A stretch of 64,000 bases of DNA from Rathayibacter sp. Leaf185. GTDB taxonomy: Bacteria; Actinomycetota; Actinomycetes; Actinomycetales; Microbacteriaceae. Below the pieces are notes generated by a model. It made no database searches and had not been told where the DNA came from. It worked only from the letters and a program-made list of their open reading frames with translations. The stretch covers positions 504,575 to 568,574 of the forward strand of contig NZ_LMPP01000002.1 of assembly GCF_001423885.1 (NCBI RefSeq), in the 5' to 3' direction. The translations under genes and the position numbers were made by a program. Below are positions 1 through 64,000 of the stretch, in pieces. Each line of letters opens with the position of its first letter. Position 1 is the first letter of the stretch.

Positions 1-657
1 GCGCCCGCTTACGACCTGACCAACACGGTCCTCTCGGTCGGCAACGACCACCTGTGGCGGATCGCCACGACGCGCGCCGTGAACCCGGCCGCCGGTGAGC
101 GGATCCTCGACGTCGCGGCGGGCACGGGCACCTCGAGCGCCTCGCTCGCCCGCTCCGGAGCGAGCGTCGTCGCCGCCGACTTCTCGCGCGGGATGATCTC
201 GGTCGGCCGCCGCCGTCACGCCGACGACGAGCGCATCGAGTTCGTGCACGCCGACGCGATGGACCTGCCGTTCGAGGACGACTCGTTCGACGCCGTCACG
301 ATCTCGTTCGGCCTGCGCAACGTCGCCGAGCCCACCACGGCGATCGCCGAGTTCTTCCGCGTGGTGAAGCCCGGCGGGCGCATCGTGATCTGCGAGTTCT
401 CGACTCCGCCCGCGAAGCCCCTCGCCGCGGCCTACGACCTCTACCTCTCGAAGGTGATGCCCGCGATCGTGCGGATCGCCTCCTCCAACGACCCCGCCTA
501 CGACTACCTCGGCGAGTCCATCCGGGCCTGGCCCGAGCAGAAGGTCGTCGCCTCCTGGCTCCGCGACGCCGGTTTCGAGCGCGTCGCGTACCGCAACCTC
601 ACCGCGGGCATCGTCGCGCTGCACCGCGGCATCAAGCCGATCACCGCCGGCCGATGA
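1..657 (+). CDS. menG: Demethylmenaquinone methyltransferase MenG/UbiE, 5' end cut by window
   Basis: SAM-dependent C-methyltransferase for the last step of menaquinone synthesis, acting on the prenylated quinone at the membrane. The frame is open from base 1: the first visible residues, YDLTNTVLSVGNDHLWR, are the conserved MenG/UbiE N-terminal block, so the GTG at 79 is internal and the true start lies upstream. Further landmarks are ILDVAAGTGT (SAM motif I), the DAMDLPFEDDSFDAVT block and FGLRNV, all typical of UbiE. The C-terminus is complete. A polyprenyl diphosphate synthase follows 40 bases later, which fits quinone synthesis. Identification is firm; only the missing N-terminus is uncertain. 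Confidence 0.95.
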   Translation, partial: APAYDLTNTVLSVGNDHLWRIATTRAVNPAAGERILDVAAGTGTSSASLARSGASVVAADFSRGMISVGRRRHADDERIEFVHADAMDLPFEDDSFDAVTISFGLRNVAEPTTAIAEFFRVVKPGGRIVICEFSTPPAKPLAAAYDLYLSKVMPAIVRIASSNDPAYDYLGESIRAWPEQKVVASWLRDAGFERVAYRNLTAGIVALHRGIKPITAGR

Positions 658-685
658 GCGCCGGGGCCCCCTCGGGGCGAGACGT

Positions 686-691
686 TAGGGT
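686..691 (+). promoter_or_regulatory. -10 hexamer TAGGGT, leaderless-type
   Basis: TAGGGT ends 6 bases before the GTG at 698 of the polyprenyl synthase, and no ribosome binding site lies between. Transcription would start at or next to the start codon. Inferred from spacing only. Confidence 0.5.
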
Positions 692-697
692 TTCAGT

Positions 698-1786
698 GTG
701 AACGCCAGTGCGCCCGTCGCCCGCCGCAGCCCGTCTCTGACGGCGCAGCTCGGCCTCTCCGAGCGCATCTTCTCCTCCGCCTCCGACCGCGCGCTCGCCC
801 GCACGATCGATGACGGACTGGAGCAGGTCGAGGCCGGGATGGTCCACCAGCTGTCCTTCGCGGACGCGGTCGCCGACGTCTCGACCCGCTACCTCCTCGA
901 GGCCGGCGGCAAGCGCGTGCGGCCGATGCTGACCCTGCTCACCGCGCAGCTCGGCCGCGGCAACACCCCCGAGGTGCTCAGCGCCGCGCAGGCGATCGAG
1001 ATCACCCACCTCGGCTCGCTCTACCACGACGACGTGATGGACGAGGCCGAGAAGCGCCGCGGAGTCCCGTCGGCGCAGACGGTGTGGGGCAACAACGTCG
1101 CGATCCTCACCGGTGACCTGCTCTTCGCGCGCGCCAACCAGCTGATGACCGAGCTGGGCGAGCGGGCGATCCGCCTCCAGACCGACACCTTCGAACGCCT
1201 CGTCCTCGGGCAGCTGCACGAGACCGTCGGCCCGAGCGACGGCGAGGACCCGGTCGAGCACTACCTCGGCGTCCTGGCCGACAAGACCGGCTCGCTGATC
1301 GCAGCGGCGGCCCGCACCGGCGTCGTCTTCTCGGAGGCGCCCGCGCCGTTCGAGGAGGCCGTCCGCGTCTTCGGCGAGAAGATCGGCGTCGCCTTCCAGA
1401 TCGTCGACGACGTCATCGATCTCTCGCCGCAGCCGGAGGAGACGGGCAAGAACCCGGGCACCGACATCCGCGCCGGAGTCTCGACGCTGCCCATCCTGCG
1501 ACTGCGCGAGCGCGCGTCCTCCGATCGGACGGCGGCCCTGCTGCTCGCGCGCATCGAGAGCTACGTGAGCCGCACCCACGATGCGATCGCGCACACCGAC
1601 GAGCAGAGCGCCGACATCACCGACGCCATCGCCCAGCTGCGCGACCACGACGTCACCACCCAGACGCTCGCCGAGGCCCACCGCTGGGCCGACGAGGCCG
1701 TGGCCGCACTCGCTCCGCTGCCCGACGGCTCGGTCCGCAAGGCGCTCACGCGCTTCGCCGACACGGTCGTCGACCGCAACGGCTGA
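698..1786 (+). CDS. Polyprenyl diphosphate synthase (menaquinone side chain)
   Basis: Trans-isoprenyl diphosphate synthase of 362 residues that extends an allylic diphosphate with isopentenyl diphosphate. Both aspartate-rich motifs are intact: DDVMDEAEKRR near residue 111 and DDVIDL near residue 236. GGKRVRP and GNNVAILTGDLLF are also present. The length and the menG neighbour suggest the long-chain hepta/octaprenyl class that makes the menaquinone tail, but product length cannot be read from sequence. The GTG start at 698 is preceded at 6 bases by TAGGGT, so the gene may have its own leaderless transcript rather than depend on menG. Confidence 0.93.
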   Translation: MNASAPVARRSPSLTAQLGLSERIFSSASDRALARTIDDGLEQVEAGMVHQLSFADAVADVSTRYLLEAGGKRVRPMLTLLTAQLGRGNTPEVLSAAQAIEITHLGSLYHDDVMDEAEKRRGVPSAQTVWGNNVAILTGDLLFARANQLMTELGERAIRLQTDTFERLVLGQLHETVGPSDGEDPVEHYLGVLADKTGSLIAAAARTGVVFSEAPAPFEEAVRVFGEKIGVAFQIVDDVIDLSPQPEETGKNPGTDIRAGVSTLPILRLRERASSDRTAALLLARIESYVSRTHDAIAHTDEQSADITDAIAQLRDHDVTTQTLAEAHRWADEAVAALAPLPDGSVRKALTRFADTVVDRNG

Positions 1787-1864
1787 CCCTTACCGTCGCG
1801 GCGCACCACGCGCCGCAGTTATGAGACCGGAGGCGCGGCACTGCGCCCCGGCAGGAGGAACGCA

Positions 1865-3232
1865 ATGACCAAGCTCAGGCTGGCCATCGTCGGCGCGGGT
1901 CCCGCGGGCATCTACGCCGCCGACCTCATGATCAAGGCCGAGAAGAAGTTCGACGTCTCGATCGATCTGTTCGAGCAGCTCCCGGCGCCCTACGGGCTGG
2001 TGCGCTACGGAGTCGCCCCCGACCACCCGCGCATCAAGGGGATCATCACGGCGCTCCGCGAGGTCCTCGACCGCGGCGACATCCGGATCTTCGGCAACGT
2101 GCACTTCGGCACCGATATCACGCTCGAGGATCTCAAGCGCCACTACCACGCAGTGATCTTCTCGACCGGAGCGATCCGCGACGCCCCGCTCGAGATCCCG
2201 GGCGTCGAGCTCGAGGGCTCGTACGGCGCCGCCGACTTCGTCAGCTGGTTCGACGGCCACCCCGACGTGCCGCGCACGTGGCCGCTCGAGGCGTCCTCGG
2301 TGGCCGTGATCGGCAACGGCAACGTCGCGCTCGACGTGTCGCGGATGCTCGCGAAGCACGCCGACGACCTCCTCCCCACCGAGGTTCCGCCGAACGTCTA
2401 CGAGGGCCTCAAGGCCTCGCCCGTCACCGACGTCCACGTGTTCGGGCGCCGGGGGCCGGCGCAGGTGAAGTTCACGCCGCTCGAGCTGCGCGAGCTCGGC
2501 GAGCTGCGCGACGTCGACATGATCGTCGCCGACGAGGACTTCGTGATGGACCCCGCCTCGCAGGCGGCCATCGACACCAACAAGCAGGTCATGGTCATCA
2601 ACCGGGTGCTGAACCAGTGGCGCACCCGCGAGGTCGGGGCCGCGTCGCGCCGCCTCCACCTGCACTTCTGGGCCAAGCCGCTCGAGTTCGTCGACGACGG
2701 CGAGGGGCGCGTCGCGGCGATCCGCTACGAGCGCACCGAGCCCGACGGCGAGGGCGGTGTGCGCGGCACGGGCGAGATCCGCGAGGTGCCGGTGCAGGCC
2801 GTCTACCGCGCTGTCGGCTACTTCGGCTCGCCTCTCGACGGCCTGCCGTTCGACGAGCGCCGCGGAGTGATCCCGAACCGTGAGGGAATGGTCCTGGACG
2901 ACGAGGACCAGCCGGTCCACGGCGTCTACGCGACCGGCTGGATCAAGCGCGGACCGGTCGGGCTCATCGGCCACACGAAGTCCGACGCGATGGAGACCGT
3001 CGGGCACGTGCTCAACGACCAGGCCTCGTGGTGGACGCCGGCGCACCCCGAGGAGTCGGCGATCGTCGCCCTCCTCGAGGAGCGCGAGGTCCCGTACACC
3101 GACCTCGACGGCTGGCACCGTCTCGACGAGCACGAGATGGCGCTCGGTGCGCCCGAGGGTCGCGTGCGCGTCAAGGTCGTGCCGCGCGAGGACATGATCG
3201 CGATCTCGCGGTCCGAGGTCGTCGCGCGCTGA
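1865..3232 (+). CDS. fprA: Ferredoxin/adrenodoxin-type NADP+ reductase (FprA family)
   Basis: FAD- and NADPH-binding reductase of 455 residues that passes electrons between NADPH and ferredoxins. An N-terminal FAD motif [11 protein letters not shown] (residues 9-19) is followed by [13 protein letters not shown], typical of the adrenodoxin reductase family. An NADPH motif [13 protein letters not shown] lies near residue 149, and [15 protein letters not shown] near the C-terminus matches the family. No fused ferredoxin domain is seen. The ATG at 1865 has a strong AGGAGGA site at 1853-1859. A terminator-like hairpin follows the stop. Confidence 0.95.
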
Positions 3233-3246
3233 CACCGCTCGATCGA

Positions 3247-3276
3247 GGGCCCTCCGGAGCGATCCGGGGGGCCCTT
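3247..3276 (+). terminator. Terminator-like hairpin after fprA
   Basis: GGGCCCTCCGG (3247-3257) pairs with CCGGGGGGCCC (3264-3274) around a 6-base loop, with one mismatch. There is only a short TT after it. It separates fprA from the UvrA-like gene. Confidence 0.6.
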
Positions 3277-3342
3277 CGCCGTCGTCGCGCGGATGTCGGT
3301 GGGCTCCCGTACCATTCGGGCAACCACGAGGACGGGGACGCC

Positions 3343-5595
3343 ATGAGCACGCAAGGCCCGCACGACGTCATCCGGGTGCGCGGCGCCCGGCAGAACAACC
3401 TGCGCGGGGTCGACGTCGACATCCCCAAGCGCCGCATCACGGTCTTCACCGGTGTCTCGGGCTCGGGCAAGTCGTCCCTGGTGTTCGGCACGATCGCGGC
3501 CGAGTCGCAGCGACTGATCAACGAGACCTACTCCGCGTTCCTCCAGCAGTTCATGGGCTCGCCCGCCCGCCCCGATGTCGAGTCGCTCGACGGGCTCTCG
3601 GCCACGATCGTGGTCGATCAGGAGCGGATGGGCTCGAACGCCCGCTCGACGGTCGGCACCGCGACCGATGCGTACACGATGCTGCGCATCCTCTTCAGTC
3701 GCATCGGCGACCCCCACGTGGGCACCAGCGGCGCCTTCTCGTTCAACCTGCCCGAGGGGATGTGCCCGCGGTGCGAGGGCACGGGGCGCGTCTCCGACAT
3801 CGACCTCGACGCGCTCTTCGACCGCTCGAAGTCGCTCGACGGCGGAGCGCTCGACGCGATCCCCAACTTCGTCGTCGGCGGCTGGTACTGGAAGAGCCTC
3901 GCCGAATCGGGCCTGTACCCCGCCGACGTGCCGATCGCCGACTTCACCCCGCAGCAGCTCGACGACTTCCTGTACCACCCGTCCGCCAAGATGGCGATCG
4001 CGGGCATGAACCTCACCTACGAGGGGCTCGTGGTCAAGGTGACCAGGCTCTACCTCGCGAAGGAGGCGGCGCAGGCGCACATCCGCGCCTTCGCCGAGCG
4101 GGTGGCCACCTTCGCCGACTGCCCCGAGTGCGGCGGAGCGCGGCTGACGCGGGCGGCGCTCTCCTCCCTGATCGCCGGGCGGAACATCGCGGAGTGCTCG
4201 TCGATGCAGGCGACCGATCTGGCCGAGTGGCTGCGCACCGTCGAGGACGCCTCGGTCGCTCCGATCGTCGACGCGCTGCTCGGCACGCTCGACTCGCTGG
4301 TGCAGGTCGGGCTGGGATACCTCTCGCTCGATCGCGAGTCGGGCACCCTCTCGGGAGGCGAGGCGCAGCGGGTCAAGATGGTGCGGCACCTCGGCTCGAG
4401 CCTGACCGACATCACCTACGTCTTCGACGAGCCGACGGCGGGCCTGCATCCGCACGACGTGTCGCGGGTGGTCGAGCTGCTCCGCCGGCTCCGCGACAAG
4501 GGCAACACGGTGCTCGTCGTCGAGCACAAGCCCGAGATCATCCGGATGGCCGACCACGTCGTCGACCTGGGGCCCCGCGCCGGCGCGCACGGCGGCGAGA
4601 TCCGCTTCGAGGGGTCGGTCGAGGAGCTCCGCGGGTCGGACACCCTGACGGGGCGCCACCTCGAGCACCGGGTGCCGCTCAAGTCCGCCGTCCGCTCTCC
4701 GCGCGGCGTCGCCGAGATCCGCGGGGCCGCGACCCACAACCTCCGCGGTGTCGACGTCGACGTGCCGCTGGGAGTGCTGGCCGTGGTGACGGGAGTCGCG
4801 GGGTCGGGCAAGTCCTCGCTCATCCACGGCTCGCTGGCGAAGCGCGAGGGGGTGATCGTCGCCGATCAGTCGCCCATCCGCGGGTCGCGGCGGAGCAATC
4901 CGGCCACCTACACGGGCGTGCTGGACTCCATCCGCGCCGCCTTCGCGAAGGCCAACAAGGTCAAGCCCGCGCTGTTCAGCGCCAACTCCGCCGGCGCCTG
5001 CCCGGTCTGCAAGGGCGCGGGGCTGATCTTCACCGAGCTGGGCCCGGCCGCGACGGTCTCCTCGGTCTGCGAGGAGTGCGAGGGCAAGCGCTTCACCGCC
5101 GAGGTGCTCGAGTACCGGCTCGACGGCAGGAACATCCACGAGGTGCTCTCGATGCCGATCCTCGAGGCGGCCGGCTTCTTCGACTCGGGGCCGGCGCACA
5201 CGGTCCTCGCCCGCCTGGTCGACGTCGGCCTCGGCTACATCACCCTCGGGCAGCCGCTCAACACGCTCTCGGGCGGCGAGCGGCAGCGACTGAAGCTGGC
5301 CATCAACATGGCCTCGAAGGGCTCGGTCTACATCCTCGACGAGCCGACGACCGGGCTGCACCTGGCCGATGTCGACAACCTGCTGGGCCTGCTCGACCGG
5401 CTGGTCGACTCCGGCAACTCGGTGATCGTGATCGAGCACCACCAGGCGCTGATGGCGCACGCCGACTGGATCATCGACGTGGGACCCGGCGCCGGCCACG
5501 AGGGCGGCTCGATCGTCTTCGAGGGGACGCCGTCGGCACTCGTCGCCGACGCCGACACCCTCACCGCGCGGGCGCTGCGCGCCTACGTCGGCTGA
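3343..5595 (+). CDS. UvrA-like ABC excinuclease paralogue (short class)
   Basis: Twin-ABC DNA-binding ATPase of 750 residues. Walker A motifs [10 protein letters not shown] (near residue 38) and [10 protein letters not shown] (near 484) and signatures [10 protein letters not shown] and [10 protein letters not shown] show two complete ATPase halves. Zinc-ligand modules [16 protein letters not shown] and the CPVC/CEEC pair are present. At 750 residues it is about 200 shorter than housekeeping UvrA, matching UvrA2/DrrC-type paralogues linked to drug resistance or DNA damage tolerance. No UvrB or UvrC is nearby, so a housekeeping repair role is unlikely. The ATG at 3343 is chosen because the family N-terminus [12 protein letters not shown] follows; the open frame upstream overlaps fprA. 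Confidence 0.9.
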
Positions 5596-5599
5596 GCAC

Positions 5600-5661
5600 C
5601 GAGGGAACGCCGGACCGTCACCGCCCGTTCCGGGACTCCTCGACGGTTCGGGGTTCCCTCG
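5600..5661. terminator. Long imperfect hairpin between convergent genes
   Basis: CGAGGGAAC...CCGGACCGTC (5600-5619) pairs with GACGGTTCGG...GTTCCCTCG (5642-5661) with few mismatches around a 22-base loop. It lies between the convergent UvrA-like and Nudix genes and probably terminates both. The outer GAGGGAAC/GTTCCCTC arms recur at 58304-58371. Confidence 0.6.
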
Positions 5662-5672
5662 CCGACGCCGCG

Positions 5673-6347
5673 TCAGCGCGCGAAGGGGCCCTTCAGGGCA
5701 GCCCACTGCAGCAGCATGATCGTCTTGGCGTCGACGATCTGCACGCCGATCTGGGCGAGCGCCTCGTCGAACGAGAGCTCGACCAGCTCGGTGTCCTCGC
5801 CCTCGTCGGCGAGACCCGCGTAGGCGCCCTCGCGCGAGCCCGCGCGGTAGCGGCCGGCGAAGAAGTGCAGCTTCTCGGTGATCGAGCCCGGGCTCATGTA
5901 CGAGTCGAAAACGTGCTCGAGGCGGCCGATCTCGAGGCCGGTCTCCTCCTCCGCCTCGCGGCGGGCGCCCTCCTCCGGGCCGTCCTCGTCGAGGAGCCCG
6001 GCCGGCACCTCGAGGAGCATGCCGTCGAGGTTGCCGTTGACGTAGGTGGGGTAGCGGAACTGGCGGACCAGCACGACCGTGCGTGCGTCGGGGTCGAAGA
6101 GCAGCACGGCCGCGCCGTTGCCCCGGTCGTACGTCTCGCGGTGCTCGGTGGTCCAGCGGCCGTCGCGGTGCCGGTACTCGAACTCGGTGGTGCGGAGGAT
6201 GTACCAGTGGCTGGAGAGCAGGGTCACCTGCTTCACCACGACATCCGGGTTGCCGGTGAGGTCGTAGCCCTCGCCGTCGAGGCCGGTGCGGCCTCGACGA
6301 TCGGGGACGTCGATGCCGGGAGTCGAGATGTCCGTTGCGTTCGACAT
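5673..6347 (-). CDS. Nudix hydrolase, NudK (GDP-mannose pyrophosphatase)-like
   Basis: Hydrolyses nucleoside diphosphates linked to another moiety; 224 residues. The Nudix box reads [20 protein letters not shown], carrying the REAEEETG core. Flanking blocks [27 protein letters not shown] and the [15 protein letters not shown] block match NudK rather than generic Nudix proteins. NudK enzymes cleave GDP-mannose and ADP-ribose; the substrate here is inferred. The N-terminus carries about 35 extra residues before the NudK-like core. It starts 3 bases after the yajQ stop and is probably co-transcribed with it. Confidence 0.88.
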
Positions 6348-6350
6348 GCC

Positions 6351-6839
6351 TCAGCGGAAGTTGACGAACTGGAGGTCGAGGTCGAGATCGGCCCCGCGCA
6401 GCAGCGCCATCGTCGCCTGCAGGTCGTCGCGGCTCTTGGAGGAGACGCGGAGCTCGTCGCCCTGGATCTGCGACTTGACCGACTTGGGCGCCTCGTCGCG
6501 GATCAGCTTGTTGATCTTCTTCGCGTGCTCCTGATCGATGCCGTCCTTGAGGGTCGACTCGATCCGGTACTCCTTGCCCGAGGCGAAGGGCTCGCCCGAG
6601 TCGAGGCTCTTGAGGCTGATGCCGCGCTTGATCAGCTTCGTCTGGAACACGTCGAGGATGGCGTTCGCGCGCTCCTCGGTGTTGGCCTTGATCAGGATCT
6701 TCTCGCCGCTCCAGGCGATCGAGGCGCCGACGTTCTTGAAGTCGTAGCGCTGCTCGACCTCCTTGTGGGCCTGGTTCAGGGCGTTGTCCGCCTCCATCTT
6801 GTCGACCTTGCTGACGACGTCGAACGTTGAATCTGCCAT
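6351..6839 (-). CDS. yajQ: YajQ family nucleotide-binding protein (DUF520)
   Basis: Small cytoplasmic protein of 162 residues. It matches YajQ end to end: [20 protein letters not shown] at the N-terminus, a [10 protein letters not shown] block, and FVNFR at the C-terminus. Family members bind nucleotides, and some bind cyclic di-GMP; the role in this organism is unknown. A TAAGCT hexamer on the minus strand (plus 6847-6852) lies 7 bases before the ATG, but GGAGG is also present, so the transcript may be leaderless or have a very short leader. First gene of a two-gene unit with the Nudix hydrolase. Confidence 0.95.
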
Positions 6840-6927
6840 GCCTCCGAGCTTAGCTTTCGGGGGCTGCGGGGCCGATGCGCAGGCACCGCTGGTGCTGGTG
6901 CGCAGGCACGCCTGATAACACTGGAGG

Positions 6928-7668
6928 GTGCGCCGCCTCCCATCCCTGCTCGTCGTGCCGCTCGTCGCTGCGCTGCTCGCGGGCTGCGCTCCCTCGGCGC
7001 CCTCCTCCTCCGTCGACTACGAGGCCGGTGTGAGCACGGTGCCGCCGACGGTGAGCGCCCCCGCCGCCGCCGACCCCGCGCTGCTCGAGGACGCGGACGA
7101 GACCGCGGCGACGCCGGTGCGGCTCCTCACCCGCGCCGACTGGCTGTCGAGCGCGGCGGAGGGGAGCGGCATCCCCGAGCGAGCGCTCACCGCCTACGCG
7201 GGCGCCGCGCTCCTCACCTCCTCCGTCGACCCCGGCTGTCGGCTCGACTGGGCGACGCTCGCCGGCATCGGCTACGTCGAGAGCCGGCACGGGACGATCT
7301 TCGGCGGTGTCCTCGGCGAGGACGGCCGCCCCTCCGAGCCGATCTACGGCCCCCGCCTGGACGGCACGCAGTTCGACCTCGTCGAGGACAACGACGGCGG
7401 AGCGCTCGACGGCGACCCCGAGGTCGACCGCGCGATGGGACCGCTGCAGATCATCCCGGCCACCTGGATGGCGTGGGCGTCGACCGGCTGGGACCCGCAG
7501 AACGTCGATCAGCAGGCCGTCACCGCGGCGCGCTACCTGTGCGAGGCGGGCGGCGACCTCTCGACCGAGTCGGGCTGGCGCGCGGCGATCGCGGCCTACA
7601 ACCCCGCGGCGAGCTACGCGGGCAAGGTCGCCGAGGCGGCCTCGCGCTATGCGGCGGCGACGGAGTGA
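6928..7668 (+). CDS. Lytic transglycosylase-like lipoprotein
   Basis: Predicted secreted lipoprotein of 246 residues. The N-terminus [20 protein letters not shown] is a signal peptide with lipobox LLAGC (Cys20). The catalytic domain has [10 protein letters not shown], with the putative catalytic Glu in YVES, then [11 protein letters not shown] and a C-terminal [14 protein letters not shown] block, as in MltB/SLT-type peptidoglycan lytic transglycosylases. It probably acts on the cell wall from the outer face of the membrane. The GTG at 6928 directly abuts GGAGG (too close for a normal ribosome site), while GATAAC lies 8 bases upstream, suggesting leaderless expression. A tRNA-Tyr gene follows. 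Confidence 0.87.
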
Positions 7669-7759
7669 CCGGGCGCGCTCGATTTCCGATCCACCGGCCG
7701 CGTGGGTATCCTTGTCCAGCGCCTCCGGTCAGAGCCAGCCTCGCGGCCGGGTGCGCCAC

Positions 7760-7841
7760 GGCGAGTTACCCTAGCGGCCAAAGGGATCTGACTGTAAATC
7801 AGACGGCGTAGCCTTCGGGGGTTCGAATCCCTCACTCGCCA
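7760..7841 (+). tRNA. tRNA-Tyr (GTA)
   Basis: Acceptor GGCGAGT pairs with ACTCGCC, with discriminator A. The anticodon stem TCTGA/TCAGA carries loop CTGTAAA with anticodon GTA at 7794-7796. A T-arm with TTCGAAT is present. The long variable arm is expected for bacterial tRNA-Tyr. CCA is not encoded. A TATCCT hexamer at 7707-7712 is a candidate -10 box. Confidence 0.95.
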
Positions 7842-7946
7842 CTCCACGCACTACAACCAGCGATTCTGGTGTGTTTCGTGTGCTGAAGCTCCTCGTCCCC
7901 GGATGGAGCGTCTGCCGGAACCGTCCCTCGGAGTGCAGAGCTCCGG

Positions 7947-7989
7947 AAGCCCCGCGATCGCCTCCTGGAGGGGGTCGGCGGGGCTTTTT
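7947..7989 (+). terminator. Rho-independent terminator downstream of tRNA-Tyr
   Basis: GCCCCGC (7949-7955) pairs with GCGGGGC (7978-7984), followed directly by TTTTT (7985-7989). The loop can form an inner stem. It is the most classical terminator in the window. Confidence 0.85.
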
Positions 7990-8025
7990 CCGTGCCGGCG
8001 GTGGTGCTGTGCCGAGCACCTGCCT

Positions 8026-8093
8026 CACAACTGAGGCTGGATGCTGCGAATCGCCGATTTCATCGCGATTCGGGTCGTCCAGCCTGAGTTGTG
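8026..8093. repeat. Long two-level palindrome (cruciform) 3' of the NmrA-like gene
   Basis: Outer arms CACAACTGAGGCTGGA (8026-8041) and TCCAGCCTGAGTTGTG (8078-8093) pair with one mismatch. Inner arms CGAATCGC (8047-8054) and GCGATTCG (8065-8072) pair perfectly. It lies 3' of the minus-strand gene at 8124-8972 and downstream of the tRNA-Tyr terminator. It could terminate leftward transcription. Confidence 0.55.
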
Positions 8094-8123
8094 GATCCGC
8101 GCGACGACGCCGCCGGGCAGCGG

Positions 8124-8972
8124 TCAGAGAGAGGCGGGCGGATCCACGGCGAGGAACTGCCCGAGCGACAGGGGAGGGCGGCCGGTCAGGCGCTCGACGT
8201 CTCCGCTCACCTGCTCCAGCTCGCCGGCGGCGACGGCCGTGTAGGTGCTGACCCAGGCATCGAGCTGCCAGGGCGGCGCGTTCCAGCGGGCGCGCGATGC
8301 GTAGGCCTCGTCGAGGGTCTCGTCGATGAAGGCGGCGGGGCGGCCGGCCGCGGTCAGGGTCGCCGCGATCTCGGCGAAGGTGACGGCCTCGGGGCCGGTG
8401 AGCTCGTAGGTGGCGCCCCGGTGCTCCTCCGGAGAGCGGAGGATCGCGGCGGCCGTGCGGGCGACATCCGCACGCGCGACGATCGCCGCCCTGCCCTCAC
8501 CCGCCGGTCCGCGGATCGCGCCGTCCTCGCCGAGCATCTCCGACATGAAGTCGAGGTAGAGGTTGTCGCGGAGGAAGGTCCAGGCCATGCCCGACGCGCG
8601 GATCGCCTCCTCCGTCGCGGCGTGATCGCGGGCGAGCGTGAAGGTCGCGGTCGGGGACGCGCCGACGAAGGAGGTGTAGACGATGTGCTCGACGCCGGCC
8701 TCCGCGGCGGTGGCGACCAGCGCGAGGTGCTCCGAGAGGCGGTCCTCCTGCTCCGCGGCCGAGACCATCAGCAGCAGTCGCACGCCGCTGAGCGCGTCGC
8801 CGACGTCGGTGAAGGAGGCGCGCCTGGTCTCGGCTCCGGGGAGCACGGGCGCGCGCGAGGGGTCGCGGGCGAGGAGACGGAGGGGGAGGCCCTCCTCGGC
8901 GAGGAGGCGGGCGACGCGGCCGCCCACGGCTCCCGTCACTCCGGTGACGGCGATCGGCTGCTGAGTGCTCAT
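8124..8972 (-). CDS. NAD(P)H-binding NmrA/QorB-type oxidoreductase
   Basis: Cytoplasmic Rossmann protein of 282 residues. MSTQQPIAVTGVTGAVGGRV carries the GxxGxxG dinucleotide motif. Later blocks VEHIVYTSFVGASP, FLRDNLYLDFM and TYELTGPEAVTFAEIA match the NmrA-like/QorB NAD(P)H:quinone reductase group of atypical SDRs, which lack the YxxxK motif. The ATG at 8972 is preferred because the fold begins at once; an ATG at 8981 is possible. It is divergent from the inositol phosphatase gene. The substrate cannot be assigned. Confidence 0.85.
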   Translation of the reverse strand: MSTQQPIAVTGVTGAVGGRVARLLAEEGLPLRLLARDPSRAPVLPGAETRRASFTDVGDALSGVRLLLMVSAAEQEDRLSEHLALVATAAEAGVEHIVYTSFVGASPTATFTLARDHAATEEAIRASGMAWTFLRDNLYLDFMSEMLGEDGAIRGPAGEGRAAIVARADVARTAAAILRSPEEHRGATYELTGPEAVTFAEIAATLTAAGRPAAFIDETLDEAYASRARWNAPPWQLDAWVSTYTAVAAGELEQVSGDVERLTGRPPLSLGQFLAVDPPASL

Positions 8973-8998
8973 GCTCTCCATGATCCTCCGCGCGCCGG

Positions 8999-9008
8999 TC
9001 CCTAGGCT
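8999..9008. promoter_or_regulatory. Overlapping divergent -10 boxes
   Basis: TAGGCT (9003-9008, plus) ends 6 bases before the ATG at 9015, and TAGGGA (8999-9004, minus) faces the NmrA-like gene. The two hexamers share two bases in a CCTAGG palindrome, so the promoters would compete for one polymerase. Inferred from motif and spacing. Confidence 0.4.
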
Positions 9009-9014
9009 GGGCGC

Positions 9015-9827
9015 ATGAGTGCCAACGCGTCCCTCCTCGCCATCGCCCGATCGATCGCCGTGGAGGCTGCGCATCTCGCCCGGCAGCGTCGGCAGGACGG
9101 AGTCGAGATCGCGGCGTCGAAGTCGTCGCCCGAGGACGTGGTCACGGCCGCCGACCGCGAGGTCGAGCAGCTCATCCGGCGCCGTCTCGCCGAGGCTCGG
9201 CCCGATGACGCGTTCCTCGGGGAGGAGTCGGGCGGCGGAGGAGGGACGAGTGGGCTCACGTGGGTCGTCGATCCGATCGACGGCACGGTCAACTACCTGT
9301 ACGGCATCCCCTCGTACGCGGTGAGCATCGCGGTCGTCGAGGGCGAGCCCGACCCGGCGACGTGGACGGCGCTCGCCGGAGCAGTCGTCAACGGTGCCAC
9401 CGGCGAGGTGTGGACGGCCGCCGGGGGAGAGGGCGCCGAGCGCGACGGAGTCGCTCTGCGCGCGGTACCGCCGGCCTCCCTCTCGCTCGCGCTGGTGGGG
9501 ACGGGCTTCGGCTACGACGCGGGCCGGCGGATGCGTCAGGGCGCGGTGGTGCAGGAGCTGCTCGGAGAGGTGCGCGATATCCGGCGGATCGGATCCGCGG
9601 CGCTCGATCTCTGCGCGGTCGCGACGGGACAGCTGAACGCGTACTTCGAGCGCGGGCTCAACCCGTGGGACCTCGCGGCTGGCGCCCTGATCGCGCAGGA
9701 GGCGGGCGTGCGCGTCGAGGGCTTCGGCGGACGCGCGGCGAGCTCGGAGCTGCTGATCGCGGCGCCCGACCCGCTGTTCGGCGAGCTCGAGGCGGTGCTG
9801 CGTCGGTTGAGGGCGGACGACGTCTGA
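9015..9827 (+). CDS. suhB: Inositol monophosphatase family protein
   Basis: Metal-dependent phosphatase of 270 residues. The family motifs are intact: GEES (near residue 70), WVVDPIDGTVNY (near 84-95) and WDLAAG (near 218), which supply the Mg2+ and phosphate ligands. It probably dephosphorylates myo-inositol 1-phosphate or a related sugar phosphate; histidinol-phosphatase or fructose-bisphosphatase members of the family cannot be excluded. The ATG at 9015 is 6 bases after TAGGCT with no ribosome site, so leaderless translation is likely. Confidence 0.9.
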   Translation: MSANASLLAIARSIAVEAAHLARQRRQDGVEIAASKSSPEDVVTAADREVEQLIRRRLAEARPDDAFLGEESGGGGGTSGLTWVVDPIDGTVNYLYGIPSYAVSIAVVEGEPDPATWTALAGAVVNGATGEVWTAAGGEGAERDGVALRAVPPASLSLALVGTGFGYDAGRRMRQGAVVQELLGEVRDIRRIGSAALDLCAVATGQLNAYFERGLNPWDLAAGALIAQEAGVRVEGFGGRAASSELLIAAPDPLFGELEAVLRRLRADDV

Positions 9828-10065
9828 CCTGCGCGCGACTGATGCAGGCGCATGCATCCCCGCGCAACGGAGGCGCCACCCGTCGGTGCTGTCGAGCTCG
9901 AATCGAGCGTGACGAGGGCCGGCTCTGGTCGGATCGGGCCGCTGTGGGTATCCTTTATGAATTCGTGATAATCGCACAGGATGCGATCACGGATGCCCGG
10001 GAAGCGCTTCGACCCCTGACGCAGCACTCTCCCCCTCCCCGACCCCGACGGAAGATCCCGATTTC

Positions 10066-11016
10066 GTGAGCCTCGATTCGCCCTCCACCGCTGCCTCCGC
10101 ATCGACCCCCGGCGAATCGACCCCACCCCTCTCGCGGCGCGAGGCACGTGAGCGCGAGCGTGCCGCGGTACTCGCCGCCGAGGTCTCGTCGGAGGGAGTC
10201 TCGGCGAGCCCCGCCGAGCTGCGCGACGCAGAGCGCCGCGTCGCCGCGTCGCGCACGACTCCGCCCGCCCCTGTCGCCGCTCCCCGGGTCGCGCCGTTGC
10301 GCCCCGTGCGCGGTGGCCGCCGCCTCGGTGGACTCGTCGCCGTCTCGTTCGCCGCGGCCATCATCGCGGCGACCTCGGTGCCGGCGACCTCGCTGCTGAC
10401 GGCCGAGGACGTGCAGGCGCAGGGGATGGCATCGATCACCTCGGACGAGGCCCGCGACTCGCAGTCGTTCACCACCGGCGAGGTCAGCGCCGAGACGGTG
10501 GCGCGCGACGGGTTCGGCGTGCAGGAGCGGAAGACCCAGACGAACGTCGCAGCGATCGGCCGGACGTCCGACTCGGGGTTCACCAACGATCCCAACGCCT
10601 CGGTCCAGTGGCCGTTCGCGGTGGGCGTCCCGGTCGGCGACCGCTTCGGCTACCGCAACTGCGCCGGCTGCTCCGTGAACCACGGCGGCACCGACTTCAA
10701 CCCGGGCGACGGCTCGCCGATCCAGGCGATCGCCGACGGCGTCGTCCGCACGGTGATCGACGGCGAGGGCTCGCTCGGCGTGCACGTGATCATCGACCAC
10801 GAGATCGACGGCGAGCTGGTCTCGAGCGTGTACGCGCACATGCAGCACGGCTCGGCGGCGGTCAGCGAGGGCGACCCCGTCAAGGTCGGCCAGCTGCTCG
10901 GGCTCGTCGGCACGACCGGCATGTCGACCGGGCCGCACCTGCACTTCGAGATCCGCCTCGACGGGACGACGAAGGTCGACTCGTACCTCTGGCTCAAGGA
11001 GAACGCGAACCGCTGA
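10066..11016 (+). CDS. M23 family metallopeptidase (cell-wall hydrolase), membrane anchored
   Basis: Peptidoglycan endopeptidase of 316 residues. A charged cytoplasmic N-terminus of about 85 residues precedes one membrane segment (LGGLVAVSFAAAIIAATSVP). The extracellular C-terminal lysostaphin-type domain has zinc ligands in HGGTDFNPG (near residue 206) and GPHLHFE (near 291), with SSVYAHMQHG between. The start GTG is at 10066. The 238-base leader upstream contains TATCCT (9947-9952), a possible -10 box; the leader would then be about 110 bases and untranslated. Confidence 0.9.
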   Translation: MSLDSPSTAASASTPGESTPPLSRREARERERAAVLAAEVSSEGVSASPAELRDAERRVAASRTTPPAPVAAPRVAPLRPVRGGRRLGGLVAVSFAAAIIAATSVPATSLLTAEDVQAQGMASITSDEARDSQSFTTGEVSAETVARDGFGVQERKTQTNVAAIGRTSDSGFTNDPNASVQWPFAVGVPVGDRFGYRNCAGCSVNHGGTDFNPGDGSPIQAIADGVVRTVIDGEGSLGVHVIIDHEIDGELVSSVYAHMQHGSAAVSEGDPVKVGQLLGLVGTTGMSTGPHLHFEIRLDGTTKVDSYLWLKENANR

Positions 11017-11055
11017 TCGCGCGGCCGCCGCGCGACCTGACATCCGGTCGGTCGA

Positions 11056-11221
11056 GTGCGGTCTGCAGGCGTTCGTGCCGTCTGCAGGAGTCGGAGTGCG
11101 GTCTGCAGGTGATAAGTCGCTGAGAGCGCTTCCACCCGTGTCGAACGACTCGCACGGCCGGGATCGCCTGCAGATCGCACCCGCACCTCCTGCAGATCGC
11201 ACGTGCTCCTGCAGACCGCAC
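11056..11221. repeat. Threefold inverted repeat array around GTGCGGTCTGCAGG
   Basis: Three forward copies lie at 11056-11069, 11075-11088 (one change) and 11096-11109. Three reverse copies (CCTGCAGAYCGCAC) lie at 11167-11180, 11189-11202 and 11208-11221. The outermost pair is perfectly complementary over 14 bases, so the array can fold into one large stem with bulges. It fills the gap between the convergent M23 peptidase and glucosidase genes. No gene is seen here. Confidence 0.85.
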
Positions 11222-11247
11222 CTGCGCCCCGCGGGAGCACGCACCTG

Positions 11248-12963
11248 TCAGTCGGCGCGGAGCCAGACCGTCGTGTCGCCCGGTAGTGCCGGCTCGTGCA
11301 GCTCCTCCGACGCGACCAGCACCGTGCCCACCGGCAGCTCGACAGGGTCGGAGCCCGTGTTCGCGATCACGGTGACGGCGCCGTTGCGGAACGCGACCAC
11401 CTCCTCCGGGAAGCCCTCGAGCCACTCGACGGCACCTTCGCCGAGACGCTCGGCACCGCGCACCGCGAGCAGCGACCGGTAGAGCTCGAGCGTCGACCCC
11501 TCGACACCGCGCTGGGCGTCGCGCGCGAACGGCGCCCAGTCACCCGGCTGCGGCAGCCACGAGGCGCCGGAGCCGCTGAAGCCGTAGGCGGGGTCGGCCG
11601 CCTCCCAGGGCAGGGGCACCCGGCAGCCGTCGCGCCCGTAGCGCTCGCCGTGCGTGCGGAACCAGGTCGGATCCTGGCGGGCCTCGTCGGGCAGGTCGAT
11701 CGCCTCGGGCAGGCCGAGCTCCTCGCCCTGGTAGACGTAAGCCGAACCGGGGAGCGCCAGCATCAGCGCGGTCGCGGCGCGGGCACGCCGCAGCCCCAGC
11801 ACGGGGTCGGGCAGTCCGGGGGTGCGCGGTCCGATGCCGTAGCCCTGCGGATTGTCGGACGTCAGCGCCAGGCGGCTGGCGTGACGCACGACGTCGTGGT
11901 TCGAGAGGACCCAGGTCGACGGGGCGCCGACCCGGGCGAAGGCGGTGAGCGAGGCGTCGACGATGTCGCGCAGAGCGGGCCCGGCCCACGGCGTCTCGAG
12001 GTAGGCGAAGTTGAAGGCCTGGTGCATCTCGTCGGGGCGGACCCAGCGCGCGAGCTTCGAGAGCGGCTGCACCCACGCCTCCGCGCAGAGCACGCGGTCG
12101 TCGGGGTACTCGGCGAGCAGCTCGTGCCAGTCGCGGTAGATCTCGTGCACGCCGTCCTGGGCCCAGTAGGGCGCGGTGACCGGATCCTCGCCGTCGGACG
12201 GGGCGACGCCTCCCATGGAGCCGCTGTCGGCGGGCGGGGTGTAGTCGGGCAGCCCGTCGGCCTTGATCATGCCGTGCGCCACGTCGACGCGGAAGCCGTC
12301 GACGCCGCGGTCGAGCCAGAAGCGCAGGACCTCGCGGAAGCGCTCGCGCACCCACTCGTTCGTCCAGTCGAAGTCGGGCTGCGAGGTGTCGAACAGGTGC
12401 AGGTACCACTGACCGGCCGCGCCGTCGGGCTCGGTGACGCGGGTCCAGGCGGGGCCGCCGAAGACCGACTCCCAGTTGTTCGGGGGCAGCTCTCCCGAGG
12501 TGCCGCGGCCGTCGCGGAAGAGGTAGCGCGCCCGCTCGGCGCTGCCCGCGGGGGCCGCGAGCGCCTCCTGGAACCACCGGTGGGCACTCGAGGAGTGGTT
12601 GGGGACGAGGTCGACGATGATGCGGATGCCGAGGGCGTGCGCCCGCGCGAGCATCGCGTCGAAGTCGGCGAGGGTGCCGAAGAGCGGATCGACGTCGCAG
12701 TAGTCGGCGACGTCGTAGCCGGCGTCCCTCTGCGGAGAGGTCATGAACGGCGAGAGCCAGATCGCGTCGACTCCGAGCTCGGCGAGGCTGTCGAGTCGGG
12801 AGGTGATGCCGAGCAGATCGCCGATGCCGTCGCCGTTCGAGTCCGCGAAGGAGCGCGGGTAGATCTGGTAGATGACCGCCGTGCGCCACCACTCCGAGCC
12901 CGGGCGGCTCGTGGTGTCGGAGGAGTTCTCGGGCGCGCCGGAGAGAGCGGAGTCCAGGGTCAT
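11248..12963 (-). CDS. GH13 alpha-glucosidase (oligo-1,6-glucosidase type)
   Basis: Cytoplasmic glycoside hydrolase family 13 enzyme of 571 residues that hydrolyses short alpha-glucosides. The start of the barrel reads WWRTAVIYQIYPRSFADSNG. The catalytic triad is visible: nucleophile Asp in DGFRVDVAHGM (near residue 224), acid/base Glu in LCAEAWV (near 291), and Asp in LSNHDVVRH (near 353). No signal peptide is present. Whether it prefers maltose, isomaltose or sucrose is not readable. TACCCT on the minus strand (plus 11 bases beyond the start, 12971-12976) lies 7 bases before the ATG, so the transcript is probably leaderless. Confidence 0.93.
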   Translation of the reverse strand: MTLDSALSGAPENSSDTTSRPGSEWWRTAVIYQIYPRSFADSNGDGIGDLLGITSRLDSLAELGVDAIWLSPFMTSPQRDAGYDVADYCDVDPLFGTLADFDAMLARAHALGIRIIVDLVPNHSSSAHRWFQEALAAPAGSAERARYLFRDGRGTSGELPPNNWESVFGGPAWTRVTEPDGAAGQWYLHLFDTSQPDFDWTNEWVRERFREVLRFWLDRGVDGFRVDVAHGMIKADGLPDYTPPADSGSMGGVAPSDGEDPVTAPYWAQDGVHEIYRDWHELLAEYPDDRVLCAEAWVQPLSKLARWVRPDEMHQAFNFAYLETPWAGPALRDIVDASLTAFARVGAPSTWVLSNHDVVRHASRLALTSDNPQGYGIGPRTPGLPDPVLGLRRARAATALMLALPGSAYVYQGEELGLPEAIDLPDEARQDPTWFRTHGERYGRDGCRVPLPWEAADPAYGFSGSGASWLPQPGDWAPFARDAQRGVEGSTLELYRSLLAVRGAERLGEGAVEWLEGFPEEVVAFRNGAVTVIANTGSDPVELPVGTVLVASEELHEPALPGDTTVWLRAD

Positions 12964-13014
12964 GGAATCAAGGGTATCGGCAGCCTGTCCCGCGAGCTCA
13001 GCGCGTCGAGGCCC

Positions 13015-13020
13015 TAGGGT
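13015..13020 (+). promoter_or_regulatory. -10 hexamer TAGGGT of the 58-residue membrane protein gene
   Basis: TAGGGT ends 6 bases before the GTG at 13027 with no ribosome site between, the leaderless spacing seen for several genes here. Confidence 0.45.
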
Positions 13021-13026
13021 CGACGG

Positions 13027-13203
13027 GTGAGCGATGAGACCCCCGACCAGGCCCGAGCCCGACGCCGGAGGGCCCTGCTCTGGGTCGTCCCTCTGCTCGT
13101 GCTGCTGATCGGCGGACTCGTCGCGGTGACCGTGGCGATCGGAGGCTTCGCCGCGCGCTCCATGACGGGCGCGCAGCCGATCGCGCAGCTGCAGCAGGCC
13201 TAG
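13027..13203 (+). CDS. Small hypothetical membrane protein (58 residues)
   Basis: Short frame beginning MSDETPDQARARRRRALLWV, with a charged N-terminus, then a single hydrophobic span (LLWVVPLLVLLIGGLVAVTVAI) and a short tail ending QLQQA. Topology suggests the N-terminus inside. Codon positions keep the strong GC3 bias of neighbours, and a TAGGGT hexamer sits exactly 6 bases before the GTG, which supports a real gene. It ends 3 bases from the convergent mrpG stop. Function is unknown. Confidence 0.65.
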   Translation: MSDETPDQARARRRRALLWVVPLLVLLIGGLVAVTVAIGGFAARSMTGAQPIAQLQQA

Positions 13204-13206
13204 GCC

Positions 13207-13656
13207 CTAGGCCTTCGCGGCCGGCCCGTCCTCGTCCTCGGGCTGCGGCGCGGTCGAGCGTTCAGCGGCCTCCTCGGAGGCGTGCCCCGACTCCGGCCCC
13301 GAGTGCGCCTGCTCGTCGGCCCGGCTGACCGCGTCGGCGAGCTCGTCGGCGACGAGGTACCCCATCGAGACCGCCTCGGCGCGATAGGCCGCGCGGCCGA
13401 CCATGTGCGCCGAGACGGGGACGGTCAGCAGCTGGAATCCGATGACCAGCACCACGGTGCCCGCTGCGGCGAAGCCGGGATTGCGGATGGCGACGGCCAG
13501 CATCACGCAGATCAGCCCAAGCACCTGAGGCTTGGTGCCGGCGTGCATCCGCGAGAGCAGGTCGTCGAAACGGAGCAGCCCGATCGCGGCGACCAGCGAC
13601 AGCACGGCGCCGGCGGTGACGAGCACGCCCGTGACGATGTCCCAGAAGAGGTCCAT
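13207..13656 (-). CDS. mrpG: Mrp antiporter subunit G
   Basis: Membrane subunit of the Mrp (Mnh/Sha) Na+/H+ antiporter, 149 residues. MDLFWDIVTGVLVTAGAVLS, then LLRFDDLLSRMHAGTKPQVLG is the MrpG signature, with three membrane spans. A hydrophilic tail of about 50 residues after GRAAYRAEA is longer than in most MrpG proteins. It is the last gene of the mrp operon; its ATG is one base past the mrpF stop. Confidence 0.92.
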   Translation of the reverse strand: MDLFWDIVTGVLVTAGAVLSLVAAIGLLRFDDLLSRMHAGTKPQVLGLICVMLAVAIRNPGFAAAGTVVLVIGFQLLTVPVSAHMVGRAAYRAEAVSMGYLVADELADAVSRADEQAHSGPESGHASEEAAERSTAPQPEDEDGPAAKA

Positions 13657-13657
13657 C

Positions 13658-13924
13658 TCAGTCCTCCTCGCGGTTGGCCATGAACTTCGCGACGCTGATC
13701 GATCCGAAGACCGCGAACAGCGCGAGCCCGAGGGCGACGGGCAGCGTCGTCGCGTGCTGGTTGACCGCCATCTCGGCACCCAGGCCGCAGATGATCGTCG
13801 CGACGAGCACGTCGGCGGCGACGACCCGGTCGAGGATCGAGGGTCCGCGGAGGATGCGGATCAGGGAGAGCAGGGTCGCCGCTCCGAACAGGGGGACGAG
13901 GATCCAGGCGAGCCAGTCGATCAT
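13658..13924 (-). CDS. mrpF: Mrp antiporter subunit F
   Basis: Membrane subunit of 88 residues with three spans. LIRILRGPSILDRVVAADVL is the MrpF hallmark. The ATG at 13924 overlaps the mrpE stop by 4 bases (ATGA), so translation is coupled. Longer upstream frames are shadows of mrpE. Confidence 0.93.
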   Translation of the reverse strand: MIDWLAWILVPLFGAATLLSLIRILRGPSILDRVVAADVLVATIICGLGAEMAVNQHATTLPVALGLALFAVFGSISVAKFMANREED

Positions 13925-14493
13925 CGCAGCGCCCCCGCTCCCTCGCCGAGCGGCTGGTTGACGCGTGCGACGTCCTCGCGCGAGCCGATCGCGCGGACGA
14001 TGCGCGCCTCGGTCTGCAGCACGGTGCGGCGCACCTCCTCGATCCGGTGACCCTCGTCGTGGGTGACGCCCAGCACGTGCAGGTACAGCACGTTCTGCTG
14101 CGGGTCGACGTCGATCACGAGGGAGCCGGGGACGAGTGAGACGGCCTCGGTGGTCCAGACGAGCATCCCCTCGGAGCGGCTGCGCAGGTGCACGGCGACG
14201 ATCGCGTTGTGCACCGGCACCGGCAGCGTGAGGATCTGCCACGAGACCTTGACCGAGGCGATCGCGATGTCGGCGGCCAGACGGAGGAGGAACACCAGCA
14301 GGCACCAGGGGTTCACCCGGTTCGAGAACTCGACCGGCGGCAGGTAGAAGACCCGCGTGATCAGGAGGGCGACGAGGAATCCCGAGACGATCGAGAGGAC
14401 CGAGACGTCGTCCCAGAGCAGCACCCAGATGCCGACGAGGGTGACGAACATCGCGAAGCGGTTCCAGAAGTCGACACGGCGGCGCGGGCTCAT
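13921..14493 (-). CDS. mrpE: Mrp antiporter subunit E
   Basis: Membrane subunit of 190 residues. Two hydrophobic spans near the N-terminus follow MSPRRRVDFWNRFAMF. A cytoplasmic domain has SLVPGSLVIDVD and LYLHVLGV, matching MrpE. The ATG at 14493 overlaps the mrpD stop by 4 bases. The open frame extends far upstream but that part is antisense to the mrpD reading frame and carries no MrpE sequence. Confidence 0.93.
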   Translation of the reverse strand: MSPRRRVDFWNRFAMFVTLVGIWVLLWDDVSVLSIVSGFLVALLITRVFYLPPVEFSNRVNPWCLLVFLLRLAADIAIASVKVSWQILTLPVPVHNAIVAVHLRSRSEGMLVWTTEAVSLVPGSLVIDVDPQQNVLYLHVLGVTHDEGHRIEEVRRTVLQTEARIVRAIGSREDVARVNQPLGEGAGALR

Positions 14494-16085
14494 CGGGGCC
14501 CCTCCTCTCCGAAGGACGAGTCGCGGTAGACGGTCGCGATGTAGGTGGAGGGGTCGGCGATCGCCTCGGAGGCCCGCTCGCTCGCCTCGTAGAGCGGTCC
14601 GGCGCCGATCGTCAGCACGACGCTGACGAGCACCATGCCGGCCGTCGCGAGCACCATCATCGGCGGCGAGTGGCGGGTGCGGACGGTGCCGGTGTCGTGC
14701 GGATCCTCCTGCAGCTGGTCGATCAGCGGCGACTCGTAGCCGGGCACCTCCTCCTGGCGGCGCCAGAACGCCATGTTCCAGACACGCGCGACGGCGTAGA
14801 GGGTGAGCAGCGAGGTCACCGCTCCGGCACCGATGACGGCCCAGACCAGCCAGTTCGGCTGCTCGACGGCCGACTCCGTGCCGGCGACGAACAGGCCGAC
14901 CTTGCCCAGGAACCCGGTGAAGGGAGGGATGCCGCCCAGGTTCATCGCGGGGATGAAGTACAGCAGCGCGAGCAGCGGCGAGGCCTTGAGCAGCCCGCCG
15001 AGTCGGAGGATCGAGGTCGTCCCTCCGACGCGCTCGATGAGTCCCGTGGCCAGGAACAGCGTCGTCTGCACGGTGATGTGGTGGATCACGTAGAAGATCG
15101 TCGCCGCGTAGCCCGCCGGGGTGCCGATCGCGATGCCGAACACCATGTAGCCGATGTGCGAGACGAGCGTGAAGGAGAGCATCCGCTTGATGTCGGCCTG
15201 CGCGACCGCGCCGAGGATGCCGACGATCAGGGTGAGCAGGGCGACGACCAGCAGGACCTCGCTGAGCGCACCTCCCGGGAACAGCAGCGTCTCGGTGCGG
15301 ATCAGCGCGTAGACGCCGACCTTGGTGAGCAGGCCTGCGAACACCGCCGTGACGGGGGCCGGGGCGGTCGGGTACGAGTCCGGCAGCCAGAACGACAGCG
15401 GGAAGACCGCCGCCTTGATCCCGAAGCCCAGCAGGAGCATCACGTGCAGCACCATCTGCACGTCGGCGGGCAGCTCGGCGATGCGGATCGACAGCTGCGC
15501 CATGTTGACGGTGCCGGTCGCGCCGTACAGCAGGCCGATCGCCGAGAGGAAGAAGACACTCGAGACCAGGCTCACGACCACGTAGGTCGTGCCCGCCCGG
15601 ATGCGCGGCGCGGTGCCGCCGAGGGTGATCAGGACGTAGCTGGCTGCGAGGAGGATCTCGAAGCCGACGTAGAGGTTGAAGAGGTCGCCCGCGACGAAGG
15701 CGTTGAGGATGCCCGCCGAGAGGATCAGGTAGGTCGGGTGGAAGATCGTGACCGGAGTCTCGCGGTTGCCGTCGACGAGACCCTGTCCCACCGAGAACAG
15801 CAGGACGCCGAGCAGCGTGATCGACGTGATCACGAGCATCAGCGCGGCCAGCGGATCGACGACCAGCACGATGCCCCACGGCGGCTCCCAGCCGCCCACG
15901 TAGACGGCGTCGCCGCCTCCGTCGCCCGCGAGCACGATCACGAGCATCACGCACGAGATCACGAGGACCGCCGAGAGCGTCACGATGTTGACGAGGATCT
16001 GCGCACGACGGTGGCGGCCGAGGATCAGCGCGAGCGCAGCACCCAGCAGGGGGAGGGTGACGACGAGGGGGATCAGCGCGGTCAT
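14490..16085 (-). CDS. mrpD: Mrp antiporter subunit D (proton-translocating NuoN-like)
   Basis: Polytopic membrane protein of 531 residues related to complex I antiporter subunits. Blocks FNLYVGFEILLAASYVLI, KAAVFPLSFWLPDSYPTAP and LLTKVGVYALIRTETLLF carry the conserved Glu and Lys residues of the proton path. MrpD and MrpA are the two subunits thought to carry ion exchange. It overlaps mrpC and mrpE by 4 bases each. Length is normal for the family. Confidence 0.95.
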   Translation of the reverse strand: MTALIPLVVTLPLLGAALALILGRHRRAQILVNIVTLSAVLVISCVMLVIVLAGDGGGDAVYVGGWEPPWGIVLVVDPLAALMLVITSITLLGVLLFSVGQGLVDGNRETPVTIFHPTYLILSAGILNAFVAGDLFNLYVGFEILLAASYVLITLGGTAPRIRAGTTYVVVSLVSSVFFLSAIGLLYGATGTVNMAQLSIRIAELPADVQMVLHVMLLLGFGIKAAVFPLSFWLPDSYPTAPAPVTAVFAGLLTKVGVYALIRTETLLFPGGALSEVLLVVALLTLIVGILGAVAQADIKRMLSFTLVSHIGYMVFGIAIGTPAGYAATIFYVIHHITVQTTLFLATGLIERVGGTTSILRLGGLLKASPLLALLYFIPAMNLGGIPPFTGFLGKVGLFVAGTESAVEQPNWLVWAVIGAGAVTSLLTLYAVARVWNMAFWRRQEEVPGYESPLIDQLQEDPHDTGTVRTRHSPPMMVLATAGMVLVSVVLTIGAGPLYEASERASEAIADPSTYIATVYRDSSFGEEGPR

Positions 16086-16582
16086 CGGTCCTCCTTCCTG
16101 TCATCGGTCATGGCGCTCTCGGCGTGCTTGGCCGCCGTGCCCTCGTCGCTCGACTCGAGCAGCACGTCGAGGGCGCGGTCGTCGGCCGTGGTCTGCGCCG
16201 AGATACCGGCCGCATCGGCGCGGACCGAGGTGTCGGTCTCGTCGTCCTCGACCTGGTCGGCGTTGGCGAGGCGCCAGCGCCGGTAGATCATCGCGAGGAG
16301 GAAGGCCGAGACTCCGAACGTGATCACGATCGCCGTGAGGATCAGGGCCTGGGGGAGCGGATCGGCCATCTCGTCGGCGATCTGCTCGTAGGAGCGGCCG
16401 TCGTCGGTGACGAACGGAGCGACTCCGGACCGCCCCGCCATCAGCAGGATCAGGATGTTGGTCGCGTTGCCGATCAGGAGGAAGCCGATCAGGATGCGGG
16501 TGAGGCTGCGCTCGAGCATCTGGTAGACGCCCGCGGCGTACAGCACCGCCATCACGACGACGAGGACGAGGGTGATGCTCAC
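16082..16582 (-). CDS. mrpC: Mrp antiporter subunit C (NuoK-like)
   Basis: Membrane protein of 166 residues with three spans. The core GVYQMLERSLTRILIGFLLI and NATNILILLMAGR matches MrpC/NuoK. The C-terminal 50 residues are acidic and hydrophilic (EDDETDTSVRAD onward), longer than in typical MrpC proteins of about 115 residues. The GTG start at 16582 overlaps the mrpA stop. Confidence 0.93.
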   Translation of the reverse strand: MSITLVLVVVMAVLYAAGVYQMLERSLTRILIGFLLIGNATNILILLMAGRSGVAPFVTDDGRSYEQIADEMADPLPQALILTAIVITFGVSAFLLAMIYRRWRLANADQVEDDETDTSVRADAAGISAQTTADDRALDVLLESSDEGTAAKHAESAMTDDRKEDR

Positions 16583-19500
16583 GCGTCGTCCCCCCGCCCG
16601 GGGCCGCCGACGACCGTCGAGCCGGTCGGGAGCTTCGTCTCGAGCCCGTCGACCGTGCCGTCGCCCGGTCCCGGCGTGCTGTCCGTCGAGTGGGTGACGC
16701 CGTCGCCCGAGGCCGCACCGCTCTCGGCCTCCTCGCCGTGGCGGTCGACCTCGCCGCCGAGGCTGCGGAGGATGTCGAGGGCCAGACCGATCACGATGAG
16801 GTAGACCCCGATGTCGAAGAGGGTGGAGGTGCCCAGGTGCAGCTCGCCGAGGATCGGCACCTCGAGGTCGAGCCAGCTCGACTCGAGCACCTGCAACCCG
16901 AAGACGAGCGAGGACACCGCGGTGCCCACCGCGAAGAGCAGCCCCAGGCCGAGCACCTTGCCGGCGTCGATCGGCGCGGCCTCGCCGAGCTCGAAGCGGC
17001 CTCCGGCGAGATAACGCGCGACGAGAGCGAGACCGGCGAGCAGGCCGCCCGCGAAGCCTCCGCCCGGGGTGTTGTGGCCGGTGAAGAGCAGGTAGACCGA
17101 GACGATCATCGCGGGGTGGAACAGGAGGCGCACCAGCACCTCGAGGACGATCGAGCGGTTCTCGGGGCGCAGCGTGCGCCCGGCGACGAGCCAGGAGCCG
17201 CGGTCGGCGTCCTTCGCGGGGGCGGTGAGGTCGAGGGCGCGCTCGGCGCGGTCTGCCGCACTCTGCGACTCGAGGCGGGGCGCGCCTCCTGCCCTGCTCG
17301 AGAGGAAGATCAGGCTCGCGACGCCCGTGGCCACGACGACGAGGACCGAGATCTCGCCCATCGTGTCCCAGGCGCGGATGTCGACGAGCAGGACGTTGAC
17401 GATGTTGCGGCCCTTGCCCTCCTCGTAGGCGAGGCGGGGCAGCTCGGCCGAGATCGGCACGGCGGTGCGGGCGCCGAGCGCGATCGCCGCGACGACGGCC
17501 ATCACGGCGCCGACCGAGATGCCGATGACCGCGCGCAGGCGCTTGCGCATCGGCTGGTGCTTCTGCGCGATCCGCGTCGGGAGGCGGCGCAGCACGAGCA
17601 CGAAGACCACCAGGGTTACCGTCTCGATGAGGGCCTGGGTGAGGGCGAGGTCGGGGGCGCCCTGCAGGGCGAAGAGGGCGACCATCCCGTAGCCGGTGGC
17701 GCCGGCGAGCAGCACCGCGGCGACGCGGTTGCGGGCGATCGCGCAGAGGATCGCGGCGACGATCATCACCGCGGCGACGGCCAGCTGACCGGGGCTGTCC
17801 CAGAAGACGAGCTCCTCGGGCCAGGTGCGGTTGAGGGCCGAGGCGGTGCCCGCTCCGACGAAGAAGACCGCGAAGATCACGGTGAGATAGCGGGGGAGCG
17901 AGCCGCGCTGCACGAACTCGGTCACCGTGCTCGAGACGCGGTCGAGCCAGCGGACCGTCGCCCAGTAGCCCTCAGCGGAGTCGATGCGGTTGGGCAGCAG
18001 CGACTGCGCCCTCGCGACGGCGACCCGCTTCGAGAAGAGGAGGAGCCCGATCGCGATGACCAGGGCGCTCAGGCCCAGCGCCGGCTCGACGCCGTGCCAG
18101 AGGGCCAGGTGGTAGGTGCCGTGCTCGGCGAGAGCCTCCGCCGCCAGCGCGGGGTCGGCGTCTGCTGCGGCGAGCGGCAGGGTGTCGGCGTAGACGGCGA
18201 CGAGCGGGTCGATGGCCGACGCGGCGACGCCTCCGGCCACGCTCGCGACAGCGAGGACGACCGGGGCGGCGGTGAAGGTCCACGACTCGGCGTGCAGCTC
18301 GGTGTCCTCGAGGCCCTTCTTGCGGGCGAAGGCGCCCCAGAAGAAGCGAGCCGAGTAGGCGACCGTGAGGATCGACCCCAGGATCAGCCCGATCAGCGCG
18401 ACCCAGGCCCAGACCGAGCCCTGCTCGCCTGCCTCGAGAAGGCTCGTGAAGACGGCCTCCTTGGCGACGAAGCCGAGCAGGGGCGGGAGGCCGGCCATCG
18501 AGAGCACGCCGATCAGGGCGGCGGCGGCGAGCACGGGCGCCTGCCGGCCGAGCCCGCTGAGCTTGCGCAGGTCGCGGGTGCCGGCGCGGTGGTCGACGAT
18601 GCCGACGACGAGGAAGAGCAGAGCCTTGAAGAGCGCGTGGCCGATCAGGAGCGTGAGGCCGGCGAGGGCGGAGTCGCGCGAGCCGAAGCCGACGGCGACC
18701 GTGAGGAAGCCGAGCTGGCTGACGGTGCCGTAGGCGAGTACGAGCTTGAGGTCGTACTGACGCAGCGAGCGCCAGCCGCCGACCAGCATCGTCCACACCC
18801 CGACGCAGACGATCACGGGCAGCCAGACGGAGTCGTCGGCGAAGCCGGGCGCGAGGCGGGCGACGAGGTAGATGCCCGCCTTCACCATCGCCGCGGCGTG
18901 CAGATACGCGCTGACCGGAGTGGGCGCGGCCATCGCGGCCGGGAGCCAGAAGTGGAACGGGACCAGCGCCGACTTCGAGAACGCGCCGAGCAGCACCAGC
19001 ACGAGTGCGACCGACACGATCGGGCCGGACGGCGCGGCGGCGACGATGCCCTCGAGGCTCGTCGTGCCCGCCTGCACGATCAGGATCACGACGCCGACGA
19101 GCATCGCCAGTCCGCCGAGCGTGGTGACGAGAAGGGCCTGGAGCCCTGCTCCGCGGCTCTCCTTGCGACCGCTGTAGTGGCCGATCAGGAGGTAGGAGAG
19201 AACGCTCGTCGCCTCCCAGAAGACGAAGAGGATGATCACGTCGTCGGCGGTGACCAGCCCGTACATCACGCCGGCGAAGGCGAACAGCAGGGCGGCGAAG
19301 CGCCCGAGCGACGGCTCGTCTCGGCGGAAGTAGCTCGCGCAGTACGCGAGGACGAGGGCGCCGACTCCGCTGACCACGAGGGCGAGCACCGTCGAGAGAG
19401 CGTCGAGCCGGAAGGAGAGGGCGATGTCGAGGGAGGGGATCCACTCCACCCGCTCGCGGATCTCACCGCCGGCGAGGACGGTCGGCAGCGAGGCGGCCGT

Positions 19501-19620
19501 GGCGACGAAGGTGCCGGCCGGGACGAGAGCCAGACCGTAGAAGGCCTTCGGGCCGACACGATCGACGATCCAGGGAGTGACGACGGCGAGAGCGAAGGTG
19601 ATCGTGAGGATGAGGAGCAT
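16579..19620 (-). CDS. mrpA: Mrp antiporter subunit A, fused to subunit B
   Basis: Large polytopic subunit of about 1013 residues and the first gene of the operon. The NuoL-like N-terminal part has the block around LIGHYSGRKESRGAGLQALL and HFWLPAAMAAPTPVSAYLHA. The C-terminal part (after about residue 810) contains FHPAMIVSVYLLFTGHNTPG and GTSTLFDIGVYLIVIGLALD, which are MrpB sequences. The complex exchanges cytoplasmic Na+ for protons for pH and salt homeostasis. The ATG at 19620 is chosen because GAGAGGA lies 7 bases before it; GTG at 19623 is an alternative. No separate mrpB exists here. Confidence 0.95.
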   Translation of the reverse strand: MLLILTITFALAVVTPWIVDRVGPKAFYGLALVPAGTFVATAASLPTVLAGGEIRERVEWIPSLDIALSFRLDALSTVLALVVSGVGALVLAYCASYFRRDEPSLGRFAALLFAFAGVMYGLVTADDVIILFVFWEATSVLSYLLIGHYSGRKESRGAGLQALLVTTLGGLAMLVGVVILIVQAGTTSLEGIVAAAPSGPIVSVALVLVLLGAFSKSALVPFHFWLPAAMAAPTPVSAYLHAAAMVKAGIYLVARLAPGFADDSVWLPVIVCVGVWTMLVGGWRSLRQYDLKLVLAYGTVSQLGFLTVAVGFGSRDSALAGLTLLIGHALFKALLFLVVGIVDHRAGTRDLRKLSGLGRQAPVLAAAALIGVLSMAGLPPLLGFVAKEAVFTSLLEAGEQGSVWAWVALIGLILGSILTVAYSARFFWGAFARKKGLEDTELHAESWTFTAAPVVLAVASVAGGVAASAIDPLVAVYADTLPLAAADADPALAAEALAEHGTYHLALWHGVEPALGLSALVIAIGLLLFSKRVAVARAQSLLPNRIDSAEGYWATVRWLDRVSSTVTEFVQRGSLPRYLTVIFAVFFVGAGTASALNRTWPEELVFWDSPGQLAVAAVMIVAAILCAIARNRVAAVLLAGATGYGMVALFALQGAPDLALTQALIETVTLVVFVLVLRRLPTRIAQKHQPMRKRLRAVIGISVGAVMAVVAAIALGARTAVPISAELPRLAYEEGKGRNIVNVLLVDIRAWDTMGEISVLVVVATGVASLIFLSSRAGGAPRLESQSAADRAERALDLTAPAKDADRGSWLVAGRTLRPENRSIVLEVLVRLLFHPAMIVSVYLLFTGHNTPGGGFAGGLLAGLALVARYLAGGRFELGEAAPIDAGKVLGLGLLFAVGTAVSSLVFGLQVLESSWLDLEVPILGELHLGTSTLFDIGVYLIVIGLALDILRSLGGEVDRHGEEAESGAASGDGVTHSTDSTPGPGDGTVDGLETKLPTGSTVVGGPGRGDDA

Positions 19621-19732
19621 CACATGTTCCTCTCAAGTCATACCCAGCGCAGTCGTACCTCAAGGGTACTGGAGGGCCCCGCGCGGGAAGCTGAGTGCGG
19701 ACAGGCTTGACGGGTCACCGTACTTTTGGTCC

Positions 19733-20623
19733 ATGGCCCGTTCCCTCCTGCCCCGTCAGCTCTGCCGACTCCGAGTGCACGATGTCGCGACCGGAGTCGC
19801 CACCACCGTGTTCGAGTCGGACACCCTGCTCGTCGAGGCGCCGAACTGGTCGCCCGACGGCTCGTTCCTCGTGGTCAACGGTGACGGCGGCCTCTTCCGG
19901 CTCCCGCTGGACGGCTCGGGATCGCTCGAGGCGATCGCGCTCGACGGCGTGCCCGACGAGCTCAACAACGATCACGTCCTCGCTCCGGAGGGCGGCACCG
20001 CCTACGTCTCCGCGCGCGACGGGCACCTCTACGCGGTCGCGCTCGACGGATCGGCGCCGGCCCGTCGCCTGACCGCCCCGCCGGAGGGCGCCCGCTTCAA
20101 GCACTATCTGCACGGCGTCTCGCCCGACGGCACGCTGCTCGCGCTGATCGGCGGCGGCGAGGACGCCTCCGGGGTCTGGCGGACCAACGTGTACACGATG
20201 CCCGCCGGCGGCGGTCCGCTCACGGCGCTCACCGACGACGAGCACCCCGACGACGGGGTCGACTTCGCACCGGACGGGCGGAGCGTGTACTTCAACTCCG
20301 AGCGCGCAGGCTCCGGGGCGCAGATCTTCCGGATGTCCGTGGACGGCTCCGAGCCCGAGCACGTCGTCGAGTCGGACACCGTCGACTGGTTCCCGCACGT
20401 GTCACCCGACGGCGCGCACCTGCTCTACCTGGCGTATCCCCCGGGCACCGCCGGGCACCCCGAGAACCTGCCCGTGGAGCTCCGGCTGATCGACCTCCCC
20501 TCCGCCACCGCGCCGGGCCGTGTCGTGCAGCGCCTCGTCGGCGGGCAGGGCACGATCAACGTCGCGGGCTGGGCGCCCGACTCGACGCGTTTCGCCTACG
20601 CCGACTATCCGATGGACGACTGA
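19733..20623 (+). CDS. TolB-like beta-propeller protein
   Basis: Protein of 296 residues made of PD40/TolB-type blades. Recurrent units include NWSPDGSFLVVNGDGG, HGVSPDGTLLALIGGG, DFAPDGRSVYFNSERAG, HVSPDGAHLLYLAYP and WAPDSTRFAYADYP. No signal peptide is seen, so it is probably cytoplasmic, unlike true periplasmic TolB. The role is unknown; related single-domain propellers occur next to carbohydrate genes, as here next to an aldo/keto reductase. The ATG at 19733 is 6 bases after TACTTT, the leaderless pattern. It diverges from the mrp operon. Confidence 0.8.
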   Translation: MARSLLPRQLCRLRVHDVATGVATTVFESDTLLVEAPNWSPDGSFLVVNGDGGLFRLPLDGSGSLEAIALDGVPDELNNDHVLAPEGGTAYVSARDGHLYAVALDGSAPARRLTAPPEGARFKHYLHGVSPDGTLLALIGGGEDASGVWRTNVYTMPAGGGPLTALTDDEHPDDGVDFAPDGRSVYFNSERAGSGAQIFRMSVDGSEPEHVVESDTVDWFPHVSPDGAHLLYLAYPPGTAGHPENLPVELRLIDLPSATAPGRVVQRLVGGQGTINVAGWAPDSTRFAYADYPMDD

Positions 20624-20699
20624 CGCCCCACCCTGAGTGCTTGCCGAACATGACGGGGAGGGGGTCTCGCGGGTGCGCGGCGGCGGGTTGAATCGGACG

Positions 20700-21677
20700 A
20701 TGACGATCGACAGCGCAGCCCCGGCCCACGACTCCTCCACCCGCGCACCGCTCGGCGATTCCGGGATCGAGGTGTTCCCGCTCTCGCTCGGCGGCAACGT
20801 CTTCGGCTGGACTTCGGGGCGGCAGACCTCGTTCGACGTGCTCGACGGCTACGTGGCCGCGGGCGGGAACTTCATCGACACCGCCGACTCCTACTCGGCC
20901 TGGGTGCCCGGCAACAGGGGCGGCGAGTCCGAGACCATCATCGGCGAGTGGCTGACCCGCCCCGGGACCTCGCGCGAGGACGTCGTCATCGCGACCAAGG
21001 TGAGCCGCCACCCGCAGTTCACCGGCCTCGCTCCCGCGAACGTCCGCGCAGCGGCCCGTGCGTCGCTCGAGCGCCTGCGAACCGACCGCATCGACCTCTA
21101 CTACGCCCACTTCGACGACGACGCCGTGCCCCTCGAGGACATCGCGCGCGTCTTCTCCGAGCTCGTCGACGAGGGGCTCGTGCGCTCGATCGGCGTCTCG
21201 AACTTCAGCGCCGAGCGCGTCTCGGGGTGGCTGCGCATCGCGGCGGAGGAGGGGCTGCACGCGCCGGTCGCCCTCCAGCCGCACTACAACCTGGTCGAGC
21301 GCGGCATCGAGGCCGACCTGCTGCCCCTCGCGCGCGAGGCGGGCCTCGCGGTCGTGCCGTACTACGCGCTCGCCTCCGGCTTCCTGACCGGCAAGTACCG
21401 CGACGGAGCGACGCCGGACAGCCCCCGCGCCTCCGGAGCCGCGCAGTACCTCGACGCCCGCGGGCGCCGGGTGCTCGCCGCGCTCGACGCGGTGGCCGAG
21501 GCGCACGCCGCCGAGGTCGCGACGGTCGCGCTCGCGTGGCTCCGCTCGCAGCCCGGCGTCGTCGCGCCGATCGCGAGCGCCCGCGTGATGGAGCAGCTGC
21601 CCGCACTCGTCGCCTCGGCGTCGCTGGAGCTGGACGCCGCGGAGCTCACGGCGCTCGACACGGCGAGCCGCTCCTAG
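20700..21677 (+). CDS. Aldo/keto reductase
   Basis: NADPH-dependent reductase with a TIM-barrel fold, 325 residues. The catalytic residues are visible: Asp and Tyr in NFIDTADSYSAW, Lys in VIATKVSRH, and His in YYAHFDDD. The C-terminal cofactor segment reads VVAPIASARVMEQLPAL. The N-terminus GDSGIEVFPLSLGGNVFGW is typical of the AKR11/12-like bacterial group. The ATG at 20700 is chosen; the upstream in-frame extension has no family similarity. The substrate is not predictable. Confidence 0.9.
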   Translation: MTIDSAAPAHDSSTRAPLGDSGIEVFPLSLGGNVFGWTSGRQTSFDVLDGYVAAGGNFIDTADSYSAWVPGNRGGESETIIGEWLTRPGTSREDVVIATKVSRHPQFTGLAPANVRAAARASLERLRTDRIDLYYAHFDDDAVPLEDIARVFSELVDEGLVRSIGVSNFSAERVSGWLRIAAEEGLHAPVALQPHYNLVERGIEADLLPLAREAGLAVVPYYALASGFLTGKYRDGATPDSPRASGAAQYLDARGRRVLAALDAVAEAHAAEVATVALAWLRSQPGVVAPIASARVMEQLPALVASASLELDAAELTALDTASRS

Positions 21678-21827
21678 AAGCCCGGTCGTGCAGGGTCCGG
21701 GACCGGTCAGCGCAGCGGTCCTGCACCCCGCCCGACCGCGGTCGGTGACGCCCCTCCGGGGTGCTATTGTCTAACGGTGCCAAATCGCGGGCACGCCTCG
21801 AGAGGGGCGACGAAGACCCGCAGGTGC

Positions 21828-21899
<72 letters not shown>

Positions 21900-21933
21900 C
21901 CGTTCCCGGCAGGCCGAGCCTCCGGAGACGCGC

Positions 21934-22007
21934 GGCGGGGTAGCTCAGGTGGTTAGAGCACACGGCTCATAATCGTGGTGTCGCGGGTTCAAGTCCCGCT
22001 CCCGCTA
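21934..22007 (+). tRNA. tRNA-Met (CAT), elongator type
   Basis: Acceptor GGCGGGG pairs with TCCCGCT using two G-U pairs, with discriminator A. The anticodon loop CTCATAA has CAT at 21968-21970 and the T-loop is TTCAAGT. The first acceptor pair is G-U, not the mismatch typical of initiator tRNA. A CAT tRNA could also be the lysidine-modified Ile tRNA, which cannot be excluded by eye. Confidence 0.85.
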
Positions 22008-22014
22008 CGTTCAG

Positions 22015-22056
22015 GAAGAACCCCGTCTCGCATCTCGCGGCGGGGTTCTTCTGCGT
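22015..22056 (+). terminator. Rho-independent terminator after the tRNA pair
   Basis: GAAGAACCCCG (22015-22025) pairs perfectly with CGGGGTTCTTC (22041-22051). It closes the tRNA-Thr/tRNA-Met unit. Confidence 0.8.
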
Positions 22057-22107
22057 CAGCACGGCACGCCGGTCGCTCCGCGCCGAGGTCTGCACGCGGC
22101 CGAGAGG

Positions 22108-22126
22108 TAAGGCTAGGCTAACCGAA
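22108..22126 (+). promoter_or_regulatory. IdeR/DtxR iron box
   Basis: TAAGGCTAGGCTAACCGAA matches the consensus TTAGGTTAGGCTAACCTAA at 16 of 19 positions and keeps its palindrome. It lies 35 bases before the siderophore-interacting protein gene. Fe2+-loaded IdeR/DtxR bound here should repress that gene. Confidence 0.85.
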
Positions 22127-22161
22127 CCCGCCGCATCCGTCGGCCCGTCCGGAGGTCCCGC

Positions 22162-22989
22162 ATGCCACGCTCGTTCACCCCGACCAGGCCCACCGATCCC
22201 CAGGTCATCGCCGTCGAGGTCGTGCGGACTGCGCGGGTGACGCCGAGCATGCAGCGCGTCACGTTCGGCGGCCCGGGAGTGGCGCTCCTGCATCCTCTCG
22301 GGCACGACCAGTGGTTCCGGTTGTTCCTCCCGCGCCCGGGGCAGGAGGAGCTGCGGCTCCCCACCCGCGCGAGTGCGCTCTGGTACGCCCAGTACCTCGC
22401 GATGCCCCGGGCCCGCCGCCCGTTCGTGCGCAACTACACCGTCCGCCGGTACCGCGCCGAGGGAGCCGACGGCGGTCCCGAGCTCGATGTCGACTTCGTG
22501 GTGCACGGTGAGGAGGGGGAGGCGGGACCGGCGGTGACCTTCGCGCTCACCGCCGCGGCAGGCGATCGGGTCGGCATCCTCGACCAGGGCTTCGGCTACC
22601 GCCGTGCGGACGGCACCGACTGGTGCCTCCTCGTCGCCGACGAGACAGGACTGCCCGCGGTCGCAGGGATCCTGGAGTCGCTGCCCGCCGCCCGTCGCGT
22701 GGAGGTGTTCCTCGAGGTGCCCGGCGACGAGGACCATCAGCCGATCACCGCCTCCGAGGCCGTCACGGTGCACTGGCTGCCGCGTGCCGAGGCGCACGCC
22801 CGGCCCGGCGAGCACGCACTCGACGTGCTCCGTGGAGCCGAGCTGCCGGGCGGTCGCCCCTCCGTCTTCGCGGTGGGCGAGTCGGCTCTCGCCACCGGTG
22901 CTCGTCGCCACCTCGTCGCCGAGCGGGGTGTCGACAAGCGCGACATCACCTTCGCCGGCTACTGGCGGCACGGAGTCGCGGCGCCCTGA
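22162..22989 (+). CDS. Siderophore-interacting protein (FAD-dependent ferric reductase)
   Basis: Cytoplasmic flavoprotein of 275 residues, SIP family, that reduces ferric siderophores to release iron. The FAD-binding barrel has VTPSMQRVTFGGPG, HDQWFRLFLPRPG and the RNYTVRRYR block that contacts the flavin. The C-terminal NADPH-type domain has LLVADETGLPAVAGILE and ends TFAGYWRHGVAAP, both typical of SIPs. The ATG at 22162 follows GGAGG at 22151-22155. The iron box upstream predicts induction under iron starvation. No siderophore biosynthesis or uptake genes are adjacent. Confidence 0.93.
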   Translation: MPRSFTPTRPTDPQVIAVEVVRTARVTPSMQRVTFGGPGVALLHPLGHDQWFRLFLPRPGQEELRLPTRASALWYAQYLAMPRARRPFVRNYTVRRYRAEGADGGPELDVDFVVHGEEGEAGPAVTFALTAAAGDRVGILDQGFGYRRADGTDWCLLVADETGLPAVAGILESLPAARRVEVFLEVPGDEDHQPITASEAVTVHWLPRAEAHARPGEHALDVLRGAELPGGRPSVFAVGESALATGARRHLVAERGVDKRDITFAGYWRHGVAAP

Positions 22990-22996
22990 TCGCGCG

Positions 22997-23614
22997 TCAC
23001 AGCCAGCCGTTGCGCTCCGCGATGCGGGCGGCGTCGGCGCGATTGCGCGCACCGGTCTTGCCGATGACCGCCGACAGGTGATTGCGGACCGTCCCCTCCG
23101 AGAGGTGCAGCATCCGCGCCAGGTCGGCGATCGAGCCGCCGGTGCGCGCGGCCGAGAGCACGTCGGTCTCGCGCTCGGTGAGCGGCGTACCGCCCTGGGC
23201 CAGCGACTCCGCAGCGAGGGAGGGATCGACGACGTGCAGCCCCTGCGCCACGCGCCGGACGGCGTCGGCGAGCTGGGCCGAGGGGGTGTCCTTCACGACG
23301 AATCCCGAGGCGCCCGCGTGCATCGCGCGGCTGAGGTACCCGGGGCGGCCGAAGGTCGTCACGATCAGCACCCGGCACTGCGGCAGCGCGGCGCGGAGCT
23401 CGCCGGCGGCGGTGATGCCGTCCATCCCGGGCATCTCGATGTCGAGCAGCGCCACATCCGGAGTGCTGGCCCGCGCCGCGGCGAGCACCTCGTCGCCCCG
23501 GCCGACCTCGGCGACCACCTCGATGTCGTCCTCGAGCGAGAGCAGCGCCGCGAGCGCGCCGCGCACCAGCGCCTGGTCGTCGGCGATCAGCAGGCGGAGG
23601 ATCGGCCCGCTCAT
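22997..23614 (-). CDS. LuxR/NarL-family response regulator
   Basis: DNA-binding response regulator of 205 residues. The receiver domain has acidic DD at 12-13, phospho-acceptor Asp58 in VALLDIEMPG, and Lys in FVVKDTPS. The C-terminal LuxR helix-turn-helix (about residues 143-205) reads LTERETDVLSAARTGGSIAD onward. Its ATG overlaps the stop of the sensor kinase gene by 4 bases. It is the last gene of an ABC exporter/two-component operon and probably controls it. Confidence 0.95.
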   Translation of the reverse strand: MSGPILRLLIADDQALVRGALAALLSLEDDIEVVAEVGRGDEVLAAARASTPDVALLDIEMPGMDGITAAGELRAALPQCRVLIVTTFGRPGYLSRAMHAGASGFVVKDTPSAQLADAVRRVAQGLHVVDPSLAAESLAQGGTPLTERETDVLSAARTGGSIADLARMLHLSEGTVRNHLSAVIGKTGARNRADAARIAERNGWL

Positions 23615-24795
23615 CGCGGACCCTCCGGCAGCGAGGCCCGCAGACTGAAGCCGCCCAGGTCGCTCGTGCCCGTCGAGAGCCGACCGCCCGCCGACTCGAC
23701 CCGTTCGCGCAGTCCGCTGAGACCCGTCGACATCGGCGACTCCGCCCGCCGGCCGACCCCGTCGTCGGCGATCTCGACCTCGCAGCCGCTCAGGCGGATC
23801 CGGCAGCGGGAGGCGCCCGCGTGGCGGACGACGTTCGTCACTCCCTCGCGGATCACCCAGCCGACCAGCTCGCGGTGCGCGGGCGGCACGGCGTCGGTCG
23901 ACGACGGCAGATCCGCAGTGACGCCGGCGGCGGTGAGCGCGCCCCGCGCCGCGGCGAGCTCGCCACTCGCGGTCATCGCCCGGAAGCCGGAGACGGTGGC
24001 CCGCACGTCGGCGAGCGCTCCGCGGGCGAGCGATTCGACGTCGGCGATCTCGGCGCGCGCCCGTACCGGATCCGCGTCGATCAGCCGCCCCGCCAGCTCG
24101 GACTTGACGGTGATGACGGTCAGGGAGTGCCCGAGGATGTCGTGGATGTCCCGCGCCACCCGGCTCCGCTCCCGCTCGGCGGTCATCAGCTCGAGCTCGG
24201 CCTGCGTGGCGCGCAGCTGGTTGACCGTCGCGATCGTGCGGGCGAAGGTCGCCATCATCAGTGAGATGGACAGGACGATGACGGGAACGATGAACGCCGT
24301 CTCTGTCCAGCCGCCCGCGTCGACCCGGACCGCGAGGGTGACGAGCGTGAGGCCGCCGACGATCAGCAGCGTCATCCGCCACGAGAACACGCACATGCCG
24401 ACCAGCACGCCGACGTAGGTCCAGAGCCCGGTGACGTCCCGGCCGAGCCACGGCAGGAGGGTGAACGAGAGAGCGAGCATCGCTGCGCAGACGACGACGC
24501 GTCCGCGTGCTGCGAGCATCCAGGCGACCGGGGGCGCGATGAGGAACGCGAGGCTGAAGACCACGATGAGGGCGACGCCCGAGACGCGGAACGCGGTGGA
24601 GCCCTCCGAACGCAGGATGTCGGGAACGGTCGAGTAGGCCCAGAAGAGCGAGAAGGCGGCGCCGACGTACCAGCGGGTCGCGCGCCCGGTCCAGAGCGCC
24701 GATCTCAGCGAGGCGGAGCTGTCGGCACCGGCCGTCGCAGGGCGGATCGGCCAGCCGGGCCCGCCCGCGTCCCGCTGCTCGCGCATCGTGCTCAC
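23611..24795 (-). CDS. Sensor histidine kinase (NarL-partner, HisKA_3 type)
   Basis: Membrane kinase of 394 residues. About five or six hydrophobic spans fill the first 170 residues, with no large extracellular domain. A dimerisation/phospho-acceptor region ERSRVARDIHDILGHSLTV follows, with His near residue 215. The ATP-binding part has VIREGVTNVVRHAGASRC and VEIADDGVGR. The short loops suggest intramembrane sensing of envelope or drug stress, as in DesK/LiaS-like kinases; this is inference. GTG at 24795 is used; ATG at 24786 is possible. It lies 30 bases after the permease gene. Confidence 0.92.
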   Translation of the reverse strand: MSTMREQRDAGGPGWPIRPATAGADSSASLRSALWTGRATRWYVGAAFSLFWAYSTVPDILRSEGSTAFRVSGVALIVVFSLAFLIAPPVAWMLAARGRVVVCAAMLALSFTLLPWLGRDVTGLWTYVGVLVGMCVFSWRMTLLIVGGLTLVTLAVRVDAGGWTETAFIVPVIVLSISLMMATFARTIATVNQLRATQAELELMTAERERSRVARDIHDILGHSLTVITVKSELAGRLIDADPVRARAEIADVESLARGALADVRATVSGFRAMTASGELAAARGALTAAGVTADLPSSTDAVPPAHRELVGWVIREGVTNVVRHAGASRCRIRLSGCEVEIADDGVGRRAESPMSTGLSGLRERVESAGGRLSTGTSDLGGFSLRASLPEGPR

Positions 24796-24825
24796 CGGCC
24801 CACCTTAGGTCCGCCTCCCCGGGCG

Positions 24826-25641
24826 TCAGACACGCTTCGTGTCGCGGCGGAAGAAGACCACGGTGCCCCCGAGGAACACCGCCAGCCAGACGATCGCGTT
24901 GATCAGCGCCGCCAGGTCGAAGCCCTCGCCGGTCAGCGGCGCCCGGGCGAGCTCGGCGATCCCGTAGACCGGGGTGAACGAGGCGATCGTCTGCATGAAG
25001 TCGGGCATGCTGCTGACCGGGTAGAACAGTCCGCCGAGGAACGCGAGCAGGACGATCACGAGGCTCGTCGCCTGCGCGGCGTTCTCGCCCGGCACCAGGT
25101 AGCCGACCATCAGGCCGAGCGAGGTGAAGACGGCGCTCGCGAGCAGCCAGCCGGCGACTCCGGTCGAGAGCCACTGCGCGGTCGAGAGCTGCACGCCGCT
25201 GACAGCGCCCACGAGGTAGGTCGCGACGACGGCGACGAGGCCCAGCATCATCCCGGCGATCATCTTGATCAGTACGTTGACGAACGGGTCGAGCGGGGTC
25301 AGCCGCAGCTGGCGGCTCCAGCCCTGGGCGCGCTCGACGGCGACGGAGGCGCCGGTCTGCGTCGCCGACATCATCGCCCCGTACATCGCCATCGACACCA
25401 TGATGAACGCCGCGACCGAGGTCCCTCCCTGCGCGACCGGTGTCGCGGTCAGCGCCTCGTCGCGGAGCGGGTAGCCGATGATCAGGAACATCATCACGGG
25501 GAAGACGAGCGTGAACACCAGCGTCCGCCGGTTGCGGAGCTTGCGTGCGAGCTCGATGCGGAGGTAGGTGAGCGTGAAGCCGCCGAACGGCGGGACGCGG
25601 CGATCGAGTCGCACCCGGTCGGCGGGCGTGGTGGCGGTCAT
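24826..25641 (-). CDS. ABC-2 type transporter permease
   Basis: Membrane subunit of 271 residues with six predicted spans, of the ABC-2/DrrB-like group. FGGFTLTYLRIELARKLRNR begins the domain and the C-terminal block GLFYPVSSMPDFMQTIASFT is typical. It pairs with the ATPase encoded just upstream, whose stop overlaps this ATG by 4 bases. Probably exports a drug, lipid or peptide. The upstream extension of the frame is antisense-like and excluded. Confidence 0.9.
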   Translation of the reverse strand: MTATTPADRVRLDRRVPPFGGFTLTYLRIELARKLRNRRTLVFTLVFPVMMFLIIGYPLRDEALTATPVAQGGTSVAAFIMVSMAMYGAMMSATQTGASVAVERAQGWSRQLRLTPLDPFVNVLIKMIAGMMLGLVAVVATYLVGAVSGVQLSTAQWLSTGVAGWLLASAVFTSLGLMVGYLVPGENAAQATSLVIVLLAFLGGLFYPVSSMPDFMQTIASFTPVYGIAELARAPLTGEGFDLAALINAIVWLAVFLGGTVVFFRRDTKRV

Positions 25642-26546
25642 GCGGAGGCTCCTTCGGAGGTGAGGGCGAGGAACACGCTCTCGAGGTTCTGGGCCGTGAT
25701 CTCGAGGTCGAGCGCGCTGGTCCGGGTGAGCAGGTGGCGCGCGACCGCGTCGGAGTCGCCGGTGTGGATCGTGACGCGGTCGCCCCGCGCCTCCACCGAG
25801 TCGACGGAGGGGAGGGACGCCAGCCCATCGAGATCCGCGCCGGGCAGGGTCGCCTGCACGATCCGCCCCGAGACCAGGTTCTTGATCTGGCTGGTCGCGC
25901 CGTCGGCGACGATGCGGCCGCGGCTCATCAGCACGATGCGATCCGCGTACTCGTCGGCCTCGTCGAGGTAGTGCGTCGCGAAGAGCACGGTGCGCCCGCG
26001 GGCGGCGTCGGCGCGGATCGCGCTCCAGAACGCGCGCCGCCCCTCGACGTCCATGCCGGTCGTCGGCTCGTCGAGGATCAGCAGCCCCGGATCGGGCAGC
26101 AGTGCCATGGCGAAGCGGAGGCGCTGCTGCTCGCCGCCGGAGCAGACGCCGACGCGGCGCGCGGCGAGGCCGGTGATCCCGGCCCGTTCGAGCACCTCGT
26201 CGACCGGGCGGGCGTCGGCGAAGAGGCTGGCCGTGAGCTGCAGCGTCTCGCGCACCGTGAGGTCCTTGAGGAGCCCGCCGGTCTGCAGCACCGCCGAGAC
26301 CAGTCCGTGGGCGATCGCCGTGCGGGGCTCGTGGCCGAAGACCCGGACCGCACCGGAGTCGGGGGAGGAGAGCCCCAGGATCATGTCGATCGTGGTCGTC
26401 TTGCCCGCGCCGTTCGGGCCGAGGAACGCGACGATCTCGCCGGGGGCGACGGTCAGGTCGACTCCGGCCACCGCGGTGACGGAGCCGAAGCTCTTCGTGA
26501 TCGCGGAGGCATCGATCGCGGGGGAGGCGTGCGCTGGCTGTGTCAT
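25638..26546 (-). CDS. ABC transporter ATP-binding protein (drug-export type)
   Basis: ATPase of 302 residues. Walker A is GPNGAGKTTT, the signature is CSGGEQQRLRFAMALL, and Walker B is [12 protein letters not shown] followed by H-loop ATHYLDEADEYAD. The extra C-terminal segment of about 80 residues is typical of DrrA/CcmA-like exporters. It is the first gene of the four-gene exporter/kinase/regulator operon. The substrate is unknown. Confidence 0.93.
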   Translation of the reverse strand: MTQPAHASPAIDASAITKSFGSVTAVAGVDLTVAPGEIVAFLGPNGAGKTTTIDMILGLSSPDSGAVRVFGHEPRTAIAHGLVSAVLQTGGLLKDLTVRETLQLTASLFADARPVDEVLERAGITGLAARRVGVCSGGEQQRLRFAMALLPDPGLLILDEPTTGMDVEGRRAFWSAIRADAARGRTVLFATHYLDEADEYADRIVLMSRGRIVADGATSQIKNLVSGRIVQATLPGADLDGLASLPSVDSVEARGDRVTIHTGDSDAVARHLLTRTSALDLEITAQNLESVFLALTSEGASA

Positions 26547-26689
26547 GCCTCCAGCATCTCGGCGGACCGCGGCGAGGACCTCGCCCGTCCGTCACGACTG
26601 GGCCATGACATCCGTCACGGGCGGCCGTCGCGAGTCTCCCCTCGGTCCTGAGATACGCGGGGTGCTGTGCACCCGAGCGGAGACTCGAG

Positions 26690-27544
26690 TCAGACGGTGC
26701 AGCCCGCGAAGAGGACGTCGTCGGAGGCGACGAGGTCGTCGAGGGTCAGCAGCCGGTCGAGGTCGTGGCCGGCCGCGAGGGCGTTCGCGCGCTCGAGTGC
26801 GGTCTGCGGGGCGAGCCGCCCTTCCATCACGCCGCCGAGAGCGCGCACCGCGCAGGCGGCGACGACTCCCTCCGGGGTGCCGCCGATGCCGAGCACCAGG
26901 TCGACGCGGCCCGCGGGGTCGGCCGCCTCGATCGCGACCGACACGTCGCCCTCACCGCGCAGCTCGAGCGAGACGCCCGCGGCCCGGAGTGCGGAGACGA
27001 GCTCGGAGTGCCGCGGCTTGTCGAGCACCACGACGACGAGCTCGCCGAGAGGCTTGCCGAGTGCCTCCGCCAGCCGCCGCGCGTTCTCGGCCGGAGCGAG
27101 ATCGAGCGAGACGACTCCGGCGCCCGCGGCCGAGCAGACGAGCTTGTCCATGTAGAAGACGTCGCGCGGGTCGAGCATCGTGCCGCGCGGCGCGAGCGCG
27201 ATGACGCAGACCGAGCCCGGGATCCCCTCCGCCGTCAGCCGCGTGCCGTCGAGCGGATCGACCGCGACGTCGCAGGAGGGTGCACTCGCCCGCCCGAGCC
27301 GCTCGCCGTTCGCGAGCATGGGTGCGTCGTCCTTCTCGCCCTCGCCGATGACGACGATGCCGTCGAACGGCGCCTCGGCGAGCACCGCGCGCATCGCCAC
27401 GACCGACGCCGCATCGGCCGCGAGCTTGTCACCCCGGCCGTACCAGCCGCGCGCCGCCTCCGCCGCTGCTCTGACGCTCTCGCCCACCGCCTCCCGCAGT
27501 TCGGGCGGGTACGAGGGCGACGCGATCAGGCGGACGTCGCTCAC
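26690..27544 (-). CDS. GlpX-like class II fructose-1,6-bisphosphatase, short form
   Basis: Phosphatase of 284 residues of the GlpX family. Conserved blocks include GWYGRGDKLAADAASV, IVVIGEGEKDDAPML, VAVDPLDGTRLTAEG, YMDKLVCSAAGAG, KPRHSEL and GIGGTPEGVV; metal and substrate residues appear intact. It ends at LVASDDVLFAGCTV, so the last roughly 40-50 residues of ordinary GlpX, including the TGxTKGDLL region, are absent. Its GTG overlaps the stop of the PhzE-like gene by 4 bases (GTGA). This coupling and the truncation suggest a paralogue with a special role, rather than the gluconeogenic enzyme. Confidence 0.85.
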   Translation of the reverse strand: MSDVRLIASPSYPPELREAVGESVRAAAEAARGWYGRGDKLAADAASVVAMRAVLAEAPFDGIVVIGEGEKDDAPMLANGERLGRASAPSCDVAVDPLDGTRLTAEGIPGSVCVIALAPRGTMLDPRDVFYMDKLVCSAAGAGVVSLDLAPAENARRLAEALGKPLGELVVVVLDKPRHSELVSALRAAGVSLELRGEGDVSVAIEAADPAGRVDLVLGIGGTPEGVVAACAVRALGGVMEGRLAPQTALERANALAAGHDLDRLLTLDDLVASDDVLFAGCTV

Positions 27545-29415
27545 GCGCGCGCCGGCTGCGAGGTCGCCGTGCGCACCAGGCGCTCGAGCGTGCGCAGCCC
27601 GTCCGAGGAGAGCACCGACTCGAGGTGCCCCTGCACCGACGCGATCCCCTCGCCGCGGAGCGCGTTGACGACTCCGGTCGCCGCGTCGCCCGAGACCTCG
27701 AGGTCGAGCAGCGGCGTACGCGTCGTGCCCGCACCGGCGACGGAGGAGAAGGTGTTGTAGAAGCCGATCGCCGCGTCCTCGCCGAACACGTCGACCGCCA
27801 GGCGCACGCCCTGGCGCGGGGCGGGCAGCGGCTCGACCGGCAGCCCCGCCAGCAGCGAGAGCATCTGGTGGCTGAGGCAGACGGCCAGCATCGGCCGCTC
27901 CGAGTCGAGCCGCTCGGTCATCAGGGCGCGCAGGCGCGCGATCCGCGGTTCGGAGTCGTCCCGCGGGTCGCCGGGGCCGGGACCGAACACGACGAGGTCG
28001 TCCGAGAGCACGTCCTCGACGCTCGACCAGCGCTCGACCCGGGCGTCCATGCCGAGGTGGCGCAGCTGGTGCGCGAGCATCGTCGTGAACTGGTCCTCGT
28101 TGTCGACGATCAGGGCGGTGTGCCCGGCGAGACCCTCGATGTGCTCGGGGGCCTGGGGGCGGAGCCAGAACGAGGCGAGCCGCTCGTTGCGGGCCTCGAG
28201 CGCCTCCTGGACCCCCGGCTGCGCGTTGAGGTCGATCGCGGGCGGGACGTCGCGGTGCGGCAGGAGCCCGAGCGCCGAGAGCACGCCCGACGCCTTCGCC
28301 CGGGTCTCGGCGACCTCGCCCTCGGGGGTCGAGTGGCGCACGAGCGTGGCGCCTGCGGGCACCGTCAGCCGGCCGTCCTCGCGGAGGTAGGCGGTGCGGA
28401 TCAGGATCGGCGCGTCGACCGTGTAGCCCTGCTCCTCGGGCTCGAACAGGGCGAGCACGCCGGAGTAGTAGCCGCGCGGCTCCTTCTCGTACTCGGCGAT
28501 CACCGCGCACGCGTTCTCCATCGGCGAGCCGGTGACGGTCGGCGCGAACATCGTCAGGCGCAGCACCTCGCGCACGTCGAGGTCGGTGCGGCCCTCGAGC
28601 AGGTACTCGGTGTGGCTCAGCCGCGACATCTGCTTGAGGAAGGGCCCGAGGATGCGTCCGCCGTTCGGGCAGACCGCGCTCATCATCTTCATCTCCTCGT
28701 CCACCACCATGAAGAGCTCCTCGCTCTCCTTCACATCGGCGAGGAACGCGAGCACCCCCTCGCCCGTGGGGCCGGTGGCGGGGTGGCGGAAGGTGCCGCT
28801 GATCGGGTTCATCATCGCCACACCGTCGCGCACCGACACGTGCCGCTCAGGGGTGGCCCCGACCGCGGTCACCGTCGGAGCACCGTCGGTGCCCGGGGTG
28901 TGGATCGCGAAGGTCCAGTAGGCGCCCGACTCGTCGGTGAGCAGCCGGCGGAACCAGGCCAGCACCGCCTCGACGGCAGGGGCGTCGGTCTGCGCGACGA
29001 AGGCTCGGTTGATCACGAAGTTGGCGCCCTCGCCCCGGCCGATCTCGTCGTCGATCACGCGGCGGACGATCTCGGCGTACTCCTCGTCGGGAACGTCGAA
29101 GCCGCGCTCCTCGACGGGGATCTCGCGCTCGGGCAGCAGCGCGAGCACCTCGGCCAGCGGGACGCTCTCGCGCTCGCGCACGATCAGGTTCCGCAGCGGC
29201 GCCCCGTCGTCCTTCGCCGCGAAGCCGCGCTCGCGCACCTGGCGGTAGGGCACCAGGGTGAGCACCTCGTCGCCGTCGAGCGGGATGTCGGCGAGCCCGT
29301 CGACATCGACCACGTCACCGGTGAAGACGTCGACCTCGGTGCGGCCCTGGCGGAGGACGACCGCGAACGGCAGCGAGCCGTCGGAGGCGAGGATGCGGGA
29401 GAGCAGCGAGGTCAT
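27541..29415 (-). CDS. PhzE-like fused TrpE-TrpG (anthranilate or ADIC synthase)
   Basis: Chorismate-utilising enzyme of 624 residues. The N-terminal TrpE-like part (about 1-400) has GRGEGANFVINRAF, GAYWTFAIHTPG, MNPISGTFRHPA, FAPTVTGSP and GATLVRHSTPEGE. A C-terminal glutamine amidotransferase (about 430-624) has AVCLSHQMLSLL, with Cys near 511, and HLESVLS, with His/Glu near 596. Order, length and motifs resemble phenazine PhzE (2-amino-2-deoxyisochorismate synthase) more than separate TrpE and TrpG. However, the leader carries a Trp attenuator, which argues for tryptophan-related synthesis. No other phenazine or trp genes are nearby. AAGGA lies 6 bases before the ATG. Confidence 0.88.
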   Translation of the reverse strand: MTSLLSRILASDGSLPFAVVLRQGRTEVDVFTGDVVDVDGLADIPLDGDEVLTLVPYRQVRERGFAAKDDGAPLRNLIVRERESVPLAEVLALLPEREIPVEERGFDVPDEEYAEIVRRVIDDEIGRGEGANFVINRAFVAQTDAPAVEAVLAWFRRLLTDESGAYWTFAIHTPGTDGAPTVTAVGATPERHVSVRDGVAMMNPISGTFRHPATGPTGEGVLAFLADVKESEELFMVVDEEMKMMSAVCPNGGRILGPFLKQMSRLSHTEYLLEGRTDLDVREVLRLTMFAPTVTGSPMENACAVIAEYEKEPRGYYSGVLALFEPEEQGYTVDAPILIRTAYLREDGRLTVPAGATLVRHSTPEGEVAETRAKASGVLSALGLLPHRDVPPAIDLNAQPGVQEALEARNERLASFWLRPQAPEHIEGLAGHTALIVDNEDQFTTMLAHQLRHLGMDARVERWSSVEDVLSDDLVVFGPGPGDPRDDSEPRIARLRALMTERLDSERPMLAVCLSHQMLSLLAGLPVEPLPAPRQGVRLAVDVFGEDAAIGFYNTFSSVAGAGTTRTPLLDLEVSGDAATGVVNALRGEGIASVQGHLESVLSSDGLRTLERLVRTATSQPARA

Positions 29416-29463
29416 CGTGGTCCTTGGGTCGGGGTGTCCCTCACCCGGGCCCCGACATGCAGA

Positions 29464-29488
29464 ACGACCGCCCGGTCGAGGCGGTCGT
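29464..29488 (-). terminator. Attenuator hairpin in the leader of the PhzE-like gene
   Basis: On the transcript, ACGACCGCC pairs perfectly with GGCGGTCGT across a 7-base loop, followed by TTCTG. It lies between the Trp leader peptide and the PhzE-like start codon, in the position expected for a transcription attenuator. Confidence 0.7.
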
Positions 29489-29518
29489 GTGCGAGAGGAG
29501 TCTGCGCGTCGGCCTGCC

Positions 29519-29563
29519 TAGGAGGCGGGCCACCAGGAGCGGCGGAGGGTCGACGTGCGCATG
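29519..29563 (-). CDS. Trp-type leader peptide, 14 residues
   Basis: Reads MRTSTLRRSWWPAS then TAG. Two adjacent TGG codons (residues 10-11) are the classical Trp sensor of a trp-operon leader. The ATG lies 6 bases after TAGACT (minus strand), so translation would start at the mRNA 5' end. A terminator hairpin follows 30 bases after the stop. Ribosome stalling at the Trp codons when Trp-tRNA is scarce should favour read-through into the PhzE-like gene. Confidence 0.8.
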
Positions 29564-29569
29564 GGGGGA

Positions 29570-29575
29570 GTCTAG
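29570..29575 (-). promoter_or_regulatory. -10 hexamer TAGACT for the Trp leader transcript
   Basis: TAGACT on the minus strand is followed by six C residues and then the leader ATG. No ribosome site is present. The leader peptide is thus probably read from a leaderless transcript. Confidence 0.5.
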
Positions 29576-29586
29576 GGGACCGGCCC

Positions 29587-30366
29587 TCAGGCGGCCAAGG
29601 TGGTCGCGACCCGCTCGGTCGACTCGCCCCGCAGGTGCCGGAGGAGGAGGGTCGCGCCCGCCGTCGCCGCGGGCGTCGCGACCACCGCGCCTCCGGGAAC
29701 GAGGAAGGCGAGGTAGACCGCGATGCCGAAGCCGAGCGACACCGCGCGATGCCTGCCCAGCAGGCGCCGGCGCTCGCCGAGGCTCATCCCGCGGGCGTCG
29801 CCGGCGAATCCGGTGAGCTCGAGGGCGAGCGCCCGGCCGCCGACGAGGGCGCCGGCGATCAGGCCCACGATCTGCCCGACGACGGGGATGAAGCCGAGCA
29901 GCACGAGGACCACGCCGATGGCGAGCGAGGTGGCGACCAGCACAGCGGAGTCGCGGACGCTGCGGCCGAGCCCGCGCCAGAACCCCGTCTCGTGCTCGTC
30001 GGGCACGCCGCCGAGCTCGTCCTCGACCCCGCGCCAGATCCGCTCGTAGAAGGGATCGCCCACCAGGAGGGTGACGGCGGCGAAGAGCACGACCCCCAGG
30101 GCGACCAGCGCGCCGACCGCCGCGATCGCGAGCAGGAGGCGCGCGGTCGACGCCCACGCCTCGCCCCAGCCGTCGAGGAACGGGGTCAGCGCGCTCACGA
30201 CCTCGTCGATGCGGGTGAGCGCGAGGACGAGGACGCAGACGAAGACGAGGCCGACGATCAGCGGCGGGATCGCCCCGAGGAGCATCGACCGCGGCGATCG
30301 GACCCAGGTCCCGAAGCCCCGCCCGAACAGCCGTGCGCCGAGAGCCAGGTCGCGGAGGATCGCCAT
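29587..30366 (-). CDS. EI24 domain membrane protein (CysZ-like)
   Basis: Polytopic membrane protein of 259 residues with about five spans. GARLFGRGFGTWVRSPRSML, DPFYERIWRGVEDELGG and LGFIPVVGQIVGLIAGALVG match the EI24/CysZ family. CysZ proteins transport sulphate, but actinobacterial EI24 proteins have no settled function. The ATG at 30366 is chosen; the frame upstream is antisense to the surface protein gene. It stands upstream of, and in the same direction as, the Trp leader, probably as a separate unit. Confidence 0.85.
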   Translation of the reverse strand: MAILRDLALGARLFGRGFGTWVRSPRSMLLGAIPPLIVGLVFVCVLVLALTRIDEVVSALTPFLDGWGEAWASTARLLLAIAAVGALVALGVVLFAAVTLLVGDPFYERIWRGVEDELGGVPDEHETGFWRGLGRSVRDSAVLVATSLAIGVVLVLLGFIPVVGQIVGLIAGALVGGRALALELTGFAGDARGMSLGERRRLLGRHRAVSLGFGIAVYLAFLVPGGAVVATPAATAGATLLLRHLRGESTERVATTLAA

Positions 30367-30535
30367 CTCCCGATCCTCGCAGAGACCGGGCTGCGCGCCC
30401 GTTATCCGATCGATGCGGAACGTGGTCGCACGGTGGATGTGCGTGCGTTCAGCCGGCTGATAGACATCAGCCAGGCGCCACGGGGGCAGCTTCGGCGTCG
30501 ATCCCGCTTCCACATTCTCGAGAAGGAACACATCC

Positions 30536-31780
30536 ATGTCTCTCCGGGGGACCTCTCTCCGCTCGCGCTCGCGTCTCGCGTGCCTCACTCTCGCCGTCGG
30601 CCTCGCCGCCGGCGTCCTCGCGCCGGGGGCGGCCGCGAGTACCAGCACTCCCGAGCCCACGTCCACCGCGGTCCCGACCGCGTCTCCCCTTCCGACGGCC
30701 ACGACCGCGCCGACCGCGACTCCGACCGCGACTCCGACCGCGACCGCGACTCCGACCGCAACCGCGACTCCGACCGCGACCGCGACGGCCACCGCGACTC
30801 CCACCGCGACCGCGACTCCGACTCCCGAGCCGACGCCGCCGCAGGTGGGCTGCTTCGACGGCCCTCCCGGCGCGGAGCACGACGGCGGAGTCGGAGTGAT
30901 CCTCGACGGAGTCCCGTCCGTGTCGGCTCGTCCCGGCGCTCTGGTCCTCGATCTCCCGCGCGTCACCGAGCGCGGGTGCTACGACTCCGTGGTCTTCGGG
31001 TACACCGTCAGCAGCAAGGAATACCCGCGGATCGTCGCGGCGGACGAGTCGTTCGAGGTGCCCGATGCCGGACTCGACAGCTCGAGTGTCGTCGTCGACA
31101 TCCCCTTCGCAGGGGAGTGGGGTGTCGACGTGTGGGCTTACGGCCGGACCGGCGGTGACGTCTGGGCCAAGGTGAGCGTCTTCTCGGCGACCGTCTCCGT
31201 CGCGAGCATCCCGCTGTCGAGCGAGGAGCAGGCGCTGGCGGACGCCGCCGACTACAGCGCGTGCGTCGCATCGAACGACGGGCAGGTGATCGTCAGCCAG
31301 TCCGGTGATGTCACGGCGAGCACGAAGAACGGCGTGATGACCGTGGTGCTCCCCGCGATCCGCACTGTCGACTGCCTCGACTCGGTGACCCTGGTGGTGT
31401 GGGCGGCCGACTACGACCGGCCGACCGAGGACCACCCGTTCGTGGCGGACGAGCTCGACCGGATCGAGATCCCGGCCGACTACAGCGGCGGTACCTTCAG
31501 CTACCCGGTCGCCGCGGGCCACATCGACGCGATGGTCACGGTGGTGGGCACCCTCGGGACCGCTCAGGGCGGACTCGAGTACGTGACGTACCGCGCGCAC
31601 GTGCCGCGGCCCGGTGATGCCACCACCGTCTCCACCACGGGCAGCGGGACGCGTGGCGGCCCGGCCCTCGCCGCCACGGGCGTCGAGGCCGCGGGCGTCG
31701 GTTCCGGCGCGGTGGCACTGCTCGCGCTCGGACTCCTCACGCTCGTCGTGACGCGCCGCCGAGCCGCACAGCAGCGCTAG
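30536..31780 (+). CDS. Secreted Thr/Pro-repeat surface protein with LAATG-type sorting signal
   Basis: Exported protein of 414 residues. A signal peptide (about residues 1-36, ending GAAAS) is followed by a 60-residue Thr/Ala/Pro repeat (TATPTATATPTA units, nucleotides about 30660-30835), a likely wall-spanning or glycosylated linker. Two related beta-rich units follow; each has GCYDSVVFGYT- or DCLDSVTLVVW-like strands with paired cysteines. The C-terminus has LAATGVEAAG, a hydrophobic span and RRR, resembling a sortase signal with LAATG in place of LPxTG. AAGGAA precedes the ATG. A perfect hairpin follows the stop. The function is unknown. Confidence 0.8.
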   Translation: MSLRGTSLRSRSRLACLTLAVGLAAGVLAPGAAASTSTPEPTSTAVPTASPLPTATTAPTATPTATPTATATPTATATPTATATATATPTATATPTPEPTPPQVGCFDGPPGAEHDGGVGVILDGVPSVSARPGALVLDLPRVTERGCYDSVVFGYTVSSKEYPRIVAADESFEVPDAGLDSSSVVVDIPFAGEWGVDVWAYGRTGGDVWAKVSVFSATVSVASIPLSSEEQALADAADYSACVASNDGQVIVSQSGDVTASTKNGVMTVVLPAIRTVDCLDSVTLVVWAADYDRPTEDHPFVADELDRIEIPADYSGGTFSYPVAAGHIDAMVTVVGTLGTAQGGLEYVTYRAHVPRPGDATTVSTTGSGTRGGPALAATGVEAAGVGSGAVALLALGLLTLVVTRRRAAQQR

Positions 31781-31786
31781 TCGCTC

Positions 31787-31830
31787 CACGCGAGAGGCCC
31801 GGGAGTCGATCCTCCCGGGCCTCTCGCGTG
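31787..31830. terminator. Perfect 19-bp hairpin between convergent genes
   Basis: Bases 31787-31805 and 31812-31830 are exact reverse complements around a 6-base loop (TCGATC). The hairpin lies between the surface protein and the racemase genes and should terminate both. Confidence 0.85.
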
Positions 31831-31837
31831 CCCCGGC

Positions 31838-32572
31838 TCAGGCGAGCTCGAACGGGGCGAGCAGGCCGCTCATCGCCTTGGTGCGCGGCATCGCGAACTC
31901 GTCGCGGCGCGACGTCGTGACTCCCATCGCCACGAGGCCCTCGACCAGCCGCACGGCCGAGACCACGCCGTCGATCACGGGCACGCCGAGCTCGCGTGAG
32001 AGATCGCGGCAGAGGTCGGCCATCCCGGCGCAGCCGAGCACGATCGAGTCCGACCCGTCGGCGGCGAGCGCGTCGCGGCAGGCCTCGAGGATCACGCGGC
32101 GCGCGTCGGAGCGCGGGTCCTCGAGCTCGAGCACCGGGATGTCGCAGGCGTGCACGTCGCGGCACGCCTCGCCGAATCCCGCCCGGCGCGCGATGTCCCA
32201 GGCGCGACCGCTGGTGCGCGAGAGCGTCGTGACCACGCTGAAGCCTCGGCCGACGAGTGTCGCCATGTGCATCGCCGCCTCCGCGATGCCGATCACCGGG
32301 CCGCTCGCGACCTCGCGGGCGGCGTCGACGCCCGGGTCGCCGAAGCACGCGATGACCGCGCCGTCGCTCCCCGCCGCCTCCGCCCGCGCGATCTCGTGCA
32401 GCACGCCGGGTACCGCGAGGGCCTCGTCGTAGTGGCTCTCGATCGAGGCCGGGCCCATCGGGGGCGTCACCGCGGCGATCTCCGTCCCGACCGAGGCGAC
32501 CGAGCGCGCGGCGCGCCCGATCGTCTCGGTCATCGAGGCGCTGGTGTTGGGATTGATGACGGTGATGAGCAC
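31838..32572 (-). CDS. Asp/Glu/hydantoin racemase family protein
   Basis: Cytoplasmic cofactor-independent racemase of 244 residues. Paired cysteines in AVIACFGDPGVDAAR and VLGCAGMADLC are the two acid/base residues of the family, and the N-terminus LITVINPNTSASMTE is typical of hydantoin racemases. It lies behind an NCS1 permease gene, about 50 bases from its stop, so the pair probably handles an imported hydantoin, allantoin-like or amino acid compound. No hydantoinase or carbamoylase is present. The start is GTG at 32572. Confidence 0.88.
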   Translation of the reverse strand: MLITVINPNTSASMTETIGRAARSVASVGTEIAAVTPPMGPASIESHYDEALAVPGVLHEIARAEAAGSDGAVIACFGDPGVDAAREVASGPVIGIAEAAMHMATLVGRGFSVVTTLSRTSGRAWDIARRAGFGEACRDVHACDIPVLELEDPRSDARRVILEACRDALAADGSDSIVLGCAGMADLCRDLSRELGVPVIDGVVSAVRLVEGLVAMGVTTSRRDEFAMPRTKAMSGLLAPFELA

Positions 32573-32621
32573 GGTGTCCTCGATCGGGGTGGGGGAGGAG
32601 AGGGGAGGGGCCCCTCCGGGA

Positions 32622-34199
32622 TCAGACGAGCGCGCCGTCGCTGACGTTCTCGAGGTCGTCCTCGAGCCGGCCGATGCGCGGCGACCGGCGCTCGAGCACC
32701 GCCATGGCGACGAAACCGAGCCCGCAGCCGATGAACCAGCTGTAGTCGCCGAGCCAGGTGAAGGAGGCGCCGCCCGCCTCCTCGATCCAGCGCGGCACGA
32801 GGACCGAGAGGACGGAGGGGACGCCGCCGATCGCGGTCGCCCAGACGGCGTTGGGGTTGAACCCCTTCGAGAACCAGTAGCGGCCCTTCTCGCTCATCGA
32901 GTAGAGGTCGTCGACCCAGACTCGCTGGCGGCTGATCAGGTAGTAGCCGGCGATGAGCACGCCGAACAGCGGGCCGATCAGGGCACCGAGGATGCCGAGC
33001 GTGTAGTGGATCGCGGTGTCGTTCGAGTACCAGTTCCACGGGGTGAGCAGCACCGATCCGACAGCGGCGATCATGCCGCCCATCCGCCAGCTGATCTTCT
33101 TCGGATTCACGTTCGAGAAGTCGAACGCGGGCGAGATGAAGTTGGCGACGATGTTGATGCCGATCGTGGCGATCACGAAGGTGAGCCCGCCCAGCAGGAC
33201 GGCGAACCAGGTGTCGATCCGCTCGACCGTCTCGATCGGGTCGGTGATCAGCTCGCCGAAGACGGGCACCGTCGCGGAGGCGGTGATCACCGTGAGCAGC
33301 GAGAAGAAGAGGAAGTTGATCGGGAGTCCGAGGAGGTTGCCCTTCTTGACCGCCTTGTAGCTGCGGGCGTAACGCGAGAAGTCCCCGAAGTTGAGCATCG
33401 GGCCCGAGAAGTAGGCGACCACGAGGGCGACGGCCGAGATCATGACCGGGATCGACGCGGCGAAGTCGAGGGGCTCGCCCGAGCCGAGGTTCAGCGAGAT
33501 GTTCTCCCACCCCGCCTGCGAGACGAGGTAGATCGCGAGGATCAGCATCACAACGTAGACCGCGGGGCCGGCCCAGTCGATGAAGCGGCGGATCGACTCC
33601 ATGCCCCGCCAGAACAGGGCGGCCTGCGCGACCCAGAGGATCGCGTAGGAGACGTAGCCGAGTGCCGAGAGTCCGAGGAACGAGGCCTCGGGGGTGTTCC
33701 ACGAGGCGAGGTCGGGGAAGAACTTGAGGAACACGATGTTCAGCGACTGCGCCGCGAGGTAGGTCTGCACTCCGTACCACGCGATCGCGATGAGGCCGCG
33801 GATGATGCCGGGGATGTTCGCGCCGCGGATGCCGAAGATCGCGCGGTTGATGACCGGGTACGGGACGCCGGTGACCTGGCTCGGCTTCGCGACCAGGTTG
33901 CAGAAGATCTGCACGATCACGATGCCGACCACGAGCGCGACCAGCACCTGCCAGCCGGCCAGGCCCAGCGCGAACAGCGAGCCCGCGGTGACGTAGCCGC
34001 CGACGCTGTGCACGTCCGACATCCAGAACGCGAAGATGTTGTAGCTCGACCAGCGCTGCTTGGCGAGCGGAGCCAGGTCGTCGTTGGCGAGGCGGTCGTC
34101 GTAGCCCGGCTTGATCAGCGGGGCGCCGGCGGGGAGGTCGTCGTCGATCGACACCGCGGAGTGCGGGTCGGTGCGGGCGGCGGTGGCGCGGTCGGTCAT
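32622..34199 (-). CDS. NCS1 family nucleobase/hydantoin/allantoin permease
   Basis: Cation-coupled permease of 525 residues with about 12 membrane spans. The family signature is clear: KQRWSSYNIFAFWMSDVHSV near the N-terminus, YPVINRAIFGIRGANIPGII, AWYGVQTYLAAQSL and GPMLNFGDFSRY. Closest in feel to the allantoin/hydantoin (PucI/Mhp1) branch. The ATG at 34199 follows GAGGTGG. It is divergent from the XRE-cupin regulator, with a palindrome between them. The substrate is inferred from the racemase neighbour only. Confidence 0.92.
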   Translation of the reverse strand: MTDRATAARTDPHSAVSIDDDLPAGAPLIKPGYDDRLANDDLAPLAKQRWSSYNIFAFWMSDVHSVGGYVTAGSLFALGLAGWQVLVALVVGIVIVQIFCNLVAKPSQVTGVPYPVINRAIFGIRGANIPGIIRGLIAIAWYGVQTYLAAQSLNIVFLKFFPDLASWNTPEASFLGLSALGYVSYAILWVAQAALFWRGMESIRRFIDWAGPAVYVVMLILAIYLVSQAGWENISLNLGSGEPLDFAASIPVMISAVALVVAYFSGPMLNFGDFSRYARSYKAVKKGNLLGLPINFLFFSLLTVITASATVPVFGELITDPIETVERIDTWFAVLLGGLTFVIATIGINIVANFISPAFDFSNVNPKKISWRMGGMIAAVGSVLLTPWNWYSNDTAIHYTLGILGALIGPLFGVLIAGYYLISRQRVWVDDLYSMSEKGRYWFSKGFNPNAVWATAIGGVPSVLSVLVPRWIEEAGGASFTWLGDYSWFIGCGLGFVAMAVLERRSPRIGRLEDDLENVSDGALV

Positions 34200-34324
34200 G
34201 GTGGATCCACCTCTCGGGCGGTCGTGCGTCGGCGAGCGCACGGACGGGATGTGTCAGGGTGGTCGCGACGGCGGGCCGACCGGGTCGGCCGCCACCGCGA
34301 GGGTCGTGGAGCAGTGGGCATCGT

Positions 34325-34342
34325 GTGAAGTGATCGCTTCAC
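34325..34342. promoter_or_regulatory. Candidate operator GTGAAGTGATCGCTTCAC
   Basis: An almost perfect 18-base palindrome (only the TGATCG centre departs at one pair) in the intergenic region between the NCS1 permease and its XRE-cupin regulator. It is the best candidate site for that regulator. Confidence 0.55.
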
Positions 34343-34428
34343 GGATGTCAACCTACGACTCGGCCCCCCGCGGATCGTTTCGGCTCCGTTACGGGTGCGT
34401 GACGATCACTGAGGAAGGACGACGGGCG

Positions 34429-35073
34429 ATGCTCTCCGACAGCTCCGCCGACGGTGGCGGCACCGCTGGACCTCGGGACGCCGCCGAGGAGCGGGCGCTC
34501 GCCGCGGCCGTCGGCGACCGCGAGCGGCTCGGAGCGCGGCTGCGCGATCTGCGCCTCGCGTCGGGGATGTCGCTGCGGGCCCTGGCCGGCGACCTCGGGA
34601 TCTCGGCCAGCGCCGTGTCGCAGATCGAGCGCGGGGCGATGCAGCCGTCGGTCGGCCGCTTGATCGCGATGGTCGGAGCCCTGGGTGTCCCGCTGTCGGC
34701 CGTCTTCGACGAGTCGGCCCCCGCGCCCGCCCTGATCGAGACCGCGGTCGTCCGCGCGGGCGAGGTGGCGCCGGTCACCCTCGACGGAGGCGTGCTCTTC
34801 CGCCGGCTCGCACCCGGGCCGATCGACGCGGTGGACTTCTTCGAGTCGACCTATCCGCCGGGGTCGACCTCGACGGCGCACCGGCAGTTCCTCCGCCACG
34901 ACGGCTTCGAGGTCGGGACCGTGACGCTCGGCGAGCTGACGGTCGAGTTCGAGGACGAGATCGTCGTGCTGGCCGCGGGCGACGCCATCACCTTCCCGTG
35001 CGAGCGCCCGCACAGGATGGTCAATCGCGGGACCGGGACCGCGATCGCGACCTGGTTGATCGTGCACCGCTGA
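34429..35073 (+). CDS. XRE-family regulator with C-terminal cupin domain
   Basis: Transcription factor of 214 residues. An HTH at about 30-85 reads LGARLRDLRLASGMSLRALA then GISASAVSQIERGAMQPSVG. A C-terminal cupin has HRQFLRHDGFEVGTVTLGEL and AAGDAITFPCERPHRMVNRG. XRE-cupin proteins usually sense a small ligand and control a nearby catabolic or transport gene. The ATG at 34429 has AGGAAGG at 34412-34418. It probably regulates the divergent permease/racemase operon through the palindrome at 34325-34342. Confidence 0.9.
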   Translation: MLSDSSADGGGTAGPRDAAEERALAAAVGDRERLGARLRDLRLASGMSLRALAGDLGISASAVSQIERGAMQPSVGRLIAMVGALGVPLSAVFDESAPAPALIETAVVRAGEVAPVTLDGGVLFRRLAPGPIDAVDFFESTYPPGSTSTAHRQFLRHDGFEVGTVTLGELTVEFEDEIVVLAAGDAITFPCERPHRMVNRGTGTAIATWLIVHR

Positions 35074-35252
35074 GTCGCGCGCCCACCCCGGTCCCGCCCG
35101 CCTGCTCCTCGGACCATCCCGGTATGGGATCCTGTTCGCGCTCCTCCACAGCGGGGGCGAGGTGGGTTCTTGTCCACATCCCACGGTGGATCCGGGGGGA
35201 GACCGGCCTCGATGTCGGTGCCGCCTGATGGGCTGGGCACCTCGAGCGATTG

Positions 35253-35588
35253 GTGCGGAACGTGGATGGATGCAAGGACGACAGGCGCGGCGACGGATGT
35301 CCGCGGTGGTGTGCGGGAGAGCACGACGAGGTCTCGACGGTGGCCGACCGGCTGCATCGCTCGGCCGTGCGATCGCTGCCCGTGGTGCTCTGGGCGGGCA
35401 GTCGGGAGGTCGATGGGCCGAGCGCGGCGACGGTGCACGTCTCGCTGTGCCGGCCGGGTCCGGCGGGGGAGGAGCGACTGCGACTCGAGGCCGACGAGCT
35501 CGGCGAGGTCGATCTCGACCTCAGCTCGGCGGCGCGTCTCGCCAGGGGGGTGGAGACGGTGCTCGGCCTACTCGGTCACGCCTCGTGA
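35253..35588 (+). CDS. DUF6907-like hypothetical protein
   Basis: Protein of about 111 residues. CPRWCAGEHDE followed by the VSLCRPGPAGEERLRLEADE and SSAARLARGVETVLGLL blocks resembles the actinobacterial DUF6907 family, named here from memory of its CPxWC pattern. The role is unknown. GTG at 35253 is used; TTG at 35250 and GTG at 35262 are alternatives, and none has a clear ribosome site. Its 3' end overlaps the convergent XRE gene by 21 bases, so the two would form antisense mRNA ends. Confidence 0.55.
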   Translation: MRNVDGCKDDRRGDGCPRWCAGEHDEVSTVADRLHRSAVRSLPVVLWAGSREVDGPSAATVHVSLCRPGPAGEERLRLEADELGEVDLDLSSAARLARGVETVLGLLGHAS

Positions 35589-35855
35589 GGCGCGGGGCGG
35601 GTTGGGCGGCAGCAGATCCATCAGCTCGATGTCGAGCGCCTCGCAGAGGGCGAACAGGGTGCGCAGCGTCGGGTTGGCGGGCGACCCCGGCTTCGACTCG
35701 CCCTTCTCGAACTTCTGGTAGGTGTATCCGGCGAGCCCCGCCGCGTGCGCGATGCGCTCCTGGCTCTCGCCCTTCGCGATGCGGGCGCGGTGCAGGGTGG
35801 TGCCGAGCTCACGCGCGTAGGCGGCCCAGTCGCGTTCGGGGGTGGGAGTCGACAT
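35568..35855 (-). CDS. Small XRE-family HTH protein
   Basis: DNA-binding protein of about 95 residues. HTH region: LGTTLHRARIAKGESQERIA then HAAGLAGYTYQKFEKGESKP, followed by TLRTLFALCEALDIELMDLL, typical of single-domain XRE proteins. ATG at 35855 gives MSTPTPERDW; ATG at 35894 would add 13 residues. It is convergent with, and overlaps, the DUF6907-like gene. The target is unknown. Confidence 0.8.
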   Translation of the reverse strand: MSTPTPERDWAAYARELGTTLHRARIAKGESQERIAHAAGLAGYTYQKFEKGESKPGSPANPTLRTLFALCEALDIELMDLLPPNPPRASRGVTE

Positions 35856-35992
35856 CCGGCCAGCTTCCGAGATGTTCGGCTCCCGGTCAGCCATATGCAG
35901 ATGGGAAATTCGCTGTGGGCATACTCGGGTGGCCTGAGCGGGCCGGTGACCGGTCATTCGGGGGGTAGGCGCGCACCGCCTAAGATGGCCGG

Positions 35993-36439
35993 GTGCCAGT
36001 GAACACCGAACTCGTCGGGCGCGCCTTCGCCCCCACCGAGCCCTATCAGGTGGGTCGTGAGAAGGTGCGCGAGTTCGCGCGCGCCGTCTTCGCGATGTCC
36101 CCCCTCCACCACGACCCCGAGGCCGCCCGGAGCGCCGGATACGCCGACGTGATCGCGCCGTCGACCTTCCCCGTGGTGATGCAGGAGTTGACCATCGCGC
36201 AGATGCTGGCCGAGCCCGACGCCGACATCGACTTCAGCCGCGTCGTCCACGGCGACCAGCGGTTCGCCTACAGCCGCCCCATCGTCGCCGGCGACGAGCT
36301 GACGGCGCAGCTGACCATCGCGGGCGTGAAGCGGCTCGGTCCGCACTCCATGATCACGATCGAGTCCTTCATCGCCGACGACAACGGCGAGCACGTCGTG
36401 ACCGCCGTGTCCACTCTCGTCGTCAGGGGAGACGAATGA
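35993..36439 (+). CDS. MaoC-like dehydratase, HadA type
   Basis: Protein of 148 residues with an N-terminal MaoC/FAS1-type hotdog fold. EKVREFARAV, SPLHHDPEAARSAGYADVIA and APSTFPVV match the non-catalytic or structural partner (HadA/HadC-like) of (3R)-hydroxyacyl-ACP dehydratases. Start GTG at 35993, exactly 6 bases after TAAGAT (35981-35986), so probably leaderless. Overlaps the next gene by 4 bases (ATGA). This MaoC-MaoC-murB order is common in actinobacteria. Confidence 0.9.
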   Translation: MPVNTELVGRAFAPTEPYQVGREKVREFARAVFAMSPLHHDPEAARSAGYADVIAPSTFPVVMQELTIAQMLAEPDADIDFSRVVHGDQRFAYSRPIVAGDELTAQLTIAGVKRLGPHSMITIESFIADDNGEHVVTAVSTLVVRGDE

Positions 36440-36909
36440 GCGCCGAGCGCACCACCCCGGCCGGAGCCGTCGTCGACGCTCCCGCCGGCCGTCCCGTCCT
36501 CTCCGACCTCGAGGTCGGCCAGGTGATCGCCGAGCGCCGTTTCCACTTCGATCGCGACACCCTCGTCCGCTACGCCGCCGCCTCCGGCGACTTCAACGCC
36601 ATCCACTACCGCGACGACGTCGCGGCCGAGGTGGGCCTCCCCGGCGTCCTCGCCCATGGCATGCTCACGATGGGCACGGCCGTCCAGGTCGTCGTCGATT
36701 GGATCGGCGACCCCGGCCTCGTCGTCGACTACCGGGTCCGCTTCACCCGCCCGATCGTCGTCGACCCGCGGGACGGCGCCGAGGTCGACGTCGTGGCGAA
36801 GGTCGGCGAGATCGACTCCGATGCCGGCGCCGCGCGGATCGACCTGGCGGTCACCGTCGCCGGCCAGGCCGTGCTGGGGAAGGCCCAGGCGCGCGTCTCG
36901 CTCGTCTGA
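36436..36909 (+). CDS. MaoC-like dehydratase, HadB type (catalytic)
   Basis: Hotdog-fold hydratase of 157 residues. DFNAIHYRDDVAAEVGLPGV carries the hydratase-2 motif, with Asp and His of the catalytic pair, followed by LAHGMLTMG. It should form a heterodimer with the HadA-like protein and dehydrate 3-hydroxyacyl thioesters. The gene is translationally coupled to its partner and lies 10 bases before murB. Confidence 0.92.
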   Translation: MSAERTTPAGAVVDAPAGRPVLSDLEVGQVIAERRFHFDRDTLVRYAAASGDFNAIHYRDDVAAEVGLPGVLAHGMLTMGTAVQVVVDWIGDPGLVVDYRVRFTRPIVVDPRDGAEVDVVAKVGEIDSDAGAARIDLAVTVAGQAVLGKAQARVSLV

Positions 36910-36919
36910 CCCGTCCCCG

Positions 36920-38047
36920 ATGACCACCCCCTCCCTCTCCTCCCTCACGACTCTGAGGGTCGGCGGCGCTCCCGAGCGCTGCTTCGAGGCCGCGACCGCG
37001 GACGAGCTCGTCTCGGTGCTGCACGAGCTGTGGGCCGAGGACGAGGCGTGGCTGCTCGTCGGCGGCGGCTCGAACCTCCTCGTCGGTGACGACGGAGTCG
37101 AGGGCACGGTCGTCCTGGTGCGCACGACCGGCGTCGAGCGCCTCGAGTCCGAGCGACCGGGCGCCGTGCACCTCCGTGTGCAGGCGGGCGAATCGTGGGA
37201 CGGCCTCGTCGCCACCGCTGTCGAGCGCGGCTGGGCCGGGCTGGAGGCCCTCAGCGGGATCCCCGGCACCGTCGGCGCATCGCCGGTGCAGAACATCGGC
37301 GCCTACGGGCAGGAGCTCTCGGACACTCTCGTCGCGGTGTCCTTCCTCGACGAGGACGCTTCGGAGCCGGTCAGGCTGACCGCCGCCGAGCTCGGTCTCG
37401 GCTACCGCACCTCCGTCATCAAGCAGGGTCGCCGCGGCGCGGTCCTCGCGGTCGAGTTCCTCCTCGAGGAGGCGGGCGCGGGCGGGGCCGGTGCTCCGGT
37501 CGCCTACGCCCAGCTCGCCTCGGCGCTCGGAGTCGCGCTCGGCGACCGGGTGCCCCTCGCCGAGGTGCGCGAGACGGTGCTGCGCCTTCGAGCCGCGAAG
37601 GGCATGGTTCTCGATCCGCGCGACCCCGACACCGCGAGTGCCGGCTCCTTCTTCACCAACCCGATCGTCACGACCGCGTTCGCCGGCGGCCTGCCGCCCG
37701 CCGCACCCCGCTGGCCGGTCGAGCCGGTGCACGAGGCCGCGGTCGTCACCCCGCTCTCGGCCGTCGAGGCGGGCGAGCCGGTCGGCGTCCCCGCCCCCTC
37801 GGCACCCGGCGAGCTGGTCAAGCTCAGCGCCGCCTGGCTGATCGAGCACTCCGGAGTCTCACGCGGCTTCGCGCTGCCCGGCTCGCGCGCCGCCGTGTCG
37901 AGCAAGCACACGCTCGCGCTCACCAATCGGGGCGGAGCGCGGGCCGAGGAGATCGCCGAGCTCGCCCGCTACGTGCAGGGCAGGGTCCTCGCCGAGTTCG
38001 GCGTCCTCCTGCACCCCGAGCCGGTCGTGGTCGGCACCACCGTCTGA
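36920..38047 (+). CDS. murB: UDP-N-acetylenolpyruvoylglucosamine reductase
   Basis: FAD/NADPH enzyme of 375 residues that makes UDP-MurNAc for peptidoglycan. LTTLRVGG, LLVGGGSNLLVGDDGVEGTV, GLEALSGIPGTVGASPVQNI and LGYRTSVIK are canonical MurB blocks. Near the C-terminus are SAGSFFTNPIV with the catalytic Ser region, LIEHSG and SSKHTLALTNRG. Slightly longer than type I MurB because of an insert around residues 260-290. It ends 10 bases from the convergent ABC permease gene. Confidence 0.95.
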   Translation: MTTPSLSSLTTLRVGGAPERCFEAATADELVSVLHELWAEDEAWLLVGGGSNLLVGDDGVEGTVVLVRTTGVERLESERPGAVHLRVQAGESWDGLVATAVERGWAGLEALSGIPGTVGASPVQNIGAYGQELSDTLVAVSFLDEDASEPVRLTAAELGLGYRTSVIKQGRRGAVLAVEFLLEEAGAGGAGAPVAYAQLASALGVALGDRVPLAEVRETVLRLRAAKGMVLDPRDPDTASAGSFFTNPIVTTAFAGGLPPAAPRWPVEPVHEAAVVTPLSAVEAGEPVGVPAPSAPGELVKLSAAWLIEHSGVSRGFALPGSRAAVSSKHTLALTNRGGARAEEIAELARYVQGRVLAEFGVLLHPEPVVVGTTV

Positions 38048-38057
38048 CCCGTGCGGG

Positions 38058-38921
38058 TCAGGAGTCCCGCCGGATCCAGCGGAACGTGAGCCGGCAGGCG
38101 ACGAGGCCCACGACCAGCCAGACGGCCAGGACGAGGGCCACTCCGCCGAGATCCCACGAACCGTCGACCTCGAGCTGCTCGAAGTCCGACGGCAGGAACA
38201 CGGCGCGCATCCCCTGGGCGATCCACTTCAGCGGGAACACGCTCGCGACGTTCTGCAGCCAGTCGGGCAGCGTGGTGAACGACAGGTACGACCCCGAGAT
38301 GAACTGCAGCACCAGCAGCGGAGGCACGATGACGGCCGTCGCGCTCTTGCCCGATCGAGGGAGCGCCGAGACCGCGATGCCGAGGATCGCCGAGGTGGCG
38401 ACTCCGCCCAGGTACACCCAGGCGAAGGTCGCCCAGCGCCCGCTGTCGCTCGGCAGCTCGACCGAGAAGACGGTCGCCGCCACGATCAGGAGGAGCGCGG
38501 TCTGCGCGAGGCTCGTCACGAGCACCTGCCCGAACTTGCCGAGGAAGTAGCTCAGCACGGGCAGGGGAGCCCCGGCGAGGCGCTTCAGGGTGCCGTCGCT
38601 GCGCTCGACCGCGATATCGACGCCGAGGTTCTGCACGCCCGAGAGCAGGATGCCCGCCGCAGCGAGCCCCGGCACGTAGTACTCGGCCATCGTGATGCCC
38701 GGGTCCTGCGGGTCGGCCTGCATGATCGCGTTCTCGCCGAAGGCGACCGAGAAGATCGTCAGCAGCAGCACCGGGAAGAGGAACGTGAAGAAGACCTGGT
38801 CGGGCGCGCGGAAGTACGACCGGACCTCGTAGCGCGCCCGCGCGGCGCCGAGGCGCAGTGTCCGGACGGGGCCGTAGCGGAGGGGCGTCGAGCGGATCGG
38901 CTGCCGGGTCACGGTGCTCAT
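38058..38921 (-). CDS. ABC-2 type transporter permease (second exporter)
   Basis: Membrane subunit of 287 residues with six spans. YEVRSYFRAPDQVFFTFLFP, then FISGSYLSFTTLPDWLQNVA and ending RLTFRWIRRDS, typical of DrrB-like permeases. Its ATG overlaps the stop of the partner ATPase by 4 bases. It exports an unknown, probably hydrophobic compound. Confidence 0.9.
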   Translation of the reverse strand: MSTVTRQPIRSTPLRYGPVRTLRLGAARARYEVRSYFRAPDQVFFTFLFPVLLLTIFSVAFGENAIMQADPQDPGITMAEYYVPGLAAAGILLSGVQNLGVDIAVERSDGTLKRLAGAPLPVLSYFLGKFGQVLVTSLAQTALLLIVAATVFSVELPSDSGRWATFAWVYLGGVATSAILGIAVSALPRSGKSATAVIVPPLLVLQFISGSYLSFTTLPDWLQNVASVFPLKWIAQGMRAVFLPSDFEQLEVDGSWDLGGVALVLAVWLVVGLVACRLTFRWIRRDS

Positions 38922-39799
38922 GCGGGCTCTCCGATGCGGTCGAGGGAGTCGCCCGCGCGGTCGTCGCGGATGAGGTCGAGGTAGATGTCCTCGAGACTCG
39001 GCCGCACCACCGCGAGGGCGGTCGGCTCACCCAGGCGATCGCTGAGCTCGGCGACGGTGCGCGCGGGCTCGGAGGAGCGCACGCGCCGCAGCAGCCCGCC
39101 CTCCTCCCACTGCACGATCGGCACACGCGCCTCGTCGCCGCCGATCTCGCTCACCGGGCCGATCGCGAGCAGGCGGCCGCCGGCGATGACGGCCGCGCGA
39201 TCGCCGAGCCGAGCCGCCTCGTCGAGGTAGTGGGTGGTCAGCAGGATCGTCGTGCCCTCGCTCTTGAGGAGCGCGACGAGATCCCAGAAGGAGTGGCGCG
39301 CCTCCGGATCGAAGCCCGTGGTGGGCTCGTCGAGGAACACGAGCTCGGGACGGCCGATGATGCCGAGGGCGACGTCGACGCGGCGGCGCTGACCGCCCGA
39401 GAGCTTGCCGATGCGCGAGCGCGCCTTGGCGGTGAGCCCGACCGCCTCGATCGTCTCGTCGACGTCGCGCGGATGCGGGTAGAGGCCGGCGAAGTGCGCG
39501 ATCTGCTCGCGGACCGTCGCGTTGCCGGATTCACCGCTGGACTGCAGCACGATCCCCAGGCGCGACTTCCAGGCGAGATCGCCGTGCCGCGGGTCGGTCC
39601 CGAGCACGCTCACCTCGCCTCCTGAGCGGTCGCGGTAGCCCTCGAGGATCTCGATCGTCGTCGACTTGCCGGCGCCGTTGGGCCCGAGCAGCGCGAAGGT
39701 CTCGCCGCGGTGGATGTCGAACGAGATCCCGGTGACGGCCGGCGCACCGCCGTAGTCCTTCCGCAGATCGCGGACACGGACCGCGGGCTCATCGCTCAT
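38918..39799 (-). CDS. ABC transporter ATP-binding protein (second exporter)
   Basis: ATPase of 293 residues. Walker A GPNGAGKSTT, signature LSGGQRRRVDVALGI, Walker B LVFLDEPTTGFD and LTTHYLDEAARL are intact. A C-terminal extension with VRPSLEDIYLDLI is characteristic of DrrA-type exporters. ATG at 39799 is preferred; GTG at 39814 would add five residues. It forms a two-gene operon with the permease. Confidence 0.92.
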   Translation of the reverse strand: MSDEPAVRVRDLRKDYGGAPAVTGISFDIHRGETFALLGPNGAGKSTTIEILEGYRDRSGGEVSVLGTDPRHGDLAWKSRLGIVLQSSGESGNATVREQIAHFAGLYPHPRDVDETIEAVGLTAKARSRIGKLSGGQRRRVDVALGIIGRPELVFLDEPTTGFDPEARHSFWDLVALLKSEGTTILLTTHYLDEAARLGDRAAVIAGGRLLAIGPVSEIGGDEARVPIVQWEEGGLLRRVRSSEPARTVAELSDRLGEPTALAVVRPSLEDIYLDLIRDDRAGDSLDRIGEPA

Positions 39800-40134
39800 C
39801 CCACCAGCGTGCACGAACCCCGCCCTCAGCGACAGTAATAGTCCCCATCCGCCCCTTTTCCCCTAGCAGAGGCGCCCACACCCCGCGACTGCTATGGCTT
39901 CCACCGATCCGGACCGGTGTCGTGCATCGGTCCGGATCGAGCGCCTGCAGACCCCCGACCCCGTTCGAGCGCAACCGGCGATTCGCGTCTCAGCGAATCG
40001 TTGTGCGCGAACGCGACCCGCTCTCTGGATCGCGACCCCCTCGGAAGCCGACTGCGGCTGATCGACGACGAAGGAGGAGATCAGCTCGAGGGACACCGCG
40101 ACTGCGGCCGATCGACGACGAAGGAGGAGAGAGG
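39800..40134. other. Intergenic region of 335 bases with hairpins and direct repeats
   Basis: No gene is supported here. It holds a perfect 12-bp hairpin (39905-39916 with 39928-39939), an 8-bp hairpin (39979-39986 with 39993-40000) and a 32-bp direct repeat (40049-40130). The region lies upstream of the exporter operon and downstream of the aminotransferase, so it probably contains the terminator of the latter. Confidence 0.7.
40049..40130. repeat. 32-bp direct repeat, 50-bp period
   Basis: Copies at 40049-40080 and 40099-40130 differ at one base. Each runs from CGACTGCGGC to GATCGACGACGAAGGAGGAG. The second copy ends 5 bases before the aminotransferase stop codon. Function is unknown. Confidence 0.9.
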
Positions 40135-41361
40135 CTAGGAAAACAGCGCCTGGAGGCGCTTCACGCCTTCGAGCAGCGCGTCGTCGCCCAGGGCGTAGGA
40201 CAGCCGGAGGTAGCCGCTCGGTCCGAAGGCCTCGCCGGGCACTGTGGCGACCTCGGCCTGCTCGAGGATGAAGTCGGCGAGCTCGAGCGAGGTCGTCGGA
40301 GTGACGCCGCGCCACTCCCGGTTGAGGAGGCCACGGACGTCCGGGTACACGTAGAACGCGCCGCCGGGGGTCGGGCACTCGACCCCGTCGATCGCGTTCA
40401 GCTCGGCGACGATGGTGCGGCGACGACGGTCGAAGGCGAGGCGCATCTCCTCCGCCGGCTGCTGCGGGCCGGTGAGGGCGGCGATCGCCGCGCGCTGCGA
40501 GATGTTCGAGACGTTGCTCGAGAGGTGCGACTGCAGGTTCGAGGCGCCCTTGATCGCGTCGGCCGGGCCCACCATCCACCCCACGCGCCAGCCGGTCATC
40601 GCGTAGGTCTTGGCGACGCCGTTGACCAGGATGGTGCGGTCGCGCAGTGCGGGCACGGCCTCGACGATCGAGGTGGCGCTCTCGAGCGGCGCCGCGTCGT
40701 CCTGGCCCTCGGCCGCGTAGACGAGGTTCTGGTAGATCTCGTCGGCGATGACCCAGAGACCGTGCTCGTCGGCCCACCGGCCGATGGCCGCGGTCTGCTC
40801 GGCGGAGTAGACGGCCCCGGTGGGGTTGGACGGCGACACGAAGAGGAGGACCTTGGTGCGCTCGGTGCGCGCCGCCTCCAGCTGCTCGACCGTGACGAGG
40901 TAGCCCTGGTCGGCTCCCGCGAAGACGTCGACCTGCACGCCTCCGGCGAGCTTGATCGCCTCGGGGTACGTGGTCCAGTAGGGAGTGGGGACGAGGACCT
41001 CGTCGCCGTCGTCGAGGAGGGTCTGGAACGCCTGGTACACGGCCTGCTTGCCGCCGTTCGTCACGACGACCTGCGAGGGCTCGACGGCCCATCCGGAGTC
41101 GCGCGCCGTCTTGTCGGCGATGGCCTGCCGGAGGTCGGGGAGGCCCGCGGCCGGCGTGTAGCGGTAGTTCCTCGGGTCGAGCACCGCGGCCGACGCGGCC
41201 TCGACGATGTGCTGCGGCGTCCGGAAGTCGGGCTCGCCCGCGGCGTACGAGATGACGGGCCGCCCCTGCGCCTGGAGGGCCTTCGCCTTCGCGTCGACCT
41301 TGAGGGTCGCGGACTCGGCGATGGCGGAGATGCGGGCGGAGATGCGCGTGGGTGAGGACAC
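40135..41361 (-). CDS. Pyridoxal phosphate aspartate aminotransferase (class I)
   Basis: Aminotransferase of 408 residues. [54 protein letters not shown] and the PLP lysine in [18 protein letters not shown] (near residue 250) are canonical for the AspC Ib group. It should convert aspartate and 2-oxoglutarate to oxaloacetate and glutamate. The start is GTG at 41361; TACGCT on the minus strand lies 7 bases before it (plus 41369-41374), suggesting leaderless expression. The upstream frame extension is not conserved. Confidence 0.93.
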
Positions 41362-41550
41362 GATCGTCAGCGTATCCTCTGCGCGCGGGAGCCTCCATCC
41401 GCGGCCCGGCGCTCGGCTGGACACGCCCCACGGGGCCACGTACACTCGTCCGAGGTAGTCGAACTCTGCCCCGATTCACTGCGCCCGAGAGGGTGCCGGA
41501 GGGGTGGAGCAGGGTCCGATTCCTCCTCGGATGCTCGCAACGGCATCCAT

Positions 41551-41623
41551 AGGGCGGTGGCTCAATTGGTAGAGCAGCGGTCTCCAAAACCGCAGGTTGC
41601 AGGTTCGAGCCCTGTCCGCCCTG
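41551..41623 (+). tRNA. tRNA-Trp (CCA)
   Basis: Acceptor AGGGCGG pairs with CCGCCCT, with discriminator G. The anticodon stem GCGGT/ACCGC holds loop CTCCAAA with CCA at 41584-41586. TTCGAGC is present in the T-arm. Its position before secE is typical of actinobacteria. TACACT near 41442-41447 is a possible -10 box. Confidence 0.95.
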
Positions 41624-41735
41624 CACATCGATGCCCGTCGCACGCGGTCCCCGCGAAGCAGCGGACATCGGTCCAGGGCCGCCCGATGGGCGGCCGGCCA
41701 CACCGGAGGTTCCGGTGCGGGAAAGGTGCGTGCAG

Positions 41736-42011
41736 GTGGCCGGGAAAGCAGTCGACGAGCCGAGCGAGGACGTCGTCGCGATCGCGAATCAGCAGCGAGC
41801 CGCGCGGCGCAATCCGTTCGCGAGAATCGCCCTCTTCATCCGGCAGGTCATCGCCGAGCTGAAGAAGGTCGTCACGCCGACCCGCAAAGAGCTGGGCAAC
41901 TACGTCGTGGTGGTGCTGATCTTCGTCGTCATCATGATGGCGCTGGTCTCGTTCCTCGACTGGGTGTTCGCGCTGGCCGTGACCTACGTGTTCGGCACAC
42001 CCGCCACCTGA
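41736..42011 (+). CDS. secE: Preprotein translocase subunit SecE
   Basis: Essential translocon subunit of 91 residues. An amphipathic segment ARIALFIRQVIAELKKVVTP precedes TRKELGNYVVVVLIFVVIMM, the single C-terminal membrane span. The GTG at 41736 has AAAGG 9 bases upstream; the longer frame from 41631 overlaps the tRNA-Trp flank and is not SecE-like. It lies between tRNA-Trp and nusG, as expected. Confidence 0.95.
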   Translation: MAGKAVDEPSEDVVAIANQQRAARRNPFARIALFIRQVIAELKKVVTPTRKELGNYVVVVLIFVVIMMALVSFLDWVFALAVTYVFGTPAT

Positions 42012-42111
42012 GCCCGGAGGCGTCCGCGACCGCGAGAGCGGCGGACGCCGGCGACAGCGGTGCGCGGCCCGACGGGTGCGCACCGGATCGAACGAGAGAG
42101 AGTTGTGACGA

Positions 42112-43089
42112 GTGTCTGACAGAAACCGCGACGACGTCGACTGGGCGACGGCTGCCGAGCAGTCGTCGGAGGTCGACGAGGCGCAGGAGGGCGGGACCCT
42201 CGCCCAGGCTGAGGACGCCATCGAGCCCGCCGAGGAGGGCGCGCTGAGCGTCATCGACGAGAACGAGTCCGAGGACGACCTCGCCTCCGACCTGGAGGCC
42301 GCGCTTGACGCCATCGGCTCGATCGACGACCCCGAGGCCGACGAGGCCGTGGACGAGGCCGCGCACATCGACACCGTCGAGGAGGCCGAAGCGGCCCTCG
42401 AGGCCGTCGAGGACGAGGCCGAGGTCGCCGCGGAGGACGCGGAGGCCGAGGGCGAGGACGTCGCCGACATCGACCCCTACGAGGCGTTCCGCACCGAGCT
42501 CCGCGGCAAGATGGGCAAGTGGTACGTCATCCACTCCTACGCCGGCTTCGAGAAGCGCGTGAAGTCGAACATCGAGAACCGCAAGGTCTCGCTCGAGGCC
42601 GAGGACTACATCTTCGAGGTCCAGGTCCCGATGGAGGACGTGGTCGAGATCAAGAACGGCCAGCGCAAGATGGTGACCCGCGTGCGGATCCCCGGCTACG
42701 TGCTGGTGCGCATGGACCTCAACGAGGACTCGTGGTCGGTCGTCCGCCACACCCCCGGCGTGACCGGCTTCGTGGGCAACGCCCACAACCCGACCCCGCT
42801 GCGCTTCGAGGAGGCCTTCACGATGCTGAAGAGCCTCGTCGAGATCAAGGAGGTCGCGCCCTCGAAGGCTCCCGGCGCCAAGGGCCAGAAGCAGGCGCAG
42901 CGCGTCCTGCCGGCCGAGGTCGACTTCGAGATCGGCGAGACCATCACCATCAAGGAGGGCTCGTTCGCGGGTCTGCCCGGATCGATCAGCGAGATCAAGC
43001 CCGAGAGCGGCAAGCTCACGGTGCTGGTGTCGCTCTTCGAGCGCGAGACCCCGGTCGAGCTGTCGTTCGACCAGGTCACCAAGCTCTGA
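42112..43089 (+). CDS. nusG: Transcription antitermination/termination factor NusG
   Basis: RNA polymerase-binding factor of 325 residues. The NGN domain begins near residue 128 with KWYVIHSYAGFEKRVKSNIE and includes RIPGYVLVRM and TPGVTGFVGN. The C-terminal KOW domain has GETITIKEGSFAGLPGSISE. The first roughly 120 residues are a very acidic, low-complexity extension (DEAAHIDTVEEAEAALEAVE and similar), much longer than in E. coli NusG but known in actinobacteria. The start is GTG at 42112 with a weak GAGAGAG upstream. A hairpin follows the stop. Confidence 0.95.
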   Translation: MSDRNRDDVDWATAAEQSSEVDEAQEGGTLAQAEDAIEPAEEGALSVIDENESEDDLASDLEAALDAIGSIDDPEADEAVDEAAHIDTVEEAEAALEAVEDEAEVAAEDAEAEGEDVADIDPYEAFRTELRGKMGKWYVIHSYAGFEKRVKSNIENRKVSLEAEDYIFEVQVPMEDVVEIKNGQRKMVTRVRIPGYVLVRMDLNEDSWSVVRHTPGVTGFVGNAHNPTPLRFEEAFTMLKSLVEIKEVAPSKAPGAKGQKQAQRVLPAEVDFEIGETITIKEGSFAGLPGSISEIKPESGKLTVLVSLFERETPVELSFDQVTKL

Positions 43090-43106
43090 CGCACATCGTC
43101 CCGCCC

Positions 43107-43140
43107 GAACGCCTCCTCCGCACCGTCGGAGGGGGCGTTC
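43107..43140 (+). terminator. Terminator-like hairpin between nusG and rplK
   Basis: GAACGCCTCCTCCG (43107-43120) pairs with CGGAGGGGGCGTTC (43127-43140) with one mismatch and a 6-base loop. No T-run follows. It should separate secE-nusG from rplK-rplA, which has its own leader of about 190 bases; TAAGCT at 43191-43196 is a possible -10 box. Confidence 0.65.
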
Positions 43141-43332
43141 CGCGTTGCGGTCTCCCCGGAGTCGCCCTGTCGGTACCGGGCTGCAGCGTGTAAGCTCGTA
43201 CGGGTTTTCGTGTCGGCGCCCAACTGCGTGCGCGCCGGCCGACCCTCCTCCACCGCGATCCGACTCCGTCGGGTGCGCGGGAGAGCGGCCGGGAACCCCC
43301 GACCACTCGAACCCTGAGAAAAGGAATCCTGA

Positions 43333-43764
43333 ATGGCCCCCAAGAAGAAGGTCACCGGCCTGATCAAGCTCCAGATCAAGGCCGGCGCGGCGAACCCCGC
43401 GCCCCCGATCGGTCCGGCGCTCGGTCAGCACGGCGTCAACATCATGGAGTTCTGCAAGGCGTACAACGCGCAGACCGAGTCGCAGCGCGGCAACGTCATC
43501 CCCGTCGAGATCACCGTCTACGAGGACCGTTCGTTCACGTTCATCCTCAAGACCCCGCCCGCCGCGGAGCTCATCAAGAAGGCCGCCGGCGTCGCCAAGG
43601 GCTCGTCGACCCCGCACACCGTCAAGGTCGCCAAGCTGACCCGCGCGCAGGTCCGCGAGATCGCCGAGGCGAAGCAGGCCGACCTGAACGCCAACGACAT
43701 CGAGGCCGCGTCGAAGATCATCGCCGGCACTGCTCGTTCGATGGGCATCACGGTAGAGGGCTAG
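43333..43764 (+). CDS. rplK: 50S ribosomal protein L11
   Basis: Ribosomal protein of 143 residues that binds the GTPase-associated region of 23S r[23 protein letters not shown] and [19 protein letters not shown] are the canonical N-terminal domain, and [18 protein letters not shown] ends the RNA-binding C-terminal domain. Full length. AAAAGGA precedes the ATG. Co-transcribed with rplA. Confidence 0.98.
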
Positions 43765-43797
43765 TCCTCCGCCCTTCCAGAACTCAACACCCGTGGG

Positions 43798-43814
43798 AGA
43801 GCCCGCCAGGCTCT
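43798..43814 (+). promoter_or_regulatory. Small hairpin between rplK and rplA
   Basis: AGAGCC (43798-43803) pairs with GGCTCT (43809-43814). It lies in the 82-base spacer before rplA. It might attenuate transcription or serve as an L1-binding mRNA site, but neither can be shown from sequence. Confidence 0.35.
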
Positions 43815-43846
43815 AGAACCACATTCTCGTTTCAAGGAGAAACAAC

Positions 43847-44539
43847 ATGGCACAGAAGTCGAAGGCCTACCGGGCCGCCGCGGCCAAGCTCGAAGAGGGC
43901 AAGTTCTACACCGCCGACGAGGCGGTCGCGCTCGCCCGCGAGACCGGTTCCGCCAAGTTCAACAGCACCGTCGAGGTCGCCCTCAAGCTCGGTGTCGACC
44001 CGCGCAAGGCCGACCAGATGGTCCGCGGCACGGTCATCCTCCCGCACGGCACGGGCAAGACCGCCCGCGTCATCGTGTTCGCGACCGGCCCCGCGGCCGA
44101 GGCCGCGATCGCTGCGGGCGCCGACGAGGTCGGCGGCGCCGAGCTCATCGAGAAGGTGGCGGGCGGCTACACGTCGTTCGACTCCGCCGTCTCGACGCCG
44201 GAGCTCATGGGCCAGGTCGGTCGTCTCGGAAAGGTGCTCGGCCCCCGCGGCCTCATGCCCAACCCGAAGACCGGCACCGTGACCCCGGACGTGGCCAAGG
44301 CCGTGACCGAGATCAAGGGCGGAAAGATCGAGTTCCGCGTCGACAAGCACGCCAACGTGCACCTCGTCGTCGGCAAGGCCGCGTTCACCGAGGAGCAGCT
44401 CCAGGAGAACTTCAAGACGGCTCTCGACGAGATCAACCGTCTCAAGCCGTCCTCCTCGAAGGGTCGCTACATCCAGAAGGCCGCCGTCTCGACGACGTTC
44501 GGCCCCGGCATCCCGCTGGACGTGAACGTCCTCTCCTGA
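43847..44539 (+). CDS. rplA: 50S ribosomal protein L1
   Basis: Ribosomal protein of 230 residues that binds the L1 stalk of 23S rRNA and often represses its own m[54 protein letters not shown] and the C-terminal [20 protein letters not shown] are canonical. Full length, with AAGGAG ahead of the ATG. A strong terminator follows. Confidence 0.98.
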
Positions 44540-44555
44540 GCCTCGGCTCGGCAGT

Positions 44556-44600
44556 GACGAGGAGGGGGTCCGCTTCGGCGGGCCCCCTCCTTCGTCGTCT
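44556..44600 (+). terminator. Terminator after rplA
   Basis: GGAGGGGGTCCGC (44561-44573) pairs with GCGGGCCCCCTCC (44578-44590) with one G-U pair and a 4-base loop, then TTCGTCGTCT. Confidence 0.75.
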
Positions 44601-44624
44601 CCGGGTGCGGTCATACTGATCTGC

Positions 44625-45170
44625 ATGCCCGACACGAGCACCCCCGCGATCCGCCGCGCCGTCGCCTCGGACGCCGTCGCCCTCGCCGAGCTGGCGGCCG
44701 CGACGTTCCCGCTCGCCTGCCCCCCGCACACCACTGCGGAGGCGAAGGCCGACTTCGTCCGCACGGTGCTCTCGGTCGAGCGGTTCCGCGAGTACCTCGC
44801 CGAGGAGGCTCGGGTGCTGTTCGTCGCCGAGGACGAGAGCGGGGCGGTCGGGTACACCATGCTGATCCGCGGCGAACCCTCGGACGCGGACGCCGCCTCC
44901 GCGATCACCCACCGGCCGACGGTCGAGGTGAGCAAGTGCTACGCGCTGCCCGCCCGGCACGGATCGGGCGTCGCCGGGCTGCTGATGAGCGCCAGTCTCG
45001 ACGACGCGCGGGAGAGCGGTGCACGCGGCGTGTGGCTCGGCGTGAACCAGGAGAACGAGCGGGCGCGCCGCTTCTACGCGAAGCACGGCTTCGCGGTCGT
45101 GGGCACGAAGCGCTTCCTCGTCGGCGGGCGCTACGAGGACGACTTCGTCCTCGAGCGCGCCCTCGCCTGA
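44625..45170 (+). CDS. GNAT family N-acetyltransferase
   Basis: Acetyltransferase of 181 residues. VEVSKCYALPARHGSGVAGL contains the acetyl-CoA motif A, and GVWLGVNQENERARRFYAKH then GFAVVGTKRFLVG is the conserved C-terminal part. It resembles general amino-group acetyltransferases; the substrate is unknown. CATACT (44612-44617) lies 7 bases before the ATG, a leaderless-type arrangement. A long hairpin separates it from the convergent oxidoreductase gene. Confidence 0.88.
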   Translation: MPDTSTPAIRRAVASDAVALAELAAATFPLACPPHTTAEAKADFVRTVLSVERFREYLAEEARVLFVAEDESGAVGYTMLIRGEPSDADAASAITHRPTVEVSKCYALPARHGSGVAGLLMSASLDDARESGARGVWLGVNQENERARRFYAKHGFAVVGTKRFLVGGRYEDDFVLERALA

Positions 45171-45180
45171 CGCGTGGTTC

Positions 45181-45239
45181 GCGACATGCCTCTTCGGTAC
45201 GCCTCCGTCGGCGTGTCGCGTACCGAAGAGGCATCTCGC
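45181..45239. terminator. 22-bp near-perfect hairpin between convergent genes
   Basis: Arms 45181-45202 and 45218-45239 pair with a single mismatch around a 15-base loop. It lies between the GNAT and oxidoreductase stops and should end both transcripts. The outer GCATCTCG end is shared with the hairpin at 63253-63293. Confidence 0.75.
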
Positions 45240-45246
45240 GAGGCGG

Positions 45247-46278
45247 TCAGCCCTCGGCGACGGTGAGGACGATCTTGCCGCGGGTGTGGCCGGTCTCGAG
45301 CTGCTCGTGGGCCTCGCAGGCGCGGGCGAGCGGGAAGATGCCGTCGATGAAGACGCGGACGTCGCCCGACTCGAGCAGGCGCGAGATCACGGCGAGCGTG
45401 GCGCCGTCGGGGGCCACCTTGTAGGTCGAGGCGCGCACTCCGGCCTCAGCCGCCTCGGGGAAGAACTCGGGCCAGCTGCCCGTCGGTGCGTTCACGATCA
45501 GCCCGCCCGGGCGCAGGACCTTCAGCGAGCGCGAGCCCGTGCTGTCGTGCACATTGCCGACCAGGTCGATCACGACGTCGACGCCCGAGAGCATCTCGTC
45601 GAAGCGCTCCTTCGTGTGGTCGATGACCTGGGAGGCGCCGAGCTCGCGCAGCCACTGCAGGTTGCGCGTGGATCCGGTCGCGATGACCGAGGCGCCGAAG
45701 TAGGCGGCGAACTGCACCGCGAAGTGGCCGACGCCTCCGGAGCCGGCGTGGATCAGGATCCGCTGCCCCTCGTGCGCCTTGGCGAGCTCGACGACCATGC
45801 CCCAGGCGGTCAGCGCCGCGAGCGGCACGCCGGCGGCCTCGACGTGCGAGAGGGTCGAGGGCTTCCGGGCGATCGAGACGCTCGGCACGCTCACGTACTC
45901 GGCGTAGGAGCCGGAGTAGCGGGGCACCATCACGAAGCCGTAGACCTCGTCACCCGGCCGCAGGGAGTGGGCGGGGTAGGGGCTCGAGACGACGACGCCC
46001 GAGAAGTCGTGGCCCAGCACGGCAGGGTAGGAGGCGATCTGCGAGGCGACTCCGCGACCCGCGCGCGTCTTCGCGTCGAGCGGGTTCACTCCCGCCGCGA
46101 TCACCTTGACGGTGAATTCGGCGTTGATGGCCGTCGGTGTGGGCACCGTCGCGAGGTGGAGGACGGCGGCGTCGCCCGGTGCATCGATGACCGCCGCCGT
46201 CATGGTGTCCGGCAGGACGACCTCCTCCGGGATCTCCCCGATCGTGAGGCCGTGCCCGAGCGCACTGTTGTGCATCAT
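45247..46278 (-). CDS. Quinone oxidoreductase-like MDR family protein
   Basis: NADPH-dependent medium-chain dehydrogenase/reductase of 343 residues. VIAAGVNPLDAKTRAGRG, PAVLGHDFSGVVV, the cofactor motif ILIHAGSGGVGHFAVQFA and DVVIDLVGN match the zinc-free QOR/zeta-crystallin group; the zinc-binding cysteines of true alcohol dehydrogenases are absent. AGGAAGGG precedes the ATG at 46278; the frame upstream of it is not conserved. The substrate is unknown. Confidence 0.9.
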   Translation of the reverse strand: MMHNSALGHGLTIGEIPEEVVLPDTMTAAVIDAPGDAAVLHLATVPTPTAINAEFTVKVIAAGVNPLDAKTRAGRGVASQIASYPAVLGHDFSGVVVSSPYPAHSLRPGDEVYGFVMVPRYSGSYAEYVSVPSVSIARKPSTLSHVEAAGVPLAALTAWGMVVELAKAHEGQRILIHAGSGGVGHFAVQFAAYFGASVIATGSTRNLQWLRELGASQVIDHTKERFDEMLSGVDVVIDLVGNVHDSTGSRSLKVLRPGGLIVNAPTGSWPEFFPEAAEAGVRASTYKVAPDGATLAVISRLLESGDVRVFIDGIFPLARACEAHEQLETGHTRGKIVLTVAEG

Positions 46279-46488
46279 CGCCCTTCCTGTTGCGCCTCGG
46301 TGATGCTTCGAGCGGAGGGGACGGCGGAATCCCGCCCCCGGACCCCGCTTCCGAGTGCCGCGCTCAGTCAATCGAGGTAATGAGTCCGGGCTGTTTCGGC
46401 GGTGTCACCCCCCGGAGAAGATTGCTGCGATGGCCCCCGGAAGGGAGGGTACGACGGTCGCTCGGCGGCCGTCTGGCACGATGAGGGT

Positions 46489-47223
46489 ATGCAGCAACGG
46501 TCCGCGCGGGGAGTCCTGCTCGTGGCCGGCTCGTTCCTCGTCCTGGCGGGCCTCGCGCTCCTCCTCGCCGCGCGGGTGAGCATCGGGACCAGCCGCTGGG
46601 TCTACGTCAGCGAGATGGGCGCCCCCGACATGGCGACGGCCGGGACCTTCCGGATCGCACTCGTCCTGGTCGCGATCGGCGGCACCCTGACCGGGGCCGG
46701 CGCGTGGAGTGTGCGGGTGCGCCTGCTGCGGAGCCTCCGGCCCGCGCTGGCGATCCTCCTGGCCGCCGGCTGCTTCGCCCTCGCCTCGCAGGTGACCTGC
46801 ACGGCCGGCTGCCCGCTGCCCGTCGGGCCGAGCTTCAGCTGGCAGGACCTCGTGCACACGTCGGCGGCGGTCCTCGGCTTCGCGGCGGCGTGCGTGGCCA
46901 TGCTGCAGCTGTCGACGGCACGCGAGAGGCCGGGAGTCGCGCGGCTGTCGCTCGTGGCGGGCGTCACGGTCGCGCTCGTGGCCGGCGCGGGCGCGATCCT
47001 GTCGCTCCTCCGGGTCTGGATGGGCGTCGGAGGCACGCTGGAGTTCGTCGCGACGGTGATCGCGGTGCTGTGGCTGGTGTTCGTGGGTCTGGTGCTGGCG
47101 GCCGAGGAGGTCAGCGCCGCGCGAGCCAGTCGCGGACGTGACCGCGGATCAGCTCCTGCTGCTGCGCGAGACCCGCGTCCCGCGCAGGGACCCGCTCGAG
47201 GTCTGCGTCCGGAAGAGCCCTAG
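46489..47223 (+). CDS. DUF998-like membrane protein
   Basis: Polytopic membrane protein of 244 residues with about six spans. SRWVYVSEMGAPDMATAGTF, SQVTCTAGCPLPVGPSFSW and WQDLVHTSAAVLGFAAACVA resemble the DUF998 family. Function is unknown. The last 35 residues (ASRGRDRGSAPAAARDPRPA onward) are basic and low-complexity. They are encoded antisense to the convergent hydrolase gene, with 113 bases of overlap, and are probably a late read-through extension. ATG at 46489 is chosen. Confidence 0.7.
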   Translation: MQQRSARGVLLVAGSFLVLAGLALLLAARVSIGTSRWVYVSEMGAPDMATAGTFRIALVLVAIGGTLTGAGAWSVRVRLLRSLRPALAILLAAGCFALASQVTCTAGCPLPVGPSFSWQDLVHTSAAVLGFAAACVAMLQLSTARERPGVARLSLVAGVTVALVAGAGAILSLLRVWMGVGGTLEFVATVIAVLWLVFVGLVLAAEEVSAARASRGRDRGSAPAAARDPRPAQGPARGLRPEEP

Positions 47224-47866
47224 CCCACTGCTCCGCGACGGCGACGGGATGCACGGGGTCGCGGTCGGCCGCGATCACCAGGGTGCGCGCGATCACTCCG
47301 GCGAGCTCGCCCGAATCGCGGTAGGCGGAGTTGCGGGGGATCTCGGCGAGGCGGACGGCGCGCTCCGCGGCATCCGGGGCGCGGAACTGGGCGACGAGCG
47401 CCTCCGCCGAGGCGGGTGAGACGTCCGCGGCGCGCTGGAACAGGCCGGAGGCCCGGAACATCCGCTCGCCGCGCTTGGCGCCGTGATCGTGCAGGAGCTG
47501 CGCGATGACCGGGAACACCGACAGGTTCTCGGGCAGCGGCTCGGCGGTGAAGGCGGGGCGCACGAAGACGGCGCGGTCGATCGGCAGCACCTTGCGGCTG
47601 GCCAGCCGGAGAGCGATCGCGGCTCCCATCGAGATGCCGAGCACGGTGAGCGGCTTGTGCGCGGCGCCGGCGCGGACCACCTGCTCGGTGACCTCGTCGG
47701 CGAGGGAGTCGAGCGAGAAGTCGCCGGCCGAGCCGAGCTCCTCGGAGGCGCCGTGCGCGCGGACATCGGGAGCGATCACCTCGACCCCGGCCGGCAGCGC
47801 CGCGCGCAGGAGCCCGAGCGGCTGGGAGCGATCACCGCCCAGGCCGTGCAGGAGCAGGACGGTCAC
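47111..47866 (-). CDS. Alpha/beta hydrolase
   Basis: Hydrolase-fold protein of 251 residues. VTVLLLHGLGGDRSQPLGLL is the oxyanion region, and GISMGAAIALRLASRKV contains the nucleophile elbow (GxSxG). The acid is probably in AADRDPVHP. At the position where the catalytic His is expected, the sequence reads ARDAGLAQQQELI, so the His may be lost or shifted; enzyme activity is uncertain. GTG at 47866 overlaps the nuclease stop by 4 bases. Its 3' end overlaps the convergent membrane protein gene. Confidence 0.8.
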   Translation of the reverse strand: MTVLLLHGLGGDRSQPLGLLRAALPAGVEVIAPDVRAHGASEELGSAGDFSLDSLADEVTEQVVRAGAAHKPLTVLGISMGAAIALRLASRKVLPIDRAVFVRPAFTAEPLPENLSVFPVIAQLLHDHGAKRGERMFRASGLFQRAADVSPASAEALVAQFRAPDAAERAVRLAEIPRNSAYRDSGELAGVIARTLVIAADRDPVHPVAVAEQWARALPDADLERVPARDAGLAQQQELIRGHVRDWLARR

Positions 47867-48510
47867 CGCCTGCCCGCGCGGGTTCTCTCGTGCAGCTCGG
47901 CCATCAGCATGCCGGCGAGGCGGACGAGCATGTGGATCTCGTCCTCGTCCCGGTCGACCCAGCGGCACTCGGGGTCGGCGTCGAGCGGGACGAAGTCGCG
48001 GTGCTGCTCCCAGACGACGAGCGTGCGCTCGGCGCCGAGCACGTACTGCTGCCAGAAGACCTGGCGCAGGTAGTGGCGCGGGATGCTCTTCCACGGCTTG
48101 GTGGTGGTCTTGATCTCGCACAGCTCGAGGCGGCCGTCCTCGCGGAGGCCGATGCCGTCGGGGGTGGCGAGGTGGCGGCGCTCCTGACTGGCGTGGAAGA
48201 GGGTGCTGCTCGGCTCGATGGCGTGCTCTCGGCGGACCCAGGCGGCGATCTCGGGTTCGCGCGCCCGGCCGTGATCGGTGAAGGCGTTGCCTCCGAAGCC
48301 CGTGCCGTAGAGCTTGTCGAGCGCCGCCTTGTCGATGGCGGCGGGGGAGGAGAGCCGGGCGACGTCGGTCGCGGTGATCCCCCGCGAGCGGGCCCGGAGC
48401 CAGGCGACGCGGTCGTTCGAGTTCGCGACGACCCGCTTCAGGTGCGGCGGCTCTGCCTCCACGAAGACGGGCTGCGTCTCCCAGGGGAACGAGAGCTGCA
48501 GATCGGGCAC
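47863..48510 (-). CDS. YqaJ/lambda-exonuclease-type nuclease
   Basis: PD-(D/E)XK nuclease-fold protein of 215 residues of the YqaJ viral recombinase group. RARSRGITATDVARLSSPA, then GRAREPEIAAWV, LATPDGIG and CEIKTTTKPW supply the expected acidic residues and the E-x-K. Such proteins usually resect DNA ends in phage recombination, together with an annealing protein. No annealase, integrase or phage gene is nearby, and the gene is coupled to a hydrolase. The start is GTG at 48510. Confidence 0.85.
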   Translation of the reverse strand: MPDLQLSFPWETQPVFVEAEPPHLKRVVANSNDRVAWLRARSRGITATDVARLSSPAAIDKAALDKLYGTGFGGNAFTDHGRAREPEIAAWVRREHAIEPSSTLFHASQERRHLATPDGIGLREDGRLELCEIKTTTKPWKSIPRHYLRQVFWQQYVLGAERTLVVWEQHRDFVPLDADPECRWVDRDEDEIHMLVRLAGMLMAELHERTRAGRR

Positions 48511-48657
48511 CGAAGAAGTCTGCGCCCGATCCGCCGCCGAGCCGAATCGGCACGCCGCGCCGCCGTGTTCGCTGCGCGCGAGATCCGGGACCCGTCCCGG
48601 AGGGGCGGGGCGGGTGAACCCGGCCTAGGGTCGGCGGAGGATCGGAAGAGGGAGTCG

Positions 48658-49362
48658 ATGATGGACGTGATCTTCGTGCACGGAGCGCTGGTGCGCGACG
48701 GGGCCTGGTGGTGGCGGCGGACGGCGGAGCTGCTCGAGGAGCGCACCGGGATCGGGAGTCGCTCCGTGGCGCTGCCGTCGTGCGGCGAGGCCGCTTCGGA
48801 GGATCGCGGGCTGGTGGCCGACGCCGCGGCGCTGCGGGCCGTGCTCGATGAGGTGGACTCCGCGATCGTTGTCGGCCACTCCTATGGCGGCACCGTGATC
48901 GCCGAGGTGGGCGCACACCCGGCCGTCGCCCACGTCGTGCTGGTGTCGTCGTACCTGCCGGAGGTCGGGCAGTCGCAGGGCGCGATCATGAGCGGCGAGG
49001 CCGACCCGGTCTCGATCGGCGAGGCGGACGCCGGCTCGATCGCGGTGACCGGGTACGACGAGCAGTCGTTCGCGGCCCGATTCCTCCAGGACGCGGATGC
49101 GGAGGCGCAGCGCGGCGGGTGGGAGCGGGTCACGGCGCAGCACCTCGAGTCGTTCACGACTCCGACGAGCGCGGCGGGGAGGTCCGGCGTCGAGTCGACC
49201 TACCTGGTCTGCGCGGAGGACCGGAGCACCTCGGTCGAGCTGCAGCGGCTGCACGCTGCGCGCGCGACACGGTCGGTGGAGCTGCCGACCGGGCACCACC
49301 CGTTCCTGTCGCGGCCGGACCTGGTCGCCTCGGAGCTCGAGGGCGTGCTCGCGCGCCTCTGA
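48658..49362 (+). CDS. Alpha/beta hydrolase (esterase/EST-like)
   Basis: Cytoplasmic hydrolase of 234 residues. MDVIFVHGALVRDGAWWWRR gives the oxyanion HG, IVVGHSYGGTVIAEVG the nucleophile Ser, VCAEDRS the acid region, and PTGHHPFLSRPDLVASEL the catalytic His. It resembles small salicylate-esterase-like hydrolases. GGAAGAGGGAG lies before the ATG pair at 48658/48661. It is divergent from the YqaJ gene. Confidence 0.88.
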   Translation: MMDVIFVHGALVRDGAWWWRRTAELLEERTGIGSRSVALPSCGEAASEDRGLVADAAALRAVLDEVDSAIVVGHSYGGTVIAEVGAHPAVAHVVLVSSYLPEVGQSQGAIMSGEADPVSIGEADAGSIAVTGYDEQSFAARFLQDADAEAQRGGWERVTAQHLESFTTPTSAAGRSGVESTYLVCAEDRSTSVELQRLHAARATRSVELPTGHHPFLSRPDLVASELEGVLARL

Positions 49363-49383
49363 CCGGTTGTCGCCCTCGGCTGG

Positions 49384-49411
49384 GCGGGGGCCGCCCGGAG
49401 ACGGCCCCCGC
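49384..49411. terminator. Hairpin between convergent hydrolase and GlcG-like genes
   Basis: GCGGGGGCCG (49384-49393) and CGGCCCCCGC (49402-49411) are exact complements with an 8-base loop. It sits between two convergent stops. Confidence 0.7.
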
Positions 49412-49415
49412 TCGG

Positions 49416-49838
49416 TCAGAACGCGGCCGCTCCCGCCTCGGCGACCGTCTGGTCCTGCTCGATCGAACCGGTCGAGACGCCGATCGCGCCGACGATGCGG
49501 CCGTCCCGCACCAGCGGGATCCCGCCGGGGAAGACGACGAGCCGACCGCCGTGGGCGTCGTTCAGGCCGAAGAGGTCCCCGGTCGGACGGGTGGCCTCGG
49601 TGAGATCCCGCGTCTGCGTCTGGAACGCGATCGCGGTGTAGGCCTTGTTGATCGAGATCGAGATGCTGCCGATGTTCGCGGTGTCCATCCGCACGTGCGC
49701 CTTCAGGTGCCCGCCGGCGTCGACGACGGCGATGTCCTGCGGCTGGCCGATCTCATCCGCCTTCGCGAGGGCGGCGTCGATGACGCGGCGGGCGTCCTCG
49801 AGGCTGAGGGAGTCGCCGATCTTCTCGTTGTTGCCCAT
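49416..49838 (-). CDS. GlcG/HbpS-like heme-binding family protein
   Basis: Small protein of 140 residues. LSLEDARRVIDAALAKADEI, AVVDAGGHLKAHVRMD and FPGGIPLVRDGRIVGAIGVS are characteristic of the GlcG/HbpS (DUF336) fold. Members occur with glycolate or diol catabolism genes, and one, HbpS, binds heme; the cellular role is mostly unknown. It is the last gene of the aldolase-HAD-DhaL-DhaK operon, 16 bases after dhaK. No signal peptide is present, so it is probably cytoplasmic. Confidence 0.88.
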   Translation of the reverse strand: MGNNEKIGDSLSLEDARRVIDAALAKADEIGQPQDIAVVDAGGHLKAHVRMDTANIGSISISINKAYTAIAFQTQTRDLTEATRPTGDLFGLNDAHGGRLVVFPGGIPLVRDGRIVGAIGVSTGSIEQDQTVAEAGAAAF

Positions 49839-49854
49839 GGTCTCGTTCCCCGGC

Positions 49855-50850
49855 TCAGAACGTGCGGATCGGGATCTCGGCGGGAGCTGCGAGCAGCTCC
49901 TTGATCTCGTCGTCGAGCTTGACGAGCGTGATCGAGGCACCGGCCATGTCGAGCGAGGTGCAGTACTCACCGACGTAGCTGCGGACGGGCCGGATGCCGA
50001 GCGCGGTGAGCTTCTCGTGGGCGATGCCGTAGAGGAGGTAGAGCTCGGAGATCGGAGTGCCGCCGAGGCCGTTGATCATCAGGGCCACCTCGTCGCCGTC
50101 GGAGTACGGCAGGTCGGCGATGATCGGGTCGAGGAGCAGGTCGACGATCTCGTTCGCCGACACCATCTTCTGGCGGGCGCGACCGGGCTCGCCGTGGATG
50201 CCGACTCCGAGCTCGATCTCGTCGTCGCCGAGCTCGAACAGGGGCGAGCCCTTCGACGGCGGGGTGCAGGCGGTGAGCGCGACGCCCATCGTGCGGGTGA
50301 CCGAGTTGACCTTCTCGCCGACGCGGACGACCTCGTCGAGCTCGGCGCCCGCCTCGGACGCCGCTCCGACCGCCTTGATGACGAAGAAGTTGCCGGCGAC
50401 CCCGCGGCGGCCGATCGTGTAGGTCGAGTCCTTCACCGCGACGTCGTCGTCGATGAAGAGCGTCTTGACCTTGATCCCCTCGGCGTCGGCGATCTCCTCG
50501 GCCATCTCGAAGGCCATCTTGTCGCCGGTGTAGTTGTTGACGAGCAGCAGCACGCCCTTCGCGCTGTTCACCCGGCGTGCGGCCTCGGTGACGTAGTCGG
50601 TCGGAGGCGCCGCGAAGACGTCGCCGGGACAGGCCGCGTCGAGCATCCCCCTGCCGACCACCATGACGTGGGCGGGCTCGTGACCCGAGCCGGAGCCCTG
50701 CACGATCGACACCTTCGCGTCGTTCGGCGCATCGGCCCGGATCACGAGGTTGTACTTCGGGTCGTAGACGAGAGTGTCCGGGTTCGCGAGCGCGAGCCCC
50801 TTGAGCATCTCGGGGACGAACGCCTGCGGGTCATTGACGAACTTCTTCAT
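49855..50850 (-). CDS. dhaK: Dihydroxyacetone kinase subunit DhaK
   Basis: Substrate-binding subunit of 331 residues. VQGSGSGHEPAHVMVVGRGM has the family GSGHEP motif, and ELGVGIHGEPGRAR (near residue 217) contains the His that binds dihydroxyacetone covalently as a hemiaminal in the family. LLVNNYTGDKMAFEMA and the glycine-rich GGTPISELYLLYGIAHEKL blocks are typical. It forms a kinase with DhaL, encoded 50 bases upstream. A related kinase substrate such as erythrulose cannot be excluded. Confidence 0.95.
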   Translation of the reverse strand: MKKFVNDPQAFVPEMLKGLALANPDTLVYDPKYNLVIRADAPNDAKVSIVQGSGSGHEPAHVMVVGRGMLDAACPGDVFAAPPTDYVTEAARRVNSAKGVLLLVNNYTGDKMAFEMAEEIADAEGIKVKTLFIDDDVAVKDSTYTIGRRGVAGNFFVIKAVGAASEAGAELDEVVRVGEKVNSVTRTMGVALTACTPPSKGSPLFELGDDEIELGVGIHGEPGRARQKMVSANEIVDLLLDPIIADLPYSDGDEVALMINGLGGTPISELYLLYGIAHEKLTALGIRPVRSYVGEYCTSLDMAGASITLVKLDDEIKELLAAPAEIPIRTF

Positions 50851-50900
50851 GGGTGGTCCTCACTTCATCGTGGGTCGGGGAGTCGGGAGTGGTGGTCGGG

Positions 50901-51530
50901 TCACCAGGTGTCGGCGATGCGCTCGGCCAGCACGGCCATCGCGATCGCACCGGGGTCGGGCGAGCCGATGCTGCGCTCGCCGGTGTACGAGGCTCGGCCG
51001 CGGCGGGCCTGGAGGGTCGAGGTCGCCTCCGCGGCGGATCGAGCGACGTCGGCGGCGTGGCGGGCGATCTCGGCGGGGGGCCTCCCCTCCGCGGCATCGG
51101 CCTCGATCGCGTAGGTCATCGGCACCAGAGCGTCGAGGAGGGTCTTGTCGCCGAGGTCGGCGCCTCCGCGCTTCTTGATGCCCTCGACCGCGGCGCGCAG
51201 CATGGCGACGACGTCGGCCGGCTCGAGTTCGTGCCTGCCCTTGATCGTGATCGCGGCGCGGAGGAACGCGGTGCCCCAGATCGGACCGGAGGTGCCGCCG
51301 ATCCGGCCGCTCATTGTCGTGGCGACCTTCTGGAGGAAGGCGCCGAGGTCGGAGCGGTCGAAGGTGTCGAACTCGGCGAGCACGTTCTCGAAGCCGCGGG
51401 CGAGGGAGTAGCCGAAGTCGCCGTCACCGGCGACGGCGTCGAGGTCGCAGAAGTACTTCTCGTTGTCGACGCAGGTCTGCGCGATCAGCCGGACGGTGGA
51501 TTCGAGCCGGGTCTCGGTGTCAGTGCTCAT
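50901..51530 (-). CDS. dhaL: Dihydroxyacetone kinase subunit DhaL
   Basis: Nucleotide-binding subunit of 209 residues. LDAVAGDGDFGYSLARGFEN supplies the Mg2+-nucleotide aspartates; the usual GDGDHG is GDGDFG here. SGRIGGTSGPIWGTAFLRAA and RRGRASYTGERSIGSPDPGA are further signatures. In PTS-dependent systems DhaL keeps ADP as cofactor and is rephosphorylated by DhaM, but no dhaM lies in this operon, so an ATP-exchanging mode is possible. ATG at 51530 is preceded by GGACCCTCC-like sequence with AGGA at 51537. Confidence 0.93.
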   Translation of the reverse strand: MSTDTETRLESTVRLIAQTCVDNEKYFCDLDAVAGDGDFGYSLARGFENVLAEFDTFDRSDLGAFLQKVATTMSGRIGGTSGPIWGTAFLRAAITIKGRHELEPADVVAMLRAAVEGIKKRGGADLGDKTLLDALVPMTYAIEADAAEGRPPAEIARHAADVARSAAEATSTLQARRGRASYTGERSIGSPDPGAIAMAVLAERIADTW

Positions 51531-51553
51531 GGAGGGTCCTCGTATCGGAGTAT

Positions 51554-52327
51554 TCAGCGGGTGAGGAGGGTGGTCAGGATGGCGAGGTCGACGCGGTCGC
51601 CGACCTCGAGGCCGCTCGGGTTCGCCAGCACGCGGGCCGGCTGCGACGGAGGGTCGCCGAGGCTGTCGACGACCAGCGCGGCGCCGGAGAAGTCCTCCTC
51701 CGCGGTGAAGCTGCTGACCGTGACGACGGTGGTGAGGCCGGCCGCGACGGCCGCCCGCAGGCCGTTGGCGCTGTCCTCGATGACGACGGCGTCGGCCGGA
51801 TCCACGCCGAGCGAGGTGAGCGCGAGCTCGTAGATGTCGGGGGCGGGCTTCTTGCGGGGGACGACGTCGCCCGCGAACACCGCGAACCGCGAGGCCGTCC
51901 CGGTGCCGACGGCGTGCTCGAGCACCGCGCGCACCGACGCCTCCGCCGAGGTGGAGGCGACGGCGAGGAGCCAGCCCGCCTCGAGCGCCTCGGTGACGAT
52001 CCGCGCGATCCCCGGCCGGCCGGGCATCCGTCCGGCGCGGACCATCGCGGTGTAGCGCCGGGTCTTCTCGGCGTGCCACTCCTTTATCAGTGCCTGCTGC
52101 TCCTCCTCCGACGCGGGCAGACCGGCGCGCTCGACGAACTCGGGAGTGAGGAGGGAGGCGAGTCGCTCCTTCCCGCCGCCGATCCGGAGCACCTCGGCGT
52201 AGTCGCTCTCGCTCCACCTGACGGGGAGGCCCGCGTGCTCGAAGGTCTCGTTGAAGGCCGGCAGGTGCCCGTCCCGCTCGGTGTCGGCCAGGACGCCGTC
52301 GCAGTCGAAGATCAGCGCGCGGGTCAT
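51554..52327 (-). CDS. HAD superfamily phosphatase (CbbY/beta-PGM-like)
   Basis: Phosphatase or phosphomutase of 257 residues. Motif I FDCDGVLADTERDGHLPAFN has the nucleophile Asp, motif II VASTS, and motifs III/IV RKKPAPDIYELAL and VVIEDSANGLRAA. The cap domain between motifs I and II is CbbY-like. CbbY dephosphorylates xylulose-1,5-bisphosphate. Here it may remove an inhibitory or pathway sugar phosphate. Overlaps the aldolase stop by 4 bases. Confidence 0.88.
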   Translation of the reverse strand: MTRALIFDCDGVLADTERDGHLPAFNETFEHAGLPVRWSESDYAEVLRIGGGKERLASLLTPEFVERAGLPASEEEQQALIKEWHAEKTRRYTAMVRAGRMPGRPGIARIVTEALEAGWLLAVASTSAEASVRAVLEHAVGTGTASRFAVFAGDVVPRKKPAPDIYELALTSLGVDPADAVVIEDSANGLRAAVAAGLTTVVTVSSFTAEEDFSGAALVVDSLGDPPSQPARVLANPSGLEVGDRVDLAILTTLLTR

Positions 52328-53181
52328 CGCGCCCGGCCCTCGGCGCCGAACCACGCGATGTGCTCGGCGATGGTGTCCGTCACCGCGGTCGAGATGTCGG
52401 CGATGAGCTTGGGTGGGTCCCAGGAGTCGGAGTCGCGCGCTCGCTCGAGGTGGGCGAGCGACGCCTGCATGTAGGCGTGCTTGACCGCGGTCGAGATGTT
52501 GATCTTCGACACGCCCGCGTCGATGAAGGCGCGGAAGTCGCTCTCGGTGAGGCCCGTTCCTCCGTGAAGCACGATCGGCCGGTCGGTCAGGGCCGCCAGA
52601 GCGGCGGCTCGCTCGGGGAGGATCTCGGGGTCGGCCTTGTAGAGCCCGTGGCTGGTGCCGAGCTGCGGGGCGAGCAGATCGGCACCCGTCCGGTCGCCGA
52701 CCTCGGCCAGCTGCTCGACGGAGTAGGCGTGCGGCGCATCGTCGCTGCCGACGCCGTCCTCGACTCCGAGGATGTTCTCGATCTCGGACTCGACGTCGAC
52801 CCCGGCGGCGTGCGACTGCTCGACGACCTCCTCCGTCTCGCGCACCGCGTCGTCGAAGCCCCGGTCGGAGGCGTCGAAGAGGACGGAGGACCAGCCCGCG
52901 GCGACGACCTCGTCGATCACCGCGCGGTCGGGGCAGTGGTCGAGGTGCAGGGCGATCGGCACCGTCGCGTCGCGGGCGAGGGCGGCGAACAGGGCGGTGA
53001 TGAAGGAGCAGCCCGCCGTGCGGACGGTCTTGGTCGAGATCTGCACGATCAGCGGGGCGCTCGTGCGCTCGGCGGCCGCGATGACCGCTCGCATGCTGAT
53101 CTCGTCGAAGACGTTGACGGCCGGAACGGCGTAGCCGCCGCTCCGGGCGGTGCGGGTGAGAGTACGGGTGGAGACGTCCAC
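52324..53181 (-). CDS. Class II (zinc) ketose-bisphosphate aldolase
   Basis: Aldolase of 285 residues related to fructose- and tagatose-bisphosphate aldolases. IALHLDHCPD (near residue 80) holds the zinc-ligand His pair, QLGTSHGLYKADPEILPE and PIVLHGGTGLTESDFRAFI contain other ligands and substrate residues, and ISKINIS-like VSKINISTAVK follows. The substrate could be a ketose-1-phosphate or 1,6-bisphosphate. GTG at 53181 has GAGGAA 7 bases upstream. It is the first gene of the five-gene operon and diverges from the GntR regulator. Confidence 0.9.
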   Translation of the reverse strand: MDVSTRTLTRTARSGGYAVPAVNVFDEISMRAVIAAAERTSAPLIVQISTKTVRTAGCSFITALFAALARDATVPIALHLDHCPDRAVIDEVVAAGWSSVLFDASDRGFDDAVRETEEVVEQSHAAGVDVESEIENILGVEDGVGSDDAPHAYSVEQLAEVGDRTGADLLAPQLGTSHGLYKADPEILPERAAALAALTDRPIVLHGGTGLTESDFRAFIDAGVSKINISTAVKHAYMQASLAHLERARDSDSWDPPKLIADISTAVTDTIAEHIAWFGAEGRAR

Positions 53182-53244
53182 GGGGGCGTTCCTCACTTCC
53201 TCGTGAGTGGTGCTGCACCGCATCGTCGCGGCGTCTGCGTCGGA

Positions 53245-53270
53245 CCATACCTGCCTATACCGCCCTATAC
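53245..53270. promoter_or_regulatory. Candidate GntR operator with 10-bp periodic CTATAC
   Basis: CCATAC, CCTATAC and CCTATAC end at 53250, 53260 and 53270, spaced by one helical turn. They lie between the divergent aldolase operon and the GntR gene. On the minus strand the elements read GTATAGG. They could be overlapping operator and -10 sites. Confidence 0.5.
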
Positions 53271-53320
53271 AAGTAGGATTGCGGTTGACTGGCTGGGGAA
53301 CGACCGACAGGAGACGGAGC

Positions 53321-54058
53321 ATGGCCGAGGTCATCGATCGGAACTCCGCCGTCCCGATCTACCAGCAGCTCGAGGACATCCTCCAGGCGCGGATCGCGAG
53401 CGGCGAATGGCTGGACGGCGGGCGCATCCCCTCCGAGAACGAGCTCAACCGCGAGTACGGGCTCAGCCGCATGACGGTGCGCGGAGTGCTGAACAAGCTC
53501 GCCGCCGACGGGCTCGTCGTGCGCGTGCCGGGCAAGGGCACCTTCGTCGCCCCCGAGAAGATCAGCGCGGTCTCACCGGCGTACCGCGGCATCCGCGAGC
53601 AGCTCGAGGTGCTCGGCTACGCCATCTCGACGCGGCTCGTCTCGCTGGCGCGAGGTGTCGCTCCGGGCCGGGTGCAGAAGCGCCTCGGGCTGACGGCCAC
53701 CGACGAGGTCTTCGCGATCGTGCGACTCCGCTCGGTCGACGGCAAGCCGCTCAGCGTGCACCGCTCGTTCGTGCCGGCGGCCCTCGCGCCGACGCTCGAC
53801 GGGCTCGACGTCGTCGGGGAGCAGCTCTGCGTGGTGCTCGAGGACCACTTCGCGCTCGATATGCACGACGTGTCGGAGGGACTCGAGGCCGTGGCCGTCG
53901 GGGAGGCGGACGCCGCCCTGCTCGGGCTGCACCGGGGGGACCCTGCCCTGCAGCTCACCGACGTGATCTCGAGCCGGGCCGGAGTCGCGTTCGAGTACTC
54001 GACGATCGTGTTCCGCGGCGACCGGATGCGCCTGCAGTTCGACTACACCCGGCCGTAG
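53321..54058 (+). CDS. GntR/HutC-family transcriptional regulator
   Basis: Repressor-type regulator of 245 residues. The N-terminal winged helix has VPIYQQLEDILQARIASGEW, then IPSENELNREYGLSRMTVRG. The C-terminal UTRA effector domain includes VFAIVRLRSVDGKPLSVHRS and ends in the EYSTIVFRGDRMRLQFDYTR block. UTRA domains bind sugars, sugar phosphates or related ligands. ATG at 53321 is preceded by AGGAG at 53309-53313. It is divergent from, and probably regulates, the aldolase-HAD-DhaLK-GlcG operon. Confidence 0.92.
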   Translation: MAEVIDRNSAVPIYQQLEDILQARIASGEWLDGGRIPSENELNREYGLSRMTVRGVLNKLAADGLVVRVPGKGTFVAPEKISAVSPAYRGIREQLEVLGYAISTRLVSLARGVAPGRVQKRLGLTATDEVFAIVRLRSVDGKPLSVHRSFVPAALAPTLDGLDVVGEQLCVVLEDHFALDMHDVSEGLEAVAVGEADAALLGLHRGDPALQLTDVISSRAGVAFEYSTIVFRGDRMRLQFDYTRP

Positions 54059-54068
54059 GCGCCGGGGC

Positions 54069-55208
54069 TCAGGGCGCGAGGAGCGCGTCGACCTGTGCGG
54101 GGGAGAGCAGGTGGCGCCGCACCATCAGCGCGGCGCCGCGGGCTCCTGGCGCGCCGCGCGGGGCGGAGGGGAGGATGTCGAGGGAGCGGGTCGCCAGGGG
54201 CAGGGAGCGGCGGTAGACCACCTCGCGGATGCCGGCGAGGACCTCGTGGCTCGCCTCCGCGATGCTGCCGCCGATCACGATGACGGAGGGGTTCAGCAGG
54301 TTCACGCAGGTCGCGAGCACCTCGCCGATGTCGCGGCCGGCGGCGCGGGTGAGCTCGACCGCGGCGGCGTCGCCCGCGTGCAGCAGCGCGACCACATCCG
54401 AGGTGCTCGAGACGCCGAGGCGGCGCGCGATCGCGGAGCCGCTCGCGATCGCCTCGAGGTCGGCCTCGCCGCGATCGCCCGGCACCTGCACGTGGCCGAG
54501 GTCGCCGGCCGCGCCGAGGGCGCCGCGCTGGAGGACGCCTCCGCTGACGATGCCGGCGCCGATGCCGGTCGACACCTTCACGTAGAGCAGGTCGTCGACC
54601 TCGCGGTAGTGGTCGGCGTGCTCGCCGAGGGCCAGCAGGTTCACGTCGTTGTCGACGAGGACGGGCACGGGGAGGCGCGCGCCGACGAAGGCGGGGATGT
54701 CGAAGCGGTCCCAGCCCGGCATGATCGGCGGCTTCACGGGCCGGCCGGTCGCGTGCTCGACGGGGCCAGGGACGCCGACGCCCACTCCCGCGAGCGGTGC
54801 GCCTCCGGGGATCTCGGCGAGGAGAGCGTCGGCGACGTCGAGGGCGTGGCCGAGGACGCGGAGCGGGCCATCGGCGATGGCGATCGCCTCGCGCCTCTCG
54901 CCGAGGACGCGGCCGTCGAGGTCGGTGACGGCGATGGTGGCGTGCGCGGCGCCGAGGTCGATCGCGAGGAGTCGGCGGGCGGCCGCGTCGAATGCGACGC
55001 GTGCGGCGGGGCGGCCGCCGGAGGAGGGGGCGTCGTCGCGGCGTGCCACGAGGCCGGAGGAGGTGAGCGCGTCGAGCTGCGCCGAGACGGCGGCGCGGTG
55101 GGCGCCGGTCTCGGCGGCGACGTCGGCCCGGGTGCGGGCGACTCCGTCGGAGAGGAGGAGCAGCAGCCCGCCGGCCGCGCTCACGGCGGGTCGGCGGCGG
55201 AGTGGCAT
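54069..55208 (-). CDS. ROK-family transcriptional regulator
   Basis: Protein of 379 residues. A winged helix (about 8-65) with TRADVAAETGAHRAAVSAQL is followed by a ROK domain: LLAIDLGAAHATIAVTDLDG (ATP-binding-like), GVPGPVEHATG and LVDNDVNLLALGEH, with the Asp of sugar kinases. The zinc motif region reads GHVQVPGDRGEADLEAIASG, so the family cysteines are missing, favouring a regulator that binds sugar but may not phosphorylate it. It is divergent from the isomerase/Gfo-Idh operon and probably controls it. Confidence 0.88.
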   Translation of the reverse strand: MPLRRRPAVSAAGGLLLLLSDGVARTRADVAAETGAHRAAVSAQLDALTSSGLVARRDDAPSSGGRPAARVAFDAAARRLLAIDLGAAHATIAVTDLDGRVLGERREAIAIADGPLRVLGHALDVADALLAEIPGGAPLAGVGVGVPGPVEHATGRPVKPPIMPGWDRFDIPAFVGARLPVPVLVDNDVNLLALGEHADHYREVDDLLYVKVSTGIGAGIVSGGVLQRGALGAAGDLGHVQVPGDRGEADLEAIASGSAIARRLGVSSTSDVVALLHAGDAAAVELTRAAGRDIGEVLATCVNLLNPSVIVIGGSIAEASHEVLAGIREVVYRRSLPLATRSLDILPSAPRGAPGARGAALMVRRHLLSPAQVDALLAP

Positions 55209-55284
55209 GGCGAGAGTCAACCACAGCGTCCGGGCTTCTGCTCGGCATTCCACTACTTACAACCAAGCGGCGCTCAGGTTTTGC

Positions 55285-55313
55285 TTGTCTCGCGACAGAA
55301 GCCGCCGTAGGGT
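55285..55313 (+). promoter_or_regulatory. Sigma-A-type promoter of the isomerase/Gfo-Idh operon
   Basis: TTGTCT (55285-55290), 17 bases, TAGGGT (55308-55313). AGGAG lies at 55342-55346 ahead of the GTG at 55355. The upstream TTACAACCAAGC stretch (55257-55268) may hold the ROK regulator site. Confidence 0.5.
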
Positions 55314-55354
55314 CGGACCACCATCCTTTCGACGTCGAATCAGGAGCACTCCCG

Positions 55355-56110
55355 GTGGCCACACCCACAGACCTCTCCGTCCAGCTCTACTCGGTCCGCG
55401 AGCCCCTCGCCGCCGACCTGCCCGCCACGCTCGACCGGCTCGCCGGCATCGGCCTCACGAAGGTCGAGCTCTTCGACTTCGTCACCCTCGCCGAGGGCTA
55501 CCGCACCGCCCTCCCCGCCAGCGGACTCACCGCACCGAGCGCCCACGCCCGCCTCCTCGGACCGCAGGAGGGCACCTCCGTCGACGAGATCCTCGACATC
55601 GCCGCCTCGCTCGGCGTGCAGACGGTCATCGACCCGCACGTCGATCCGGCCCGCTGGACGAGCGCCGACGACGTCAAGGCGATCGCCGACGACCTCAACG
55701 CCCTGGTCGACTCCGCCGCGGCGCGCGGGCTCGTGCTCGGCTACCACAACCACGCCTTCGAGTTCGAGAACCGCGTCGAGGGCCGCAGCGCCTTCGAGCA
55801 CCTCGCGAGCCTCGTCGACCCGCGCATCGTCCTCGAGCTCGACACCTACTGGGCCGCGGTCGGTGGGGACGACCCCGTCGAGGTGCTCGGCCGACTCGGT
55901 GACCGGGTCCGCTTCCTCCACATCAAGGACGGACCGATCTCGAGCGACACGCAGGAGCAGCTCCCCGCGGGAGAGGGCGCGATGGACATCCCCGCGATCC
56001 TCGCGGCGGCGCCTCAGGCGCTCCCCGTGCTCGAGTTCGACGCGTACGCCGGCGACATCTTCGCTGGTCTCACCACCGGGTTCCGCTACGTCACCGGGAT
56101 CGACGCATGA
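55355..56110 (+). CDS. Sugar phosphate isomerase/epimerase-like TIM-barrel protein
   Basis: Xylose-isomerase-like TIM-barrel protein of 251 residues. LSVQLYSVREPLAADLPATL, IGLTKVELFDFV, GLVLGYHNHAFEFENR with the metal and catalytic His, LELDTYWAAVGGDDP and FLHIKDG are signatures of the IolE/IolI-like family, with Glu and Asp metal ligands. The true reaction could be isomerisation, epimerisation or dehydration of a keto-sugar. It overlaps the next gene by 4 bases (ATGA). A paralogue occurs at 60452-61279. Confidence 0.88.
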   Translation: MATPTDLSVQLYSVREPLAADLPATLDRLAGIGLTKVELFDFVTLAEGYRTALPASGLTAPSAHARLLGPQEGTSVDEILDIAASLGVQTVIDPHVDPARWTSADDVKAIADDLNALVDSAAARGLVLGYHNHAFEFENRVEGRSAFEHLASLVDPRIVLELDTYWAAVGGDDPVEVLGRLGDRVRFLHIKDGPISSDTQEQLPAGEGAMDIPAILAAAPQALPVLEFDAYAGDIFAGLTTGFRYVTGIDA

Positions 56111-57216
56111 CCGGCTCGGGCCGCGCCGGCGTCGGCGTCATCGGTGCGGGCAACATCAGCACGCAGTACCTCACCAACCTCACGACCTTCCCCGACCTCG
56201 AGGTCCTCTTCGTGGCCGACCTCGACCTCGACCGCGCGAAGGCCCAGGCCGAGACGTTCGGAGTCCCCGGGTCGGGCTCGGTCGACGAGCTCCTCGCGCA
56301 CCCCGGCATCGAGATCGTCGTCAATCTGACGATCCCGGCAGCACACGTCGAGGTCGCCCGCCGCGCCATCGAGGCCGGCAAGCACGTCTGGACCGAGAAG
56401 CCCTTCTCGCTCGACCGCGACAGCGGAGTCGAGCTGCTCGCCCTCGCGAAGGAGAAGGGACTGCGCGTCGCCACGGCACCCGATACCTTCCTCGGCGCGG
56501 GTCTGCAGACCGCCCAGCGCGTCATCGAGAGCGGAGCGATCGGCACACCGCTCTCGGCCATCACCCTGTTCCAGGGCCCGGGGCCCGAGGGCTGGCACCC
56601 GAGCCCCGAGTTCTTCTTCACCGAGGGCGGCGGCCCGCTGCTCGACATGGGTCCGTACTACATCACGACCCTCGTGCAGAACCTCGGACCGGTCGAGAGC
56701 GTCACCGCGGTCTCGTCGCAGGCGCGGGCGACTCGCGTCGTCGGCTCCGGCCCCCGGGAGGGCACCGAGTTCCCGGTGACCATCCCCACGCACATCGGCG
56801 GACTGCTCCGCTTCGAGTCGGGGGCGTCGGCGCAGGGTGTCTGGAGCTTCGAGTCGAGCATGCTGCGGATGGGCTTCGTCGAGATCAACGGCTCCGAGGG
56901 GACCCTCGTCCTCCCCGACCCCAACATGCACGACGGCGAGATCACCCTCTACCGCCGCGGCCAGAAGGAGCCCGAGGTCATCCAGGCCACGGGCTCGACC
57001 GCCTCGCGCGGCACCGGCGTGCTCGAGCTGGCGCGCGCGATCCGCGCCGACCGGCCGGAGGCCGCCTCCGGCGACCTGGCCTACCACGTGACCGACGTCA
57101 TGCTCTCGCTCCTCGAGGCCGCCGAGACCGGCGAGAAGGTGCTCGTCGAGAGCACCGTCGTGCCCCGCCCCGCGCTGCCCGAGGGCTGGGACCCGACCGA
57201 AGCGACCCTGGTCTGA
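56107..57216 (+). CDS. Gfo/Idh/MocA family oxidoreductase
   Basis: NAD(P)-dependent sugar or cyclitol dehydrogenase of 369 residues. VGVIGAGNISTQYLTNLTTF gives the Rossmann motif; AGKHVWTEKPFSLDRDSGVE contains the EKP motif. GGGPLLDMGPYYITTLVQNL is the C-terminal domain helix with the catalytic Asp/Tyr region. It overlaps both the isomerase-like gene and the following Gfo/Idh gene. Closest within the window to the protein at 61276-62406. Confidence 0.92.
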   Translation: MTGSGRAGVGVIGAGNISTQYLTNLTTFPDLEVLFVADLDLDRAKAQAETFGVPGSGSVDELLAHPGIEIVVNLTIPAAHVEVARRAIEAGKHVWTEKPFSLDRDSGVELLALAKEKGLRVATAPDTFLGAGLQTAQRVIESGAIGTPLSAITLFQGPGPEGWHPSPEFFFTEGGGPLLDMGPYYITTLVQNLGPVESVTAVSSQARATRVVGSGPREGTEFPVTIPTHIGGLLRFESGASAQGVWSFESSMLRMGFVEINGSEGTLVLPDPNMHDGEITLYRRGQKEPEVIQATGSTASRGTGVLELARAIRADRPEAASGDLAYHVTDVMLSLLEAAETGEKVLVESTVVPRPALPEGWDPTEATLV

Positions 57217-58301
57217 TGGCTGCCGCCCTCCGCGTCGGCGTGCTCGGCGGAGGCTTCATGGCCGCCGTGCACAGCCGCGCGGCCCGCAGCGCCGGTGCGG
57301 AGCTCGCGGGCATCGCCTCCTCCAGCCCCGCGAAGGGCGAGAGGGCGGCGAGCGAGCTCGGCTTCGAGCGGGCGTTCGCCGACGCCCGGGCGCTGATCGA
57401 GGACGACGACATCGACCTCGTGCACGTCTGCACGCCCAACGTGTCGCACGCCGAGCTCGCGCTCGCGGTCATCGCGGCGGGCAAGCACGTCGTCTGCGAG
57501 AAGCCGCTGGCCGCGACGGTCGAGGAGGCGCGCTCGCTCGCGCAGGCCGCCTCCGCCGCCGGGATCGTCGCCACGGTGCCGTTCGCCTACCGCTTCCACC
57601 CGATGGTGCGGGAGGCGCGGGCCCGGGTCGCGGCGGGCGAGACCGGGCGGCTGGTGACGGTGCGCGGCAGCTACCTGCAGGACTGGCTGCTGGGCGCCTC
57701 CGACGACAACTGGCGCGTCGACCCCGCGGCGGGCGGACGCTCGCGCGCCTTCGGCGACATCGGCTCGCACCTCGTCGACCTGCTCGAGTTCGTGACGGGG
57801 GAGCGCATCCTGTCGCTCGCCTCGGTCACGAGCACGATCCACGCCGAGCGGGGCGGCAGGCCGGTCGAGACGGAGGATGTCGCCGGCGCGATCGTGCGGT
57901 TGGCCGGCGGTGCCGTCGGAACGCTCCTGGTCTCGCAGGTGACCGCCGGGCACCGCAACGAGCTCGTGCTCGAGGTCTCGGGGGTCGAGGAGTCGCTGCG
58001 CTTCGAGCAGGAGCTGCCCGAGACGCTGTGGGTCGGGCGCCGCGACAGTGCGGTGCTCGTGCCACGGGACGGCGGCATCCTCGCTCCGGACGCGGCGCGG
58101 CTCTCGATCGTGCCGAGCGGGCATCCGATGGGCTATCAGGACGCGTTCACCGCGTTCGCCCGCGACACCTACGCGGCCGTCGCGGGTGCGGAGGTCGAGG
58201 GCCTGCCGACGTTCGACGACGGACTGCGCGCGGCGCTGATCACCGAGGCCGTGCTGGACGCGGCGGAGACCGGCGCCTGGGTCACCGTGCCCGGCCGCTG
58301 A
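57216..58301 (+). CDS. Gfo/Idh/MocA family oxidoreductase (second, different subgroup)
   Basis: Dehydrogenase of 361 residues. RVGVLGGGFMAAVHSRAARS is the NAD motif, CEKPLAATVEEARSLAQAA the EKP motif, and DDNWRVDPAAGGRSRAFGDI then GSHLVDLLEFVTG the active-site region. The sequence is clearly distinct from the preceding enzyme, so it is not a recent duplicate. Its ATG overlaps the upstream stop by one base (TGATG). A strong hairpin follows the stop. Confidence 0.92.
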   Translation: MAAALRVGVLGGGFMAAVHSRAARSAGAELAGIASSSPAKGERAASELGFERAFADARALIEDDDIDLVHVCTPNVSHAELALAVIAAGKHVVCEKPLAATVEEARSLAQAASAAGIVATVPFAYRFHPMVREARARVAAGETGRLVTVRGSYLQDWLLGASDDNWRVDPAAGGRSRAFGDIGSHLVDLLEFVTGERILSLASVTSTIHAERGGRPVETEDVAGAIVRLAGGAVGTLLVSQVTAGHRNELVLEVSGVEESLRFEQELPETLWVGRRDSAVLVPRDGGILAPDAARLSIVPSGHPMGYQDAFTAFARDTYAAVAGAEVEGLPTFDDGLRAALITEAVLDAAETGAWVTVPGR

Positions 58302-58303
58302 TA

Positions 58304-58371
58304 CGAGGGAACCCCGCCCCGTCGAGGGAGCCTGCACGCGCAGGCCGTCTCGACGGGACGGGGTTCCCTCG
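58304..58371. terminator. 23-bp near-perfect hairpin between convergent genes
   Basis: Arms 58304-58326 and 58349-58371 pair with one mismatch; the loop holds an inner GCCTG/CAGGC stem. It lies between the Gfo/Idh and DUF5997 stops. The GAGGGAACC/GGTTCCCTC ends are shared with 5600-5661. Confidence 0.8.
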
Positions 58372-58382
58372 ATGTGGGGGAG

Positions 58383-58763
58383 CTACTCGGCGCCCTTGGC
58401 CGCGCGCTCGGCCTTGATGCGCGCCTGCTCGCGGCGCACCTCCGCGTAGCGGTTCTGCTCGACGCGCAGCCACTCGGGCACCTCGTCGAGCAGCGCCTGG
58501 ATCTCGGTCGACGTGAGGGCCTCGGTGACGCCTCCGCGGGCGAGACCCGAGATCGAGACGTTGAGCCGGGAGGCGATGACCGGACGCGGGTGCGGCCCGT
58601 TCTCGCGCAGCTCCGTCAGCCAGGCCGGAGGGTTCTCGACGAGCTGGTCGTACTGCTCGCGGGTGATCGACGACTCCTGGAACTCCTCGGGGGTCGCCGG
58701 CAGGAAGATCTGCAGCTTCTTCGCCGCGGTCGCAGCCTTCATCGTCTGTGTCGCCTTGGCCAT
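58383..58763 (-). CDS. DUF5997 family protein
   Basis: Small actinobacterial protein of 126 residues. KLQIFLPATPEEFQESSITR, then REQYDQLVENPPAWLTELRE and NGPHPRPVIASRLNVSISGL are characteristic. It appears to carry a possible HTH-like C-terminal half; no function is established. TAGGGT on the minus strand (plus 58770-58775) is 6 bases before the ATG, so the gene is probably leaderless. It is divergent from the LysR-like gene, a pairing I recall as common in actinobacteria. Confidence 0.85.
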   Translation of the reverse strand: MAKATQTMKAATAAKKLQIFLPATPEEFQESSITREQYDQLVENPPAWLTELRENGPHPRPVIASRLNVSISGLARGGVTEALTSTEIQALLDEVPEWLRVEQNRYAEVRREQARIKAERAAKGAE

Positions 58764-58807
58764 GCGGCAACCCTACCGGCGCCCGGCCGACCGCCTACCC
58801 TGGTGCG

Positions 58808-59644
58808 ATGAGCGACGAGCCCGAGACCCCCGATCACGAGGCGGCCTCCGAGCCCGATGACGCGATCGACGCGGGTCCGGTGCTCACCGTGTCCCTCGTG
58901 CCCGGCGTCACGCCGACCAAGTGGACGCGCGTCTGGGGTCAGCGCCGTCCCGAGCTGCCGCTGCGCATCACGGTGATCGGCGAGCACGAGCAGGAGGAGG
59001 TGCTGCGCGACGGCCGAGCGACCCTCGCCTTCATCCGCGGCGTCGTCGGGTCGGCCGACGTCAGCTCGATCCATCTGTACGACGAGCAGCCCGTCGTGGT
59101 GCTCTGGCGCGAGCACGCGCTCGCCGACGCCGAGGGCGTCGAGGTCGCGCTGCTGGCCGACGAGCACCTGCTGCAGGATCCCGCGCAGGTGCCGGAGTGG
59201 GCGGCGCTCGCCGCCGAGATCGCGGACGGCTCGCGCCGGCCGCTGCCGGAGCTGCGCACGCTCGACGACGCGGTCGAGCAGGTCGCGGCGGGCGTGGGTG
59301 TCCTGATCCTCCCGCAGTCGGTCGCGCGGGTGCACAGCCGTAAGGACGTGGTGGCCGTCCCGGTCGAGGGAGTCGCGCCGACCTCGGTCCGCCTCGCCTG
59401 GCTGACGGAGGAGAAGAGCGACGACATCGAGGACTTCATCGGCGTGGTCCGAGGCCGCAGCGCCACCACCACGCGCGGCACCGCGGCGACGCCCAAGGTC
59501 GAGTCGCGTGCCAAGGCGGCCAAGGCGAAGGCCCGGGAGGCGCGCGAGGCGGCCGAGAAGGCGGGTGGCGGCAGGAAGAAGCCGGCTCGCAGCAGTGCGC
59601 CGAAGGCGATCGTGCGGCGGACGCGCAAACCCCGTGGACGCTGA
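58808..59644 (+). CDS. LysR-type substrate-binding domain protein lacking an HTH
   Basis: Protein of 278 residues. LTVSLVPGVTPTKWTRVWGQ, LPLRITVIGEHEQEEVLRDG, TLAFIRGV and GVGVLILPQSVARVH form a LysR-type effector fold, but no N-terminal HTH is present. The C-terminal 55 residues are Lys/Ala/Arg-rich (ESRAKAAKAKAREAREAAEK and on), resembling a nucleic-acid-binding tail. TACCCT (58796-58801) lies 6 bases before the ATG, a leaderless arrangement. Perhaps works with the divergent DUF5997 protein, which could supply DNA binding; this is inference. Confidence 0.8.
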   Translation: MSDEPETPDHEAASEPDDAIDAGPVLTVSLVPGVTPTKWTRVWGQRRPELPLRITVIGEHEQEEVLRDGRATLAFIRGVVGSADVSSIHLYDEQPVVVLWREHALADAEGVEVALLADEHLLQDPAQVPEWAALAAEIADGSRRPLPELRTLDDAVEQVAAGVGVLILPQSVARVHSRKDVVAVPVEGVAPTSVRLAWLTEEKSDDIEDFIGVVRGRSATTTRGTAATPKVESRAKAAKAKAREAREAAEKAGGGRKKPARSSAPKAIVRRTRKPRGR

Positions 59645-60076
59645 GGTCTCGCTGCGCCCGGCTGCCCTGTCGGACGCGGCCTGGATCGCAGAGCTGCGCG
59701 CCGTCGTCATGCGACCCGATCTGGAGCGGCTGGGCCGCTACGACGCACAGCGGGTGCGGCGGCGATTCCTCGACGGGTACCGGCCCGAGCACACCAGGAT
59801 CATCGAGCTCGACGGCGAAGCGGTCGGCTCCATCGCCGCGCGGGTCGAGGACGACGCGGTGTGGATCGAGCACTTCTATCTCGCGACCGCCGTCCAGGGG
59901 CGGGGCATCGGCAGCGCCGTGCTGGCGCGGGTGATGCGCGAGGAGGTGCGCCCGACCGGCCCTTCCGCATCGACGTGCTCAAGGAAGCGCCTGCGCGCAG
60001 GCTGTACGAGCGCCACGGGTTCGTCTGGGAGCGGGCCGAGGAGTGGGACGACATCCTGATCGCGTCTCCCGCCTGA
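59634..60076 (+). pseudogene. GNAT acetyltransferase, frameshifted
   Basis: The first frame (from GTG 59634) reads VSLRPAALSDAAWIAELRAV to GRGIGSAVLARVMREEV, a normal GNAT N-terminal and motif A. Near 59950-59965 the similarity moves to another frame, which continues PFRIDVLKEAPARRLYERHG and FVWERAEEWDD to a stop at 60076. A single missing base explains the break. It could be a true pseudogene, a sequencing error or, less likely, -1 frameshifting. It overlaps the LysR-like gene by 11 bases. Confidence 0.75.
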
Positions 60077-60451
60077 GACCTGTTGCGTGCGCTCGCGAGC
60101 GCCTGCATACTGATTACCGAGTGGTAGTAGGTTTTAACTCCCCTCGGCGGCAGGCAGTACTCGATGACGAGAGGACGGCGCAGTGACGACAGCGAGTGAG
60201 CGCGTCGGCAGCGATAACGCCGTCGAGCGTCACCGCCTCTCCGGCTCCGGACCGGCCGGAGCATCAGGACCTCGGCCGGCACGGGCCGCCTCGCCACGGC
60301 CCTCGTCGTCCCGGCCGTCGTCGTCCCGGCCGTCGCCGTCCCGGCCGTCGAAGTCCTCCGGGAGAGGATGGACGTGCTGCCCCGATGCTTCCGCCCGCCT
60401 CCTCGTCCGCACAGCCTCCCTCCGTCCGATCAACCGAAAGCGAGAACGACC
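60077..60451. other. 375-base region with promoter, possible small ORF and tandem repeat
   Basis: Upstream of the second isomerase/Gfo-Idh pair. It contains an AT-richer stretch (GGTAGTAGGTTTTAAC, 60124-60139) that may be a promoter or operator, and a 15-bp triplicate. It also holds a 90-codon frame that ends within the isomerase start codon (see the separate entry). Confidence 0.6.
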
Positions 60452-60455
60452 ATGA
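60183..60455 (+). CDS. Doubtful 90-residue ORF coupled to the isomerase gene
   Basis: GTG at 60183 follows GAGAGGA by about 8 bases, and the TGA overlaps the isomerase ATG (ATGA), the same coupling used by genuine operon pairs here. The product is Arg/Ser/Pro-rich with three SSSRP or SPSRP units and has no family similarity I recognise. Codon usage after the repeat is less biased than in neighbours. It may be a leader ORF, a decayed gene or chance. Confidence 0.3.
   Translation: MTTASERVGSDNAVERHRLSGSGPAGASGPRPARAASPRPSSSRPSSSRPSPSRPSKSSGRGWTCCPDASARLLVRTASLRPINRKRERP
60303..60347. repeat. 15-bp tandem repeat, three copies
   Basis: TCGTCGTCCCGGCCG at 60303 and 60318, and TCGCCGTCCCGGCCG at 60333. 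The period is a multiple of three, so copy-number change would keep the frame of the overlapping ORF. Confidence 0.9.
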
Positions 60456-61279
60456 CCCTTCCCGTCGCCTCCGTCCAGCTCTACACGCTGGCCAAGGAAT
60501 TCACGGAGGACCCGAGCGGGTCCCTCGACAAGCTCGCCGCCATCGGCCTCAAGAACGTCGAGGCGTTCGACTTCGTCGGCCGTCCGACCGAGATCCGCGC
60601 GGCCCTCGACGCCAGCGGGCTCGCCTCCCCGACCGGACACGCCCCTCTCCTCTCGGACGAGCTCTGGACGCCGGACGGCTCCATCCCGACGCCGGCCCCC
60701 GAGGTCGTCTTCGCGGCGGCCGCCGAGATCGGCATCACCACGGTCATCGACCCCTTCGTCGCCGCGGACCGCTGGCTCACCGAGGACGGCGTCGCCGATA
60801 TCGCGGACCGCCTGAACAAGGCCGCGGAGGTCGCAGCGACCTTCGGCCTCACCGTCGGCTACCACAACCACGCGCAGGAGTTCATCGCCTCCTTCGACGG
60901 CCAGACCGCCTACGAGCGCTTCGTCGCCACGACCGACGAGCGCGTCGCCATCGAGCTCGACCTGTTCTGGGCGCTGACCGGAGGCCAGGACGGCGCCGCG
61001 CTCGTGTCGAAGCTGGGCTCGCGCCTGATCGCGGTGCACGTGAAGGACGGCATCGCGCCGGCAGAGAACCCCTTCGCGCCCGGCGCCCCGGCCTTCGGCT
61101 CGGACACGCTCGACCAGCGCCGTCCCGGCGAGGGCGACGTGCCGCTCATCGCCGCGCTCCAGGCCGGAGAGGGTGCGATCAAGTACGCCGTCATCGAGTA
61201 CGACAAGGCCCCCGGAGACGTGTTCGCCGACATCCGGGCCAGCTACGACTTCCTCGTGAAGGGCGGGTACGCCGCATGA
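60452..61279 (+). CDS. Sugar phosphate isomerase/epimerase-like protein (second copy)
   Basis: TIM-barrel protein of 275 residues, paralogous to the one at 55355. VASVQLYTLAKEFTEDPSGS, IGLKNVEAFDFVG, GLTVGYHNHAQEFIASFDGQ and IELDLFWALTGGQD align with it, and VHVKDGIAPAENPFAPGAPA is a longer loop in this copy. ATG at 60452 overlaps the stop of a doubtful upstream ORF; no strong ribosome site is seen. It overlaps the next gene by 4 bases. Confidence 0.88.
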   Translation: MTLPVASVQLYTLAKEFTEDPSGSLDKLAAIGLKNVEAFDFVGRPTEIRAALDASGLASPTGHAPLLSDELWTPDGSIPTPAPEVVFAAAAEIGITTVIDPFVAADRWLTEDGVADIADRLNKAAEVAATFGLTVGYHNHAQEFIASFDGQTAYERFVATTDERVAIELDLFWALTGGQDGAALVSKLGSRLIAVHVKDGIAPAENPFAPGAPAFGSDTLDQRRPGEGDVPLIAALQAGEGAIKYAVIEYDKAPGDVFADIRASYDFLVKGGYAA

Positions 61280-62406
61280 GCGGGTCCGTCGGAGTCGGCA
61301 TCATCGGCGTGGGCGTCATCAGCGACACCTACCTCGAGAACCTGAAGTCGTTCCCGGACGTGGAGGTCCTCGTCGTCGGCGATCTGCTGCTGGACCGGGC
61401 GAAGAGCCAGGCCGAGAAGCACGGCGTGCCCGCCTGGGGCTCGGCGGAGGACGTGCTCGCGCACCCCGACGTGCAGGTCGTCGTCAACCTGACCGTCCCC
61501 TCCGCGCACATCGCGGTGTCCTCGGCCGCTATCGCCGCCGGCAAGCACGTCTGGAGCGAGAAGCCGCTCGGACTCGACCGCGAGGGTGCCGCCGCACTGC
61601 TGCGCGACGCGGCCGCCCGCGGGCTCCGCGTCGGCTCCGCGCCCGACACCGTGCTCGGCCCGGGGTTCCAGACGGCCAAGCGCGCCATCGCCGAGGGCGT
61701 CATCGGCGAGCCGATGTTCGCCTCCACGGCCTTCCAGACCGTCGGACCGGATCTGTGGCACCCGAGCCCGGCCTTCCTCTTCGAGCAGGGCGCCGGCCCG
61801 CTGCTGGACATGGGGCCGTACTACTTCACCGGCCTCGTGAGCCTCTTCGGCTCGGTCGAGCGCGTCGCCGCACTCGGCCGCAAGAAGCTCGAGGAGCGGG
61901 TCATCCAGAGCGGCCCCGACGCCGGGACGGCGTTCCCGGTCGAGGTGCCCACCTCGCTGCAGGTCCTGACCTCGTTCGCGGCGGGCCAGCAGGCGTCGAG
62001 CCTGCTCAGCTTCGACTCCGCGCTCGAGCGCCACGGCGTCTTCGAGATCCACGGCACGGAAGGGTCGCTGGTCATCCCCGACCCGAACCAGTTCTCGGGC
62101 CGCACCGCCTTCGTGAAGGCCCGCACCTCGATCGCCGACGGCGAGTGGGGCGAGCAGGAGTGGACCGAGATCGAGCAGAAGGGCACGGTCGTGGGCCGCG
62201 GCCTCGGCCTGCTCGACATGGTCCGCGCCATCGCCGAGGACCGTCCGCACGTCGCCACCGGCGAGCTGGGCTTCCACGTCCTCGACGTCATGCTCTCGGC
62301 GGAGGAGTCGGTGCGCACCGGCGAGTTCGTCGCGATCGGCAGCTCCGTCCCCGCGCCGGTGCCGGCCGTGCCGGTCGACTTCGACCCGTTCGCGCAGACG
62401 CTCTGA
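61276..62406 (+). CDS. Gfo/Idh/MocA family oxidoreductase (third)
   Basis: Dehydrogenase of 376 residues. VGVGIIGVGVISDTYLENLK is the Rossmann motif and GKHVWSEKPLGLDREGAAAL the EKP motif. Active-site block GAGPLLDMGPYYFTGLVSLF aligns with GGGPLLDMGPYYITTLVQNL of the enzyme at 56107, and the two share the same C-terminal layout, so they are paralogues. Coupled by ATGA to the isomerase-like gene. The substrate is probably a sugar or inositol derivative. Confidence 0.92.
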   Translation: MSGSVGVGIIGVGVISDTYLENLKSFPDVEVLVVGDLLLDRAKSQAEKHGVPAWGSAEDVLAHPDVQVVVNLTVPSAHIAVSSAAIAAGKHVWSEKPLGLDREGAAALLRDAAARGLRVGSAPDTVLGPGFQTAKRAIAEGVIGEPMFASTAFQTVGPDLWHPSPAFLFEQGAGPLLDMGPYYFTGLVSLFGSVERVAALGRKKLEERVIQSGPDAGTAFPVEVPTSLQVLTSFAAGQQASSLLSFDSALERHGVFEIHGTEGSLVIPDPNQFSGRTAFVKARTSIADGEWGEQEWTEIEQKGTVVGRGLGLLDMVRAIAEDRPHVATGELGFHVLDVMLSAEESVRTGEFVAIGSSVPAPVPAVPVDFDPFAQTL

Positions 62407-62512
62407 CGTCCGCCCGCCCTGCCGGGTCTCCGGGCCCCGGCAGGGCGGCGGCCCAGACGCCGGAGCGACGGCGCGCAGGCCGCTGTCGGGGGTCGCGGCT
62501 AGGGTTCGCGTC

Positions 62513-63238
62513 ATGCCTACGAGCGATGAGACCTGGACCCTGGCCGACCACGACGTACCCGTCTACCGCAGCGGTGACGGGGAGCACGCCCTCATCGTGA
62601 TCCACGAGGTGTGGGGAGTGGACGGGCACATCCGCTCGGTCGCCGACCGGTACGCGGCCGAGGGGTTCCGCGTGGTCGCGCCCGAGCTGCTGGCCGAGAG
62701 CGGGCTGCTCGAGCAGCTCGACACCGAGCAGCGCGCCGACTACGACCACCCGGTGCGCAGGCTTCCCCGCCAGGTCGAGCTGCGCACGTTCTTCGCGCCC
62801 GTCTTCACTCCCGAGCACGCGAAGCGCTCGGTCGCGATCCTCCAGGCGCTGGTGACCCGGCTGCTGAGCGAGGAGGGGGTGCTGAGCGTCTCGGTCACGG
62901 GCTTCTGCTACGGCGGCACGTTCAGCTACGCGCTGGCGCTGGCCGAGCCGCGCCTCGCCTCCGCCGTGCCGTTCTACGGGCACTGCACCGCCTCCGACGA
63001 GGAGCTCGCCGCACTCGAGGTCGCGGTGCTCGCCTTCTACGGCGACCAGGACGCGCCGCTGATGGCGCAGGTTCCGCGGATCCGCGAGGCCACAGCCGGG
63101 AAGGACGTCGAGCTGGTCGTCTACCCGGGTGCGGGGCACGCGTTCTTCAACGACTCCAACGACGGCACGTACGACGAGACCGCGGCGACCGATGCGTGGC
63201 CGCGTGCGCTCGAGTTCCTGCGGGCCCACGCGATCTGA
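62513..63238 (+). CDS. Dienelactone hydrolase family protein
   Basis: Cytoplasmic alpha/beta hydrolase of 241 residues. The catalytic triad is complete: Cys in VTGFCYGGTFSYALALAEP (near residue 131), Asp in FYGDQDAPL and His in YPGAGHAFFNDSND (near 206). HEVWGVDGHIRSVADRYAAE is the conserved N-terminal block. It may cleave lactones or esters; dienelactone itself is not implied. TAGGGT (62500-62505) ends 7 bases before the ATG, so the gene is probably leaderless. Confidence 0.92.
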   Translation: MPTSDETWTLADHDVPVYRSGDGEHALIVIHEVWGVDGHIRSVADRYAAEGFRVVAPELLAESGLLEQLDTEQRADYDHPVRRLPRQVELRTFFAPVFTPEHAKRSVAILQALVTRLLSEEGVLSVSVTGFCYGGTFSYALALAEPRLASAVPFYGHCTASDEELAALEVAVLAFYGDQDAPLMAQVPRIREATAGKDVELVVYPGAGHAFFNDSNDGTYDETAATDAWPRALEFLRAHAI

Positions 63239-63252
63239 ACCGATCGATTCGT

Positions 63253-63293
63253 CACGAGAGGCTCCCTCGAGGACGCGGAGGGAGCATCTCGTG
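63253..63293. terminator. 16-bp near-perfect hairpin between convergent genes
   Basis: Arms 63253-63268 and 63278-63293 pair with one mismatch around a 9-base loop. It lies between the dienelactone hydrolase and ABC ATPase stops and shares its GCATCTCG end with 45181-45239. Confidence 0.75.
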
Positions 63294-63309
63294 ACCGCTC
63301 GATGAGTCG

Positions 63310-63981
63310 CTACGCGACGTCCTTCACGGTGCCGCCCGTGATGTGCAGGCGGCGCTGGGCGCGGCGGGCGACCGCGGAGTCGTGGGTCACGATCACCAGG
63401 GTGAGGCCGAGGTCCTTCCAGAGCGTCTCGAGCAGCGTCATGATGTCGTCGCGCGTGTCCTCGTCGAGGGCGCCGGTCGGCTCGTCGGCCAGCAGTACCT
63501 TCGGGTTCTTGACCAGCGCCCGGGCGATGGCGACGCGCTGCTGCTGACCGCCCGAGAGCTCGGCCGGCAGGTGGTCGAGGCGGTCGGCCAGCCCGACGGA
63601 GGCGAGGGCCTCCTCCGCCCGTGACGCCCGCTCGGCCGGCCGGATCCTCTGCGGCGCGAGCGCCGTCTCGACATTCTCGAGCGCGGTGAGCGTCGGGATC
63701 AGGTTGAAGCTCTGGAAGACGATGCCCACCTCCGTCGCCCTGACCGCCGCCAGTCGGCCGTCGCCGGCGGAGGAGATCTCGTGCTCGCCGAGCACGACGG
63801 TGCCCGAGGTCGGCCGGTCGAGGGCGCCGAGCATCTGCAGCAGTGTCGACTTGCCGCCGCCGGTCGGACCCTGGACGGCGACCATCTGGCCGTCGGGGAT
63901 GGTGAGCGTGACGTTCTTCAGCGCCGTGATCGTCGTCTTCGCTCCGGCGTAGCTCTTGCTGACGTTCGTGAGGGTGTACAT
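63310..63981 (-). CDS. ABC transporter ATP-binding protein, MacB/LolD type
   Basis: ATPase of 223 residues. Walker A GPTGGGKSTL, signature LSGGQQQRVAIARALV, Walker B LLADEPTGALD and H-loop IVTHDSAVARRAQ are intact; TEVGIVFQSFNLIPTLTALE contains the Q-loop. The 220-residue size and sequence match MacB/LolD-like proteins that pair with FtsX/MacB permeases for export of peptides or lipoproteins. AAGGA lies before the ATG. The partner permease would lie outside the window: the gene ends at the hairpin, so it is probably upstream of 63981 or unlinked. Confidence 0.93.
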   Translation of the reverse strand: MYTLTNVSKSYAGAKTTITALKNVTLTIPDGQMVAVQGPTGGGKSTLLQMLGALDRPTSGTVVLGEHEISSAGDGRLAAVRATEVGIVFQSFNLIPTLTALENVETALAPQRIRPAERASRAEEALASVGLADRLDHLPAELSGGQQQRVAIARALVKNPKVLLADEPTGALDEDTRDDIMTLLETLWKDLGLTLVIVTHDSAVARRAQRRLHITGGTVKDVA

Positions 63982-64000
63982 GTCGATGTCCTTCCGAGAG

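Follow-up and report, generated by a model that had tools for sequence, protein, structure and literature searches.

A putative tryptophan attenuator ahead of a PhzE-type fused anthranilate synthase in Rathayibacter and other actinobacteria

Locus architecture

The window, by which we mean the whole stretch of 64,000 nucleotides that was analysed, carries a fused TrpE–TrpG gene of the PhzE type (trpEG, or the fusion) that is coupled to a short GlpX-like gene and preceded by a compact leader (Table 1). The initial annotation had described here a short frame with adjacent TGG codons, a 9-bp hairpin, a PhzE-like fusion and a coupled GlpX-like gene, and had placed the leader ATG six bases after TAGACT; every one of these features was recovered at its position, the TAGACT spacing exactly. 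All of the attenuator elements lie on the minus strand, inside the interval marked by that annotation. The leader reads ATG CGC ACG TCG ACC CTC CGC CGC TCC TGG TGG CCC GCC TCC TAG, with the ATG at 29562–29560 and the TAG at 29520–29518. Its stop codon is followed after 29 nt by a perfect 9-bp hairpin (29488–29464; ACGACCGCC against GGCGGTCGT, with a 7-nt loop), and a further 48 nt separate the hairpin from the ATG of the fusion ORF.

The DNA past the hairpin reads TCTGCATG, a poor U-tract that is seen in Rathayibacter, and this tail explains why a U-tract terminator scan of the window gave no match at the hairpin. At the leader, a sigma-70 promoter consensus scan found no match and no Rfam family reached its gathering score. 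The fold of the 147 nt that begin at the leader ATG and stop just short of trpEG was not unusually stable (z = −1.34); it contains a second GC-rich helix ahead of the trpEG start, which by eye is poorly conserved among relatives.

The nearest solved structure to the fusion is 3r74 (E 2.1e-159, residues 24–617), which we take to be PhzE, an ADIC synthase; the text of the record reads anthranilate/para-aminobenzoate synthases component I. Over these residues the two proteins have the same fused two-domain architecture, but the fusion differs in having no PhzD-like neighbour, in its Trp leader and in belonging to a genome without TrpE. Against NF010086, the model of canonical actinobacterial TrpE, the fusion scores 108.9 bits, far under the cut-off of 693. 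Among its relatives, the trpEG frame of two Rathayibacter loci (L018 and L227) is broken near codon 420–434, through sequencing error or decay, and one further fusion (G053:C8:51452-53605) was matched in three pieces in a genome that also has canonical TrpE.

The GlpX-like protein scores 239.2 bits, under the NCBIfam cut-off of 259.3. Its alignment with the solved GlpX 6ayy, presumably the enzyme of M. tuberculosis, reaches only residue 283 of 347, which means that the protein lacks the C-terminus. The same genome has a second GlpX that exceeds the cut-off (G000:C9:96479-97414). GlpX-like neighbours of trpEG are confined to the Rathayibacter lineage (9 of the 80 named loci introduced below), and this partner does not belong to the conserved system; that it supplies sugar phosphates to aromatic synthesis would be a guess.

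Table 1 Features of the leader and its downstream genes in the window
Feature	Position	Strand	Remarks
Possible −35 element TTGGCC	18 nt upstream of TAGACT	−	TTGG at the equivalent place in 11 of 15 genus loci, by eye
−10 box TAGACT	29569..29574	−	Exactly six bases ahead of the leader ATG
Leader peptide ORF MRTSTLRRSWWPAS with stop	29518..29562	−	mRNA presumably leaderless; WW leaders in relatives
Tandem Trp (TGG) codons, putative sensor	29530..29535	−	Intact in 14 of 15 genus genomes, Arg-Trp in one
RNA region 1, Pro-Ala codons CCCGCC	29524..29529	−	Predicted to pair with region 2
RNA region 2, AGGCAGG, overlapping the stop codon	29513..29519	−	Alignment and pairing analysis
RNA region 3, predicted terminator 5′ arm ACGACCGCC	29480..29488	−	Pairing analysis
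RNA region 4, predicted terminator 3′ arm GGCGGTCGT	29464..29472	−	Hairpin energy −17.6 kcal/mol
PhzE-type fused anthranilate synthase TrpE–TrpG, 624 aa	27541..29415	−	Pfam PF00425 (Chorismate_bind) and PF00117 (GATase)
Short GlpX-like class II fructose-bisphosphatase, 284 aa	26690..27544	−	GTG start overlaps the trpEG TGA stop

Conservation of the leader

We followed the leader in 80 named loci, the best 80 of 136 from a genome scan, which were found through exact peptide patterns of the query and are therefore biased to close relatives. A short leader with WW(W) lies upstream of the orthologue in 55 of these 80 loci. The genera that bear it include Rathayibacter, Plantibacter, Gryllotalpicola, Arthrobacter, Cellulomonas, Promicromonospora, Myceligenerans, Brevibacterium, Brachybacterium, Jiangella and Streptomyces. 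These counts leave out L079, a locus that starts at the match and so has no upstream leader region, and treat L042, with an ambiguous WW short ORF that departs from the conserved anatomy, as having no leader. Across the Microbacteriaceae the fusion occurs in 20 of 150 genomes and the leader in 19 of these 20. The element is present in all 15 genomes of the genus, the single departure from the two Trp codons being AGG TGG (Arg-Trp). Conservation of WW in relatives, which the initial annotation had proposed as a check, was thus borne out at all three levels (55/80 named loci, 19/20 Microbacteriaceae and 14/15 genus genomes).

Where the hairpin was correctly located, its 5′ arm starts 11–32 nt past the stop codon, a range that omits four Cellulomonas-type loci with a G–U pair in the stem (L014, L019, L033 and L080) as well as L034. 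One Microbacteriaceae genome, G003, has a WW leader yet no clean terminator by eye. Clear T-runs are seen in some orthologous elements, for example GGTCGTTTTTTT in Arthrobacter (L010 and L012).

Fused anthranilate synthases without a WW leader make up 16 of the 80 loci (L037–L039, L041, L043, L045, L047, L049, L050, L052–L057 and L060), to which the ambiguous L042 may be added. The seven tested genomes among these 16 loci all lack an NF010086-type TrpE, which indicates that the fusion can function with no attenuator in front of it; we expect these leader-less fusions to be under other Trp control or none. A Microbacteriaceae genome of 1.4 Mb likewise has the fusion (G027:C15:22783-24627), with both NF010086-type TrpE and the leader absent.

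Evidence for a leaderless start

In each of the 56 leaders (the 55 loci and the window) a TANNNT box ends exactly 6 nt (28 leaders) or 7 nt (28 leaders) ahead of an in-frame start, compared with a background rate of 0.016 in the same upstream regions (spacings 5–8); the count admitted any in-frame ATG or GTG start, which favours the discovery of a fitting box. Among the 71 covariance-model matches described below, such a box lies 5–8 nt before the leader start in 65, again in a count that favoured a fit by preferring starts that have a box. Because the −10 box sits 6 or 7 nt before the start in all 56 leaders, the sensor ORF is probably leaderless, and this spacing lends support, as a proxy, to the earlier guess of a leaderless mRNA. 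The corresponding transcript of S. lividans TrpL1 is leaderless by RNA-seq, according to excerpts of PMC8079986.

Pairing and folding of the leader RNA

The core of the attenuator consists of UGG UGG, codons that double as RNA region 1, and a stop codon that overlaps region 2. We examined its pairing in an alignment of 27 leaders (A1), collected by a TGGTGG search, so that the invariance of the Trp codons in it holds by construction. CCCGCC of region 1 is complementary to GGCGG of region 2, starting at the last base of the stop codon; AGGCGG of region 2 is complementary to CCGCCU of region 3, the 5′ arm of the terminator; and region 3 is complementary to region 4. In helices 1:2 and 3:4 together, 93.7% of cells are paired and four pairs show double changes, a level reached in none of 500 shuffles; in helix 1, two column pairs have a double change, in one sequence each. 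In helix 2:3, 95.1% of cells are complementary and variation occurs solely through lost pairs, so that this helix is backed by complementarity, with no covariation. Region 2 of the lineage of the window has one A replacing a G of the AGGCGG consensus, which leaves one mismatch in helix 2:3. As predicted from the alignment, the pairings 1:2, 2:3 and 3:4 are mutually exclusive. Since the residues that follow WW differ among relatives while the paired bases mostly stay, the constancy of WWPA lies largely at the RNA level.

Folding of the window RNA gave helix 2:3 (−13.8 kcal/mol) when region 1 was masked and region 4 not yet made, and the terminator when a ribosome was placed at the stop codon. 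Adding region 4 while region 1 stayed masked made the terminator the minimum-energy fold again (−23.7 kcal/mol). Because the terminator wins even with a stalled ribosome once region 4 exists, the switch must be kinetic, as it likewise is in the model of E. coli trp attenuation.

Genome-wide specificity of the element

A covariance model built from the 27 leaders was searched against 394 genomes of the class regardless of genes and returned one match each in 71 genomes at E up to 0.001, under stricter filters that miss weak elements. All 71 matches precede a tryptophan gene, as identified by tblastn of the DNA just downstream: the fusion in 39, trpS in 23, another anthranilate synthase in 6 and trpD in 3. 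Two of the 71 contain an exact training sequence, and one of these is the window. NCBIfam models confirmed trpS in the five scanned of the 23, including the weakest (L209, 36% identity, 255 nt away), and trpD in the one scanned of the three. The six other enzymes were identified as clade-3 anthranilate synthases (NF010081 in 6 of 6, 788–806 bits, cut-off 645), and on these scores a TrpE label for them was dropped. For two loci at contig ends, L169 and L173, the loci L199 and L222 stand in. A looser threshold gave one chance match in a congener (L237, E 0.003), by eye at the 3′ end of an NAD synthetase-like ORF. A search of the own genome (that of the window) with the simple pattern TGGTGGCCCGCC was dominated by chance matches, the reversed control pattern giving more.

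Tryptophan genes in the genome and its relatives

The own genome encodes three chorismate-binding proteins (PF00425): a PabB-like protein that adjoins leuS, an isochorismate synthase (MenF-like) that adjoins menD, and the fusion. The PabB-like assignment is not a formal one, because its 325.4 bits fall under the pabB cut-off of 328.4. Searches with NF010086 and PF00425 found no canonical TrpE in this genome, which has trpA, trpB, trpC and trpD. The TrpF model PF00697 had no match in it, as in actinobacteria that use PriA. In three relatives (G123, G118 and G053), trpE sits between hisF and a membrane-protein gene, and trpC, B and A follow in G118 and G053 but were not found in the stretch of G123 examined. 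In the own genome hisF, hisI and the same membrane-protein gene abut, followed by trpC, B and A, with no room for trpE. Given that an ordinary TrpE is missing yet trpA, B, C and D are kept, the fusion is, by these searches, the sole evident anthranilate synthase of the genome; it seems to have taken the place of the usual enzyme.

None of the 15 congeners, all of which have the element, reaches the NF010086 cut-off; weaker matches number three in 14 of them, as in the own genome, and five in one. Here and below, absence of TrpE means that there is no match of NF010086 strength, a definition that other synthase types escape (clade-3 enzymes score 214–231 bits), and the check with the general model PF00425 covered the own genome only. 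By this definition, 17 of 150 Microbacteriaceae genomes lack TrpE, a count that takes in several incomplete genomes as well as G124, in which part of TrpE is seen at the end of a contig. The fusion occurs in 8 of these 17 compared with 12 of the 133 that have TrpE (Fisher p 2.8e-4, ignoring the kinship of the genomes). Canonical TrpE is therefore kept in 12 of the 20 Microbacteriaceae genomes with the fusion, which in these genomes may have a redundant or a specialised role. A test of 28 named genomes found 13 without an NF010086-type TrpE: four from the Rathayibacter lineage, Plantibacter, Microbacterium gubbeenense, and seven from the Ornithinimicrobium/Kytococcus clade, which has no leader.

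Tryptophan or phenazine

A resemblance to PhzE raises the possibility that the enzyme is of the phenazine or ADIC type, with the Trp leader merely reporting aromatic amino acid status to a secondary metabolite pathway. The nearest solved structure and the fused Chorismate_bind and GATase architecture fit this idea, as does the chorismate pocket: excerpts of PMC5906492 name three pocket positions that differ between PhzE and anthranilate synthase, and in the family two of them are of the PhzE type (S217 and T369), with A at position 368. However, positions 217, 368 and 369 are S, A and T in 79 of 79 aligned rows, in leader-bearing, leader-less and PhzD-linked members alike, so that the pocket does not discriminate and residues S217, S368 and T369 were rejected as a discriminator. 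This uniformity agrees with PMC5958127, according to which the reason that one enzyme yields anthranilate and the other ADIC is not apparent from sequence.

What sets a PhzD-linked group apart is the leader and the gene neighbourhood. The seven Streptomyces homologues that have no leader (L061–L066 and L072) coincide exactly with the loci in which a PhzD-like gene lies immediately upstream: tblastn found such a gene in only these 7 of 99 loci (flanks of 1.5–4 kb), none of them of the Rathayibacter lineage. The three PhzD-like genes scanned contain a Pfam Isochorismatase domain, a class II DAHP synthase gene lies near L062, the one PhzD-linked locus scanned for it, and no leader was found within 600 nt upstream of any of the seven. 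In a tree rooted at midpoint for drawing only, one branch sets off the PhzD-linked members and another the Ornithinimicrobium/Kytococcus members that lack a leader; L018, whose ORF ends after 434 codons, and L079 were left out of the tree and the residue counts. All three PhzD-linked Streptomyces tested have an NF010086-type TrpE, whereas the host of the window has trpA, B, C and D and no other evident anthranilate synthase. The distribution of the PhzD-like gene in the flanks of the loci, the tree and the distribution of TrpE led us to reject the phenazine role, which we regard as very unlikely, and the suggestion in the initial annotation that the enzyme feeds tryptophan rather than phenazines is upheld by the missing TrpE, the retained trpA, B, C and D and the leader-less Streptomyces members beside a PhzD-like gene.

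The PhzD-linked clade differs from the leader-bearing rows at eight residue positions, and by eye, with few clades to compare, 3r74 has the PhzD-type residue at six of the eight (232, 273, 336, 352, 353 and 594), at 336 the rarer of two such residues. As a functional marker these positions would be a lead, not evidence.

Proposed mechanism and alternative explanations

Taken together, these data point, with a probability that we put at about 0.88, to a ribosome-mediated trp attenuator of classical layout that controls the PhzE-type fusion, the sole evident anthranilate synthase of the genome. It is very likely that the stretch works as an RNA switch that senses tryptophan, and the conserved WW leader and hairpin support the attenuation proposed by the initial annotation. 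RNA polymerase would begin at the A of the leader ATG or close to it, and a ribosome would load directly on the 5′ end. When Trp-tRNA is charged, the ribosome would reach the UAG and cover region 2, allowing the 3:4 terminator to form. When Trp-tRNA is scarce, the ribosome would stall on UGG UGG and cover region 1, leaving region 2 to pair with region 3 as an antiterminator before region 4 is made, so that trpEG and the GlpX-like gene would be transcribed. Without translation, 1:2 and 3:4 would form and transcription would stop. We infer the transcription start, the efficiency of termination, the response to Trp-tRNA and the product of the enzyme from the DNA.

The leader might sense tryptophan and act through Rho-dependent termination or through translation instead of intrinsic termination at the 9-bp hairpin, as the poor U-tract of the window and the second GC-rich helix ahead of the trpEG start could suggest; we consider this unlikely, because the hairpin is strongly conserved and covaries, orthologous elements such as those of Arthrobacter have clear T-runs, and the second helix is poorly conserved. 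A different kind of sensor would be a nascent peptide, WWPAS, that itself stalls the ribosome in the manner of the arrest peptide TnaC, rather than a response to uncharged Trp-tRNA. The WWPA(S/D) ending is strikingly constant over several families, which is what an arrest peptide would require, but the residues after WW are not fixed (P may give way to T, S, L or R, and S to D, E, P or F), the residue change in L022 is a paired double change, and the loop codon varies while the paired bases are mostly kept, so that RNA pairing explains the constancy. With both alignment and covariation favouring RNA pairing, we rejected peptide arrest, to which we leave only a very slim chance.

A chance combination of a short ORF with a hairpin also had to be weighed, given that GC-rich DNA yields 0.9 WW short ORFs per shuffled 64-kb window. 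Together with a perfect hairpin of at least 8 bp, such an ORF arises at a rate of 0.01 per dinucleotide-shuffled 64-kb window (200 shuffles), and with the −10 box as well in none of the 200, whereas the real window has one. The shuffles, the conservation of the element and its association with Trp genes in 71 of 71 matches reduce coincidence to a negligible probability, and it was rejected.

Relation to known attenuators

Lin, Paradkar and Vining reportedly described, in 1998, an anthranilate synthase gene of Streptomyces venezuelae with a trp attenuator. The arrangement, an attenuator before an anthranilate synthase gene, is that of the window, in an organism of a different order from Rathayibacter. 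The S. venezuelae enzyme is fused, to go by a title cited in PMC5958127. Compared with the window, in which two Trp codons are followed by a region 2 at the stop codon, the 14 Streptomyces leaders found before the fusion have three Trp codons and, by eye, a region 2 inside the ORF; canonical TrpE is kept in 5 of 5 Streptomyces genomes tested but is absent from the own genome.

According to excerpts of PMC8079986, S. lividans has a leader peptide TrpL1, MFAHSTRNWWWTAHPAAH, ahead of a monocistronic anthranilate synthase gene, and also a TrpL2. The Trp-run leader and hairpins described there for TrpL1 resemble those of the window, whose leader differs in being predicted only, in having two Trp codons and in preceding a gene that is followed by a GlpX-like gene. 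The core NWWWTAHPAA of TrpL1 recurs in 12 of the 14 leaders that precede the fusion in Streptomyces, and from this leader we infer that the gene behind TrpL1 is the orthologue of the fusion. Attenuators have also been reported for the trp operons of Corynebacterium and Streptomyces and for S. avermitilis trpS2 (Seliverstov et al. 2005, PMC1262725). In the excerpts available of that study, they have double or triple UGG, competing hairpins and GC-rich terminators, as in the window, but their terminators are all followed by poly-U, whereas the tail in the window is poor in U; those excerpts name neither trpD alone nor the Microbacteriaceae fusion.

In the open-licence literature we found no Microbacteriaceae trp attenuator and no Rathayibacter anthranilate synthase, although a 2015 paper on attenuators in Actinobacteria (cited in PMC4833913) may cover part of this ground; on trpS and trpD leaders in Actinobacteria, the portions of that literature at hand yielded nothing on trpD or the Microbacteriaceae fusion. 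Trp attenuators in actinobacteria are already known; the present additions are that trpE has been lost, that the element also stands before trpD, and that the leader may serve as a functional label. The leaderless type of trp attenuator, which had been described in Streptomyces, would now extend to the Microbacteriaceae, Micrococcaceae, Cellulomonadaceae, Promicromonosporaceae, Brevibacteriaceae, Dermabacteraceae and Jiangellaceae, and to trpD. A gene that would be called PhzE-like is likely to be the tryptophan-dedicated anthranilate synthase of a genus without ordinary TrpE (0 of 15 genomes). The presence of the leader and the absence of a PhzD-like neighbour offer a simple genomic label for telling anthranilate from ADIC synthases, useful in a family in which the pocket residues fail to discriminate. 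Whether one leaderless core is a shared Trp module before two types of anthranilate synthase, trpD and trpS across families, accompanied the displacement of trpE by the fusion in Rathayibacter and Plantibacter, and labels the anthranilate-making as opposed to the ADIC-making PhzE-like members, is a broader proposition for which we see an even chance.

The WW attenuator was also seen ahead of trpD, the gene for anthranilate phosphoribosyltransferase, in three genomes of two families (L155, L174 and L178) and ahead of a clade-3 anthranilate synthase in six genomes that belong to a single genus (L210, L211, L217, L218, L220 and L221). The 23 genomes with this type of attenuator ahead of trpS are represented by loci L162, L172, L182, L186, L188–L192, L194–L199, L201–L206, L209 and L222.
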